Shown here: positions 1-49,407 of the stretch, piece by piece | Layout of the letters: the number at the start of each line of letters is the position of its first letter | Position numbering within the stretch: the stretch's first letter is position 1 | DNA from: Micrococcales bacterium | GTDB lineage: Bacteria > Actinomycetota > Actinomycetes > Actinomycetales > WQXJ01 | DNA: 49,407 bases | Reading direction: 5' to 3' | NCBI GenBank assembly: GCA_009784895.1 | Contig: WQXJ01000013.1 | Location: forward strand, 1 to 49,407 | Notes under the pieces: generated by a model | The model's database searches: none | The model's input: only the letters and a program-made list of their open reading frames with translations | What the model was told of the DNA's origin: nothing | Program-made: the position numbers and the translations under genes

Positions 1-369
1 ACCAGAGGCAAAACCGCCGGTCGCGGCACCAAGGGCACCAAGGCTCGCGGCCGGGTGCCGGCCCGCCTAGAGGGCGGCCAGATGCCACTGCATATGCGCC
101 TGCCCAAGCTGCGCGGCTTCAAAAACCCGTTCACCACCCAGTACCAGGTAGTCAACCTGGACAAGCTCAATCAGCTCTATCCAGAAGGCGGCTTGGTGAC
201 CTCCGCCGATTTGGCCCTCCGGGGCGCCGTCAGGCCAAACCGGCTGGTCAAGGTGTTGGGCGGCGGTGACGTGACGGTCAAACTAGACCTTGAAGTCGAT
301 GCCTGCTCCAAGAGCGCCATCGACAAGATTTTGGCCGCTGGCGGGTCAGTCAGCGGTACGGACAGATAG
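1..369 (+). CDS. rplO: 50S ribosomal protein L15, 3' part
   Basis: The reading frame is open from the first base of the window, so the gene starts upstream and only its last 122 codons are here. L15 is a structural protein of the large ribosomal subunit. The glycine/lysine/arginine-rich stretch at the left edge ([15 protein letters not shown]) and the following [19 protein letters not shown] segment are typical of L15. The C-terminal globular domain runs to the TAG at 367-369. It lies 54 bp upstream of secY, the usual L15-SecY order of the spc operon. A GTG at 55 is internal and should not be read as the start. Confidence 0.97.
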
Positions 370-423
370 AGTTGATCAGACTTCGCCCTAGGTGAGGTCG
401 AACTAGGCACCGGGAGGGAATCA

Positions 424-1737
424 GTGCTTCGCACTTTCGCGAGGGCGTTTAGAACGCCGGACTTGCGCCGCAAGCTGCTGTTCACAATTGGCATCATGGT
501 GCTTTTCAGGGTCGGCTCATTTATCCCGACCCCCGGTGTTGACTACGGCGCCATTGCCCAAATGCAGGAGCAGGCGGCGCAAAACGATCTGCTTTCGTTG
601 ATCAACCTGTTTTCTGGTGGTGCCTTGCTCCAGCTGTCGGTCTTTGCCCTGGGCATCATGCCCTACATCACGGCATCGATCATTGTCCAGCTGCTGCGCG
701 TGGTTATCCCGCGCTTCGAAACCCTGCACAAAGAGGGGCAGTCAGGCCAAACCAAACTGACGCAGTACACCCGCTACCTGACCATAGCCCTGGCCGTGTT
801 GCAGTCCACCATGGTGATTACCACGGCCCGGACTGGCCAGCTGTTTGGCAACACCGGCACCGATGTCCAGCTGATCTACAACGACGGCCCTATGACCATC
901 GCTCTGATGATTTTGACCATGACTGCCGGCACCGGCTTGATCATGTGGCTGGGCGAGCTGATCACCGAAAAAGGTGTTGGTAACGGCATGTCACTGCTGA
1001 TCTTCACCTCGATTGTGGCCGGCTTCCCAGGTTCGATGGCCTCGATTCTGCAGCGGGGCGGCCAAGGTAACGCGGTGACCAACTTCATTGTGGTGCTGGT
1101 GGTGTTCCTGGCCGTGATCGTGGCCGTGATCTTCGTTGAACAGTCCCAGCGCCGCATCCCGGTGCAATACGCCAAGCGTATGGTGGGCCGGCGAACCTAT
1201 GGCGGTTCTTCGACCTACCTGCCCATCAAGATCAACACGGCCGGGGTCATTCCGGTTATCTTCGCCAGCTCGATCCTGTCTTTGCCTTCGATGCTGCTGC
1301 AATTCGCCGGCGACAGACAACTGCCTGAGGTATTCAACTGGCTGCAGAGGAACCTCCATTCCACGGCCGGGTTCTACATGCTCCTGTATGGCCTGTTGAT
1401 CATCTTCTTTGCCTTCTTCTACACCGCCATCACCTTCAACCCCGAAGAAACGGCCGACAACATGAAGCGCTACGGCGGCTTCATCCCGGGCATCAGAGCC
1501 GGCAAACCCACGGCCGAATACCTGACTTATGTCATTAACCGAATCAACACTCCAGGTGCCATCTACTTGGCAATCGTGGCGTTGATTCCGCAAGTGCTGT
1601 TCGGGGCCCTGGGCATCACCCAAAACCTGCCGTTTGGCGGGACCACGCTGCTGATCATTGTTGGTGTCGGTCTTGACACCGTCAAGCAGATCGAATCCCA
1701 GCTCCAGCAGCGGCACTATGAGGGCTTTTTGAGGTGA
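424..1737 (+). CDS. secY: Preprotein translocase subunit SecY
   Basis: SecY is the channel-forming subunit of the SecYEG complex that moves proteins across or into the cytoplasmic membrane. The 437-residue product has the normal length and about ten hydrophobic segments. The N-terminal RKLLFTIGIMVLFRVGSFIPTPGV and the GGALLQLSVFALGIMPYITASI plug/TM2 region are characteristic of the family. The start is GTG at 424, preceded by GGGAGG about seven bases upstream. The stop overlaps the GTG of adk (GTGA), so the two are translationally coupled. It is part of the spc operon with rplO upstream and adk and map downstream. Confidence 0.98.
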   Translation: MLRTFARAFRTPDLRRKLLFTIGIMVLFRVGSFIPTPGVDYGAIAQMQEQAAQNDLLSLINLFSGGALLQLSVFALGIMPYITASIIVQLLRVVIPRFETLHKEGQSGQTKLTQYTRYLTIALAVLQSTMVITTARTGQLFGNTGTDVQLIYNDGPMTIALMILTMTAGTGLIMWLGELITEKGVGNGMSLLIFTSIVAGFPGSMASILQRGGQGNAVTNFIVVLVVFLAVIVAVIFVEQSQRRIPVQYAKRMVGRRTYGGSSTYLPIKINTAGVIPVIFASSILSLPSMLLQFAGDRQLPEVFNWLQRNLHSTAGFYMLLYGLLIIFFAFFYTAITFNPEETADNMKRYGGFIPGIRAGKPTAEYLTYVINRINTPGAIYLAIVALIPQVLFGALGITQNLPFGGTTLLIIVGVGLDTVKQIESQLQQRHYEGFLR

Positions 1738-2315
1738 CTTGCCGCCTAGTTCTACTAGGTCCACCAGGTTCTGGCAAAGGAACGCAAGGGGCCATACTGG
1801 CCGAACGCTTAGGCATCCCGACCATCTCCACCGGTGCGTTGTTCCGTGACCAGATGGCTCGAGGCACAGCCCTTGGGGTCGAAGCCCAGACTTACATTGC
1901 CCAAGGCCATCTGGTACCGGACCGGGTGACCAACGCAATGGTTGATCAACGGCTAGATGGGGCTGATCTGGCCGGCGGTTTCATTCTTGACGGCTACCCG
2001 CGCAACGTCGACCAGGTGGCGGTGCTGGATGCGATGCTGGCCAAGCGGTCCATAGATATTGACGCCGCCCTTGAGCTGACCTTGCCGGAGGAGCTGATCG
2101 TTGACCGGCTGCTCAAGCGGGCGGTGATTGAAGGCCGGGCTGACGACACTGAACCAGTCATCCGCGAGCGGCTCAAGGTCTACCACGCCGAGACCGCGCC
2201 CATCGCGGCGCTTTACCGTGGCCTCAACGCCCTGCTGGAAGTTGACGGCCTGGGCACAGTCGACCAGGTCTCCCAGCGCTTGCAGGACCGGGTGGACTCT
2301 TTGGCGGGGTCGTAG
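1734..2315 (+). CDS. adk: Adenylate kinase
   Basis: Adenylate kinase interconverts AMP plus ATP and two ADP in the cytoplasm. The P-loop GPPGSGKG lies at residues 9-16, followed by the AMP-binding region (ISTGALFRDQM) and FILDGYPRNVDQ. At 193 residues it is the short-LID form: the LID region has no Cys4 zinc motif, as usual in actinobacteria. The GTG start overlaps the secY stop by four bases. The next gene, map, begins one base after the adk stop, so secY, adk and map form one coupled unit. Confidence 0.97.
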   Translation: MTCRLVLLGPPGSGKGTQGAILAERLGIPTISTGALFRDQMARGTALGVEAQTYIAQGHLVPDRVTNAMVDQRLDGADLAGGFILDGYPRNVDQVAVLDAMLAKRSIDIDAALELTLPEELIVDRLLKRAVIEGRADDTEPVIRERLKVYHAETAPIAALYRGLNALLEVDGLGTVDQVSQRLQDRVDSLAGS

Positions 2316-2316
2316 G

Positions 2317-3129
2317 GTGTCCCGGCGCCGGATCGAGCTGAAAACCCCCGGTCAAATTGAGGCCATGCGAGCCTCCGGGCTGGTCACAGCGGCGGCGCTA
2401 GCGGCCTTGGAGGCCGCCGTTGTGCCTGGTGCAAAGGCCAAGTACCTTGACGACCTGGCCCGCGACATCATTCGCCAGCACGGCGCCGAGCCAAGTTTCC
2501 TGGGCTACCGAGGCTTTCCCGCCTCAATCTGCGTCTCGATCAACGAGGTGGTGGTGCACGGCATCCCCGAAGGCCAGGTCATCCACGAAGGCGATCTGGT
2601 GTCTGTCGATTGTGGCGCCGTGTTGGACGGCTGGCATTCAGACGCGGCTTTCACGGTGGTGGCTGGTGAAGGGTCGGCCGTGGCCGAATGCCTCAACCAG
2701 GTCGCGCGCCAGGCCCTGTGGGACGGCTTGGCGGCCTTCGCCAAAGCCAAGCATCTGGGTCAAGTTGGGGCCGCCATTGAACAAAGTGTCAAGGCCTCCG
2801 AACCGACGTTCTCTGTTGTCGAGGAGTACACCGGCCACGGCATTGGCACGGCCATGCATATGGAGCCAGAGGTGCCCAATGTGGCGCGGCGCTCCCGCAG
2901 TCCGCGTGTCTCGCCCGGCCTGGTGGTGGCAATCGAGCCGATGGTGGTGGCGCAGGCGATTGCCACATCCCTCGACTCAGATGGCTGGACCGTGCGAACC
3001 GTTGACGGCGGGTTGGCAGCCCACTGGGAGCACACCGTGGCCCGGACTGCCGCTGGCATTTGGGTATTGACCGCGCCCGATGGCGGCGCCTCAGAAATGC
3101 AGGCCCGCGGCGTCAACGTGGGACCCTAG
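2317..3129 (+). CDS. map: Type I methionine aminopeptidase
   Basis: This enzyme removes the initiator methionine from nascent proteins. The 270-residue product carries the pita-bread-fold metal-site signatures: HGIPEG, the first metal Asp in SVDCGAVLDGWHSDAAFT, TGHGIGTAMHMEPEVPN, AIEPMVV, and HWEHTVA near the end. I place the start at GTG 2317, one base after the adk stop. The frame is open further upstream, but that part lies inside adk in another frame. The stop codon lies within a long hairpin that begins the direct repeat downstream. In most actinobacteria infA follows directly; here it is about 9.5 kb away. Confidence 0.96.
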   Translation: MSRRRIELKTPGQIEAMRASGLVTAAALAALEAAVVPGAKAKYLDDLARDIIRQHGAEPSFLGYRGFPASICVSINEVVVHGIPEGQVIHEGDLVSVDCGAVLDGWHSDAAFTVVAGEGSAVAECLNQVARQALWDGLAAFAKAKHLGQVGAAIEQSVKASEPTFSVVEEYTGHGIGTAMHMEPEVPNVARRSRSPRVSPGLVVAIEPMVVAQAIATSLDSDGWTVRTVDGGLAAHWEHTVARTAAGIWVLTAPDGGASEMQARGVNVGP

Positions 3130-3159
3130 TCGAGTGTCTGGCAACACTCTCCTAGGGTC
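3121..3159 (+). terminator. Two-tier hairpin over the map stop codon
   Basis: The arms GGACCCTAG (3121-3129) and CTAGGGTCC (3152-3160) are perfectly complementary. Nested inside is a second stem, GAGTGT/ACACTC, around a CTGGCA loop. The outer left arm contains the map TAG. There is no T-run after it, so if it terminates the spc operon it would be factor-dependent; it may instead protect the 3' end of the transcript. The inner stem recurs in the second copy of the downstream repeat. Confidence 0.5.
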
Positions 3160-3348
3160 CAGGGCAGCGTTTTCTGGCCGCATCTTCGCTGGTAGCCGTT
3201 TCACGGCTACCGCGTGCGACACGGCAGGGCCTGTTTTCAAGCAGGCCCCATGTCGAGTGCCTAACGACACTCTCCTAGGGCCCAGGGCGGCCATTTCTGG
3301 CCGCATCTTCGCTGGTGGCGCAGCGCGCGCACCGCGTGCGACACGGCG
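3130..3348. repeat. Imperfect 98-bp direct repeat, two copies
   Basis: Copy 1 is at 3130-3227 and copy 2 at 3253-3348, separated by a short hairpin (GGCCTG, loop, CAGGCC at 3229-3248). Both copies have the same order of elements: a GAGTG/CACTC stem, TCCTAGGG, an identical block around CTGGCCGCATCTTCGCTGG, a variable hairpin, and ACCGCGTGCGACACGGC. The variable hairpin has arms GGTAGCCG/CGGCTACC in copy 1. Copy 2 has a different sequence that can still pair partly. This fills the gap between map and the AEC permease. No gene is visible in it. Confidence 0.75.
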
Positions 3349-3357
3349 GTTGGTGTA

Positions 3358-4278
3358 ATGGGTGGAGCACTGGGCGGTTTTGTTGTTGTCTCATTGCCCA
3401 TCGCCGTGGGCTACACGGTGGCCCGGACCGGTTTGCTTGGACCGGCGACTCATGCTTCGCTTAGCCGGCTGGTTTTCTATGTCCTGATGCCGGTGCTGTT
3501 GTTCACCGTGCTAGCCAAGGCCGAATTGGACGTAGTTTTCTCCAAATTGGCCCTGACCTCCTTTGTCACCGCCTTGGTCATGTTTGCTCTCTACAGCCTG
3601 ATCGCCGGACTGGTTTTGCGGCGCCAGGCCGGTGCGGTGGTGGTTGGCGCGCTCAGTTCCGGTTACACCAACGCCAATAACATTGGCCTACCCATCGCCA
3701 TCCATATGCTGGGCCAGGCCTCACTGGTAGCGCCGGTGATTCTGTTCCAGACCCTGGTCTTTTCCCCGATCGCGCTGGCGGCGCTGGATCTGGGCTCTTC
3801 GCGGCGCGGCTCGCTGGGGCGGGTGCTGGTTGGGGCGTTGGCCAATCCGGTGGCGTTGGGTTCAGGGGTTGGGCTAGCAATCAACCTACTGCCATGGGAT
3901 CTGCCATTTGTGGTGATGGACGCCCTTAGCTTGATTGGCGGTGCGGCGGTGCCAATCATGCTGATCGCACTGGGCATGTCGCTGTACGGGCGGCAGTCCC
4001 TCGGCTCGGGGACTTCAGGCCACGACGCCTTTCTGGCGGCCGGTTTCAAGCTGCTGTTGATGCCAGTGGTGGCCTTCTTGCTGGCGCATTTCGTCTTCGG
4101 TCTCGATTCTGTCCAAACCTATGCCGCCGTGGTGCTGGCGGCCTTGCCTACGGCCGGCAATGTTCACAACTACGCCATGCGCTTCAACCAGGCCACATCC
4201 TTGGCCCGCGACGCCATCACCCTGACCGTAATAGGCGGTGCCCCGGTGCTGCTGGCAGCGGCCGCCATCTTTGCCTAA
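3358..4278 (+). CDS. AEC-family (auxin efflux carrier-like) permease
   Basis: The 306-residue product is an integral membrane protein of hydrophobic helices broken by short loops. It has the family's pattern: an N-terminal half ending in GLVLRRQAGAVVVGALSSGYTNANNIGLPIA, a second half with GGAAVPIMLIALGMSLYG, and a late AALPTAGNVHNYAMRF. Members of this family export small organic acids or related anions; the substrate cannot be told here. The ATG at 3358 has only a weak ribosome site (GGTTGGTG) and sits ten bases after the second copy of the direct repeat. It is alone on its transcript, converging with the minus-strand gene at 4324. Confidence 0.85.
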   Translation: MGGALGGFVVVSLPIAVGYTVARTGLLGPATHASLSRLVFYVLMPVLLFTVLAKAELDVVFSKLALTSFVTALVMFALYSLIAGLVLRRQAGAVVVGALSSGYTNANNIGLPIAIHMLGQASLVAPVILFQTLVFSPIALAALDLGSSRRGSLGRVLVGALANPVALGSGVGLAINLLPWDLPFVVMDALSLIGGAAVPIMLIALGMSLYGRQSLGSGTSGHDAFLAAGFKLLLMPVVAFLLAHFVFGLDSVQTYAAVVLAALPTAGNVHNYAMRFNQATSLARDAITLTVIGGAPVLLAAAAIFA

Positions 4279-4323
4279 ACAGCTCCGCTAATGAACGCTG
4301 GCACGCTGACCAGGTTCGGTGAT

Positions 4324-4695
4324 TTAGATCATTTGGATGAACCGGGCTTGCCAGGAGCCGCGGTCGCGCTCCATGCGCAGTGCGACGGTGCGCACCCGGC
4401 CAGGGCTGGTGCGGACCAAAGCGACCTCGAGGACACGCTCGTTGACCCGGCATAGACGCAGTTGGTGTCTAGATTGGCCGGCTGGACGGGGCCGGCTGCG
4501 GGCGGCCATGGCGTGCTGTTCTAGGCGGATAATGACGTCAGGACTGGCGTAACGACGCAGAGCTGGGGCGGGGGAATGCCCCTGCATGGCGGCCAGAATA
4601 CAGGCCACTACAAACTTCAGGCAGACATCTGGTCTTTGGGCCCGGCCGGCAGGGTGGGGCATAGGCGGATGAGAGACCGTTCGAGTCAGGTCCAT
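4324..4695 (-). CDS. Rv3235-family protein (DUF6459-like)
   Basis: The 123-residue product matches the actinobacterial Rv3235 family, whose function is not known. The recognisable parts are the helix CLKFVVACILAAMQGHSPAPALRRYASPDVIIRL and the C-terminal strand pattern VRTVALRMERDRGSWQARF. I chose ATG 4695 because AGGGAG sits eight bases upstream on the minus strand. The frame is open to 4773, but that extension is not conserved-looking. The gene stands alone between the AEC permease and the mannoside operon, outside the context in which I know this family. Family assignment is from recall of the sequence pattern, not a search. Confidence 0.7.
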   Translation of the reverse strand: MDLTRTVSHPPMPHPAGRAQRPDVCLKFVVACILAAMQGHSPAPALRRYASPDVIIRLEQHAMAARSRPRPAGQSRHQLRLCRVNERVLEVALVRTSPGRVRTVALRMERDRGSWQARFIQMI

Positions 4696-4919
4696 TGGAC
4701 AACTCCCTGTGTCGTGGAGCCTGACCGGTGGCCAGACCCCGACCTTTGCGGACGCTGGTTGGCTAGACACCAATCAGCTGAGACGCGGAGCTCATCGCAG
4801 TCTCGATCCTCGACCACTAGTGCCAAGTCTGCTGGTGAACAATTCCCCTTGGCCACTTGTCGCTTTCAACGCACCTTGTTCACCGACTCCCGAGCGCCTA
4901 AGCCCGAGGACTGGACACT

Positions 4920-4962
4920 AGCCTGCACGATTTTCGCTAGACAAAGCCAGCGAAAATAGGCT
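4920..4962. promoter_or_regulatory. Inverted repeat ATTTTCGCT / AGCGAAAAT
   Basis: The arms ATTTTCGCT (4930-4938) and AGCGAAAAT (4949-4957) are perfectly complementary around a ten-base centre. A further AGCCT (4920-4924) / AGGCT (4958-4962) pair lies outside. The arms are AT-rich against a GC-rich background. It could be a regulator site or a transcript hairpin. No T-run follows on either strand. Confidence 0.45.
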
Positions 4963-5277
4963 GGCCTGTGGATGAGCCGGCGAACTACACCGCGGGCATT
5001 TTTGAGCCCTGGTCAGTAGCCCGGGCGGTTGAGGCATTGGACCCAGCCGGACTGACTGATGGCGGGCCGGCCACTGATTGCACCCTTTGCTTATGCAAAG
5101 TGTTAGCCGCACGGCTCTGGGGGACTTGGTCTGTGGTACCTACGCAAAGCGGTGCTTATTCGACAGTAGATTTCCTCTTCGCCGCGCGACCGGTGGTGCC
5201 AAGGGTCGTCGACTTGGGAATCGACAGGTCGGTTCCTTCGGGGAAGTAGTGGCGCAACTGATGACCAACCAGGCGCC

Positions 5278-5289
5278 ACAACCGGTTCA
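5278..5289. promoter_or_regulatory. Possible auxiliary LacI half-site
   Basis: ACAACCGGTTCA matches ten of the twelve bases of the perfect operator TGAACCGGTTCA found at 5529 and 8102. The core AACCGGTT is intact and one outer half is changed. It lies about 250 bp upstream of the main operator, a distance at which a tetrameric LacI-type regulator could loop DNA. This is suggestive only. Confidence 0.35.
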
Positions 5290-5528
5290 GTACAGGTGGC
5301 TCAGGACTGACGAGGCTGCCTTGACACCGGAGCCAATGGCGGGCCCCGCCCGCCTGGCGACCTGGTCGAGCGGCTAGTTTGGCTGGTTCGGCCGGTCCTT
5401 GGCCCACAACACCTGTGGCTGCCGGATCAAGGCCGGGCTCCGGCCAAGCCAGACGGCGCTGAGGCCTGGGCCTTTATTTCTTTGCTGTCCGCTTGCATCT
5501 TGGTCACCTGATCTGTCAGACTGAAAGA

Positions 5529-5540
5529 TGAACCGGTTCA
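5529..5540. promoter_or_regulatory. LacI-family operator upstream of the epimerase gene
   Basis: TGAACCGGTTCA is a perfect 12-bp palindrome with the central CG expected of LacI-family sites. It lies about 60 bp before the epimerase start, and an identical copy precedes the solute-binding protein gene at 8102-8113. The LacI gene at the end of the same cluster (11410) is the obvious candidate to bind both. Binding itself is inference. Confidence 0.75.
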
Positions 5541-5602
5541 GTGACTAAGGGGATCCAAGCCTGTGTCGCCTGTGGGCCGGGCTGTTGCACCGAATAGGAG
5601 GG

Positions 5603-6856
5603 ATGGCGCAATTGGGCGAGCTTGATGTGGCTGGCTGGCGTCAGTCTCTTGACGAGGAGCTGCGCCACCGCATCATCCCGTTTTGGCGTTCACTGCGTGA
5701 CGATGACTATGGCGGCTACTTTGGGCGCGTCGACTGGGACCTGAACCGCTGGCGGTTTGGCCACAAGGCCGCATTGCTCAACAGTCGGATCATGTGGTTT
5801 TTTGCCACCGCGGCCAAGCGATTTGGCGACGAGGATCTGCTGGCCGAGGCCCAACATGCTTTTCGTTTCTTGGTCGACCACTGCCTGGACCACGCCGGCG
5901 GCGGGGTGGTGTGGTCAGTCAGTCACGACGGGACTTGGCGCGACACTACTAAACAGGCCTACAACCAGGCCTTTGCCATTTATGCCCTGGCGGCCTATTA
6001 CCGAGTCAGCCGGGACAAGGCGGCCCTTGACCTAGCCTTTGATCTGTTTGAGCTGGTCGAGCGACGCTTTGGCGCGGCACCTGGTTACATCGAGGCCTTC
6101 GATCAGAGCTTTAGGCCAATTGCCAACGACAAGTTGTCAGAAAACGGCGTACTGGCCGAGCGCACCATGAACACGCTGTTGCACACCTTCGAAGCCTACG
6201 CCGGCCTATACCAGGCCAGTGATGGTGAGGCGGCGGTGGGCCAGGCCATGGGTCGGATTCTAGATCTCTTCTGCAAGAGGATCTACAACCAAACAGAGCG
6301 TCGCCTCGAGGTGTTCTTTGACGCCAAGCTGGCCCCACTGCTTAACCTGCAGTCCTTTGGCCACGACATCGAGGCCTCTTGGCTGCTGGTGTGGGGAACG
6401 GATCTGCTCGGAGATCCTAAGCTCTCTCAGCGAGCCAGCGAGATTGGGGCTGGTCTAGTCGACTCTGTCTACAACCGCGCCTACCGCGACGGTTCGGTTG
6501 CCTTCGAAAGCCTCGACTCCAAGCTCAACACCAGCCGAGTGTGGTGGGTTCAGGCCGAGGCAATGGTGGCGTTTTACGCCGCCTCGACCAGAACCCCCGA
6601 TCCGCGGCGAGCTCGGCTCTATCGCCAAGCGTCGCACCAGCTGTGGGACTTTTGCTCCAACCGCCTGGCCGACCCAAGACCTGGATCGGAATGGTTCTGG
6701 GCGGTTGACGCGGTGGGGCAACCGGTGCCCGGCCAGCCCATCGCCTCGACCTGGAAATGTCCCTACCATTCTGGCCGGGCCTGCCTAGAGATGTTGGCCT
6801 ATCTTGAGACCCAGCCTGGAACTACCGTCACGGAGGATGAACGTGCTGCATCCTAA
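5603..6856 (+). CDS. AGE-family epimerase, probable mannobiose/cellobiose 2-epimerase
   Basis: Members of this family epimerise C2 of the reducing sugar of beta-1,4 disaccharides in the cytoplasm, for example mannobiose to mannosyl-glucose. The 417-residue (alpha/alpha)6-barrel protein shows the family signatures: [38 protein letters not shown] and, near the end, [17 protein letters not shown]. The histidines in SFGHDIE and CPYHSGR correspond to the catalytic pair of cellobiose 2-epimerases. The ATG at 5603 follows AGGAGGG with almost no spacing, so TTG 5612 is a possible true start. It overlaps the GH130 gene by 20 bp, which supports a disaccharide epimerase over an N-acetylglucosamine epimerase. 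Confidence 0.85.
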
Positions 6857-8027
6857 CTACCACGCCCTAGCGGCCGAATATGCCGACCTGATTGCCCGCC
6901 CCAATTATGCGCTGCCCCAAGCCCGCGGGGTTCTGACCCGTTGGGCTAACCCGGTGTTGACCAGGGATCACATTCCCCCTGCCTGGGTCTTTGATCTCAA
7001 TGTCGAAACCAACCCTCACTTTCTACCCCGCCTTGGCGTCAACTCGGTTTTCAACGCCGGGGCCATCAAGCTGGCCGGCCGCTACCATTTGGTGGCCCGG
7101 GTCGAGGGGGTCGACCGCAAGTCGTTCTTCGCGGTAGCAAGTTCTGACAGCCCAACTGAAGGTTTCGCTTTTGCCGACTATCCGGTTCAAATACCTGACA
7201 CCGTGCCAGAAGAGGTCGACGTCTACGACATTCGGGTGACGGCCCACCAAGATGGCTGGATTTACGGTGTCTTTTGTTCTGAGGCCAAAGATCCCAACAA
7301 CACCGAAGTCAGCGCGGCGGTAGCCTACGCCGGCCTGATCCGGACGCGTGACCTGGTGACATGGGAACGCCTCGGTAACGTGGTGACCTCTACCTCATCG
7401 CAGCAGCGCAACGTCGTGTTGCATCCGGAATTCGTGGACGGCCAGTACGGCCTTTACACCCGGCCGATGGACGGCTTCATCGATGTTGGTAGCGGCGGTG
7501 GCATCGGTTTTGGGCTGGCCCCAAACCTTGACCAGGCAGTGGTTGGCGCCGAGCGCGTCATCTCGCCGCGTCGCTTCCACGCCGTCTTTGAAGCCAAGAA
7601 CGGGGCCGGCGTGGTGCCAATTAAGGGCCAGCGTGGCTGGTTGCACATCGCCCACGGTGTGCGACTAACTGCGGCCGGCCTGCGCTATGTGCTTTACGGT
7701 TTTGCCACCGCGCTAGACGATCCGGGCCGGGTGATTGCCGAACCAGGTGGCTACCTGCTGGCACCAATGGGGACGGAGCGGGTTGGCGACGTTGGCAACG
7801 TTGCTTTCAGCGGCGGCGCCATTGTGGGCGATGACGGCACCTGCTACGTCTACTACGCCTCGGCCGACACGCGCATGCATGTGGCCTCGGCCAGCCTCGA
7901 GGCTCTGGAGGACTACATTTTTGCAACTCCGCCAGACGCCCTGCGCTCGGTCGACTGCGTGCGCCAGCGCAGCGACCTGATTAGCCGGAATCTTGATCTG
8001 TTGGCGGCTGTGAACCGTTCCATCTGA
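6837..8027 (+). CDS. GH130 glycoside phosphorylase, probable mannosyl-glucose phosphorylase
   Basis: GH130 phosphorylases split beta-mannosides with phosphate. The GH130_1 members turn 4-O-beta-mannosyl-glucose into alpha-mannose-1-phosphate and glucose. The 396-residue product closely resembles ruminococcal RaMP enzymes in [37 protein letters not shown] and [20 protein letters not shown]. Asp131 in VYDIRVT is the expected proton donor. The ATG at 6837 directly abuts GGAGG, whereas GTG 6843 sits six bases after it, so the true start may be 6843. With the epimerase upstream this makes the known two-step mannobiose pathway. No mannanase or mannosidase gene is in the window. Confidence 0.87.
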
Positions 8028-8077
8028 CCAGCCCACCGGACCGATCCAGACCACCTGGACCAGGCCGGTTCTCCATG

Positions 8078-8122
8078 GTTACCACATTGTTACCAAATAA
8101 CTGAACCGGTTCATTGTATTGT
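8078..8122 (+). promoter_or_regulatory. Control region of the mannoside ABC importer
   Basis: A perfect LacI operator TGAACCGGTTCA occupies 8102-8113. A plausible -10 box, TATTGT (8117-8122), begins four bases later, so a bound repressor would cover the promoter. Just upstream GTTACCA occurs twice with an 11-bp step (8078-8084 and 8089-8095), which may be a second regulator site. The importer therefore seems to have its own LacI-controlled promoter in addition to any read-through from the epimerase unit. Confidence 0.65.
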
Positions 8123-8217
8123 CCGGCATTTGCCAGTAGCGTGGTACCCAGAGACCGCGGTGTGGCCGTGGGATCGCATCTTCGATGGCTCATCAAAGAC
8201 GACGAGAGGACCTGACA

Positions 8218-9519
8218 ATGAAGATCAAGGCGATGGCAGCGCTGGCACTGAGCGCGCTGGTGGCGACCTCTTTGAGCGCCTGCAGCAGCGACAATGAAGC
8301 TGACACTGCCTCATCCGAAATCAAAGGCGAAATAACTGTGTTGACCCACAGGACTGACCTTGACCAAGACGGCACGTTGAAGGGCTACGCCGACCGCTTC
8401 ATCGCCAAGTACCCCGATGTCACAAAGGTTACCTTTGAGTCCATCACCGCCTATGACGAAGACGTCGCCCTGCGGCTGTCGACCGGTGACTTTGGCGACG
8501 TGTTGTCAATACCAAACGGCGTCACCAACGACCAACTGGCAAGTTTCTTTGAGCCGTTCGGCGCCATGGCGGACCTTGAAGGCAAGTACCGCTTCCTGGA
8601 CGCTTTCGCAGTTGGTGACCAGGTCTACGGCTTGGCCCAAGGCGGCATTGCCACCGGAGTGGTCTACAACACCAGAATCTTCGCCGAGGCCGGGATCGAC
8701 AGCCCGCCCACAACCTACGACGATTTCTTTGCGGCCCTGCAAGCGGTCAAGGACAAGACTGAGGCCATCCCGCTTTACACCAACTACAAGGACGCCTGGC
8801 CGCTGGGTGACCTGCAACGCAATATGGGCGCGGCCCTGGGCAACGCCAACGCCAGGAACGATATGACCCAGACCGACACCCCCTGGGCCGAGGGCGGCGA
8901 CGCCTATTGGCTCGATTCGCTCATCTATGACGCAGTTGACAAGGGTCTAACCGAGGACAGCCCGGCCACCACCAACTGGGAAGAGTCCAAGACGCTGCTC
9001 GGCACCGGCCAGGTGGCCACGCTAGTACTACAGTCCTGGGCTATCTCTCAGATGCAAGGGGCGGCCGAGGAGGCCGGCGCCTCGGGCGACGACATCGGCT
9101 TCATGCCGGTGCCTTCAGCTGAAGCTGGCAAGAGCTACGCCGCCGTGCTGGGCGATCGTTACTACGCCATCAACAAGGACTCCAAAAACAAGGCCACGGC
9201 TCAGGCTTGGGTTGAGTTCATGATCGAAGAATCAGGCTACGACGCCGACCAAGGCTTTGTCTCAACCCTGTTGACAGCGCCCCTGCCGTCCAATTTGTCT
9301 GCCTTGACCGACCTTGGCACCGAGCTGTTTGAACCGACCGCGGCACCGGCCGGCCAAGAGGGTCTATTCGACGCCATCGACCAGGCGGCCGAGATCGGCT
9401 GGTCTTCAGGCCCCTATCGCCAAGCCTTAGTTGATCAAGCGCGTGAGCACAAACCCAAGGCGGAGGCGTTTGATGCGCTCAACGCCAAATGGGCCCAAGG
9501 CAGGGCTGAGGCCGGCTAA
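8218..9519 (+). CDS. ABC sugar-binding lipoprotein (family 1), probable mannoside binding
   Basis: This is the extracellular receptor of a carbohydrate ABC importer, tethered to the membrane outer face by lipid. The 433-residue product begins with a lipoprotein signal peptide (MKIKAMAALALSALVATS) ending in the lipobox LSAC. The body has the family-1 solute-binding pattern, with VVYNTRIFAEAGIDSPPTTYDDF near residue 150. I start it at ATG 8218; the frame extends to 8185 without a ribosome site. Two MalF/MalG-like permease genes follow and no ATPase gene is present, so a shared MsiK-type ATPase elsewhere is likely. The substrate is inferred from the epimerase and GH130 neighbours. Confidence 0.85.
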   Translation: MKIKAMAALALSALVATSLSACSSDNEADTASSEIKGEITVLTHRTDLDQDGTLKGYADRFIAKYPDVTKVTFESITAYDEDVALRLSTGDFGDVLSIPNGVTNDQLASFFEPFGAMADLEGKYRFLDAFAVGDQVYGLAQGGIATGVVYNTRIFAEAGIDSPPTTYDDFFAALQAVKDKTEAIPLYTNYKDAWPLGDLQRNMGAALGNANARNDMTQTDTPWAEGGDAYWLDSLIYDAVDKGLTEDSPATTNWEESKTLLGTGQVATLVLQSWAISQMQGAAEEAGASGDDIGFMPVPSAEAGKSYAAVLGDRYYAINKDSKNKATAQAWVEFMIEESGYDADQGFVSTLLTAPLPSNLSALTDLGTELFEPTAAPAGQEGLFDAIDQAAEIGWSSGPYRQALVDQAREHKPKAEAFDALNAKWAQGRAEAG

Positions 9520-9566
9520 TTAGTCTGCGCCAAGCTGCTTGACGGGTCTGGTCTGGTTGCTAGGTT

Positions 9567-9602
9567 GGGGGTTGGGGTCTAGAGGAAGCGACCCCGGCCC
9601 CC
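9567..9602 (+). promoter_or_regulatory. Stable hairpin between binding-protein and permease genes
   Basis: The arms 9567-9579 (GGGGGTTGGGGTC) and 9590-9602 (GACCCCGGCCCCC) can pair over 13 positions, two of them G-U, around a ten-base loop. There is no T-run after it. Such hairpins after a binding-protein gene commonly protect the upstream mRNA and reduce read-through, giving more binding protein than permease. That role is inferred from position. Confidence 0.55.
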
Positions 9603-9632
9603 GGCCTTGCCAGCACAGGGAGGTGAGCGCTC

Positions 9633-10586
9633 TTGAGTGACGCCCTGGTGCGGCCGGTGCCCGCCGGACGGCCGGCATCGGCGCGGCGAGGGGGCCAAAC
9701 CAGAAAGCCCTTGACCAAGCGCAAAGTCATTCGGGCCATCACCCCCTGGGCCTTTCTGGCCTTACCGCTGGGACTGTTGGTCCTGTTGACCTACCTGCCA
9801 GCGGCCAACCTGATCCGCTATTCGTTTACCAGCTGGGACGGGATTGGTCCGGATCAAGACTGGGTGGGGCTGGCCAACTACCAACGGATGGCGACCGACC
9901 CGAGCTTGTACCGGGTGTTGCTGGTCAGTGGGTTTTACCTGGCAGGCGCCTTTATCCAGATGGCGATCGCGCTCTACTTTGCCACCATCTTGTCCTTCAA
10001 AGTCAGGTTCAAGAACTTCTTCAAGGGCGTCTTGCTCTTTCCATATCTGCTCAATGGTGTGGCCATTGGCTTTGTCTTTTTGTACTTCTTCAAACCAGGC
10101 GGAACTCTAGATGTGACCTTGGCTTTCTTGGGGATTCACGATCCACCGCTCTGGCTCGATGAGCCCGGACTGGTTAACGCCTGCCTGTCCGGGGTATCTG
10201 TCTGGCGTTTCACGGGTTTGAACTTTGTCTTGTTCCTAGGAGCCATCCAGTCGATTCCAGGCGACCTGTACGAGGCCGCCAGCCTGGACGGCGCCAATTC
10301 CTGGCACCGCTTTTGGTACATCATCCTGCCCGGCATCCGTCGGGTCGTCACCTTGAGTTTCATCCTGGCGATTTCCGGGGCCCTTTCCGTCTTTGAGATC
10401 CCGTTCGTGATGCAGGGTTACGCTGTCCGCTCCAAGACCTTTGCCATTCAGGCCGTCGAAAAGGCTTTCGTCAACCACAAGGTCGGGCTGGCTGCAACTA
10501 TGTCGATTGTGCTGCTGGCTTTGGTGCTGTTGGTTACCTGGCTCCAGCGGCGTTTCTTCCCCGACGAGAGGATCGACTTAGCATGA
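9633..10586 (+). CDS. ABC sugar permease, MalF type
   Basis: The 317-residue protein is one of two membrane subunits of the mannoside importer. It has about six transmembrane helices, beginning with TPWAFLALPLGLLVLLTYLP. The cytoplasmic EAA loop EAASLDGANSWHRFWYIILP is where the ATPase docks. The start is TTG 9633, supported by a strong AGGGAGGTGA six bases upstream. The stop overlaps the next permease start by four bases (ATGA). Confidence 0.9.
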   Translation: MSDALVRPVPAGRPASARRGGQTRKPLTKRKVIRAITPWAFLALPLGLLVLLTYLPAANLIRYSFTSWDGIGPDQDWVGLANYQRMATDPSLYRVLLVSGFYLAGAFIQMAIALYFATILSFKVRFKNFFKGVLLFPYLLNGVAIGFVFLYFFKPGGTLDVTLAFLGIHDPPLWLDEPGLVNACLSGVSVWRFTGLNFVLFLGAIQSIPGDLYEAASLDGANSWHRFWYIILPGIRRVVTLSFILAISGALSVFEIPFVMQGYAVRSKTFAIQAVEKAFVNHKVGLAATMSIVLLALVLLVTWLQRRFFPDERIDLA

Positions 10587-11413
10587 TCCTGGTCCGTTTC
10601 CTGGCCGGCTGTGGCAAGTACGTCTCCTTGCTTATTGCCGCGGTGGTTTGCATTGGCCCGCTGGTGGTAGTGCTCTTCGCCTCGCTGAAGACCTCAGAGG
10701 AATACGCCCGGACCGGACCGCTGGTACCGCCACAAGACTGGGTCAACCTTTCGAACTACGCCACCGCCTTTAGTCAAGGTCAGATGGTTCGCGGCTTCAT
10801 CAACACGGCCATCATCTTGGGTCTGTCCCTCCTGGGCGCCATCTTCGCCGGGACCCTGGCGGCCTACGCTCTTGATCGCTTTGCTTTTCGTGGCCGCCGC
10901 CTGGTCTACAACGCCTTTCTCGTAGCCAGTTTGATCCCTGCGGTGTTGATGCAGGTGGCGACCTTCCACATCATTTCCGGGCTGGGTTTGTTCAACACCC
11001 GAGGCGCCGCCATTTTGCTGTTCATGGGCACTGATGTCATCGCCATATACATCTTCTTGCAGTTCATGGCTTCAATACCGGTGTCGCTCGACGAGGCCGC
11101 CATGCTGGAAGGAGCTTCGCGCTGGACCATCTACTGGCGCATCATCTTGCCGCTGTTGCGCCCGGCCATCGCCACGGCGGTAATAATCAAAGGCATCGCC
11201 ATTTACAACGAGTTCTACATCCCGTTCCTGTACATGCCGTCAGGTGACCTGGGCGTCATTTCAACTTCGCTGTACCGCTTCAAGGGGCCTTTTGGCGGCC
11301 AGTGGGAGATCATCTCGGCCGGCATTGTGCTGGTGATCGTGCCCACGCTGGTCTTGTTCTTGTTCCTACAACGGTTCATTTACCGGGGACTTGTCGCCGG
11401 GGCTGTCAAATGA
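10583..11413 (+). CDS. ABC sugar permease, MalG type
   Basis: This is the second membrane subunit of the importer, 276 residues with about six transmembrane helices. The EAA motif is EAAMLEGASRWTIYWRIILP. The ATG overlaps the stop of the MalF-like gene, and its own stop overlaps the LacI ATG, so translation of the three is coupled. No ATP-binding gene follows, which is typical of actinobacterial importers that share one ATPase. Confidence 0.9.
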   Translation: MILVRFLAGCGKYVSLLIAAVVCIGPLVVVLFASLKTSEEYARTGPLVPPQDWVNLSNYATAFSQGQMVRGFINTAIILGLSLLGAIFAGTLAAYALDRFAFRGRRLVYNAFLVASLIPAVLMQVATFHIISGLGLFNTRGAAILLFMGTDVIAIYIFLQFMASIPVSLDEAAMLEGASRWTIYWRIILPLLRPAIATAVIIKGIAIYNEFYIPFLYMPSGDLGVISTSLYRFKGPFGGQWEIISAGIVLVIVPTLVLFLFLQRFIYRGLVAGAVK

Positions 11414-12459
11414 CCCCGAAACGGCCGAAGGCCGCTAGTGTTACCGGCGTGGGCAGGCCAACCATCACCCAGATCGCCGAGCTGGCGGGCGTGTCAAAGT
11501 CCGCTGTCTCCTACGCCTTAAACAACAAGCCCGGGGTTTCGCCCGCCACTAGAGCGCGGATTATGGCCGTGGCCAACCAGTTGGATTGGCGGCCCTCGAA
11601 GGCGGCCAGGGCTCTGGTCTGCAACCGGGTCGGGGCGATTGGCTTGGCGCTGAACCGGCCAGCCAGGTTGCTGGGCCTGGAACCGTTCTACATGGAGTTC
11701 ATCTCCGGGGTCCAGGAGGTCTTGGCGCCCAGAGACATTCTGCTGGTGTTCAAAGTGGCTTCGACACTAGATGAGGAGATGGCGACCTACCGGTCCTGGG
11801 CTTCTGCCAAGACGGTTGACGGTGTGCTTCTAACCGACCTGGTTGAACAAGACCCGCGCCCAGCTTTCGTGCGCCAGCTGGCCTTGCCGGCGGTAGTGGT
11901 GGGTCCGCAGCCAGATGAGTCCACGGTGGCGCGTTGGACGTCCGATGCCGCGGCTATGCGTGAGGTGGTGCGTTACCTTGTGGCGCTGGGTCACCGGGAT
12001 ATCGCTCGAGTGGCCGGGACGGCCAACTACTTGCACGTCCAGGACCGCTCCGCCGCCATGGTGGACGAAATGGCGGCGCTGGGCCTGGCGGCGCCGACCA
12101 TTTTGAACACTGACTTCAGCGAAGAACAAGGCATCCAGGCCACTCGCCGGCTCTTGTCCCAACCCGAACGCCCCACCGCCATCGTCTACGACAACGATGT
12201 TATGGCGGCAGTTGGTTTGGCGGTGGCGGCAGAAATGGGTGCCCAGGTACCCGGCGATTTCTCGTTTGTGGCCTGGGATGATTCGCTCCTGAGCCGGATG
12301 GCCCATCCGGCTTTGACCTCGACCTCGGTCCAGGTCCATCGCTATTCGATGGCTGTGGCCCAGGCCCTGCTGGACTTAGTCGACGGTGGTCAGCCGGATT
12401 CGGGACCCTTTGGCCAACCGGGGATCACCGTCAGGGCGTCAACCGGCCGCCCCAAGTAA
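11410..12459 (+). CDS. LacI-family transcriptional regulator of the mannoside operon
   Basis: The 349-residue product has an N-terminal helix-turn-helix at about residues 17-40 (PTITQIAELAGVSKSAVSYA), a hinge helix region and a periplasmic-binding-protein-like effector domain to the end. It is the last gene of the cluster and overlaps MalG by four bases. The frame is open to 11302, but that part lies within the permease gene. The two perfect TGAACCGGTTCA palindromes in the cluster are its likely operators, and the ligand is probably the mannoside or a breakdown product. Confidence 0.9.
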   Translation: MTPKRPKAASVTGVGRPTITQIAELAGVSKSAVSYALNNKPGVSPATRARIMAVANQLDWRPSKAARALVCNRVGAIGLALNRPARLLGLEPFYMEFISGVQEVLAPRDILLVFKVASTLDEEMATYRSWASAKTVDGVLLTDLVEQDPRPAFVRQLALPAVVVGPQPDESTVARWTSDAAAMREVVRYLVALGHRDIARVAGTANYLHVQDRSAAMVDEMAALGLAAPTILNTDFSEEQGIQATRRLLSQPERPTAIVYDNDVMAAVGLAVAAEMGAQVPGDFSFVAWDDSLLSRMAHPALTSTSVQVHRYSMAVAQALLDLVDGGQPDSGPFGQPGITVRASTGRPK

Positions 12460-12538
12460 CGGTCAAGACGAATCTGGCTGCGGCCTTGTTGCCAGCAGAG
12501 CGGACCTGGGCGCTAACTGCGGCAATTGCGGATGCAGA

Positions 12539-12568
12539 TTGGGCATGTCCGCGCTGATGGCGTACACT
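12539..12568 (+). promoter_or_regulatory. Probable infA promoter
   Basis: TTGGGC (12539-12544) and TACACT (12563-12568) are separated by 18 bp and lie about 70 bp upstream of infA. Because infA is cut off from map here, it needs its own promoter, and this is the best match in the 180-bp gap. No clear terminator was seen after lacI; an imperfect CTGGC/GCCAG hairpin occurs near 12475. Confidence 0.4.
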
Positions 12569-12638
12569 GGCCGGCTGGACGTGTGCGCCTGCCGGTGGCC
12601 GGTTGTCGCACCAGGTATTTGAGTCTTTGCGGAGGGAT

Positions 12639-12860
12639 ATGGCCAAGAAGGACGGTGTCATCGAAATTGAGGGCACAGTGGTTGAGGCGTTGCCCAACGC
12701 CATGTTCCGGGTCGAGTTGACCAACGGGCACAAGGTGTTGGCTCATATCTCTGGCAAGATGCGCCAGCACTACATCCGGATCCTGCCTGAAGACCGGGTA
12801 GTGGTTGAGCTGAGCCCCTATGACCTGGACCGCGGCCGTATTGTCTACCGGTATAAGTGA
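12639..12860 (+). CDS. infA: Translation initiation factor IF-1
   Basis: IF-1 binds the A site of the 30S subunit during initiation. The 73-residue OB-fold protein is almost invariant: [20 protein letters not shown] at the start and GRIVYRYK at the end. The start is ATG 12639 after GGAGGG. The frame opens earlier at TTG 12603, but family length and the ribosome site support 12639. It heads the alpha operon segment. Confidence 0.98.
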
Positions 12861-12876
12861 GCAAAGGAAACAACTG

Positions 12877-12990
12877 GTGAAGGTCAAGCCCTCCGTCAAG
12901 AAGATCTGCGAGAAATGCAAGGTCATCCGTCGCGGTGGCACCGTGATGGTGATTTGCCAAAACCCTCGCCACAAGCAGCGTCAAGGCTAA
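12877..12990 (+). CDS. rpmJ: 50S ribosomal protein L36
   Basis: This 37-residue protein of the large subunit starts at GTG 12877 with AAAGGAAA upstream. The zinc ribbon is complete, with Cys11, Cys14, Cys27 and His32 (ICEKCK and ICQNPRHKQ). A zinc-type L36 implies a normal zinc supply; many actinobacteria also carry a cysteine-free copy elsewhere. It lies 16 bp after infA. Confidence 0.97.
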
Positions 12991-13171
12991 GAACCCGGTC
13001 AGCAACCAGGTTCTGGCTGTCACGGGCCTCGGTCCGGGGCGGTGAAAAAATGAAAAGCGCAATGGCATCGGTTGGCTCGTTTGGGCCAGCTGAAACCCCC
13101 GGTTGGAGGCCGGGGCCCGCAAGGGGCGCCGTTGCGGCAGACCTCCACCTGGACACCAGGAGTACAGCCAT

Positions 13172-13552
13172 ATGGCTCGTCTAGTCGGTGTGGACCTGCC
13201 GCGCGAAAAGCGCGTTGAGGTCGCACTCACCTACATTTTCGGCATCGGGCGCACTCGTGCCGCCAAGACCTTAGAGGCCACCAAGGTCAGCCCTGACACT
13301 CGCGTCAAGGACCTGGGTGACCAGGAACTGGTGGCCCTGAGGGATTTCATCGAAGCCAACTACCGCGTCGAAGGTGACCTTCGCCGCGAGATTCAAGCCG
13401 ACATTCGCCGCAAGGTGGAGATCGGGTCCTACCAGGGTATTCGCCACCGGCGTGGACTGCCGGTCCACGGCCAGCGGACCAAAACCAACGCTCGCACCCG
13501 CAAGGGTCGCAAGCGCACAGTAGCTGGCAAGAAGAAGGCCGGCAAGAAGTAG
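13172..13552 (+). CDS. rpsM: 30S ribosomal protein S13
   Basis: S13 sits in the head of the small subunit and contacts L5 and the P-site tRNA. The 126-residue product starts [20 protein letters not shown] and carries [20 protein letters not shown] before a lysine-rich tail. The start is ATG 13172, with AGGAG nine bases upstream. The 181 bp between rpmJ and rpsM is unusually long; it contains two short GC hairpins (GAACC/GGTTC near 12991 and CCCCGG/CCGGGG near 13100). Confidence 0.98.
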
Positions 13553-13591
13553 TCCGCCCGAAGCAGACCTCAAAAGGAGAACTAGGCAGCC

Positions 13592-13993
13592 ATGCCCCCT
13601 AAGACCCGCGCCGGCGCCAGGAAGGTGCGCCGCAAGGACAAGAAGAACGTGCCGGTTGGTCACGCCCACATCAAGTCCACCTTCAACAACACCATCGTTT
13701 CGATCACCGACCCGGGTGGCGCCGTGCTGGCCTGGGCCTCCTCTGGCCAAGTTGGCTTTAAGGGTTCGCGCAAGTCGACTCCCTTCGCCGCCCAGCTGGC
13801 GGCCGAGGCCGCCGCCCGCCGCGCCCAGGACCACGGTGTCAAGAAAGTTGACGTCTACGTCAAGGGCCCAGGTTCCGGCCGCGAGACCGCCATCAGGTCG
13901 CTGCAAGCCGCCGGCCTGGAGGTCGGATCGATCAGCGATGTCACCCCCCAAGCCCACAACGGCTCCCGCCCGCCCAAGCGACGCCGGGTCTAA
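13592..13993 (+). CDS. rpsK: 30S ribosomal protein S11
   Basis: S11 lines the small-subunit platform near the E site. The 133-residue product includes [40 protein letters not shown] and [18 protein letters not shown], which are diagnostic. AAAAGGAG lies about 12 bases before the ATG. In many actinobacteria rpsD follows; here it does not, and rpoA is next after a 216-bp gap. Confidence 0.98.
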
Positions 13994-14001
13994 CAGCCTT
14001 G

Positions 14002-14038
14002 GTCTGAGGTTACGGGCTAGAACCCAGCCACCTCAGAC
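14002..14038 (+). promoter_or_regulatory. Hairpin in the rpsK-rpoA gap
   Basis: GTCTGAGGT (14002-14010) and ACCTCAGAC (14030-14038) form a perfect nine-base stem with a 19-base loop that can itself pair weakly (GGCT/AGCC). No T-run follows. It may be an attenuator, a processing site or a scar of rpsD removal. Confidence 0.5.
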
Positions 14039-14209
14039 ACGCCCGCGTGGCCCTTTCCGCAAGGTCGGGTAGCCACAAAGGCCAGGGCCGGCATCGGGCA
14101 CTGCCTGTTCCGGCCCGCACCTGGTCAACAGACCGAGTTTGATCAGGTGGAACTGAATCCGAAGCAGAGTCTCATATAGCGGGGGCTCTGAGAATAGGAA
14201 TTCCTGCCA

Positions 14210-15208
14210 GTGCTGATTGCACAACGTCCCACCTTGACCGAACAGGTCGAATCTGACACCCACTCACGCTTTGTGGTCGAACCGCTCGAACCGGGCTTTG
14301 GCTACACCCTGGGCAACTCGCTGCGGCGCACCTTGCTCAGCTCCATTCCCGGTGCCGCCGTCACCTCATTGCGCGTCGACGGCGTACTGCACGAATTTTC
14401 CACTGTGCCCGGCACCAAAGAAGATGTCACCGATATCATCTTGGCGCTGAAGAACCTGGTCGTCTCCTCCGAACACGACGTGCCGGTGGTGATGTACCTG
14501 CGCAAACAGGGCCCCGGCGAGGTCACCGCAATGGATATCACACCGCCGGCAGGGGTCGAGGTGCACAACCCTGACCTGCATATTGCCACTCTCAACGCCA
14601 AGGGCAAGCTTGAGGTCGAATTGACCGTCGAGCGTGGCCGTGGTTACGTCAGCGCGGTGCAAAACAAGACCCCAGAAGCCGAGATTGGCCGTATTCCGAT
14701 CGACTCGATCTACTCCCCGGTTCTCAAAGTCACCTACAAGGTTGAGGCCACTCGCGTGGAGCAGCGGACCGACTTTGACCGGCTGATTGTTGATGTCGAA
14801 ACCAAGCGGTCAATCAGCCCGCGTGATGCCCTGGCTAGTGCCGGCAAAACACTGGTTGAGCTCTTTGGTCTAGCCCACGAGCTTTCGCCCGAGGCCGAGG
14901 GCATCGAGATTGGCCCCAGCCCAACCGACGCCGCCTTGGCAGCTGACCTGGCCCTACCAGTCGAAGACCTGGACCTGACGATCCGTTCCTACAACTGCCT
15001 CAAACGTGAAGGCGTTCACACAGTCGGCGAGTTGGTGGCTCGCAGCGAATCGGATCTGCTGGACATCCGCAACTTCGGCTCGAAGTCGATTAGCGAGGTC
15101 AAGGAGAAACTGGCGGCTTTGGGCTTGAGCTTGAAGGATTCGCCGCTGGACTTCGACGCCACCGAGCTAACGGGTCCGGAGTTCATAGAGGAAGATTCGG
15201 CCTTCTAG
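14210..15208 (+). CDS. rpoA: DNA-directed RNA polymerase subunit alpha
   Basis: The alpha subunit dimerises to begin RNA polymerase assembly, and its C-terminal domain contacts promoters and activators. The 332-residue product has the N-terminal domain ([20 protein letters not shown]) and the C-terminal domain ([20 protein letters not shown], then [15 protein letters not shown]). It ends in an acidic tail. The start is GTG 14210 with AGGA about ten bases upstream. It lies between rpsK and rplQ, as in the alpha operon. Confidence 0.98.
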
Positions 15209-15233
15209 GGCCAACTAAGCAAAGGAGACTTTC

Positions 15234-16067
15234 ATGCCTACCCCCGCTAAGGGTGCCCGGCTGGGCGGTGGCCCAGCGCATGAGCGGTTGATTCTGGCCA
15301 ATCTGGCCACCCAGCTGTTTGAGCACAAGTCGATCACGACCACGCTGCACAGGGCCAAGCGCCTGCGGCCTTTCGCCGAGCGACTCATCACCTTCGGCAA
15401 ACGAGGCGATTTGGCTTCGCGGCGCCGCGTCATGCGGGTGATCCGCGATAAGTCGGTGGTGCACGAGCTGTTCACCGAGATCGCCCCAACAATGGCCGAG
15501 CGTCAAGGTGGCTACACCAGGATCATCAAAATTGGCCCCCGCAAGGGCGACGCCGCCCCCATGGCCGTGATCTCACTGGTGCTTGAAGAGGTCAAACCAG
15601 CCAAGAAACGGACCAAACCCGAATCGAAGCCAGCCACCAAGGCCGACAAGCCAGACAAAAAGGCCAAAGAGGCCAAGGCTGACAAATCCGACAAGCCCAA
15701 AGCCGACGAGCCTGATGCCAAGGACACTAAGTCAGGCGACGGCAAGGCCGATGAGCCCAAGGACGAAGCCAAAGCTGATGAGGCCAAAGCTGATGAGTCC
15801 GATGAGCCCGGGGCCAAGGCTGACGAGGCCAAGGACGAAGCCAAGGCAAAGGCTGATGATGACTCGAAGGACGCCAAGGCTGACGAGCCCAAGGACGAAG
15901 CCAAGGCAAAGGCTGATGATGACTCGAAGGACGCCAAGGCTGACGAGCTCAAGGACGAAGCCAAGGCAAAGCCTGATGACGACTCGAAGGACGCCAAGGC
16001 TGACGACAAAGCCGACAAGGCAGAGGCTGGTGACGAAGCCGAAGCCAAGGCTGACGACAAAGACTGA
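15234..16067 (+). CDS. rplQ: 50S ribosomal protein L17 with long charged C-terminal tail
   Basis: The first 120 or so residues are a normal L17 ([40 protein letters not shown], then [19 protein letters not shown]). They are followed by about 155 residues of only Ala, Lys, Asp, Glu, Pro, Ser, Gly and Thr, rich in KADE and KDEAK. The tail is predicted disordered and includes a recent 60-bp tandem duplication (15841-16000). Actinobacterial L17 often has a tail, but this one more than doubles the protein. The start is ATG 15234 after AAAGGAG. A strong terminator follows. TruA normally comes next but here is 17 kb away. Confidence 0.96.
15841..16000 (+). repeat. 60-bp tandem repeat within rplQ
   Basis: Positions 15841-15900 and 15901-15960 differ at one base, and the following copy (from 15961) is diverged towards its end. 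The unit encodes about 20 residues of the form [20 protein letters not shown], so changes in copy number keep the reading frame. The near-identity of two units indicates a recent duplication. Confidence 0.9.
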
Positions 16068-16093
16068 CAACTAAATCAATCGCGCAATCCGAT

Positions 16094-16130
16094 AAGGGGG
16101 CGGGGCCAACCAGGCCCCGCCCCCTTGTTC
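16094..16130 (+). terminator. Rho-independent terminator after rplQ
   Basis: GGGGGCGGGGCC (16096-16107) and GGCCCCGCCCCC (16113-16124) form a perfect 12-bp stem with the loop AACCA, followed by TTGTTCT. It ends the ribosomal transcript 27 bases after rplQ. Confidence 0.9.
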
Positions 16131-16401
16131 TGTCGCCCAACCCCTCTCCCGACGCGAAACCGAGCCTTGGCAGATCCACGAGACTGAGGGGCGGCGCAGT
16201 GTTGTGGTCGGGGATTGGCTCCGGGCACATGCGACCGAGGCGAGCGTCAGTACGCCTGCGTACTGGACCGAGCCGATTGAGCATGTTGACGAGCTCGAAG
16301 GGCGAGGAGCATGGGTCTTATGGCGATGCGGAGCATCGCCCCAAGTCACGGCGCGCGACCACGATGCTGTGCCGCCCCGGACTGGACCATTCAGAAGCGA
16401 A

Positions 16402-16447
16402 ATTGAGGCTGGCCGGACTGCTTACCATCGAGATTGAGGCTGGCCGG
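16402..16447. repeat. ATTGAGGCTGGCCGG repeated at a 31-bp step
   Basis: The 15-mer occurs at 16402-16416 and again at 16433-16447. The step of 31 bp equals that of the two larger arrays downstream, which suggests a common origin or a common slippage mechanism. Confidence 0.7.
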
Positions 16448-16489
16448 GGTGGCGTTCCCGCGCCACCTGGGGTTTCACACAGGTCGCGT

Positions 16490-16570
16490 CCGGTACAGGG
16501 TGAACTCGTTTGCTGCCTGTCCGGTACAGGGTGAACTCGTTTGCTGCCTGTCCGGTACTGGGCGAAGTCG
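16490..16570. repeat. 31-bp tandem repeat, two perfect units plus a decayed third
   Basis: The unit begins CCGGTACAGGGTGAACTCG and is repeated exactly at 16490-16520 and 16521-16551. A third unit from 16552 matches only at its beginning. The unit shares a GAACT...TGCTGC pattern with the array at 16853, so the two arrays may be related. Confidence 0.8.
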
Positions 16571-16852
16571 ATTCCACCTTGCCTGGTCTGGCGGGCCTGG
16601 CTCAGCTGTCAGCGCTGTGCGGCCGAGATCCGCCGAAAGCACCGCTCCGCTCCGATGCTTCTGGCGACACACCGACCTCACGGTAGTTGAGTGCTGTCAG
16701 TCCCCCACCTTGTGTGCCAGGACTCAACCTCGCGGGAATGACGGTCTTGACCTGCCCCTTCACCGCGAGAGACACAGCGGTCCACGAAACTGTGAGCATC
16801 AGCGTCAGACTCGGCATCAGCTGCCACCGGGCGACGACTGCTGCGGTTTGCA

Positions 16853-17069
16853 GAGCCGGACCAACCTGCTGCTGCACTTGGCAGAATCAGACGGACTTGC
16901 TGCTGCACTTGGCAGAGCCGGACCAACCCGCTGTTGCGGTTGGCAGAATCAGACGAACTTGCTGCTTCACTTGGCAGAATCGAACGAACTTGCTGCTTCA
17001 CTTGGCAGAGCCGGACCAACCCGCTGTTGCGGTTGGCAGAATCAGACGAACTTGCTGCTGCACTTGGCA
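16853..17069. repeat. Seven-unit 31-bp tandem array of alternating subtypes
   Basis: Seven units of exactly 31 bp run without gaps. Each ends in a TTGGCA. Type A begins GAGCCGGACCAACC (units 1, 3, 6) and type B begins GAATCRGACGRACTT or close (units 2, 4, 5, 7). Units 3 and 6 are identical, and the order is A-B-A-B-B-A-B, which shows block duplication. The unit length is not a multiple of three, so it is not coding repetition. There are no spacers, so it is not a CRISPR array. Confidence 0.92.
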
Positions 17070-17249
17070 TGCCGCCGCGTAACGATTGCCCACACCTGGC
17101 AGAAACCGCTCTCAGATCACCTGGTCCTTTACCCGGCCTGTCATGCAAGGCGCAGCAGAAGAGTTCAGGGAACATTCCCAGCGTCACAACCAACACCGGT
17201 TGACCTGCAAAGCGTCACAACCACTGCCGCCCCGGCCCTTTCGGCAAAA

Positions 17250-17310
17250 GCTCGGTGTCGCTGCAAAAAGGGCTCGGTGTCACTGGCTGCACCAGCTCGG
17301 TGTCGCTGCG
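17250..17310. repeat. Three GCTCGGTGTC units 22-23 bp apart
   Basis: GCTCGGTGTCGCTGC or a close variant occurs at 17250, 17272 and 17295, a spacing of about two helical turns. On the other strand the motif reads GCAGCGACACCGAGC, and a similar GGCGAGACCGAGCTTTTGC occurs at 23570 after regX3. They lie about 90 bp upstream of the PHO box and could be regulator sites or dispersed repeats. Confidence 0.5.
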
Positions 17311-17387
17311 AAGTGGGGGCTGGGTATCTTGGCTATTAGGTCTCGCGGGCTCAGTAAAGGTGCAGGTCAGGGGCTAGTTTGGCCAGA

Positions 17388-17420
17388 GTTAGTCAAGTGT
17401 TTACCCAATGTTTACCCATT
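17388..17420 (+). promoter_or_regulatory. PHO box upstream of pstS
   Basis: GTTTACCCAAT (17399-17409) and GTTTACCCATT (17410-17420) are direct repeats with an 11-bp step. They are preceded by a weaker unit GTTAGTCAAGT (17388-17398). Eleven-base direct repeats of GTTCACC type are the known sites of PhoP in Streptomyces and of RegX3-like regulators. The regulator encoded downstream (22714) is the natural ligand. It lies about 90 bp before the pstS start. Confidence 0.8.
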
Positions 17421-17506
17421 GGCAGCAAAACGTTAGGACTAGGTCCGTAGCGTTCTCCCGGTGGTTGGATTCGCCACCTAAGACGACCTCACTTTCAAGG
17501 AGAATC

Positions 17507-18622
17507 GTGAAAAAAACCTCTGCATTGCTTGGAGCAGTCACGGCTGGCCTACTTGTACTAGCCGGCTGCGCCGCCAATGAGACCCCTGCCGAGACGGCCA
17601 CTCCCGAGGCCACCGACGAGCAAACCCCAGAACAAGAGCCTCTCAGCGGCGAGCTGACTGGCTCGGGCGCTTCGTCACAATCGGCCGCACAAGAAGCCTG
17701 GAAGGCCGGCTTTGCTGGTATGCAGCCGGATGTGGTTTTGAGCTACGACCCGCAGGGTTCTGGTGCCGGTCGCCAGCAGTTCCAAGATGGCGCCGTTGAC
17801 TTTGTCGGCACGGATTCTGCCTTCAAACAAGAAGAGCTGGACGAAGGCGACTTCCCTAGATGCGCCTCCAAGGAGATCGTGGAGATACCGGCTTACATCA
17901 GCCCAATCGCCGTGGCCTTCAACCTGGACGGTATCGACAATCTGAACCTTGATGCCGCCACAATTGCCAAGATATTTGTGGGCGACATCACCAAGTGGAA
18001 TGACCCGGCCATCGCCGGTCTCAACGCTGATGTGACCCTGCCGGACCTGGCCATTGTGGCGGTCCACCGGTCTGATAAGTCCGGTACCACCGGCAACTTC
18101 ACCGATTATCTCTCCCAGGTGGCCGGTGAAGTTTGGACCTACGGTGACGTTGAAGAATGGCCGCTGAACAGTGGCGAGGCCGCTGAAAAGACCCAAGGCG
18201 TGAAAGAGGTGCTATCCGGCACTGTTGGCGCCGTTGGTTACATTGATGCCAGCCAGGCCACCGATCTAGGCACGGCCTCAATCAAGGTGGGCGAAGAGTT
18301 CGTACCGTTCTCGGCCGAGGCCGCCGCCAAGGCCGTCGCCATTTCTGAAACAGTGCCGGACCGCGGCGACAACGACCTGGCTTTCAAGTTGAACCGGACC
18401 ACCACCGAAGCTGGTGTGTACCCGCTGGTGCTGGTCAGCTACCTGGCTGCCTGCCAGAACTACACCGACGCCAACACTGGCGCCATGGTCAAGGCCTATC
18501 TCAGCTATGTCACTTCCCAAGAGGGCCAGGCCGCGGCGGCCGATAACGCCGGTTCGGCTCCGATCCAGGGTGAACAAGGCTTGGCTGAGAAAGTGATGAA
18601 GGCAGTTGACTCAATCGGTTAA
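17507..18622 (+). CDS. pstS: Phosphate-binding lipoprotein PstS
   Basis: PstS captures phosphate outside the cell for the PstSCAB importer. The 371-residue lipoprotein has a signal peptide ending in lipobox LAGC, an acidic linker, then the phosphate-binding motifs GSGASSQSAAQEAW, SYDPQGSGAGRQQF, FVGTDSAF, ITKWNDPAI and HRSDKSGTTGNFTDYL. The start is GTG 17507 after AAGGAG. It heads the pst operon and is preceded by the PHO box, so phosphate starvation should induce it. Confidence 0.96.
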   Translation: MKKTSALLGAVTAGLLVLAGCAANETPAETATPEATDEQTPEQEPLSGELTGSGASSQSAAQEAWKAGFAGMQPDVVLSYDPQGSGAGRQQFQDGAVDFVGTDSAFKQEELDEGDFPRCASKEIVEIPAYISPIAVAFNLDGIDNLNLDAATIAKIFVGDITKWNDPAIAGLNADVTLPDLAIVAVHRSDKSGTTGNFTDYLSQVAGEVWTYGDVEEWPLNSGEAAEKTQGVKEVLSGTVGAVGYIDASQATDLGTASIKVGEEFVPFSAEAAAKAVAISETVPDRGDNDLAFKLNRTTTEAGVYPLVLVSYLAACQNYTDANTGAMVKAYLSYVTSQEGQAAAADNAGSAPIQGEQGLAEKVMKAVDSIG

Positions 18623-18626
18623 CTCA

Positions 18627-19802
18627 ATGCCCCCAAGGGGGCCCAAACCGCTAGGTCAGGCCGCAACTGACCGAAGTTCGTCGGGGTCCTGGCTGTCTGC
18701 AGAAGACCAGCTAGGGCCCCGGCGGGCTACTTCCCTATCAGAGTACTTGCCCTCAGTGGCGCCGGCCGGCCGGCGCTGGGTTGATCCGGTATTCAGGACG
18801 GTGGCCTACGCCGCCGCCGCCATGATTGTCCTGATCCTAGGTGGGGTCGGGGTGTTTTTGTTGGTCCGTGGTGCACCGGCCTTTGCCGCCGGCGAAGGCG
18901 ACCTGCCGGCTCATGCCACTAGCTTCTGGCAACTAGCCGGGCCGCTGGCCTTTGGCTCAGCCTGGGCGGCGCTGATTGCTCTGGCCCTGGCCGCCCCGGT
19001 GGCCGTGGCGGTGGCCCTATTCATCACCATGTATGCGCCGCGCCGCCTGGCCGGCACTCTTGGTTCGATGATGGACCTGCTGGCCGCCATCCCCTCGGTT
19101 GTTTACGGCCTATGGGGCCTGATGGTCCTGGCGCCACTGCTGGCCAAGTTCTACGGCTGGCTGGGCGCCCACGCCAGCTGGGTCCCGCTGTTTGGCGGCA
19201 CACCCTCAGCTACTGGGCGGACCATTTTGACCGCCGGGGTGGTATTGGCGGTAATGATCCTGCCGATCACCGCTTCGATCAGTCGCGAAGTCTTCAAGCA
19301 GACCTCGCCCTTGGAAATGGAAGCGTCGCTGGCTTTGGGTGCCACCCGCTGGGAGATGATCCGAATGTCGGTCTTACCGCCGGCCCGTTCTGGCATTGTT
19401 TCTGGCGCCATGCTGGGTCTGGGCCGGGCCCTGGGTGAGACCATGGCCGTGGCCATGGTGCTTAGCCCAACACCCTTCCTAGTTACATTCCACCTGATCA
19501 ACCCGGAAAACCCGGGCACGGTGGCCGGCTTTATCGCCTCCAACTTCCCCGAGGCACATGGCATGCAGGTCAGAGCTCTGATCGCGCTGGGACTGGTTCT
19601 ATTCGCTTTGACCTTTGGCGTCAACTATGCCGCCCGGGCCATTGTCAGCAGCTCAGGCCCGTCCTCGGACAAGCCCCGCCGTCTCGGCCGCCGGGGCACC
19701 AATAACGACACAGCGACAAGACGCGGCCGGCTAGCGTTGCCATTTGGTTTCGGTGGGCGTGAAACCACCACCGAAACCCACCGGACGGAGGCCAGCCAAT
19801 GA
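18627..19802 (+). CDS. pstC: Phosphate ABC permease PstC
   Basis: PstC is one of the two membrane subunits of the phosphate importer. The 391-residue product has a hydrophilic N-terminal extension of about 60 residues, six transmembrane helices, the motif DLLAAIPSVVYGLWG and the EAA loop EMEASLALGATRWEMIRMSVLP. I use ATG 18627, four bases after the pstS stop; TTG 18606, overlapping pstS, is an alternative and neither has a strong ribosome site. The stop overlaps the pstA start. Confidence 0.95.
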   Translation: MPPRGPKPLGQAATDRSSSGSWLSAEDQLGPRRATSLSEYLPSVAPAGRRWVDPVFRTVAYAAAAMIVLILGGVGVFLLVRGAPAFAAGEGDLPAHATSFWQLAGPLAFGSAWAALIALALAAPVAVAVALFITMYAPRRLAGTLGSMMDLLAAIPSVVYGLWGLMVLAPLLAKFYGWLGAHASWVPLFGGTPSATGRTILTAGVVLAVMILPITASISREVFKQTSPLEMEASLALGATRWEMIRMSVLPPARSGIVSGAMLGLGRALGETMAVAMVLSPTPFLVTFHLINPENPGTVAGFIASNFPEAHGMQVRALIALGLVLFALTFGVNYAARAIVSSSGPSSDKPRRLGRRGTNNDTATRRGRLALPFGFGGRETTTETHRTEASQ

Positions 19803-20686
19803 GCGTGCCAATCGCCCTGCCCACCAAGGCCAGGGTCCGCCGCAAAGTCAAAGACAAAGCCATGGCCGGTGTCGTTGGCGCTGCCTTTCTGTTGGCGGCC
19901 ATACCGCTGATTTCGCTGCTCTGGACCGTCACCGTGCGCGGCCTGGCCCGTTGGGACGCTGAGTTCTTCACCTTTTCGATGCGCGGAGTGGTTGGCCCGG
20001 GCGGCGGTGTGGTCCACGCCTTGGTCGGTACGCTGCTGATTACCTTGGCGGCCTCGGTCATGTCGGTGCCGCTGGGCCTGATGACCGCGATCTACCTGGT
20101 GGAATACGGTTCTGGCGCCTTCGCCAGGACCATTAGGTTCCTGGTTGATGTCATGACCGGCATCCCCTCGATTGTGGCCGGTTTGGCCGCCTACGCCCTG
20201 TTCTCGCTGATACTTGGGCCGGGCACACGTTCGGGTTTTGCCGGCGCGGTGGCGCTGACCATCATCATGACCCCGGTGGTGGTCCGTTCAACCGAGGAAA
20301 TGCTGGCCCTGGTACCGCTCGACCTGCGCGAGGCCTCCTATGCCCTGGGGGTGCCCAAGTTCCGCACCATCACCAAGGTGGTGCTGCCAACGGCTTTCTC
20401 CGGCATTGTCAGCGGCATAGTCCTGGGCATCAGCCGAATTGTGGGTGAGACCGCGCCTTTGCTGCTGGTAGCTGGGTTCACCGACGCGATGAACTACAAC
20501 CTGTTTGACAAACGCATGGCCTCACTGCCGGTCTACATCTACGGCCAGTGGGCCAACAAGGGCGTCGACGCGGCGGCCTATGACCAGCGAGCTTGGGCGG
20601 CGGCCCTGCTGCTAATAGTGGTGGTGGTGACCTTGCACCTGACGGCCCGTGGCATAGTCCGCCTAGCTCGCCGGACCGCGGTATGA
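19799..20686 (+). CDS. pstA: Phosphate ABC permease PstA
   Basis: PstA is the second membrane subunit of the phosphate importer: 295 residues, six helices. It has [19 protein letters not shown] and the EAA loop [22 protein letters not shown]. The ATG overlaps the pstC stop (ATGA), and its stop overlaps the next ATG in the same way, so the operon is tightly coupled. Confidence 0.96.
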
Positions 20687-21564
20687 CACAAGCCAAGGCT
20701 GTGGCCGGAACCCTAGCGCCGGCATCGGTCGCCACGCCAAGAGTCCCAGACCCAACTGAAGACAATCAGGATTGCCAAGCAATGACATCAAACCGAATCC
20801 AACTCGAAGACCTCAACGCCTATTACGGCAATTTCCATGCTGTCAAGGACGTTTCGATGACAATCGAACCGCGCGCCGTGACGGCCTTCATTGGACCTTC
20901 GGGTTGCGGCAAGTCGACCGTACTGCGCACCTTGAACCGGATGCATGAGGTCATCCCCGGTGCCACCGTGGCCGGATCGGTCAGGCTGGGCGGCGAAAAC
21001 CTCTATGGCAAGAACGTTGACCCGGTCGACGTGCGCAGCCGGGTGGGCATGGTTTTCCAAAAGCCCAACCCGTTCCCCACTATGTCGATACGGGACAACG
21101 TCCTGGCCGGCGTCAAATTGCGCGGCGCCAAAATGCGGCGGGCCGAACAAGACGACCTGGTTGAAAACGCGCTGCGCTCCGCCAATTTGTGGGCCGAGGT
21201 CAAAGACCGGCTGCGCAAACCCGGCTCTTCGCTTTCCGGCGGCCAACAACAGCGGTTGTGCATTGCCCGGGCGGTGGCGGTTTCGCCAGAGGTGTTGCTG
21301 ATGGACGAGCCTTGCTCCGCCCTGGATCCGATCTCTACCCAAGCCGTCGAGGATCTGATCGAAGAGCTAAAGAAGCGCTACACCGTGGTTATGGTGACCC
21401 ACAACATGCAGCAGGCTGCCCGCGTCTCCCAGCGCACGGCCTTTTTCACGATTGACGGGCCACGGAGGCCAGGGCGGTTGATCGAATACGCCGACACTCT
21501 TGAGATTTTCCACGAACCAAAGGAACAAGCCACGGTGGACTACATTTCTGGACGGTTTGGCTAA
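20683..21564 (+). CDS. pstB: Phosphate ABC ATPase PstB
   Basis: PstB hydrolyses ATP to drive phosphate import. It shows Walker [10 protein letters not shown], the Q-loop [11 protein letters not shown], the signature LSGGQQQR, Walker [14 protein letters not shown] and the H-loop VTHN. From ATG 20683, which overlaps pstA, it has 293 residues with a 33-residue non-conserved leader. ATG 20782 ([16 protein letters not shown]) gives the usual PstB length and could be the true start. PstB follows directly on pstSCA, with no phoU in the window. Confidence 0.96.
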
Positions 21565-21581
21565 ACAGTTAGGGTGGTCAG

Positions 21582-22736
21582 GTGGCTATCACGATCCTGG
21601 AGTTGATCGCTGCGGCGGTTTTTGGGGCGGTCTTGGCCACGGTGTCAATGCCGTTGTGGCGCCTGGCCGGGCGCAACGACGGGCCGAGTCAGCCAACTGA
21701 GCCCGCAACTTTGCCGGAAGTGGCAATGGAAACCGCCCAGGCCTTTGGCGGCCTGGCCATAGCGGTGACGCCTTCGCATAGGGTTCTGTATTGTTCGGCC
21801 GAGGCCGACACCTTGCCTTGTTTCTCAGGCGCAGAGTTGGTCCACCCTTACCTTCGAGCCCTGGTCGACGAGGCCTGGAACGATATGGAAACGGTGGTGC
21901 GCCACTCCACCTTCACCACTTTGGGTCCAATCCAGCAAGCCGTGGTGCGGGCCACCCGCGTGGCTGACCGCTACGTCCTGGTGACCTTGTATGACCAAAC
22001 CGATTTAGTGCGCACCCGCGATATTCGCCATGACTTCATCGCCAACATTGGCCACGAGCTGCGGACGCCAATCACCGCCGTCGACGTCATCGCCACCACG
22101 CTGGACGCCGCGTCCTCAGACGCTGAGACGGTAGAGCACTTCGCCGGGCGTTTGCGAGCCGAGGCCAGCCGTTTGGCTCGGCTGACCGAGGATGTCCTGG
22201 CCCTGGCCAGGGCCCAAGACGCCGATCCAACCCGCTTTGATGCGGTTGAAATGCCGCGGGTGGTCGAGACTGCCTTGGAGCGCCAGCGCACGGCCAGCGA
22301 GGCCAGGCAAATCGAGCTGCGCCCGCGTTTGGTCAGCCAGGCCGTGGTTTGGGGCGACTTCGAGTCGCTGACATCGGCAGTGGAAAACCTGGTGTCTAAT
22401 GCGATTGGCTATTCACCCGGTGGCTCACGGGTTGATGTCCAACTGGCCCTCGATGACCCGCGCCGCGAGGTCGTTTTCTCCGTGACCGACCGTGGCATTG
22501 GCATTGAACCGACAGACCAAGAGCGAGTCTTTGAACGTTTCTACCGGGCTGACCAGGCCCGGTCCCGCCGCACTGGCGGCACCGGCTTGGGCTTGGCGAT
22601 TGTGCGAAACGCGGTAGTCTCGCACGGAGGCAGGGTCATGCTGCGCTCCAAGCCCGGGGCCGGTTCGACCTTCATTGTCCGCCTTCCCCAGTTCAAGCCG
22701 AGGGAGGGGAGCATTGAGCAAGCTGCTTCTGGTTGA
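21582..22736 (+). CDS. senX3: Phosphate-sensing histidine kinase, SenX3/PhoR type
   Basis: The 384-residue membrane kinase controls the adjacent response regulator. One N-terminal transmembrane helix (residues 3-25) is followed by a PAS-like region to about residue 140. The phosphoacceptor His158 lies in GHELRTP, and the ATPase domain carries ENLVSNAIGY, DRGIGIEP and GGTGLGLAIV. A single helix without an extracellular sensor is typical of SenX3 and PhoR kinases that read the state of the Pst importer. The GTG start lies 17 bp after pstB, and the gene overlaps regX3 by 23 bp. Confidence 0.92.
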   Translation: MAITILELIAAAVFGAVLATVSMPLWRLAGRNDGPSQPTEPATLPEVAMETAQAFGGLAIAVTPSHRVLYCSAEADTLPCFSGAELVHPYLRALVDEAWNDMETVVRHSTFTTLGPIQQAVVRATRVADRYVLVTLYDQTDLVRTRDIRHDFIANIGHELRTPITAVDVIATTLDAASSDAETVEHFAGRLRAEASRLARLTEDVLALARAQDADPTRFDAVEMPRVVETALERQRTASEARQIELRPRLVSQAVVWGDFESLTSAVENLVSNAIGYSPGGSRVDVQLALDDPRREVVFSVTDRGIGIEPTDQERVFERFYRADQARSRRTGGTGLGLAIVRNAVVSHGGRVMLRSKPGAGSTFIVRLPQFKPREGSIEQAASG

Positions 22737-23424
22737 GGATGATGAGACCCTGCGTGAGGCGCTTAGTTTCCTGCTTCGGCGCGAGGACCACGAGGTGGTT
22801 GAGGTGTCCGATGGCGCGGCGGCGTTGGAAGCCTTCGAGGCCGAGGCCCCCGACCTGGTTTTGCTTGACCTGATGATTCCCGAGGTGCCCGGGATCGAGG
22901 TTTGCCGCCGGATCAGGCTGACCAGCGACGTGCCGGTAATCATGCTGACGGCCCTTGATGCCAAGTCTGACGTGGTCATGGGATTGGAGGTCGGGGCCGA
23001 TGATTACATCACCAAGCCTTATTCGACCCCTGAGCTTTTGGCCCGGATTCGCGGCGCTCTGCGTCGCTCGAAGAGCCGGGTCTCGGCCGAGCGTGAAACC
23101 CGCCTGACTGGTGGCGGCATCGAAATGGACATTGAACGTCATCAAGTCTGGGTCGAAGGCGAGGTCGTCAAGATGCCGCTGCGCGAATTCCAGATCCTCG
23201 AAATGCTGTTGCAGCATCCCGGCCGGGTGGTCACTCGCACGGCATTGATGAACCGGTTCTGGGGCAAGGACTTTTTTGGCGACTCCAAGACTCTCGACGT
23301 TCACATCCGGCGTATCAGGTCCCGGATCGAGGCTGATCCGGCCAGGCCGACACGTTTGGTGACTGTGCGCGGTGTTGGCTTCCGGCTGCTCAACCCCGAC
23401 CCGGAGGAAAGCGACGGCGCTTAA
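22714..23424 (+). CDS. regX3: Phosphate response regulator, RegX3/PhoP type
   Basis: The 236-residue OmpR-family regulator has a receiver domain (acidic pair at residues 9-10, phosphoacceptor Asp52 in LVLLDLMIP, Lys in DDYITKPYS) and a C-terminal winged helix (LREFQILEMLLQHPGRVVTR, then VRGVGFRL). The start is TTG 22714, with a strong AGGGAGGGGA just upstream; the frame is open earlier inside senX3. It probably binds the PHO box before pstS and so controls its own operon. No clear terminator follows. Confidence 0.94.
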   Translation: MSKLLLVEDDETLREALSFLLRREDHEVVEVSDGAAALEAFEAEAPDLVLLDLMIPEVPGIEVCRRIRLTSDVPVIMLTALDAKSDVVMGLEVGADDYITKPYSTPELLARIRGALRRSKSRVSAERETRLTGGGIEMDIERHQVWVEGEVVKMPLREFQILEMLLQHPGRVVTRTALMNRFWGKDFFGDSKTLDVHIRRIRSRIEADPARPTRLVTVRGVGFRLLNPDPEESDGA

Positions 23425-23757
23425 GGTCTCTGTGCCTTCTGGCCAATCGGCCTAGCTCATAGACCGGGCCGGGCCAATTCATCAGCCCAACCACAATGCT
23501 GTGCCGCCCCGGCCTTGCCTGTAATAGCTTGCCTCTGGGCAGATGAGAGGCTTGACCTGCACTTATGCGGCGAGACCGAGCTTTTGCGCACTCCTGCCTT
23601 GCGCTCAGACCGAGCCCTGGCGGGGTGTCTCCTTTTGGGCCTCGGCGAACAAGGCACTTGACAGGCAGCGAACGAGATGCAAGAAATAAGTTATAAGATT
23701 GTGACCATCGAAACCGTTTACACCACCACCGCGGCAACGCAGAATGGAAATGTGTTG
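23425..23757. other. Intergenic region with dispersed repeats before the asparaginase gene
   Basis: About 330 bp with no gene I can support. It shares ACCACAATGCTGTGCCGCCCCGG-like sequence (23490-23512) with 16360, and the motif GACCGAGC occurs at 23574 and 23608. A TTGACA at 23658 and a TATAAG at 23692 are promoter-like but 28 bp apart. An ATG at 23677 is in frame with the next gene but would add a poorly conserved leader across this promoter-like DNA. Confidence 0.55.
23658..23697 (+). promoter_or_regulatory. Possible promoter of the asparaginase-dehydrogenase cluster
   Basis: TTGACA (23658-23663) matches a -35 box, and AT-rich sequence from 23681 includes TATAAG (23692-23697). The spacing does not fit one promoter, so either a different -35 serves TATAAG or only part of this is used. 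The AT-rich patch stands out from the surrounding GC-rich DNA and lies about 60 bp before the preferred start codon. Confidence 0.35.
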
Positions 23758-24810
23758 ATGACGACATCTGGCAGAACCCCTGCAAAGACGCTGGTGGTTG
23801 TGGGTACAGGCGGGACCATCTCGTCCCGGGAGGCCGCCGGCGGCGGCTCGATTGCCTCTGATACCGCCGAGGACCTGATCGGCTCAACCACGGGCCTGGA
23901 GTCAATGCGGATCGAAGCTGATTCGTTGTTCATGAAGAATTCCTATGAATTAACCCTGGAAGATATGGGCGTGCTGGCCCATCGCGTGGCTGAACATGTC
24001 GCCAGGCCGGAAGTGGCCGGCGTAGTGGTGACCCATGGGACTGACACGATCGAAGAATCGGCCTTCCTCCTGGAGCTGACCCACGCCTCGGACAAGCCGG
24101 TCGTGGTGACCGGCGCCCAGCGCAGCGCTGATTCTCCCGATTCTGATGGTCCGGCCAACCTGCGCGACTCATTGGTTCTGGCGGCAGCGCCGGCGGCCCG
24201 TGGCATGGGCGTGCTAGTGCAGTTCAGCGGGACGGTCTATTCCTCAGTTGGCATTCGCAAGGTTCACACCATGCGCATGAACCCTTTCGCGGTGCTCAAC
24301 TCCGGCCCGATCGGCTACATCTTGGACCGCCAGCTGGTCATGGTAGCCCGGCCCTCCCGCCGCGGAGGGGTATTCCCGCTGCCCACAGAACAGTTCGGCA
24401 ACTGTCGCGTCGAGGTGGTGCCGACCTACCCTTCGGCCGATGACGCGCTTTTGCGTGCGGCTGTCGCCAGCGGCGCCAGAGGTGTCATTATCGAGGGCAC
24501 GGGCTGCGGCAACGCCAATTCTCGAATCAATGCCTGGATTGCCGAGGCCTCAAGCCAAGGCACAGTTGTGGCACTTGGCACCCGGGTGGTGTCAGGGCCT
24601 TTGCTGACCCGTTACGCCGGTGGCGGCGGGTTCGATTCGGTACGGGCCGGGGCTATTGGCACCGGACTACTCACCGTGGCCCAGGCCCGGACCCTCTTGG
24701 TCCTATTACTTGACCTCTATCCGGCCGAAATGGCCGCCAAAACGTTCGCTAGCTATGTCAGTGCCGCCCAGAAAAACGCCTGGGATGGGGCTGAGCGAGA
24801 AAGGAAATGA
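23758..24810 (+). CDS. Asparaginase-family amidohydrolase
   Basis: The asparaginase family hydrolyses side-chain amides of asparagine and related half-amides. The 350-residue product has both active-site triads: Thr20 in TGGTIS, Thr95-Asp96 in HGTDT and Lys114 in [10 protein letters not shown], followed by [14 protein letters not shown] use ATG 23758 because an AT-rich promoter-like stretch overlaps the earlier ATG 23677. No signal peptide is seen from this start, so the enzyme is probably cytoplasmic. Its neighbour is a cyclic-imidase-like hydrolase and a dedicated importer, so the substrate may be a half-amide other than asparagine. That is inference. Confidence 0.88.
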
Positions 24811-24812
24811 CC

Positions 24813-25697
24813 ATGAGCAAAGAGATTTTCGTCGCCTTTGGAGTCCATGTGGATGCCGTGGGCGGTTGGCTCGGATCCTACGGCGGGGAGGAATCGCCCG
24901 GTGACATCTCCCGTGGCGTCTTCGCCGGCCAGGTCGGAGTGCCGCGAATAAACAAGCTGTTGGCCAAATACGATCTGCCATCAACCTGGTTCTGGCCGGG
25001 CCATTCGATCGAAACCTTCCCAGCCGAATTCGACGCCGTTGTCGCCGCCGGGCACGAGATTGGGCTACATGGCTACAGCCACGAGAACCCAATCAACATG
25101 AGCCGGCAGCAGGAAACCGACATCCTCCAGCGTTGCATCGAGATCATCGCTGAACGCACCGGCCAGGCCCCCACCGGCTATTGCGCTCCGTGGTGGGAAT
25201 TCAGCCAGGTGACGAACGAGTTGCTGCTGGAAAGCGGTATCAAGTACGACAACTCGCTGATGCACAATGACTTCACGCCTTACTACGTGCGCGTTGGCGA
25301 CGATTGGTCAGCCTCGAGGATCAACTACGACCGGCCTGCCGCCACTTGGATGAACCCAATGACCTTCGGCACGGAGACCGACCTGGTCGAAGTGCCCGCT
25401 TCTTGGTACCTAGACGACCTTCCCCCAATGATGTTCATCAAGTCTGCGCCCAACAGCTTTGGTTTCATCAAGCCAAGCGACATCGAAGAGATTTGGCGCG
25501 AACAGTTCAACTGGGTCCACCGGGAAATGGACTACGCCGCCTTCACCATCACCATCCACCCCGATGTTTCCGGACGTCCGCAGGTGCAGCTCGCCCTAGA
25601 ACGGCTGATTGAGCACATCAACAGCCACGATGGCGTTATTTGGTCGACCTTCGATCAAATCGCCAACGATTTCCTGGCCAGGTCGCCGCGCAGCTAG
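24813..25697 (+). CDS. HpPgdA/cyclic-imidase-like polysaccharide deacetylase-family hydrolase
   Basis: The 294-residue product belongs to the NodB-fold subfamily of Helicobacter HpPgdA, which also includes cyclic imide hydrolases. It resembles HpPgdA over its whole length ([59 protein letters not shown]). The metal ligands Asp14, His86 and His90 are at the same numbers as in HpPgdA. Position 12, Asp in HpPgdA, is His. It has no signal peptide and so is cytoplasmic, which argues against peptidoglycan and for a small cyclic amide. ATG 24813 is seven bases after AAGGA; ATG 24807, overlapping the previous stop, is too close to it. Confidence 0.82.
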
Positions 25698-25708
25698 AAG
25701 TCAACTCA

Positions 25709-27190
25709 ATGTCGTTTGTTCTAATCGACTCCATCAGCAAGTCGTTCGGCGCCACCCAAGCTTTACGGGATGTGTCGATGACCCTGGAACGCGGTGAGAT
25801 ACACGGGTTACTAGGGGAAAACGGGGCCGGCAAGTCAACCCTGATGAAGGCCATGTCTGGGGTGGTGGTACCAGACAAAGGCGAAATCAGCATCGATGGC
25901 CAATTGCTGAAGCCCGGCCGTCCGGAAGTCTCGCGGCGGGCCGGGCTGGGCATCGCCTACCAGGAGCTGTCCTCACCCCCCAATGTCCTAGTGGCGACCA
26001 AGCTGCTTTGGCCCAAGCTGCCCCGCGGCTGGAATGGGCTGGTTTCCCGCAAGGCCATGGTGTCCAAGGCCAACCAAATACTGGAGCGTTTTGACGCCAC
26101 TGACATTGAACCGGACGCGATGATTGGGTCGGTCACCTTGGCGCAGCGGCAGAAGGTCGAAATCCTGGCGGCGATGTCGATCGACCCGAAGCTACTGGTG
26201 CTTGATGAGCCAACAGCGGCCTTGCCGGATACCGACTGGCTTTTTGGCATTTTGAAACGACTGAGCCAAGCCGGGACCACGGTGGTCTACATCACCCACA
26301 AGATGCCGGAGATCGACCAAATCTGCCACCGTGGCACGGTTTTGCGCAATGGGCGCACGGTCGGTGCCTTCGAACACGGCAGCCACAACGAAGACCAGCT
26401 GGTTGAGCTGATGATAGGCCGGTCGGTGGAGCACGATCCGGGAAGGCGGGCCGCCGCACTGCCCAGCGTTGGCCAGGGCAAGCCAACGCTGGCAGTTGAG
26501 CGCCTGGCCACCGACACTGGACTGGTCGACGGCACTTTGAGCGTCAGCCCGGGCGAGGTTGTCGGTATTGCTGCGCTGGAAGGCCAGGGCCAGCGTGACC
26601 TGTTCTACGCCATAGCAGGGGTTTTGCCGCGGGCCTCAGGAACGGTCGAGGTGGCGCGGACCGACGCGGCGGCGCCAACGGCATTGGTGCCAGAGGAGCG
26701 CAAGACTGAGGCACTGCTGCCGCGGCAGAGCACTGAATACAACCTGTCGATCTCGTCGCTGAAGAAGATTGCCCGGGCAGGAGTGGTCTCACGCCGGCGA
26801 GAGCGATCCTTTGCCGAAGACACAGCCTCCAACGTCAACTTGCCTAGTTCGATGCTGGCCAAACCGATCGATGCGCTGTCTGGTGGAAACCAGCAAAAGG
26901 CGGTGCTTGGACGCACCTTGGCCCGTGATCCGGCCGTCTTGGTGCTGTTTGACCCGACCCGCGGCGTCGACCCGGGCACCAAATTCGAAATCTACGATTT
27001 CATCCGAGGTTTCGCCGCCAAAGGACGTGCGGTTTTGATGTACTCAACCGAAATCCCAGAGCTGGTCCGGTTGTGCCACCGGGTCTACGCCATCTCGGGC
27101 GGGCGGATAGTGGCCGAGTTCAAAGGTGAAGAGATCCAAGAACGGGCGATTATGGCGGCCGTCCTGGCTTGGGACGGTGATTCGAAATGA
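25709..27190 (+). CDS. Ribose-type ABC importer ATPase (double domain)
   Basis: The 493-residue protein has two fused ATPase domains, as in RbsA/XylG. Domain 1 has Walker A GENGAGKST, the degenerate signature VTLAQRQKVEI, and Walker B LLVLDEPTAAL. Domain 2 lacks a canonical Walker A (EGQGQRDLFYAIAG), as usual in the family, but has LSGGNQQK and VLVLFDPTRGVD. It energises the two permeases that follow. It begins 11 bp after the deacetylase-family gene, and its stop overlaps the next ATG, so it is in the same operon. The ribosome site is weak. Confidence 0.92.
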   Translation: MSFVLIDSISKSFGATQALRDVSMTLERGEIHGLLGENGAGKSTLMKAMSGVVVPDKGEISIDGQLLKPGRPEVSRRAGLGIAYQELSSPPNVLVATKLLWPKLPRGWNGLVSRKAMVSKANQILERFDATDIEPDAMIGSVTLAQRQKVEILAAMSIDPKLLVLDEPTAALPDTDWLFGILKRLSQAGTTVVYITHKMPEIDQICHRGTVLRNGRTVGAFEHGSHNEDQLVELMIGRSVEHDPGRRAAALPSVGQGKPTLAVERLATDTGLVDGTLSVSPGEVVGIAALEGQGQRDLFYAIAGVLPRASGTVEVARTDAAAPTALVPEERKTEALLPRQSTEYNLSISSLKKIARAGVVSRRRERSFAEDTASNVNLPSSMLAKPIDALSGGNQQKAVLGRTLARDPAVLVLFDPTRGVDPGTKFEIYDFIRGFAAKGRAVLMYSTEIPELVRLCHRVYAISGGRIVAEFKGEEIQERAIMAAVLAWDGDSK

Positions 27191-28182
27191 AAGCGATTCT
27201 GGCCTGGGCCCGGGCCAAACCGGAAACGATCGCCGCCATTGGGATCTTCGCCGTGGTTTATGGAATCTTGCTGACCGTCTCGCCCTTCGAGCGCAGCGTC
27301 TATTCGATCCAGAACTTCTCTGTCTTGCTGGCACCGCTGGCCATGGCCGCGTTTGGGACCTGTTTGGTGCTGATCACCGGCGGTTTCGACCTTTCGGTAG
27401 CCGGCACCATCTCGCTGGCCAGCGCCCTAACCGCGACCTGGTTTGACGGCCAGGCGGGACCGCCCTGGGCCAAATTGGCTCTAATTGTGCTGATTGGTGC
27501 GGTAGCCGGAATGGTCAACGGGCTCCTGGTCTCATTTGGCCTGCAATCCCTGGCCGTATCCGTGGCCACGTTCACGGTCTTATCCGGGTTGGCTCTGGTG
27601 ACTTTGCGCGCACCGGGTGGAAATGTGCCGCCGGACCTGATCAAGGCGGTCAATTCTGGTGTGGCCCATGTGCCCTTACCGCTGGTCTTTCTGATTGTGG
27701 CCGGGCTAGCCTGGTGGGCCTTCACCCGCACCCGCACCGGCACGGCCGCCTTCGCCATCGGCGCTGATATGCCAGCCACAATCCTCTCTGGCGTGAAAGT
27801 CCGCGGAGTCCAAATCACCGTCTACACCTCTGCCGGCTGCTGCTACGCGCTGGCGGGCATCTTCCTGGCGGCTGGTTCTTCTTCCGGCGACCCAGGCGCG
27901 GGCCGCCCGTTCATGCTCTCGGCCTTTGCGGCCATGGCCCTTGGCCTGGTCAGCTTCAGGGGTGGGCGCGGCTCGGCCGTCGCCGCGATGTTCGGTGCTG
28001 GCACTGTCACGGCCCTGCCCAAGATGCTTTTCGCCGTTGGCATTGCCGACTTTTGGACGGGGATATGCCAAGGCGCGGTCATTTTGGTGGCGTTGGCCAT
28101 TCCACTCTTGGTCTCAATAGTTGGCGACCGGCGCAAGCTGGCTCGCGCTGTCAAGGCACAAGCCGTGGAGGTGACCCCATGA
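27187..28182 (+). CDS. ABC importer permease, RbsC type (first)
   Basis: This 331-residue membrane protein belongs to the branched/ribose-type permease family. It has about eight to ten helices and the conserved segment LVLITGGFDLSVAGTISLAS near residue 60. It overlaps the ATPase gene (ATGA) and is overlapped by the second permease gene in the same way. Two different RbsC-type permeases imply a heterodimeric channel. Confidence 0.92.
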   Translation: MKAILAWARAKPETIAAIGIFAVVYGILLTVSPFERSVYSIQNFSVLLAPLAMAAFGTCLVLITGGFDLSVAGTISLASALTATWFDGQAGPPWAKLALIVLIGAVAGMVNGLLVSFGLQSLAVSVATFTVLSGLALVTLRAPGGNVPPDLIKAVNSGVAHVPLPLVFLIVAGLAWWAFTRTRTGTAAFAIGADMPATILSGVKVRGVQITVYTSAGCCYALAGIFLAAGSSSGDPGAGRPFMLSAFAAMALGLVSFRGGRGSAVAAMFGAGTVTALPKMLFAVGIADFWTGICQGAVILVALAIPLLVSIVGDRRKLARAVKAQAVEVTP

Positions 28183-29141
28183 GCGAGAAGCCAACCAAAT
28201 CCAAGTTCGCCTCGGTCAACATCCAGGTGCTGGTGGTGTGGTTGTGCGCGGCGGCGACTATCCCGGCCTCCAGGTTCTTTTCACCAACACTGCCCAATCT
28301 GGGCATGATCTCCTCGGTGGCGCCGCTGGTGCTGATCCTGGCCATTATCGCCTTTGGGCAGGGCATGGCGATCTTGTCCGGTGGCTTTGACCTTTCGGTC
28401 GCTCCGGTGGTGACACTGGGCGCCTTCCTCCCTGGGTTGCTGGCCAACGGGTATATGCACTGGTTGCCGGCAGTACTGATTGGTGTGGTTGCCTGTGCCG
28501 CCATTGGCGCCATCAACGGACTGTTGGTCGCCCACGCCGGCTTCCCACCGTTCATTGTGACCCTTGCCATCGGGTCGATCTTGGCCTCGGCCATGCTTGG
28601 GGCCAGCCGGGGTGCGCCAGCCCAGCCCGCACCGCGACAATTGACAGTCCTGTTCGCCCATGGCACTTCGTTTGCCGGCCTGCCGCTCTCGGCCTATCTG
28701 CTGTTAGTGGTCGTGGCTGGCGGATTCTTGGTCCAAAACCGCACCGGCCTGGGGCGTTCTGCTACCGCCGTTGGTGGCTCGGGGCGGGCGGCCTTGATTG
28801 CCGGGATCCCGGTCAAGCGCACTCTGGTTGGCGTCTACGCCACCGCCGGTGTCGCCTACGGCATTGCTGGGGTCTTGCTTTTGGGGTATTCCGCCGGCAC
28901 CGACCTGACGATTGGAACCTCCTGGCTGCTGCCGTCGATTGCCGCCGTTGTAGTGGGCGGATCATCGATGAGCGGGGGTTCGGGTTCCTATATAGGCACT
29001 GTTGGCGGCGGCATGCTGCTGACACTTTTGAGCACCGATATTAACGCCCTGGGGATTTCCGAGGGATGGAAACAGGTGCTGTATGGCGCGATCATCGCCA
29101 TCGCGCTGATTCTGTCCAGACTAAGCAAGGGAGGCCGTTGA
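28179..29141 (+). CDS. ABC importer permease, RbsC type (second)
   Basis: The 320-residue second permease has the matching segment MAILSGGFDLSVAPVVTLGA and late GGSSMSGGSGSYIGTVGG. I start it at ATG 28179, which overlaps the previous stop and follows GTGGAGGTGA. The frame is open further upstream inside the first permease gene. It is followed by a 73-bp gap containing a GCTGGC/GCCAGC hairpin (29177-29192) and then the binding-protein gene. Confidence 0.92.
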   Translation: MSEKPTKSKFASVNIQVLVVWLCAAATIPASRFFSPTLPNLGMISSVAPLVLILAIIAFGQGMAILSGGFDLSVAPVVTLGAFLPGLLANGYMHWLPAVLIGVVACAAIGAINGLLVAHAGFPPFIVTLAIGSILASAMLGASRGAPAQPAPRQLTVLFAHGTSFAGLPLSAYLLLVVVAGGFLVQNRTGLGRSATAVGGSGRAALIAGIPVKRTLVGVYATAGVAYGIAGVLLLGYSAGTDLTIGTSWLLPSIAAVVVGGSSMSGGSGSYIGTVGGGMLLTLLSTDINALGISEGWKQVLYGAIIAIALILSRLSKGGR

Positions 29142-29214
29142 CGACCCTTCCGAGCTGACCAAAGCAACTATTAGCCGCTGGCTAGCGCCAGCCAATTCCA
29201 AGATGGAGCCAACA

Positions 29215-30486
29215 ATGATCAAGAAAAGATACGGAGTGGCCTCTCTGGCCGCCCTGGCCCTAGCGTTGTCGCTCGCCGCCTGCACCTCGAGTCCTTCTGA
29301 TCCCGCGTCCAACGCCGGAGGGGGCGGGGGCAACGGCGGCGAAAAGCAGCGCATTTACCTGAACCTGTCCTATACCGGCAACAACTGGCAAGATGAGGCC
29401 GCCAACTTGGCCAAAGCCATTGCCACCGCACCTGAATATGCTGAGAAGTACGAATTCGAGACGGTTATTTCCGGCACTGACGTGCAAAAGCAGATCTCTG
29501 ACATCCAGTCGATGATTGGCAAGGGTGCCAAGCTGATCGTGTCCTACCCGCTGTCCCCGTCCGCCCTTGACCAGGTGGTGACGGCCGGTTGTGAGCAGGG
29601 AGTCACATTCGTTTTCTATGACTCCACTGTTAACGCGCCTTGTGCCTATAACATCTCGTTTATTACCAGCCCCTTCCGCGACGACAAGACCAGGCCGTTC
29701 TTCGGCGCGCAATCTGCTCAGGGCATTGTTGATGCTCTGGGCGGCCAAGGCAAAGTCGTCATCAACCGGGGTGTGGCCGGAACCTCCACCGATAACGTGC
29801 ACCACGACACCATGATGCAGGTTTTCGACGCCAATCCGGGTATCGAAGTTGTGGCGGAGTTTTATGGCGACTGGAATTCGCAAGTCTCCCAGCAAGAGAT
29901 GGCCAAGATCTTGGCGGTGCACCAAGATATTGACGCGGTTTGGAGCGCCGATGGCGAACCAGGCGTAATCAAGGCACTCGAAGCTGTTGGCAAAAAGGCA
30001 TTTGTCACCGGAAACGGCTCGTCCTATCTGATGCAGAAAATGGCAGAAGACGGCTGGAAAGGCATCGCCTCTTCGGCTAGCCCCGGTCAGGGTGGCATCG
30101 CCATGAAACTCGGCCTGCACATCTTAGAAAACGGACCTGAGGGTATTCCAACCAATATCGAGGTTCCGCTGCCCTGGCAGACCGAGAAGACCGCCAAGCT
30201 TTGCGTTGGCACCGAGTTTGTCGATGGCTGCAACTACTTCAAGGGTGTTGATGACACCTATATCGTTTCGATTTACGACCAGGATCTGTTGCCAGAAGCT
30301 TCGCTGACGGCCGCCCAGACCGGTACCGGGATCGACAAGATCGTGCCGCTGCCGGACATGATGCAATTCGAACAGGCGCCGGAACGGCGTATCTACACCC
30401 GTGGCGTCTGTGACGAGGGTTGGCATGAAGGCGTTGTGACCGAAGGCCAAACACCGTCCGGCCTGAAAGGTTGCGTCAAGGACTGA
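29215..30486 (+). CDS. ABC importer substrate-binding lipoprotein (PBP1 type)
   Basis: The 423-residue product has a lipoprotein signal peptide with lipobox LAAC, a glycine-rich linker and a two-lobed sugar-binding-type domain. That domain includes IQSMIGKGAKLIVSYPLSP and AVWSADGEPGVIKALEAVG. It would deliver the substrate to the RbsA/RbsC-type importer encoded upstream. The ligand need not be a sugar: the only catabolic genes in the operon are hydrolases of amide bonds. The start is ATG 29215 after GGAG; ATG 29203 is an upstream alternative. Confidence 0.88.
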   Translation: MIKKRYGVASLAALALALSLAACTSSPSDPASNAGGGGGNGGEKQRIYLNLSYTGNNWQDEAANLAKAIATAPEYAEKYEFETVISGTDVQKQISDIQSMIGKGAKLIVSYPLSPSALDQVVTAGCEQGVTFVFYDSTVNAPCAYNISFITSPFRDDKTRPFFGAQSAQGIVDALGGQGKVVINRGVAGTSTDNVHHDTMMQVFDANPGIEVVAEFYGDWNSQVSQQEMAKILAVHQDIDAVWSADGEPGVIKALEAVGKKAFVTGNGSSYLMQKMAEDGWKGIASSASPGQGGIAMKLGLHILENGPEGIPTNIEVPLPWQTEKTAKLCVGTEFVDGCNYFKGVDDTYIVSIYDQDLLPEASLTAAQTGTGIDKIVPLPDMMQFEQAPERRIYTRGVCDEGWHEGVVTEGQTPSGLKGCVKD

Positions 30487-30506
30487 CGGGACTGAGTGGG
30501 GTGGGT

Positions 30507-30536
30507 TGTGCGGCCCGGAATTTTCTGGGCCGCACA
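30507..30536 (+). terminator. Hairpin after the binding-protein gene
   Basis: TGTGCGGCCC (30507-30516) and GGGCCGCACA (30527-30536) form a perfect ten-base stem with a ten-base AT-rich loop. Flanking bases pair further with one bulge. There is no T-run after it, so termination is likely only partial. It separates the importer operon from the GntR gene. Confidence 0.6.
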
Positions 30537-30567
30537 CCTACTCGCCCGTGCGAAAGGGGACGGTTTG

Positions 30568-31281
30568 GTGCAGGATGGAGGTATGCCCTCTCCGGCGGTC
30601 TACCAATCCAAGGGCGAAATAGCCTACCACCAGGTTAGGCAGATGATTCTGGCCGGTGAACTGGCGCCCGGATCAAGGGTCGACCAGTACGAAATCGCCG
30701 AATCACTGGGCATGTCGTTGACCCCGATTCGAGAGGCTGTGCAGAGGCTGACCTCAGAGGGTCTGGTTGACCCTTCGGCCCATAAATACGTTCACGTGGC
30801 AGATGTCTCGGCCGAAGAGGCCCACGATCTGCTTGAGACACGGATGGCCTTGGACCCGGTGGCCGTGGAGTTAGCCGCCGAGCGGCACGACTCGGCCGAA
30901 GCCGAGGTGATTCGACAGGCCGTCTCTCAGATCATGCCCTTTGGTGACACCCATCACGACATTGCCATTGACGCGCACCGGGCGTTTCACCGTTCGATCT
31001 ACTCCGCCTGCCACAACAGCACGCTGACCAGGACGTTAGACGATCTATGGGACAAGACTGATCGCTACCGCCGGACCTACCTGGTGCTGCCCAAGGGTGA
31101 AACTGACCGGCGGATGGACTTCGAGCAGCATCAAGAGTTGGCTCGGTTGGTCCTAGATAGAAACGGCTCGATGGCCGTGGAAGTGGCCCGGCGGCATATC
31201 GAGCTTTCGGTCACCGCGGACGCCTTCAGGGCGCTGACCGAGCGGCAAGAGGCTGCCGTCGGTTCCGCCGTGGGCAGCTAG
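30568..31281 (+). CDS. GntR-family regulator, FadR/FCD subgroup
   Basis: The 237-residue product has an N-terminal winged helix (VRQMILAGELAPGSRVDQYEIAESL, then SLTPIREAVQRLTSEGLV) and a helical FCD ligand domain with acidic and histidine residues (DAHRAFHRSIYSACHN, then EFQ-like EQHQELARLVL). FCD-type regulators usually sense organic acids. GTG 30568 has AGGGGA seven bases upstream; ATG 30583 is preceded by GGAGG at one base, so I prefer 30568. It lies between the importer and the dehydrogenase gene and probably controls both. Confidence 0.88.
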   Translation: MQDGGMPSPAVYQSKGEIAYHQVRQMILAGELAPGSRVDQYEIAESLGMSLTPIREAVQRLTSEGLVDPSAHKYVHVADVSAEEAHDLLETRMALDPVAVELAAERHDSAEAEVIRQAVSQIMPFGDTHHDIAIDAHRAFHRSIYSACHNSTLTRTLDDLWDKTDRYRRTYLVLPKGETDRRMDFEQHQELARLVLDRNGSMAVEVARRHIELSVTADAFRALTERQEAAVGSAVGS

Positions 31282-31332
31282 CGCTGCCCGTCTATTCGTA
31301 ACGCACCTCCAGTGAAGCTGGAGGCAAGGTGC
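31272..31332 (+). promoter_or_regulatory. Two hairpins in the GntR-dehydrogenase gap
   Basis: GGGCAG (31272-31277) and CTGCCC (31284-31289) pair across the GntR stop codon. GCACCTCCAG (31303-31312) pairs with CTGGAGG and, after a two-base bulge, AGGTGC (31318-31332). The second is long and could be a transcript-level control element or the site of a dimeric regulator such as the GntR protein just upstream. Confidence 0.45.
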
Positions 31333-31382
31333 CTGGCTATGGCTTAGGCCGGCACCGTAACTAGTGGAAAAGAGCAAAGTTG

Positions 31383-32429
31383 ATGACAACCTACGAGGTT
31401 GCGGTCTTACCGGGCGACGGGATTGGCCCGGAAATCATGGCGCCAACCCTGGCAGCGATGACGGCGGTGGCGCAGAAGTTCGGCTTCGCCTTGCGCTGGG
31501 CCGAATACGACTGGGGATCGGATCGCTACCGCCGGACCGGCGCAATGATGCCGGTCGACGCCCTGGAACAGTTGGAGCGCCACGATGCCCTGCTGTTTGG
31601 CGCAGTCGGCGTACCCGATATTCCCGATGTCGTCACCCTTTGGGGCCTGCTCATCCCGATCCGCCGGGGCTTTCGCCAGTACATCAACCTGCGCCCGGTG
31701 CGGTACATCGATACTGTCAACTCTCCCCTGGCCCAGCCGGGCGGCATCGACATTGTGGTGGTGCGCGAGAACGTCGAGGGCGAATACTCCCAGGTTGGCG
31801 GCCGGGCAGGAATTGGAGCCGACGAATATGCCATTCAAGAGGCCTGTTTCACCCGGAAGGGCGTTGCGCGGGTGGCGAGGTATGCCGCTCAACTCGCCAC
31901 CCGTCGCAGCGGCAATCTGGTCTCGGCGACCAAGTCGAACGGGATTGTTTTCACCATGCCGTTCTGGGACGAGGTTGTGGCCGAGGTGGTGGCCGGTTTC
32001 GACAACTTGCGCTTCAGGCCGGTGCTAATCGACGCGCTGGCCGCCCAACTGGTGCGGGCCCCTCAAGACTTCGACGTCATTGTGGCCTCGAACCTTTTTG
32101 GCGACATCCTGTCCGACCTGACCGGTGCCTTGGTCGGGTCCTTGGGTCTGGCCGCCAGCGGCAACCTCAACCCAGAGAGAAGCTATCCGTCGATGTTTGA
32201 ACCGGTGCATGGTTCAGCGCCTGACATTGCCGGTCGCGGTGTGGCCAACCCCATGGCTCAGATCTATGCCGGTGCCATGCTGCTAGATCACCTGGGCCAA
32301 GTAGAAGCCGCCGCGGCGCTGACCGGTGCGGTTGATGCCGTTTTAAGGGCCGGTGTTCACACCCCGGACTTGGGAGGCAGTGCGACTACGGCGGATGTGT
32401 CCAAAGCCGTGCTGGCACAGCTGGCCTAG
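31383..32429 (+). CDS. D-malate/tartrate dehydrogenase-like enzyme (isopropylmalate dehydrogenase superfamily)
   Basis: These enzymes oxidise and decarboxylate 2-hydroxy-dicarboxylates with NAD, for example D-malate to pyruvate and CO2. The 348-residue product has LPGDGIGPEI near the start, VVVRENVEGEYSQVGGR, and FEPVHGSAPDIAGRGVANP. The stretch GVPDIPDVVTLWGLLIPIRR, with GFRQYINLRPVR after it, resembles tartrate/D-malate dehydrogenases rather than LeuB. There is no other leucine gene nearby. It starts at ATG 31383, with TTG 31380 adjacent. It is the natural last step for the cluster if the importer brings in a hydroxy-dicarboxylate derivative. Confidence 0.85.
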   Translation: MTTYEVAVLPGDGIGPEIMAPTLAAMTAVAQKFGFALRWAEYDWGSDRYRRTGAMMPVDALEQLERHDALLFGAVGVPDIPDVVTLWGLLIPIRRGFRQYINLRPVRYIDTVNSPLAQPGGIDIVVVRENVEGEYSQVGGRAGIGADEYAIQEACFTRKGVARVARYAAQLATRRSGNLVSATKSNGIVFTMPFWDEVVAEVVAGFDNLRFRPVLIDALAAQLVRAPQDFDVIVASNLFGDILSDLTGALVGSLGLAASGNLNPERSYPSMFEPVHGSAPDIAGRGVANPMAQIYAGAMLLDHLGQVEAAAALTGAVDAVLRAGVHTPDLGGSATTADVSKAVLAQLA

Positions 32430-32442
32430 CCCCATCCCGGCG

Positions 32443-33207
32443 CTAGTCGACCAGGGCCCAGGCCCGCACCCCGCCAGCAATACCGGCGGTGTTGGGCACC
32501 ACCACGACATCGTCTTCCAGGCGCGAAAGCACGGTCGGCGTGATCATGCGCGAATTGCCGCCGCCTAGGTAGCAGCGGTCCCAGTGGTAGACCGGCCGCA
32601 GTATCTCAAGTAGGCGCAAGACTCGGCGAGACCACAACGGGTCGCCTAGGGCCAGCCGGGCTTGTTCACCAATGAACTCGTCGAAGGTCAAGCCCCGCCG
32701 GGCTGGGGCGTGGGAGATCTCGAGATGTGGCGCCAAATGGCCGCCGTCGAACAGAGCTGTGCCCAGGCCGGTGCCCAAAGTCAAAACCAGTTCACTGCCC
32801 GTGCCGGCAATCACCCCGGCGCCATGCATTTCGGCGTCGTTGAGCACCAGCACCGGCTGGTCCAGGACCGAGCGCAATTCGCCCCGCATGTCGAAGCCGC
32901 TCCAGGCCGCCAGTAGGTCAGGTTCGAGTCGGGTGCCAGGGCCAGCCTTGTTGATGTAATGCGGGGTGTGAATTACCACGCCGTGGCGGATCATGCCGGG
33001 CATGCCCACGGTGGTTCTCTCGGAGGGGGGCAGCTGGGCTGCCAACTGAGCCACCGCGCTGACCAGCGCTGCCGGTGGCAGCGGATATGTCACTGGCCGG
33101 CGGCAGGGCCGGCTGCGCGGAGTGCCGGATGTGTCAAGCACTGCCGCTTTGATGCCGCCGCCACCGCAATCGACGCACAGCGTGACCAGGTCTTCCACGT
33201 CCCACAC
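32443..33207 (-). CDS. ROK-family kinase, polyphosphate-glucokinase-like
   Basis: The 254-residue product resembles actinobacterial polyphosphate glucokinases, which phosphorylate glucose with polyphosphate or ATP. It has the phosphate motif VDCGGGGIKAA at residues 12-22, LNDAEMHG, VLTLGTGLGTALFDGGHL and a C-terminal PNTAGIAGG. The usual IDIGGSGIKG is altered at two positions, and the family's GHLEV-type segment is changed to PHLEISH. Substrate is therefore less certain. It converges with the dehydrogenase gene and diverges from truA. Glucose freed by the mannoside pathway in this window could be a substrate. Confidence 0.75.
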   Translation of the reverse strand: MWDVEDLVTLCVDCGGGGIKAAVLDTSGTPRSRPCRRPVTYPLPPAALVSAVAQLAAQLPPSERTTVGMPGMIRHGVVIHTPHYINKAGPGTRLEPDLLAAWSGFDMRGELRSVLDQPVLVLNDAEMHGAGVIAGTGSELVLTLGTGLGTALFDGGHLAPHLEISHAPARRGLTFDEFIGEQARLALGDPLWSRRVLRLLEILRPVYHWDRCYLGGGNSRMITPTVLSRLEDDVVVVPNTAGIAGGVRAWALVD

Positions 33208-33304
33208 GGTAGCCTAGGACTGTGTTTGGCGACACTGGGCCAGGGCCACGAACACTGCTGGCCGGCGGTGTGGCTTTGAGCTGGCGCTCCCTGCGGGCCG
33301 CCTT

Positions 33305-34174
33305 GTGACGGTCGGTCTTGTGACCCAGCGGTTCCGGCTTGACCTGGCCTATGACGGCACGGACTTCAAAGGTTGGGCCGTCCAGCCTAGGCGGCGTACC
33401 GTCCAGGGCGTCGTCGAAGCGGCTTTGGAGCGGATTACAGGGGAAGTGGCCGCGGTGACGGTGGCCGGGAGGACTGATGCCGGCGTTCACGCCCGCGGTC
33501 AGGTTTGCCATGTCGACCTGACTATGGTGGCCCAAGCCAAGGTCACTGGCCAGGCCCCAAGGCCGGTCGAGGTGGCCTTGCTGGCCCGTTTGGCCGGTGT
33601 ATTGCCGCCGGATGTCACGGTCAGCCAGGCCAGCCTTATGCCGCCCGGCTTCGACGCCCGGTTCAGCGCCCTGTGGCGACGCTATTGCTACCGCATTGTT
33701 GACCAGACCAGTGCCGTTGACCCCTTAAGGCGTCGCTACGAGTGGCGCTCGCCAAGAGCCTTGGAGCTGCGCCCGATGGCGGCTGCCGCTCGCCGCCTTT
33801 TGGGCGAACACGACTTTGCGGCCTTTTGCCGGGCCCGGGAGGGTGCCTCGACCGTCAGGACCTTGCAGGGGCTAGAGGTCGACCGGGTCGAACCGGGCCG
33901 GATCGAGATTTGGGTTCAGGCCGACGCTTTTTGCCACCACATGGTCAGGGCCATTTCCGGCGCCTTGGTGGCCGTTGGCCGCGGCCAAGTCGACGCCCTG
34001 TGGGTGGCCCAAACCTTGGCCGCCGGCCAGCGCGAGCCTGCCGTCACCGTCCTGCCGGCCCGCGGTTTGACCCTGGAAAAAGTGGCCTATCCGGCACTAG
34101 AGCAAATGGCCGCCCAGGCGGCCAAATCACGGGTCAAACGCGGCAAACCCAACGCAGAAGCCGAACAGCCTTAG
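33305..34174 (+). CDS. truA: tRNA pseudouridine(38-40) synthase
   Basis: TruA converts uridines 38-40 in the tRNA anticodon arm to pseudouridine. The 289-residue product has the family start RFRLDLAYDGTDFKGWAVQP and the catalytic Asp in GRTDAGVHARGQ. Later it has FSALWRRYCYRI and HHMVRAISGALV. GTG 33305 and GTG 33320 are both possible starts and neither has a good ribosome site. TruA normally follows rplQ; here 17 kb of other genes lie between. Its stop overlaps the stop of the convergent DUF2342 gene. Confidence 0.95.
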   Translation: MTVGLVTQRFRLDLAYDGTDFKGWAVQPRRRTVQGVVEAALERITGEVAAVTVAGRTDAGVHARGQVCHVDLTMVAQAKVTGQAPRPVEVALLARLAGVLPPDVTVSQASLMPPGFDARFSALWRRYCYRIVDQTSAVDPLRRRYEWRSPRALELRPMAAAARRLLGEHDFAAFCRAREGASTVRTLQGLEVDRVEPGRIEIWVQADAFCHHMVRAISGALVAVGRGQVDALWVAQTLAAGQREPAVTVLPARGLTLEKVAYPALEQMAAQAAKSRVKRGKPNAEAEQP

Positions 34175-35604
34175 GGGTTTGAGTCTTCGCCAGCGCCGCC
34201 ATCGCTTGGGTCGCCCTCAGCCCCCGGCCCCTGGCCCAATTCCTGTAGCAGGGCTTCGAGCTCGGCGTCGACGGCGGCATCGGCCGCCTGTTGGGCTTCG
34301 CGCCGTTCAACAAAAGTGTCCGGGGCGGTTAGATCCTCGGCAGTGGGCAGGAAATCTGGATGAGCCCAGATTTCGTCACGGGCGGCCGAACCCAGGCGTT
34401 TGGTGACGTCAGCCCACAGCCGGGTGGCTTCGCGGGCTCGGCGTGGCCGCATTTCCAGGCCCAACAGGGTGGTAAAGGTCTTTTCGGCCGGACCGCCCAC
34501 CGCCCTGCGCCGCCGGATCATTTCACGCAGCGGCCCAAGCGGGGCCAAAACCGAGTCGCAGGCCTTGGCTGAAACAACGTCGACCCAGCCCTCAACTAGG
34601 GCCAGGGCAGTTTCCAGGCGGTCAAGGGCGACCCGTTGGGACTGAGTCACGCTAGGTGCAAAGACGCCGCTGGCCAGGGCCTGGCCAATCGAGGATTGGT
34701 CAGACAGGTCAAGGGACTCAAGGGCCCGTTCCATTAGCTCAATGTCGATCGAAATACCGCTGGCGTAGGCCTCGACCGCGCCAAACATGTGATCTGCCAG
34801 CCACGGCACGGCCGCAAACAGCCGGGCGTGGGCGGCCTCACGTGTGGCCAAAAACAGGCGTACGTCGTTTGGCGGCAGGTCTAGATCGGCGGCGAAGGCC
34901 TCGACCCGGGTGGGCAGTAGGGCCATGGTCCGGCCCGGTCCCAGGGCCAGGCCCGTGTCGGTTAGGCCAAAGACATCCCGCGAAATGGTGCCAACCGCCT
35001 GGCCAATTTGGACCGCGAAAAGCGATCCTGTGACCTGCTGGAACATTGGGCTGGCCTGGTCGAGCTGTTCGGCTTGCGAAGGGTGTGCCAGGCCCTGCTG
35101 GGTCAGCAACTCGGTCACGGTTTCGATAACGGAGGTGGCCACTGGCGCGGTGATATCGCGCCAATGGGGCCAAGTCGCTTCGATCCAGGTGGCCGAGGAC
35201 AGGGCTTGGATTTGGCCGCCGGCGGCTGGGAATTCGACCACCTGGTCCAGCCACAAGTCAGCCAATCGGATGGCTTTGTCCACAGCCCCGGTTTGGCTGG
35301 GGTGGATCGAAGGGTCGGGACCGGATCCGGCCGAGACCTGCCGGGCGGTGTTGTAAGCCAGCTCCCAGTTGATGACTTCGCCGCTGCCCCCGCCCGAAAG
35401 CATCCTTTTGACCTGGTCAAGGATCATGCCCATAGTCGCCGGGTTGGCTGGCAGCCCAGCCTGGGCCAGAAGCTGGTTCGGGTCAAAGCCGGCCTGGCGC
35501 ATGCCTTGGAGCATTTCCTCGGCCTGTTCGCCAAAAATCGTGCGCAAGAACTCGGCGAATTCCGGCGGCAGTTCGGCATCGGGCGAAGGCGGGTCCACGC
35601 TCAA
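34171..35604 (-). CDS. DUF2342-family putative zinc metalloprotease
   Basis: This family is confined mainly to actinobacteria and is related to zinc-dependent peptidases; its cellular role is not known. The 477-residue product has the family core VTGSLFAVQIGQAVGTISRD and, at residues 255-263, REAAHARLF followed by AAVPWL, which includes the putative metal site (Glu256, His259). The frame is open to 35832, but that part overlaps the divergent protease gene, so I start at TTG 35604; GTG 35598 is also possible. Its partners PDZ-Lon protease and UPF0182 follow divergently, as in mycobacteria (Rv3193c-Rv3195). Confidence 0.85.
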   Translation of the reverse strand: MSVDPPSPDAELPPEFAEFLRTIFGEQAEEMLQGMRQAGFDPNQLLAQAGLPANPATMGMILDQVKRMLSGGGSGEVINWELAYNTARQVSAGSGPDPSIHPSQTGAVDKAIRLADLWLDQVVEFPAAGGQIQALSSATWIEATWPHWRDITAPVATSVIETVTELLTQQGLAHPSQAEQLDQASPMFQQVTGSLFAVQIGQAVGTISRDVFGLTDTGLALGPGRTMALLPTRVEAFAADLDLPPNDVRLFLATREAAHARLFAAVPWLADHMFGAVEAYASGISIDIELMERALESLDLSDQSSIGQALASGVFAPSVTQSQRVALDRLETALALVEGWVDVVSAKACDSVLAPLGPLREMIRRRRAVGGPAEKTFTTLLGLEMRPRRAREATRLWADVTKRLGSAARDEIWAHPDFLPTAEDLTAPDTFVERREAQQAADAAVDAELEALLQELGQGPGAEGDPSDGGAGEDSNP

Positions 35605-35699
35605 GTCCTCACCCCCTGTTAAGTATGGCGCCACCGCGCTGGGGGTCGCCGCTACCGAGCATACGGGGCCTTTGTCGCAACAAGTGGCACAATTGGCCC

Positions 35700-36866
35700 G
35701 TGAGTTCTGCCCAGCCAGGCGCGGCGCCCCCGGGCGAAGGCGGCCTGGACCCAAGCGCCGGCCACAACCCGGCCGATGCCGGCACCGGCCCTGGCGCGGA
35801 GGTGACAGTGCGGCGGCGGCGTCGCTTGGCACCGCGCATTTGGACCATGCTGGTTTCCGGTGGGGCGGCGGTGGTGTTATGCGGCGTCATGTTTGCCCTG
35901 CCGGTGCCCTATGTTCTCGAAACGCCCGGTCCGGCCATTGACACACTGGGCTCCCAAGACGGGGTTGAACTAGTCCAGGTAGACCAGGCGCGGTCTCATC
36001 CCTCTGAAGGTCAATTGCTATTGACTACGGTTGGCGCCTTCGGCTCTGACCCGGGCTCATTGTCGTTACTGCAAATGGTCAGGGGCTACTTCGACCCGAC
36101 AAACTCGCTGGTGCCACACGACCTGATGTTCCCCCGGGGGCAAACCAGCGAGCAACGCAGCCAGGAAACGGCCGACCAAATGGTCTCTTCCCAGGAAAAG
36201 TCGACTTTGGCAGCCCTGGAGTATCTGGGTTACGAAGTTCTGCCGGTGGTCAAGGACTTGCGGGACTCTGCGGCTAAGGGCCTGTTGGAGCCGGAGGACA
36301 CTATCACCTCGATCAACGGCCGGGACCTGAAGGCTTATGGTGACCTGATTGCCCGGTTGGACGAGCTCGAACCCGGCGACGAGGTCACAATTGGCTACAA
36401 CCGCGGCGAGCAGGCTGGCGAGGTCTCCTTTAAGACAGTTGACATTGGCGGCCAAGCCCGCCTGGGCATTGCGGTTGGTTTCGCAGCCCCGGTCGAAGTC
36501 GAGTTTGGTCTGACCGATGTCGGTGGGCCCTCCGCCGGGTCGATGTTCGCACTGGCCATCATCGACAAACTGGGAGAGGAGGACCTGACCGGCGGCCAGA
36601 TCATCGCCGGCACCGGCACAATCGAACCCGACGGCACAATTGGGCAGATTGGCGGTGTTAGGCAGAAAATGGTTGGCGCTGATAGGGCCGGTGCGGTGGC
36701 ATTTTTGGTGCCTATCTCCAACTGTGTTGATGTGGCTGGCCACTCGCCTCCAGGCTTGCAGATCATCGCCGTGGAAAACCTCGACCAGGCCGTCGCCTCG
36801 CTCTTGGCTCTGCGCGATGGTAAGGGCGATAGCTTGCCGAGTTGCGCCGGCGTCAGTGCCCCGTGA
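35700..36866 (+). CDS. Membrane-anchored PDZ and Lon-type (S16) serine protease
   Basis: The 388-residue product has one transmembrane helix (residues 48-67), a PDZ domain at about 170-245 (AKGLLEPEDTITSINGRDL) and a C-terminal Lon-type protease domain. The Ser-Lys dyad is visible as Ser278 in GGPSAGSMFAL and Lys323 in GGVRQKMVGA. It resembles YlbL of Bacillus and Rv3194c. The protease faces outside if the helix is a signal anchor. GTG 35700 is the likely start; there is no ribosome site in front of it. It is divergent from the DUF2342 gene. Confidence 0.9.
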   Translation: MSSAQPGAAPPGEGGLDPSAGHNPADAGTGPGAEVTVRRRRRLAPRIWTMLVSGGAAVVLCGVMFALPVPYVLETPGPAIDTLGSQDGVELVQVDQARSHPSEGQLLLTTVGAFGSDPGSLSLLQMVRGYFDPTNSLVPHDLMFPRGQTSEQRSQETADQMVSSQEKSTLAALEYLGYEVLPVVKDLRDSAAKGLLEPEDTITSINGRDLKAYGDLIARLDELEPGDEVTIGYNRGEQAGEVSFKTVDIGGQARLGIAVGFAAPVEVEFGLTDVGGPSAGSMFALAIIDKLGEEDLTGGQIIAGTGTIEPDGTIGQIGGVRQKMVGADRAGAVAFLVPISNCVDVAGHSPPGLQIIAVENLDQAVASLLALRDGKGDSLPSCAGVSAP

Positions 36867-36957
36867 TCGCGTTTGGGTGACAGGCTCTTAGCGAACAAAT
36901 GAGCCGAAGCGCTTAGTGCCTGGGGGCCGGAGGGCCGGGTATGACAAGCTTAACGGC

Positions 36958-39900
36958 GTGTTCTCATTCAACTTGCCCTCGAGGAGCCCCCGCCCCCCGC
37001 AAACCAAGAAGCCACCCGGGCGGCCCGTTTGGAAGTCGCCCATAGTTTGGACCGTCGCCATTCTGGTGGCGATTGTGCTCTTATTGGTCGCGGCCTCGCG
37101 GGTTTGGACTGAGGTGTTGTGGTTCCAGCAGGTCGGTTTCTTGACTGTGTTCACCACCCAGTGGTTTGCCCGGATCGTGTTGTTCCTGATTGGCGGGGTC
37201 ATTATGGCCGCCATCATTTGGCAGGCCATGTTTTTTGCCTTCAAAACCCGGCCGCTTTACCCGCCGGCCAGCACCGCCGGCGCTGGCAGTGCTGCCGCCG
37301 AAGCGGTGGCCAGATACCGTGAGATGCTCGACCCGGCCAGGCGTTGGGCCCTGGTGTTGGTGCCGGCCTTCCTGGGCATCTTCGCCGGTATCAACGCCCA
37401 GGCTCGCTGGCAAGATGTTCTGCTGGCGCTGAACTCGCACTCCTTCGGTTTCACTGATCCCCAATTTGGACTTGACGCCTCGTTTTACGTTTTCCAGTTG
37501 CCGGCAATCCGCTTTGCTGTTTCGTTCCTGATGGCCGCCGTGGCATTGTCGTTGGTGTTGGCCTTTGTCATCCAATACCTCTATGGCGGTGTCAAGTTTG
37601 GGCCTGGTGTAACCGACCGGGTGACCAAGGGCGCGCGGGCTCAACTGGGTATCACCGCAGCCGTATTCTGCCTGTTCGCGGCCGGGCAGTACTGGCTTGA
37701 CCGGTACTCGATGATGAATATGCAAGGCGAGATGTTTGACGGCGCCGGCTACACCGCCGTCCACGCCACAATGCCGGCCAAAGCCTTGTTGGCGTTTATC
37801 GCACTGTTCGTGGCGGCACTGTTCGTAGTGGCCTCAATGCTGGGCGACTGGAAGCTGCCTGCCATTGGCTTGGGGCTGATGGTGCTGTCGCTGGTTGCGG
37901 TGGGCTGGGCCTACCCGGCGCTGATCCAGAAGTTCTCGGTTGACCCTTCGGCTCAGACCAAAGAGGCGCCCTACATCCAGCGCAATATCGACGCCACCCG
38001 CATGGCTTTCAACATTGATGACGTCGAAGTGGCGGATTATTCGGCCAAGACGTCTGCCGAAAAAGGCGCCCTGCGTGAAGACGCCGATACCACCGCCTCG
38101 ATCCGTCTGCTTGACCCGACCTTGGTGACACCAACCTTCAGGCAAAAGCAACAGAACAAGCAGTACTACGACTTCCCCGAGTACTTGGCGGTTGACCGTT
38201 ACAACATCGACGGCACCAACCGCGACACAGTCATCGCGGTGCGGGACCTCAAGATCGAAGGTCTGGGCGATAACGCCACCTGGGTCAACTCCCACACTGT
38301 TTACACCCACGGCTACGGCGTGGTGGCGGCCTACGGCAATACCACCGACACTCAGGGCTGGCCGGCCTTCTATGAAGGCGATATTCCGGCCATCGGCGAG
38401 CTCAACGTCGACGAGCCAAGGGTCTATTTCGGTACGTCCTCACCCGACTATTCGATTGTCGGTGGACCCAAGGGCGGGCAGAAGGTTGAGCTGGACTACC
38501 CATCAGATGACGACGGCGGCGACCGGCAGGTCAACACCACCTTCACCGGCGATGGAGGGCCCAACGTGGGCTCGCCGCTGAACAAGCTGCTTTATGCCTT
38601 GCGCTTTGCGTCAACCAACATCTTGTTCTCTTCGAACGTCAACTCCGAGTCGCAGATCCTCTACTATCGCGACCCGGTCACCCGGGTGCTCAAAGTGGCA
38701 CCCTATTTGACCGCAGACGAACGAACCTACCCGGCGGTGGTGGACGGCCGGATCGTCTGGGTGGTCGACGCTTACACCACGACCGAAAGCTTCCCCTATT
38801 CCAGGCACGCCGTCTTGTCGACAGCAACCCAGGACTCGATCACGGCTCGTTTTGGCGGCAATGTGGCCGGCATGAACCGCCTGGGCGGCGACTCGGTCAA
38901 CTACATCCGCAACTCAGTCAAAGCCGTGGTCGACGCCTATGACGGTAGTGTCAGGCTCTACGCCTGGGACACCGAGGACCCGGTGCTCAAGACCTGGGCC
39001 GCGATTTACTCCAATACCTTGACACCGGCATCGGAAATCTCCGGGTCTTTGATGAGCCACCTGCGCTACCCAGAGTCACTCTTCAAGGTCCAACGCGCCA
39101 TGCTGGAGCGTTACCACGTGACCGAGGCAAAGACTTTCTACGGTGGCCAAGACTTTTGGAAGATTCCGAACGACCCGACCAAGGATGACCAGACCCAGCA
39201 GCCGCCCTACTACCTGACTTTGAAGATGCCGTCGCAAGAAGAGGCCACCTTCTCGCTCAGTTCTTCATACATTCTGGCTGGTCAGGGCACCTCTGATAGA
39301 TCGGTGCTGAAAGGATTCTTGGCGGTCGACTCAGAGACCGGCGACCAGAAGGGCAAAGTGGCGCCCGGCTACGGCAAGATGCGGCTGCTGCAATTGCCGC
39401 AAGGCCTGTCGGTGGCCGGTCCAGGCCAGGTGCAAAACACCTTCAATTCCGACGCCAACGTCAAGAGCCAGATCCGATTGCTGCAAGACCAGGGCACAGA
39501 GGTGCTCAAAGGCAATTTGCTGACTTTGCCTGTGGGCGGCGGGTTGTTGTATGTCCAGCCACTTTACGTTCAAGCCACCACCGGCACCAAGTTCCCGTCG
39601 CTGCAAAAGGTGGTGGTTGGTTTTGGCGACCAGGTTGGCGTAGCCAACACCTTGAACGAGGCCTTGGATATGGTCTTTGGTGGCGAGTCTGGGGCCGCCG
39701 CCGGCGATGTTGGTGTGACCAAGGACCCGGGCCTCGATACCGGCGGTGAGACTCCGCCGGTGGACGATGGCGGTGTTACGCCTTCACCCAGTCCGTCGCC
39801 ATCGCCATCGCCTTCTGCTGGCGCTTCTGACCTGGACCAAGCCCTGGCCGACGCGCAACAGGCTTTGCAGGATGCCGATGCGGCCCTCAAGGCCGGTGAT

Positions 39901-39993
39901 TGGCCGGCCTACGGCCGAGCCCAGGATGCGTTGAAGGACGCGCTCAGCAGAGCCCAAGAGGCCCAGGCCAAGGCCACCGGCAAAGCCACTTAG
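36958..39993 (+). CDS. UPF0182-family large membrane protein
   Basis: The 1011-residue product has about seven transmembrane helices in the first 330 residues, then a large outer domain. The segments VWTEVLWFQQVGFLTVF, QLPAIRFAVSFL, and AKTSAEKGALREDADTTASIRLLDPTLVTPTFRQ are typical of UPF0182, whose function is not known. The C-terminus is a Pro-Ser repeat (about 20 residues) followed by a coiled-coil-like Ala/Gln/Asp stretch. The start is GTG 36958; TATGAC at 36940-36945 suggests the transcript may begin close to it. It follows the PDZ-Lon protease gene. Confidence 0.93.
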   Translation: MFSFNLPSRSPRPPQTKKPPGRPVWKSPIVWTVAILVAIVLLLVAASRVWTEVLWFQQVGFLTVFTTQWFARIVLFLIGGVIMAAIIWQAMFFAFKTRPLYPPASTAGAGSAAAEAVARYREMLDPARRWALVLVPAFLGIFAGINAQARWQDVLLALNSHSFGFTDPQFGLDASFYVFQLPAIRFAVSFLMAAVALSLVLAFVIQYLYGGVKFGPGVTDRVTKGARAQLGITAAVFCLFAAGQYWLDRYSMMNMQGEMFDGAGYTAVHATMPAKALLAFIALFVAALFVVASMLGDWKLPAIGLGLMVLSLVAVGWAYPALIQKFSVDPSAQTKEAPYIQRNIDATRMAFNIDDVEVADYSAKTSAEKGALREDADTTASIRLLDPTLVTPTFRQKQQNKQYYDFPEYLAVDRYNIDGTNRDTVIAVRDLKIEGLGDNATWVNSHTVYTHGYGVVAAYGNTTDTQGWPAFYEGDIPAIGELNVDEPRVYFGTSSPDYSIVGGPKGGQKVELDYPSDDDGGDRQVNTTFTGDGGPNVGSPLNKLLYALRFASTNILFSSNVNSESQILYYRDPVTRVLKVAPYLTADERTYPAVVDGRIVWVVDAYTTTESFPYSRHAVLSTATQDSITARFGGNVAGMNRLGGDSVNYIRNSVKAVVDAYDGSVRLYAWDTEDPVLKTWAAIYSNTLTPASEISGSLMSHLRYPESLFKVQRAMLERYHVTEAKTFYGGQDFWKIPNDPTKDDQTQQPPYYLTLKMPSQEEATFSLSSSYILAGQGTSDRSVLKGFLAVDSETGDQKGKVAPGYGKMRLLQLPQGLSVAGPGQVQNTFNSDANVKSQIRLLQDQGTEVLKGNLLTLPVGGGLLYVQPLYVQATTGTKFPSLQKVVVGFGDQVGVANTLNEALDMVFGGESGAAAGDVGVTKDPGLDTGGETPPVDDGGVTPSPSPSPSPSPSAGASDLDQALADAQQALQDADAALKAGDWPAYGRAQDALKDALSRAQEAQAKATGKAT

Positions 39994-40045
39994 CCGGCCA
40001 TAGCCGTGGTGGGTGCCGCTGCCAAGGGACAGCCGGTGGCCGTTA

Positions 40046-40447
40046 TCAAGGCAGAACAGCGACGCCAATTTTGACAGCCGCGGCTGCCAGATCGGCATCA
40101 AGCGTGGCCAAAGGCAAGCCCTGAGCTCTGGCCAAAGCCAGGTAGGCGGCATCGTAGGCCAATAACCCGTGCTGATACGCGGTGGCGACTAGTTCTTCGC
40201 TGTTCGGCCGGCCGGCGCACACGTCCAACGGCAGCGAATCGAGTAGGGCCCTCAGCCTGTGCAGTTCTGCCTCGGCTAGCCGTCCTTTCCGCATTGCTGT
40301 CACCAGAGCGTTGCTGATCTCATAGACCCAAAGAGGGGGAATAATGCCGCCTTCGCGCTGGACACGCAATAAAACTCCATCTGTCGCTGGGGTGGCTTCG
40401 TCTTCAAAGCACCAGGCCAACGCCACAGAGGCGTCAACAACTATCAC
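40046..40447 (-). CDS. vapC: PIN-domain ribonuclease toxin, VapC type
   Basis: VapC toxins cleave specific RNAs, often tRNA or rRNA, when free of antitoxin. The 133-residue PIN domain has its acidic residues in place: Asp5 (VVDASV), Glu43 (WVYEISNAL), Asp99 (LLAYDAAYL) and Asp117 (TLDADL). It overlaps the antitoxin gene by four bases and is co-transcribed with it from the minus strand. It converges with the UPF0182 gene. The target is not predictable from sequence. Confidence 0.92.
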   Translation of the reverse strand: MIVVDASVALAWCFEDEATPATDGVLLRVQREGGIIPPLWVYEISNALVTAMRKGRLAEAELHRLRALLDSLPLDVCAGRPNSEELVATAYQHGLLAYDAAYLALARAQGLPLATLDADLAAAAVKIGVAVLP

Positions 40448-40689
40448 TGCCGGCCCTCGTCGATGAGCTCGCGGACACTAAGTCCGCCCAGCCGAACCCC
40501 CTGCCGGGCCTTCCGGAATGCCTCCACGACCTCATCAGGGTCGCCACCAGCTGCGGGATTGACTGGCGTCAGCCGGGCCACTGGTGTGCCGTGGCGCAGG
40601 ATCGTGATTGTGTGGCCGGCCGCGACCTGGTCGAGCAGTTGGGACAGATGTGTCTTGGCCTCATACGCCCCAACAGTGGTCTTGGTCAT
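40444..40689 (-). CDS. vapB: Antitoxin of Phd/YefM type paired with VapC
   Basis: The 81-residue product has the Phd/YefM fold signature EAKTHLSQLLDQVAAGHTITIL followed by RHGTPVARLTP, and a C-terminal helix likely to bind the toxin (VVEAFRKARQGVRLGGLSVRELIDEG). The antitoxin and complex should bind the 33-bp palindrome directly upstream. The ATG at 40689 has no ribosome site and lies six bases after the -10 box, so translation is probably leaderless. Confidence 0.9.
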   Translation of the reverse strand: MTKTTVGAYEAKTHLSQLLDQVAAGHTITILRHGTPVARLTPVNPAAGGDPDEVVEAFRKARQGVRLGGLSVRELIDEGRQ

Positions 40690-40724
40690 GATTTCAGACT
40701 AGTCGACGACTAGTCTGAAATCAA
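40690..40724 (-). promoter_or_regulatory. Promoter and 33-bp palindromic operator of vapBC
   Basis: Positions 40690-40722 form a perfect palindrome with 16-base arms (GATTTCAGACTAGTCG and its complement) around A40706. On the minus strand TTGATT (40719-40724) and TAGTCT (40696-40701) are a -35 and -10 with a 17-bp spacer, both overlapping the palindrome. The ATG lies six bases after the -10. Autoregulation by the antitoxin complex is inferred. Confidence 0.85.
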
Positions 40725-40807
40725 GGTTGTGGCGGCACCTGAGCCCTGCTGGATCCATCACGGCTCGCGGCGAAGGCCGGTTGGTGAAGGCGGCCGAGAA
40801 ACCAGAC

Positions 40808-40837
40808 TTGATGCTTGGCGGTGTCATGGCGTAATCT
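40808..40837 (+). promoter_or_regulatory. Probable promoter of tRNA-fMet
   Basis: TTGATG (40808-40813) and TAATCT (40832-40837) are 18 bp apart and end 15 bp before the tRNA. This is the only promoter-like pair in the gap between vapB and the tRNA. Confidence 0.55.
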
Positions 40838-40852
40838 TGCGGGGCTGAACGA

Positions 40853-40926
40853 CGCGGGGTGGAGCAGTTCGGTAGCTCGCCGGGCTCATAACCCGGAGGT
40901 CGGTGGTTCAAATCCACCCCCCGCTA
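40853..40926 (+). tRNA. Initiator tRNA-fMet (anticodon CAT)
   Basis: The cloverleaf folds from CGCGGGG (40853-40859) with CCCCGC (40919-40924), and the T arm GGTGG-TTCAAAT-CCACC. The anticodon loop CTCATAA carries CAT. The anticodon stem has the run GGG paired with CCC, and the first acceptor position is mismatched (C with T), both marks of an initiator tRNA. The 3' CCA is not encoded (ACTTG follows). It is followed by a hairpin at 40934-40969. Confidence 0.95.
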
Positions 40927-40933
40927 CTTGTCC

Positions 40934-40969
40934 AAGGGTCTGACCAGTGGAAACACTTGCCAGGCCCTT
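40934..40969 (+). terminator. Terminator-like hairpin after tRNA-fMet
   Basis: AAGGGTCTG (40934-40942) pairs with CAGGCCCTT (40961-40969) with one G-U pair, over an 18-base loop. It lies eight bases after the tRNA, and a loose T-rich stretch (TGACTCTTCT) follows. Confidence 0.6.
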
Positions 40970-41079
40970 GTGACTCTTCTCCGGCGCGATCCCAAGTGTC
41001 CATTTGCTGTCCACTTTCAGCGGGATTTTGTCCGGTTCGGACGCGTTTCGGCGAGCACAAACGGGTGCCGTTGAGACCG

Positions 41080-41152
41080 CCTGTCGGCGGTCGAGGGCTC
41101 CGCAGGTGCGTCCAAAAACTGCCGAGATTTCGAAGCCTCGACCGCCGCCAGG
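41080..41152. repeat. Inverted repeat with 17-base arms
   Basis: The arms 41080-41096 (CCTGTCGGCGGTCGAGG) and 41136-41152 (CCTCGACCGCCGCCAGG) are complementary at 16 of 17 positions, with a 39-base centre. It has no coding overlap. It may be a transcription barrier, an element end or a transfer-related site. No matching copy was found elsewhere in the window. Confidence 0.7.
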
Positions 41153-41271
41153 CACCATTTGACCCTTCCCATACCTGGGAGATACTTCCCGAATCCAGCA
41201 CCTGTTACGGCTCGCTTTCCGCGGGTAGTGAGTCATTCTGGTATTGTCAATTGCAACCTTACTTGCCAGAT

Positions 41272-42111
41272 ATGTTAGAAAAACGGTTTCAAATGACAGA
41301 AACGAGGGCCTTGCCGCGTCGCGTGGCTGGGGTTGTCGAGCGACTGGAGATTGACCAACCGCGCGTCGTCACCATGCGTGAGCTTGCCCGGATCGCTGTC
41401 GATGTGGGGGCGTGTTCTGACATAGCAGATGCTCCGAAACTGGCTTACTGGCTGCAAACCCTGGGCTGGCTAGGGAGTTTGCGAACCGAAGGCGTGTGGG
41501 AGTTCCTTCCTGGCGCGCGAGCTGGGGCGTACGGGTCGGGTGACCGGTTCATTGAGTTCAGGGCACAACGGGCTGTCTACCCTTGGTGGCCTGGTGTCTT
41601 GGCAATGGAGTCGGCGGCGAGCTTACTAGGCCTGGCTCAGCGGCTTCCGACCAGCGAAGTTGTTGCTTTACCTGCGGGGGTGGCCTTACCCAAGGCGTTG
41701 TCTGTGTGGCGTTACGTCACGGTTGCTCTGCCGGACTCTGCTCAGGTTGAGCGTGATGGGTTGGTCTATTGGAGCATGACTGGGCTGATCGCTGGAATAG
41801 CTTTCCGCCCATCAGGTTACCGAGACCTAGCTGGGCTGGCTCAGTGGTTGCCCGAGGCGGGTGCCCAACTGGATCAGAGCATTCTGATGGAAGCTTTGGA
41901 GGCTGCCGCTTCGTCGGTGCGTCAGCGGGCGGCCTACCTGGCTCGGCTGGCTGGCGCTGATGCCGTCGCTATGGCCCTGCTTGCAGGGCATCTTCCTGTT
42001 AGGCCGGTCTGGTATGGGCCTACCCGTGCGGCTGGAGCTCGATACGACCCGGTCACAGGTGTATCCGACGGTGATCTGGCACCGTACCTGACAGGAGGTT
42101 TCGGATCATGA
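41272..42111 (+). CDS. abiEi: AbiEi-family antitoxin (type IV toxin-antitoxin)
   Basis: AbiEi proteins repress their operon through an N-terminal winged helix and counter the AbiEii toxin. The 279-residue product has such an N-terminal region (VVTMRELARIAVDVGACSDIADAPKLAYWLQTLGWL) and a C-terminal helical domain. ATG 41272 is the first Met in the AT-richer leader; ATG 41293 is also possible. It overlaps abiEii by four bases (ATGA). The family call is from gene pairing and length as much as from sequence. Confidence 0.8.
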   Translation: MLEKRFQMTETRALPRRVAGVVERLEIDQPRVVTMRELARIAVDVGACSDIADAPKLAYWLQTLGWLGSLRTEGVWEFLPGARAGAYGSGDRFIEFRAQRAVYPWWPGVLAMESAASLLGLAQRLPTSEVVALPAGVALPKALSVWRYVTVALPDSAQVERDGLVYWSMTGLIAGIAFRPSGYRDLAGLAQWLPEAGAQLDQSILMEALEAAASSVRQRAAYLARLAGADAVAMALLAGHLPVRPVWYGPTRAAGARYDPVTGVSDGDLAPYLTGGFGS

Positions 42112-43004
42112 CCGGTATCACCGAGGGCTACCTGGCCCGCCACTACCAGGGCATCCGGGGTGCCAGAGATGCCGCTTTGCTTGACATCGCTCAGGACCAT
42201 GCCCTCTACCACTTGCACCATGTCGGCTTGTTCGACCGTGGCTTGGTGTTCAAAGGCGGCACCGCGCTGCGCAAATACCGGGCAGGTAGAAGTGGCAGGT
42301 TCTCTACCGATCTCGACTTCGCCGCCCCGGACGAAACGCTGGCCATTGACACGCTCAGCACCATTGAAGACATTGACATTGATGACTTCCGTTTCCAAGC
42401 CGTCGATCTGGGGGATGACGGGAGGCGCGCCACCCTCATAGTTGATACGCCATTCGGGCGCCCGAACATCGCCGCCAAGATAGAACTGGCCAGGCACCCG
42501 CTCAGCTTGTCTGTGGAGCTTTTGGCGCCCATTCCGGTTCCGATCCACCGCCTTTACGGCTTCGACGTGCCAGCCGTGCCCGTCGTCAATCAAGCTGAGG
42601 CCATCGCTGAGAAGCTTGCCCGTTTCCGTCGCGTCGATCTGGCCCGTGACCTCTACGACCTCGCCTGGTATGCCAAGCGTCCGTTCAATGAACCGCTGGT
42701 GCGTCGCCTATGGATTCTGAAGACCTATCGGGACATCGTTCATGACAAGCGCGGCGACAAACCCATCGACCCCGAACAAGTCCTCCGTATCCGCAAGGCC
42801 GATGCTTTCCGCAGCGAGGACATCGGTTACCTCACCGGCAAGGTCGATATTTCCGGTTGGATGGCAACAGTCGCCAGTCGTTTCGGCTTCCTCCGAGACC
42901 TTGATGACCAAGAACAGCTTTGGTGCACCTGCAACCTGCGCGATGATTACGACGTCACACAGGCCTTCGCCGCAATCAGCGACTGGCCGACACCCGCTTC
43001 GTAG
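42108..43004 (+). CDS. abiEii: AbiEii-family nucleotidyltransferase toxin
   Basis: AbiEii toxins are nucleotidyltransferases that block growth; in abortive infection this limits phage spread. The 298-residue product has the fold's signature at residues 48-71: FKGGTALRKY followed by FSTDLDF, with Asp68 and Asp70 as the metal ligands. The later AIAEKLARFRRVDLARDLYDL is typical of the family. It is translationally coupled to abiEi. Confidence 0.88.
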   Translation: MTGITEGYLARHYQGIRGARDAALLDIAQDHALYHLHHVGLFDRGLVFKGGTALRKYRAGRSGRFSTDLDFAAPDETLAIDTLSTIEDIDIDDFRFQAVDLGDDGRRATLIVDTPFGRPNIAAKIELARHPLSLSVELLAPIPVPIHRLYGFDVPAVPVVNQAEAIAEKLARFRRVDLARDLYDLAWYAKRPFNEPLVRRLWILKTYRDIVHDKRGDKPIDPEQVLRIRKADAFRSEDIGYLTGKVDISGWMATVASRFGFLRDLDDQEQLWCTCNLRDDYDVTQAFAAISDWPTPAS

Positions 43005-43098
43005 CCACGCCGTCCAACTCGATTCTTACTTTGACTGGGAGATATGTCCCGGTTATGCGTAGTGATTCACGCGACGTGAGTACGTTGCAATACCTCGG

Positions 43099-45651
43099 CT
43101 AACCAAGATCAAGATGCTCGGCGACATAGTCGGCGGGCAGGATCGCCGACGCACCTCGGGTGTACCCGGCGCGACGAACCGTCACCGCACCGTCATGGTG
43201 GGTCTTGAGGATGGTCCACCGGTCACCATTGCGGACCCACCCTGTTCTGCCTGCGATCAGGTGACGATTGTTCTGCCGGGTGATGACGGTGTCTCCAGTC
43301 GACACACGGCTCCCGTCGTTCACCTCAAGTTCCCGCTGCGGATCGACCTGCCCCGCCAGAATCCGGTCATGGCGTGCTTGCCGGTTCAACTCCTGGACCG
43401 TGGTCAAGGCGTCGGCAACGAGGAGCGAAGCCACCCCTTGAGTGGTGTCGTCTCGCCATGCTTCATACGCCAGTTGGGTGACTTGGTCGAGATCCCCATC
43501 AATCAACCTGCCGTGGGTTTCATACTGGTCGAGTGCCGCAGGGTCGGCGTGACGTAGGGCGAGGGACGCGGTTTTCTCCCATTCGTTCGTGAACCGGTGA
43601 ATGTCGGTCAACTCCGGGGCGTCCCTGCGGTTGGCGACAAGCATGGTGAACGCACCACCAGCATCAACAGCTTGGAGTTGCGCCCAATCACCCACGAGCA
43701 CCACTTTCGCGCCCGCCTGGTTGGCGAGGCTGGTGATTCGGTCCAGGGTGAAGGTTCCCGCGAGCGAGGCTTCGTCGATGATCACCAGTTGCCCTGGTTG
43801 GTAGTCCACGCCTGTGTGGTCGTGGAGGGCTAGCCAGCGAGCGGTGTTCTCGGTGGGGATGCCGAGGTCCTCACCCAACACGGCGGCAGCGGTCGCTGAG
43901 GGTGCCAATCCGATCACCGATCCTGGCCCGTGCTCGGTTTCCCACGCGGTTCGCAACGATGTCAGCGCGGTGGTTTTCCCGGCACCTGCCGGGCCGACAA
44001 GCACGTCAAGCATCCGCCCCGAGGTGGTGATCCACGTCAGCGCATCGACCTGGTCAGGGCCGAGCATTCTGCCGTGCGAGTCTGGTTGCGCCGCGACTCG
44101 ATGGATCGTGGCGTAAGGGACGACTGGGCCGGTTAAGACTTCCGTCAGTTCAGCGAGTCTGGTTTCGGCGTCGAAAAGGTCCTGGGAGGAGTACACGGTC
44201 ATGTGTTTGGGGCGGAATCGTGAGGACCCATCAGGTCGGCGGAACTGATCCGGGGCCGACATCTCGGCTGGTGTCAGCCGCAGCGACTGATGTTCGGCGG
44301 CGTCACAGATCAACTCGGTCAGGGCCACCCGGTCGCCAGTAGATGCGAAGCGCCAACCCATGGTTTGCCGAGATGCCTCGGCGTGAAGATTCCAACGCCG
44401 CCAGGTCGACCGGCGTTCACCCACCGTGGCCAACACGGACAGCGCGAGGGCATCAATCATGTCAACAGGAATGTCATCGGCGCGAACCACGACAGACTCG
44501 GACTGCGCGATGACCCGCCGCGCCCAGCTGGTGGCATCCTCATCAAGCTGACTGGAGGCGCGCTGCCGCCACTCGGCAGTCAGATCCGCCAGCGAGCGGA
44601 TCTGTTTGTCTGGTCTGGTCGCCAGTGTTGCCTGTTGACGCAACTGGAGGATCATCCGCCTCGAGGGGCGTCTGCCATGCTCGGCCACATAGGCGGCGAT
44701 CCGCCGGTCGGTTTCCTGGTCGATGTCGCCTGCCCTGGTGGAGAACATGCCGATCAAATCGTCACCTACCCCGGTGATCTCCCACGCCGGATTGCGGTCC
44801 CTGCCGCGTTCCCGCGCATCCCAATCGACACCTAGGACGCGGGTCATCCGGTCTGCCAGGACCGCGTTGTACAAAGCGGACAATGTGACCACTGCTGAGT
44901 GCATCGGACGCGAGTCGACGCTTCGCCATTTCCCATCATGGGCAGCGCACACCTTGTTCGCCACGACAACGTGCGTATGCAACTGGGGGTCGCCAGCTCG
45001 CGAGTCGTAATGGTCGAACCCGGTCGCCACGATCCCTGTCACATCGGCTTGGACAATTGACCCGTCACGAGCCTCCACTCCCGTGCGAGTCGCGACGACC
45101 TCCCGCTCCATGAAACCCACCACATCAGCGACCGCGTCATGATGCGCCTGTGCGATCAGCGCCTGAGTCCCAGCGTCAGCGACACCCCACAACACGCTCA
45201 CCGACTTCGGGACACTAAAGGTGTAGTCGAACCCGGCGACGGCTCGACGCGTACCCCGCCGGGTCTCATCCTGCTCAATCTCCACCAGGGCCTGAGCACG
45301 CTCAGCGCCCGACAAGGCGGGGTCGAGTGCTCGAGCCCGCTGATCAACACGCTCGCTCACCGAGGCATACTGCGGATAGGCACGCCCGAGCGGTTCACCT
45401 GTCACCGGGTGACGCCCCTGACCGATCAGCAACTCCAACTGAGCCTCAGTGACAATCTCACCTTCACTGAGCATCTGGTCACCCAGCGAGGTGACACCTG
45501 ATCCCATCCACCGTCCAGGTGGACAACCAGCCTCGTCGTAGTAACGCGTCAACGGAGTCGACAGTGACCGGTCGCCATCGCCCGCCGCCACCGATGTGAG
45601 CAGATACTTGTACCCATCCCCGGCGCTCATCAACCGCATCGACACCGTCAC
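43099..45651 (-). CDS. MobF-family conjugative relaxase, C-terminally truncated
   Basis: This TraA/TrwC-type relaxase nicks DNA at oriT and unwinds it for transfer. The 850-residue product has the N-terminal relaxase domain with catalytic Tyr37-Tyr38 (TRYYDEAGC) and the metal histidines in HYDSRAGDPQLHTHVVV (His214, 225, 227). A helicase domain has Walker A VGPAGAGKTT (552-561), Walker B IIDEAS (624-629) and GDWAQLQAVDAGGAF. It stops at residue 850 in ...AEHLDLG, just where such proteins continue with GYA...AQG-type helicase motifs, so the last motifs are missing. GTG 45651 has GGAG upstream. Conjugation function is probably lost or impaired. Confidence 0.92.
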   Translation of the reverse strand: MTVSMRLMSAGDGYKYLLTSVAAGDGDRSLSTPLTRYYDEAGCPPGRWMGSGVTSLGDQMLSEGEIVTEAQLELLIGQGRHPVTGEPLGRAYPQYASVSERVDQRARALDPALSGAERAQALVEIEQDETRRGTRRAVAGFDYTFSVPKSVSVLWGVADAGTQALIAQAHHDAVADVVGFMEREVVATRTGVEARDGSIVQADVTGIVATGFDHYDSRAGDPQLHTHVVVANKVCAAHDGKWRSVDSRPMHSAVVTLSALYNAVLADRMTRVLGVDWDARERGRDRNPAWEITGVGDDLIGMFSTRAGDIDQETDRRIAAYVAEHGRRPSRRMILQLRQQATLATRPDKQIRSLADLTAEWRQRASSQLDEDATSWARRVIAQSESVVVRADDIPVDMIDALALSVLATVGERRSTWRRWNLHAEASRQTMGWRFASTGDRVALTELICDAAEHQSLRLTPAEMSAPDQFRRPDGSSRFRPKHMTVYSSQDLFDAETRLAELTEVLTGPVVPYATIHRVAAQPDSHGRMLGPDQVDALTWITTSGRMLDVLVGPAGAGKTTALTSLRTAWETEHGPGSVIGLAPSATAAAVLGEDLGIPTENTARWLALHDHTGVDYQPGQLVIIDEASLAGTFTLDRITSLANQAGAKVVLVGDWAQLQAVDAGGAFTMLVANRRDAPELTDIHRFTNEWEKTASLALRHADPAALDQYETHGRLIDGDLDQVTQLAYEAWRDDTTQGVASLLVADALTTVQELNRQARHDRILAGQVDPQRELEVNDGSRVSTGDTVITRQNNRHLIAGRTGWVRNGDRWTILKTHHDGAVTVRRAGYTRGASAILPADYVAEHLDLG

Positions 45652-45984
45652 AAACGCTCCCTTCCACCACGAAGGTGAGCACGGACCCCCCGACTGCCAA
45701 CGGTGTGAGGAGAATATTCAGCCTGACAAGGTAAGGCGACTGGTGCGGCAAGGATCGACGGTGACCTTCAGCAGGGGTGATCACTGCTCGAAAGGGCTGG
45801 AGCGACAGTGCGGGCTGGGTGATTATGTGGTCGGATGAGTGGAGTCAAGGTCGTTCATGGCCGGTCCCCTCTCGTCGGAGTCCTCGCTAATGTTGCGGGA
45901 TGGTCAGGCGTCGAAAAGACCCACCCGTACGGGGCCAGAGGACTAGACGATGAGTTCTACGGTGAGCGTCATTTGTTTGGTCTC
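45652..45984. other. Intergenic region upstream of the relaxase gene
   Basis: About 330 bp between the relaxase start and the end of the PIN-like gene. No gene is supported. It contains the palindrome GAATATTC (45712-45719) on the relaxase promoter side and a GTCAC/GTGAC hairpin near the PIN-like stop. An oriT would be expected next to a relaxase gene, but I could not identify one. Confidence 0.45.
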
Positions 45985-47106
45985 TCAGGCACAGTCACCT
46001 CTCGTGACACCGTCACTTCTGAAGGTCGGGTGAGCCAACCATGCAGTGAGTTCAGCCGGTGTACCAGCTAGGTGAGTTCCGAAGCTATGAATGTCCTGCC
46101 TGCTCTGGAGCGCGTGCCGCAATGCGTTGTCGGTCATCACAGCGTCACAATATGCAAACGCGGTCGACAGTGCGTCGATGTCGAAGACGTCGTTCACTTT
46201 CCATGATCGCCGTGGGTCTTTGTGATAGGCGGTCTTGACGCTGATGGCCACCTGGACGTGCGGCATGGCCGTGATTAGGGCTATCCACCGATCTGGCGTC
46301 ATGTCGACCCATGACAGCCCGTCGCTCACTCTCTCAAGCAGATGACGGTTTATCAGGTCGACCCACTCGCCAATGACTTCCCTGCCTGTGACGAAGTCTC
46401 TGAGGCGACCGGCGCGAAGCTCAGGGTTCTTGTCCAGGATGGAGACCGACTCCACTTCCCATGCCAGGCGGCTGTCCATGCCCACGTCAACGCTTTCGGG
46501 CCTGTAGCCGTAGTTCGCTCTCAAATCCGCATCCTGGGCATCGGTCGGACCGCGCAGCATGATCTGTTCGAACTGCATTCGTCCGTCGAGAAACAAGCTG
46601 TCGAGTTCCGCCGATCCGACCAACTTGCGAACAGCATCGGTCACATTTTCACAGCCTGAGTCTTGCACTTTGAAGGCGATTTTGATCCCGTAGGCTTGAC
46701 CTGAGCCGAAGCCGACCAAGGGGATCTGCCAGGAGGGTGGCGGCTCCCCAGCGATTGCCGCCACGCCGCTCGCAATCTCCAGTTGAGCCAGAGGCTTCGG
46801 GCCGAGAATGTACTGAAGTCCGCTCAGTCGCTCCATGAGGGCTGCGACTCTCGCCCGTTGTGGATTCTTGCTCTTGTTGATTTCCCAGAGGTGCTGCAGC
46901 GAAAGCGGAACCACGACTTGGTGGTTATCGACTGCTCTTTCCAGGGCCGTCAGGAGGTGCGCATTCTCGGTGGGGACGTTCGGGTTTCCTGCCCGCGAGC
47001 GTGCCATGTAGATGAAGTGGTTGATATCCAGGTATACCGATGGCACACCAGGCCACTGCATCTGGGGCCACACCAGTTCGGCAGCGATATCAGCGCGGTT
47101 CGACAT
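45985..47106 (-). CDS. Uncharacterised PIN-like nuclease-fold protein
   Basis: I do not recognise the family. The 373-residue product has the acidic residues of a PIN-type nuclease but spread over a long chain: Asp27 in YLDINHFIYMARS, Glu75 in LQHLWEINK, Asp306/309/311 in NDVFDIDALS, and Asp321/Asp326 in YCDAVMTDNAL. The long middle part (about residues 90-290) has no recognised motif. ATG 47106 follows GGAG at eight bases; GTG 47136 is upstream in frame. It lies between the Shedu gene and the relaxase on the same strand, which suggests a defence or element-stability role. A toxin-like RNase is possible but no antitoxin gene is adjacent. Confidence 0.6.
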   Translation of the reverse strand: MSNRADIAAELVWPQMQWPGVPSVYLDINHFIYMARSRAGNPNVPTENAHLLTALERAVDNHQVVVPLSLQHLWEINKSKNPQRARVAALMERLSGLQYILGPKPLAQLEIASGVAAIAGEPPPSWQIPLVGFGSGQAYGIKIAFKVQDSGCENVTDAVRKLVGSAELDSLFLDGRMQFEQIMLRGPTDAQDADLRANYGYRPESVDVGMDSRLAWEVESVSILDKNPELRAGRLRDFVTGREVIGEWVDLINRHLLERVSDGLSWVDMTPDRWIALITAMPHVQVAISVKTAYHKDPRRSWKVNDVFDIDALSTAFAYCDAVMTDNALRHALQSRQDIHSFGTHLAGTPAELTAWLAHPTFRSDGVTRGDCA

Positions 47107-47169
47107 CGGTCGTTCTCCGTCCAGTTGCGCTCTCACTAGGGGGACGGCACTTCTGTGTCCAAGTCCTTG

Positions 47170-48441
47170 TCACTTCGCTCCACCGGCCTCCTCTGTCTCA
47201 TCCGCTTCAGGATCGTTACTGCTCTGCGTCAGCCACTCGGCTCTGGCAAGCAGCTCATCAAAGGTGATGATCTCCGGAGCATGCGTGTTTCGCCTGAGTA
47301 ACTGGAATGACCGAACTTTGTCCGGATTGTCACCTCCCGCATGCCCGCGCAGTTCTGCCAGACTCCCGATGACGAGGAACGACCTTGGTTGGACGAGGTA
47401 CGTGACGTCATTAGGGATCTCACCACCGTCCGAGTCACGCGCGTAAATACGGTCGCCAATCTGCTGTGTCGCCAAATGCACGGTGCCCTGACACTGGGCG
47501 ATTCCGCCAGCGAGTTCCTCTGATGCAGACCAGCAACCAGGCCTGTACTCCCTACCAAGCAGAGGCGCCCGGTGGTGTTTGAACTCGGCAAACACCATGG
47601 AGCTGACGATGCCAGCGGTGCGAAGTAAGGCATCCGCACGCTTGCCAACTCCAGAAATAGATCGGCCCGTGACAACCTGTTCAAGTTTCTCATCGCTCCA
47701 AGAGGTAAGGAGCTGTCCCGTCAGCCCAACACCGAGAATCCAGGAGTTCTCCTCGAAGAACGTCTGCCACACGGCTTCACTGCCTGCCACTCCCAGGCGC
47801 TGCTTCTCAGCGTCAAAGAAACCTTGATCCTCAAGCAACCGGCGAAAATGGTCTACTGCAACACGCCGGTTGGCCGTCGCCACCACGTCCTTTGCATTGA
47901 CATTGCCCTCGATGACCTGTCTGATGGCGTCCGGGTCAGCATCGTACGCGGAGATCAGCGCCGTCGGGTCCGAGAACACTTGTCTGACCAGGGCATCGTC
48001 GATGCGGGTTGTGTACTCGTCGCCCTGGATCGGCACGTAGTCCAGGTTACGTAGTGTCTCAACCAACGACTCAGCCTCCCGGCCCGACAGAGCCAGCACA
48101 GTGACGCACTCGAGGCCGTCTTTCGACTGCTTCAGCTTCTGAATCCATAGGTCCTTAACATGCTTCGCATCACGCGCCACCAGGAGTTTGATCTGCACAC
48201 GACCGCCTGGCGACCTACGGATGTCCCACGCATGGCCATCTACTTCGACGTGAATGTCACCGTCAATGAGTTCTTCATACACCTTGTAGACGAACCGTGC
48301 TGGTTGCCCGTCATCGGCAGATCCCGGCCTCTTCAGCCTAAAAGTCCTAGACAGGTACGTCCTATCTAGCTGGCGGCCAACCATGTATGTCGTTTCATCC
48401 GGCTCGGCCAGGTCCCAGAAATCCCGATCATCTATGGTCAT
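47170..48441 (-). CDS. sduA: Shedu-type (DUF4263) anti-phage nuclease
   Basis: Shedu systems are single-gene phage defences built on a DUF4263 nuclease domain. The 423-residue product has an N-terminal region of about 200 residues, then the nuclease core: FFEENSWILGVGL (228-240), Asp270 in GVGKRADALL, Glu286 and Lys288 in FAEFKHH, and Gln316/Gln318 in GGIAQCQG. These form the PD-(D/E)xK-type active site. ATG 48441 follows AGGAGG. It lies next to a type ISP restriction-modification gene and the PIN-like gene on the same strand, a typical defence island. Family assignment is by motif pattern. Confidence 0.85.
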   Translation of the reverse strand: MTIDDRDFWDLAEPDETTYMVGRQLDRTYLSRTFRLKRPGSADDGQPARFVYKVYEELIDGDIHVEVDGHAWDIRRSPGGRVQIKLLVARDAKHVKDLWIQKLKQSKDGLECVTVLALSGREAESLVETLRNLDYVPIQGDEYTTRIDDALVRQVFSDPTALISAYDADPDAIRQVIEGNVNAKDVVATANRRVAVDHFRRLLEDQGFFDAEKQRLGVAGSEAVWQTFFEENSWILGVGLTGQLLTSWSDEKLEQVVTGRSISGVGKRADALLRTAGIVSSMVFAEFKHHRAPLLGREYRPGCWSASEELAGGIAQCQGTVHLATQQIGDRIYARDSDGGEIPNDVTYLVQPRSFLVIGSLAELRGHAGGDNPDKVRSFQLLRRNTHAPEIITFDELLARAEWLTQSSNDPEADETEEAGGAK

Positions 48442-48549
48442 GGTGCCTCCTGTCTACCTGGTTCGACCTGCTTGGCACGTACACGGTGAAACCACCGCTT
48501 CTGGTTAACTAGGCAACGCACCTTTGTTGGGCCGGTGAGCCACTCCACG

Positions 48550-49407
48550 TCAACTCTCCCCATCAGCAGTGATCGCTCCAGCCTCGCTGAAAGTCAGGCG
48601 CGGCAACGAGTCGACGATCTCGACGGTGCGCATGCTGACGGTGACGATGCGGGTGAGTAGGTCGAGTATGTAGCGGGGTTGACCATGCTCGCTGGACCAA
48701 TCATTAGGGTCGTTCACGATGCCGGAGGCCTTGTCGGTCTTGACTTGGTAGCGCTCGATGATCCAATCGATGGCGCTGCGCGCACCGAGCATGTACTCCT
48801 GCGCCTCGGGCGGGATACCGTTGATCGTGATGTGTGGGTTGTAGATGACGGTGGTCTTGTCAGGCACCAGCTTGCCGTCTACTCGCCTTTTGCCGTAGGC
48901 CATCTTCTGCACCTGGAACCAGGCGTGCTCATCCCCCTGGGGGTCGTTTCCGGTGATGGTTAGGCCGGGCAACGGCTCCATCTGCTCGTATCCAACGTGG
49001 AGGTCGAACAGCTCGCGGCCTGCCTCGACGAATGCTTCGAAGATCTCGCGGGTGTTGACCTTGGGGATTCGCGGAAGCATCTTTTTTAGGTCTGCCGCGA
49101 AAGTCTCTCGGTAGTCCTGGCTGTGTAACAGGGCGTAGGCGTAGTAGAAGATGTCGTCCTTGGTGGTTTGACTACCATAGGTCAGTTGGTAGTCGACAAG
49201 CGCTGCATCCGTTACATTGTCGATTCGCCGGTGCCCATCGACGATGACGACTTCAGGCTCGTCAAACGAGAACGCCCCTTGAGGGGTTGTCGGGTCGTCA
49301 AGCGGCTCGTAGCGCCAGCGCGGGAAGAACTGGCCGGGGTTGCCCGCCCCTCCAACGACCAAATTCGGTATCCGGTCGGTTGCAAGGACGCTAAACGGTG
49401 CCGCAGA
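48550..49407 (-). CDS. Type ISP restriction-modification protein, C-terminal part
   Basis: The reading frame stays open to the right edge of the window, so the N-terminal helicase/nuclease and methyltransferase domains lie outside. The visible 285 residues match the C-terminal specificity region of LlaBIII-type enzymes: PFSVLATDRIPNL, FFPRWRYEPLD, DIFYYAYALLHSQDYRETFA, ADLKKMLPRIP, and SAIDWIIERYQVKTDKASGI with VNDPNDWS after it. Type ISP enzymes combine restriction and methylation in one polypeptide. TTG 49362 is internal and not the start. The Shedu gene follows 108 bp downstream. Confidence 0.88.
   Translation of the reverse strand, partial: SAAPFSVLATDRIPNLVVGGAGNPGQFFPRWRYEPLDDPTTPQGAFSFDEPEVVIVDGHRRIDNVTDAALVDYQLTYGSQTTKDDIFYYAYALLHSQDYRETFAADLKKMLPRIPKVNTREIFEAFVEAGRELFDLHVGYEQMEPLPGLTITGNDPQGDEHAWFQVQKMAYGKRRVDGKLVPDKTTVIYNPHITINGIPPEAQEYMLGARSAIDWIIERYQVKTDKASGIVNDPNDWSSEHGQPRYILDLLTRIVTVSMRTVEIVDSLPRLTFSEAGAITADGES

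Follow-up and report, generated by a model that had tools for sequence, protein, structure and literature searches.

A candidate antitoxin-less anti-phage nuclease with a predicted split PIN domain, encoded next to Shedu

The split-PIN gene and its surroundings

The window analyzed here (the whole stretch of DNA studied; 49,407 nucleotides) is one whole contig of a 2.36-Mb assembly, which its relatives suggest is actinobacterial. Its minus strand carries an open reading frame (ORF) at positions 45985 to 47106 (ATG at 47106; stop at 45985) that translates into 373 aa and is referred to below as the split-PIN gene. A Shine-Dalgarno-like GGAG is located approximately 10 nt 5' of the ATG, and a start at a GTG located 30 nt further 5' would lengthen the protein by 10 aa. 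The G+C contents of the three codon positions (63/44/69%) follow the pattern typical of a genuine high-G+C gene, and the chance of a 373-codon open frame at this G+C content is low (P of ~6e-6 per frame). The ORF is a genuine intact gene.

Three further genes accompany it on the minus strand. The C-terminal part of a type ISP/IIG restriction-modification (RM) enzyme (48550 to 49407; Pfam Type_ISP_C, 1e-67; PADLOC REase_MTase_IIG, 1e-91), whose gene is cut by the contig end, is followed after 108 nt by Shedu (SduA; 47170 to 48441; Pfam SduA_C, E = 3e-28; PADLOC SduA, E = 6e-127), after another 63 nt by the split-PIN gene, and after 333 nt by a MobF (TrwC-type) relaxase (43099 to 45651; Pfam TrwC, 9e-91; NCBIfam MobF, 1e-70). 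An earlier sequence-only reading had placed the gene on the same strand between Shedu and a relaxase, with no antitoxin as a neighbor; both observations were confirmed, as nothing antitoxin-like adjoins it. A terminator-like hairpin with a T run (45920 to 45933, minus strand) lies 52 nt 3' of the split-PIN stop and is possibly the end of a Shedu-PIN transcript; it comes from a pattern scan only, whose yield (5 sites versus 2.8 expected) is weak.

The short distance to Shedu raises the question of whether the protein is an accessory subunit of the adjoining defense system (here, Shedu) that provides extra nuclease activity or regulation. The 63-nt gap on the same strand and a terminator-like hairpin that follows the PIN gene but not Shedu agree with such a role. 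However, Shedu was not a neighbor of any other member examined, and the partners vary by locus. We consider a subunit role very unlikely; an independent system co-located with Shedu is the best explanation.

The wider region begins with a tRNA-Met (40853 to 40927), followed by AbiE-like genes (AbiEi as part of 40903 to 42111; AbiEii, 42108 to 43004), the relaxase, the split-PIN gene, Shedu, and the type ISP enzyme. Positions 40853 to 49407 are possibly an integrated element starting at the tRNA-Met; no second attachment site is reached before the end of the contig. Across the tRNA from these genes, positions 40046 to 40689 carry a conventional pair of a Phd/YefM antitoxin and a PIN toxin, a useful contrast in that this pair has an antitoxin, whereas the split-PIN gene has none. 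Just upstream of the pair, there is a 17-nt perfect inverted repeat with a 1-nt spacer (40689 to 40723; TGATTTCAGACTAGTCG / CGACTAGTCTGAAATCA), perhaps a terminator or an operator.

Predicted fold and active site

Neither the split-PIN protein nor its relatives had a credible match in Pfam, NCBIfam, or PHROGs, and PADLOC 2.0 gave no credible profile match between the protein and a known anti-phage family. A PADLOC match to AbiEii (16 bits; E = 0.0014; residues 266 to 338) was rejected as chance because the relatives do not have it. No relative was detected by a sequence search of the PDB. The family is annotated as "hypothetical protein" because it is absent from the four profile libraries tried.

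AlphaFold models were prepared for the window protein and for a member from a temperate-phage contig (L041; 307 aa), which is 23% identical to it, each from a 4-sequence alignment. The mean pLDDT values were 54 and 53, respectively. In the window protein model, pLDDT reached 60 to 89 over most of residues 21 to 120 and 281 to 360, which were modeled as strand-helix-helix-strand-helix and helix-strand-helix-strand-helix, respectively. Foldseek searches against PDB and BFVD returned no significant match (best E of 1.1), and PIN structures were separated only by realignment with VIA. With the window protein model, the top VIA match was VapC (3zvk; Z of 9.3; 126/133 residues; 3.4 Å), and other PIN matches were FitB (8.0), minimal RNase P (7.2), Nob1 (6.2), and Utp23 (5.7), versus 3.6 for the best non-PIN match; a Z of 7 to 9 alone is not decisive for fold assignment. 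The L041 model likewise matched PIN proteins first (Z of 7.5 and 6.6), with the next match at 3.4. Thus, for two divergent members, PIN nucleases ranked well above the first unrelated fold, and the PIN-like structure on which the sequence-only reading had staked its proposal was recovered. A PIN nuclease fold is well supported by these models, and the proteins very probably form a split-PIN nuclease family. In the alignments to one VapC, the matched region runs from residue 22 to residue 350, indicating that the PIN domain would be split, with both halves contributing.

Residue conservation was scored over an alignment of 32 members. The Asp27 codon (47026 to 47028; all codons here are on the minus strand) lies in PIN motif 1 (VYLD) at the end of strand 1, and the residue is present in 31 of the 31 members having this region. 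Glu75 (46882 to 46884), in motif 2 (PLS..h..E) on the helix after strand 2, and Asp309 (46180 to 46182), in motif 3 (ND..DidAls.A.pYCD), are found in 32/32 members each. Position 326 (46129 to 46131), in motif 4 (T-D/E) after the third strand, is Asp in the window protein and D or E in 31/32 members. P282 is likewise conserved in 31 to 32 of the 32. The acidic order D-E-D-(D/E/N) that characterizes the PIN domain-like superfamily was observed in 31 to 32 of 32 members, and D27/E75/D309/D326 is the predicted catalytic set. All of the acidic residues that had been read as a PIN site in the single sequence are at the positions given for them; D27, E75, D309, and D/E326 proved essentially invariant, while D306 (26/32), D311 (13/32), and D321 (D in 23/32 and E in 4) are variable. 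The ungapped spacing from D309 to T325-D326 is the same as that which we take to separate D98 from T114-N115 in VapC.

The two halves are separated by a mostly helical insert (residues ~120 to 280, ~160 aa; 46267 to 46749, minus strand) with a pLDDT of ~30 to 50 over residues 124 to 274. Motifs 2 and 3 are correspondingly far apart, with 234 residues from E75 to D309 and 203 to 238 in all members; the equivalent E-to-D spacing in VapC is presumably ~56 residues. The insertion noted in the sequence-only reading is therefore present, but its size of 200 residues was somewhat too large.

Relatives and their genomic neighborhoods

By tblastn, relatives covering at least 80% of the split-PIN protein were found on Mycobacterium, Streptomyces, Gordonia, and Rhodococcus plasmids. 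With a Rhodococcus member as the query, further members were detected in Mesorhizobium, Bradyrhizobium, Halomicrobium, haloarchaeal viruses, and the Pf phage PfAC03. Among the viral contigs searched, a Pf relative nearly identical to PfAC03 and the temperate-phage member were the only members. Family members are 300 to 440 aa long. Three loci (L003, L004, and L005 from genomes G008, G005, and G013) were excluded as members; these match residues 259 to 351 only, within long helicase-like frames. The dN/dS ratios between close pairs were 0.12 to 0.43, indicating purifying selection on the relatives. The family moves between genomes.

Members are rare and patchily distributed among the sampled genomes (10/394 in the class, 9/396 in the phylum, and 11/245 in one order). 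This bears on the possibility that the protein matures RNA, as the minimal protein-only RNase P (HARP) and Nob1 do, and simply happens to be mobile. HARP, PRORP, and Nob1 are indeed among the structural matches (Z of 5.7 to 7.2). However, such a patchy low frequency, the lack of a stable genomic position, and a protein much larger than HARP all argue against it, and we regard RNA maturation as very unlikely.

Two phage-borne members were inspected individually. The temperate-phage member (L041:2802-3725) lies between apparent tail genes and a tape-measure gene (translations read by eye), placed as a cargo gene would be. In PfAC03 (L038:8992-9939), the member is an accessory gene between the repressor and the excisionase. 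That phage is listed with a toxin-antitoxin (TA) system only (PMC11878078), and the member could be its unrecognized defense gene. Gabija, retron, Kiwa/ShosTA, and IetAS of sister Pf phages sit beyond the repressor, on its far side. The PfAC03 member was thus rejected as an occupant of the Pf defense slot and was left out of the slot evidence because its position differs from those of the sister phages' systems.

Elsewhere, members were accompanied by a variety of defense genes. The Rhodococcus ruber member lies directly after DISARM drmC; distances to a member are 3 kb for Qat, 1.6 kb for a type IIG RM, and 2.2 kb for Wadjet JetC. The candidate system PDC-S06 occurs near members twice. Also nearby are a type ISP RM (Arthrobacter FB24), SIR2 together with an AAA/UvrD pair (Bradyrhizobium), ThiF/E2/patatin genes (Mesorhizobium), a type IIG RM (haloarchaeal virus HCTV-8), and AbiEii (Streptomyces), with Abi and Dam genes among the other neighbors. 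Six annotated loci (Mycobacterium L006; Gordonia L008; Streptomyces L104, L105, and L108; Halobacterium L106) have no known defense gene nearby. Very large proteins (1071 to 1770 aa) beside members at three loci (L067:10620-14366, L071:742-6051, and L072:10507-13719) had no PADLOC match at 1e-10; these are possible unrecognized defense genes.

For the sampled actinobacterial genomes, the neighbors (102 proteins; 49,315 aa) were compared with controls taken from elsewhere in those genomes (96 proteins; 49,294 aa). At E values of ≤1e-8, 139 PADLOC models were matched by the neighbors versus 36 by the controls, the latter being mainly generic helicase and polymerase models, and at ≤1e-59, eight kinds of system were detected among the neighbors versus one among the controls; PADLOC models are redundant, and these figures are contrasts with no formal test. 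The sequence-only reading had also hinged on homologues occurring with defense genes, which they do, with different systems in different genomes and far above the matched controls.

A shared partner gene was sought in the same loci. In an all-against-all comparison of ORFs of at least 60 aa within 6 kb of 32 members, any gene was common to two loci at most, with the sole exception of an IS transposase in four loci. Frames of at least 25 aa in the 600-nt flanks of 33 loci had nothing in common beyond chance pairs. Given that no ORF or short frame is shared across these 32 to 33 loci, an antitoxin protein for the family is unlikely.

These results also bear on whether the family is a PIN nuclease for the upkeep or competition of mobile elements themselves, by stabilizing plasmids or by keeping out superinfecting phages or related plasmids. 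Members do reside on plasmids, in PfAC03 and its near-identical relative, and in haloarchaeal viruses; one is located between apparent tail genes of a temperate phage, and the window gene adjoins a MobF relaxase. However, addiction needs an antitoxin, and none was found; moreover, chromosomal members lie beside Qat, RM, and Wadjet on large contigs. We judge such a role in upkeep or competition to be unlikely, although virus-borne members could instead serve in exclusion or counter-defense.

Proposed function and comparison with known systems

We consider it fairly probable that the split-PIN protein is a solitary anti-phage effector acting on RNA. As proposed here, it would be a one-protein, PIN-family, metal-dependent ribonuclease, with a catalytic domain built from the N-terminal (~20 to 120) and C-terminal (~280 to 360) parts and the ~160-residue, mostly helical insert between them. 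The insert, perhaps with oligomerization, may silence the nuclease in place of an antitoxin. Infection would lift this inhibition, either because the insert binds a phage product or because the cell itself changes; the released enzyme would then cut RNA, most likely tRNA, so that translation and phage growth stop. VapC toxins cut tRNA.

PIN nucleases are textbook toxins requiring an antitoxin. A widespread PIN family that lacks one raises the question of how a potentially lethal RNase is silenced and then released by infection. The alignment supplies a profile, four mutable residues, and a deletable insert. Members in a Pf phage, haloarchaeal viruses, and plasmids suggest a cargo role for the family in the warfare among mobile elements.

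Of the known PIN proteins, the VapC and FitB toxins have the same predicted fold as the split-PIN protein (Z of up to 9.3) and a D-E-D-(D/N) site. They are compact (~130 aa), whereas members of the split-PIN family have 300 to 440 aa, with the ~160-residue insert separating motif 2 from motif 3. VapBC-type systems have a cognate antitoxin gene alongside; no such conserved neighbor was found at 32 to 33 loci of the split-PIN family, which thus differs from that type. HARP and Nob1 match the split-PIN model in PIN fold (Z of 6 to 7), but these are housekeeping enzymes, whereas the distribution and neighborhood of the split-PIN family are those of mobile defense genes. Shedu, which adjoins on the same strand in the window, belongs to a different protein family.

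Another candidate system, PDC-S70 (PMC12988326), consists of a single gene whose product has a PIN nuclease domain. Like the split-PIN protein, it is a single-gene PIN nuclease put forward as a defense candidate through guilt by association and also occurs in archaea. The PDC-S70 models of PADLOC (E of ≤0.1) gave no match among 16 members (the window protein and 15 relatives).

A closer likeness is found in DS-3 (DefensePredictor system 3) of E. coli, a single protein with a PIN RNase domain split between the N and C termini and no cognate antitoxin, for which auto-inhibition has been proposed (PMC13092281). DS-3 experimentally defends E. coli, and catalytic mutants lose defense (PMC13092281; Science 2026). 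Compared by description only, DS-3 and the split-PIN protein are alike in being encoded by a single gene, in having PIN split between the termini, and in having no antitoxin. A DNA search of E. coli with two phage-borne members, which would miss relatives below ~65 to 70% DNA identity, found none. Defense by DS-3 has been shown experimentally, whereas that by the split-PIN protein is what we infer. The sequence-only reading had proposed a new defense effector; the role it assigned agrees with the PIN fold and the defense neighbors, while the novelty is lessened because DS-3 has such an architecture. We tentatively entertain, as a possibility somewhat short of even, that the actinobacterial, proteobacterial, haloarchaeal, and viral members form a separate family of antitoxin-less immune nucleases unrelated by descent to DS-3, with the insert as the infection sensor, so that a single chain would combine sensor, lock, and RNase. 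By the comparison made here, DS-3 appears to be the closest precedent for the split-PIN protein.
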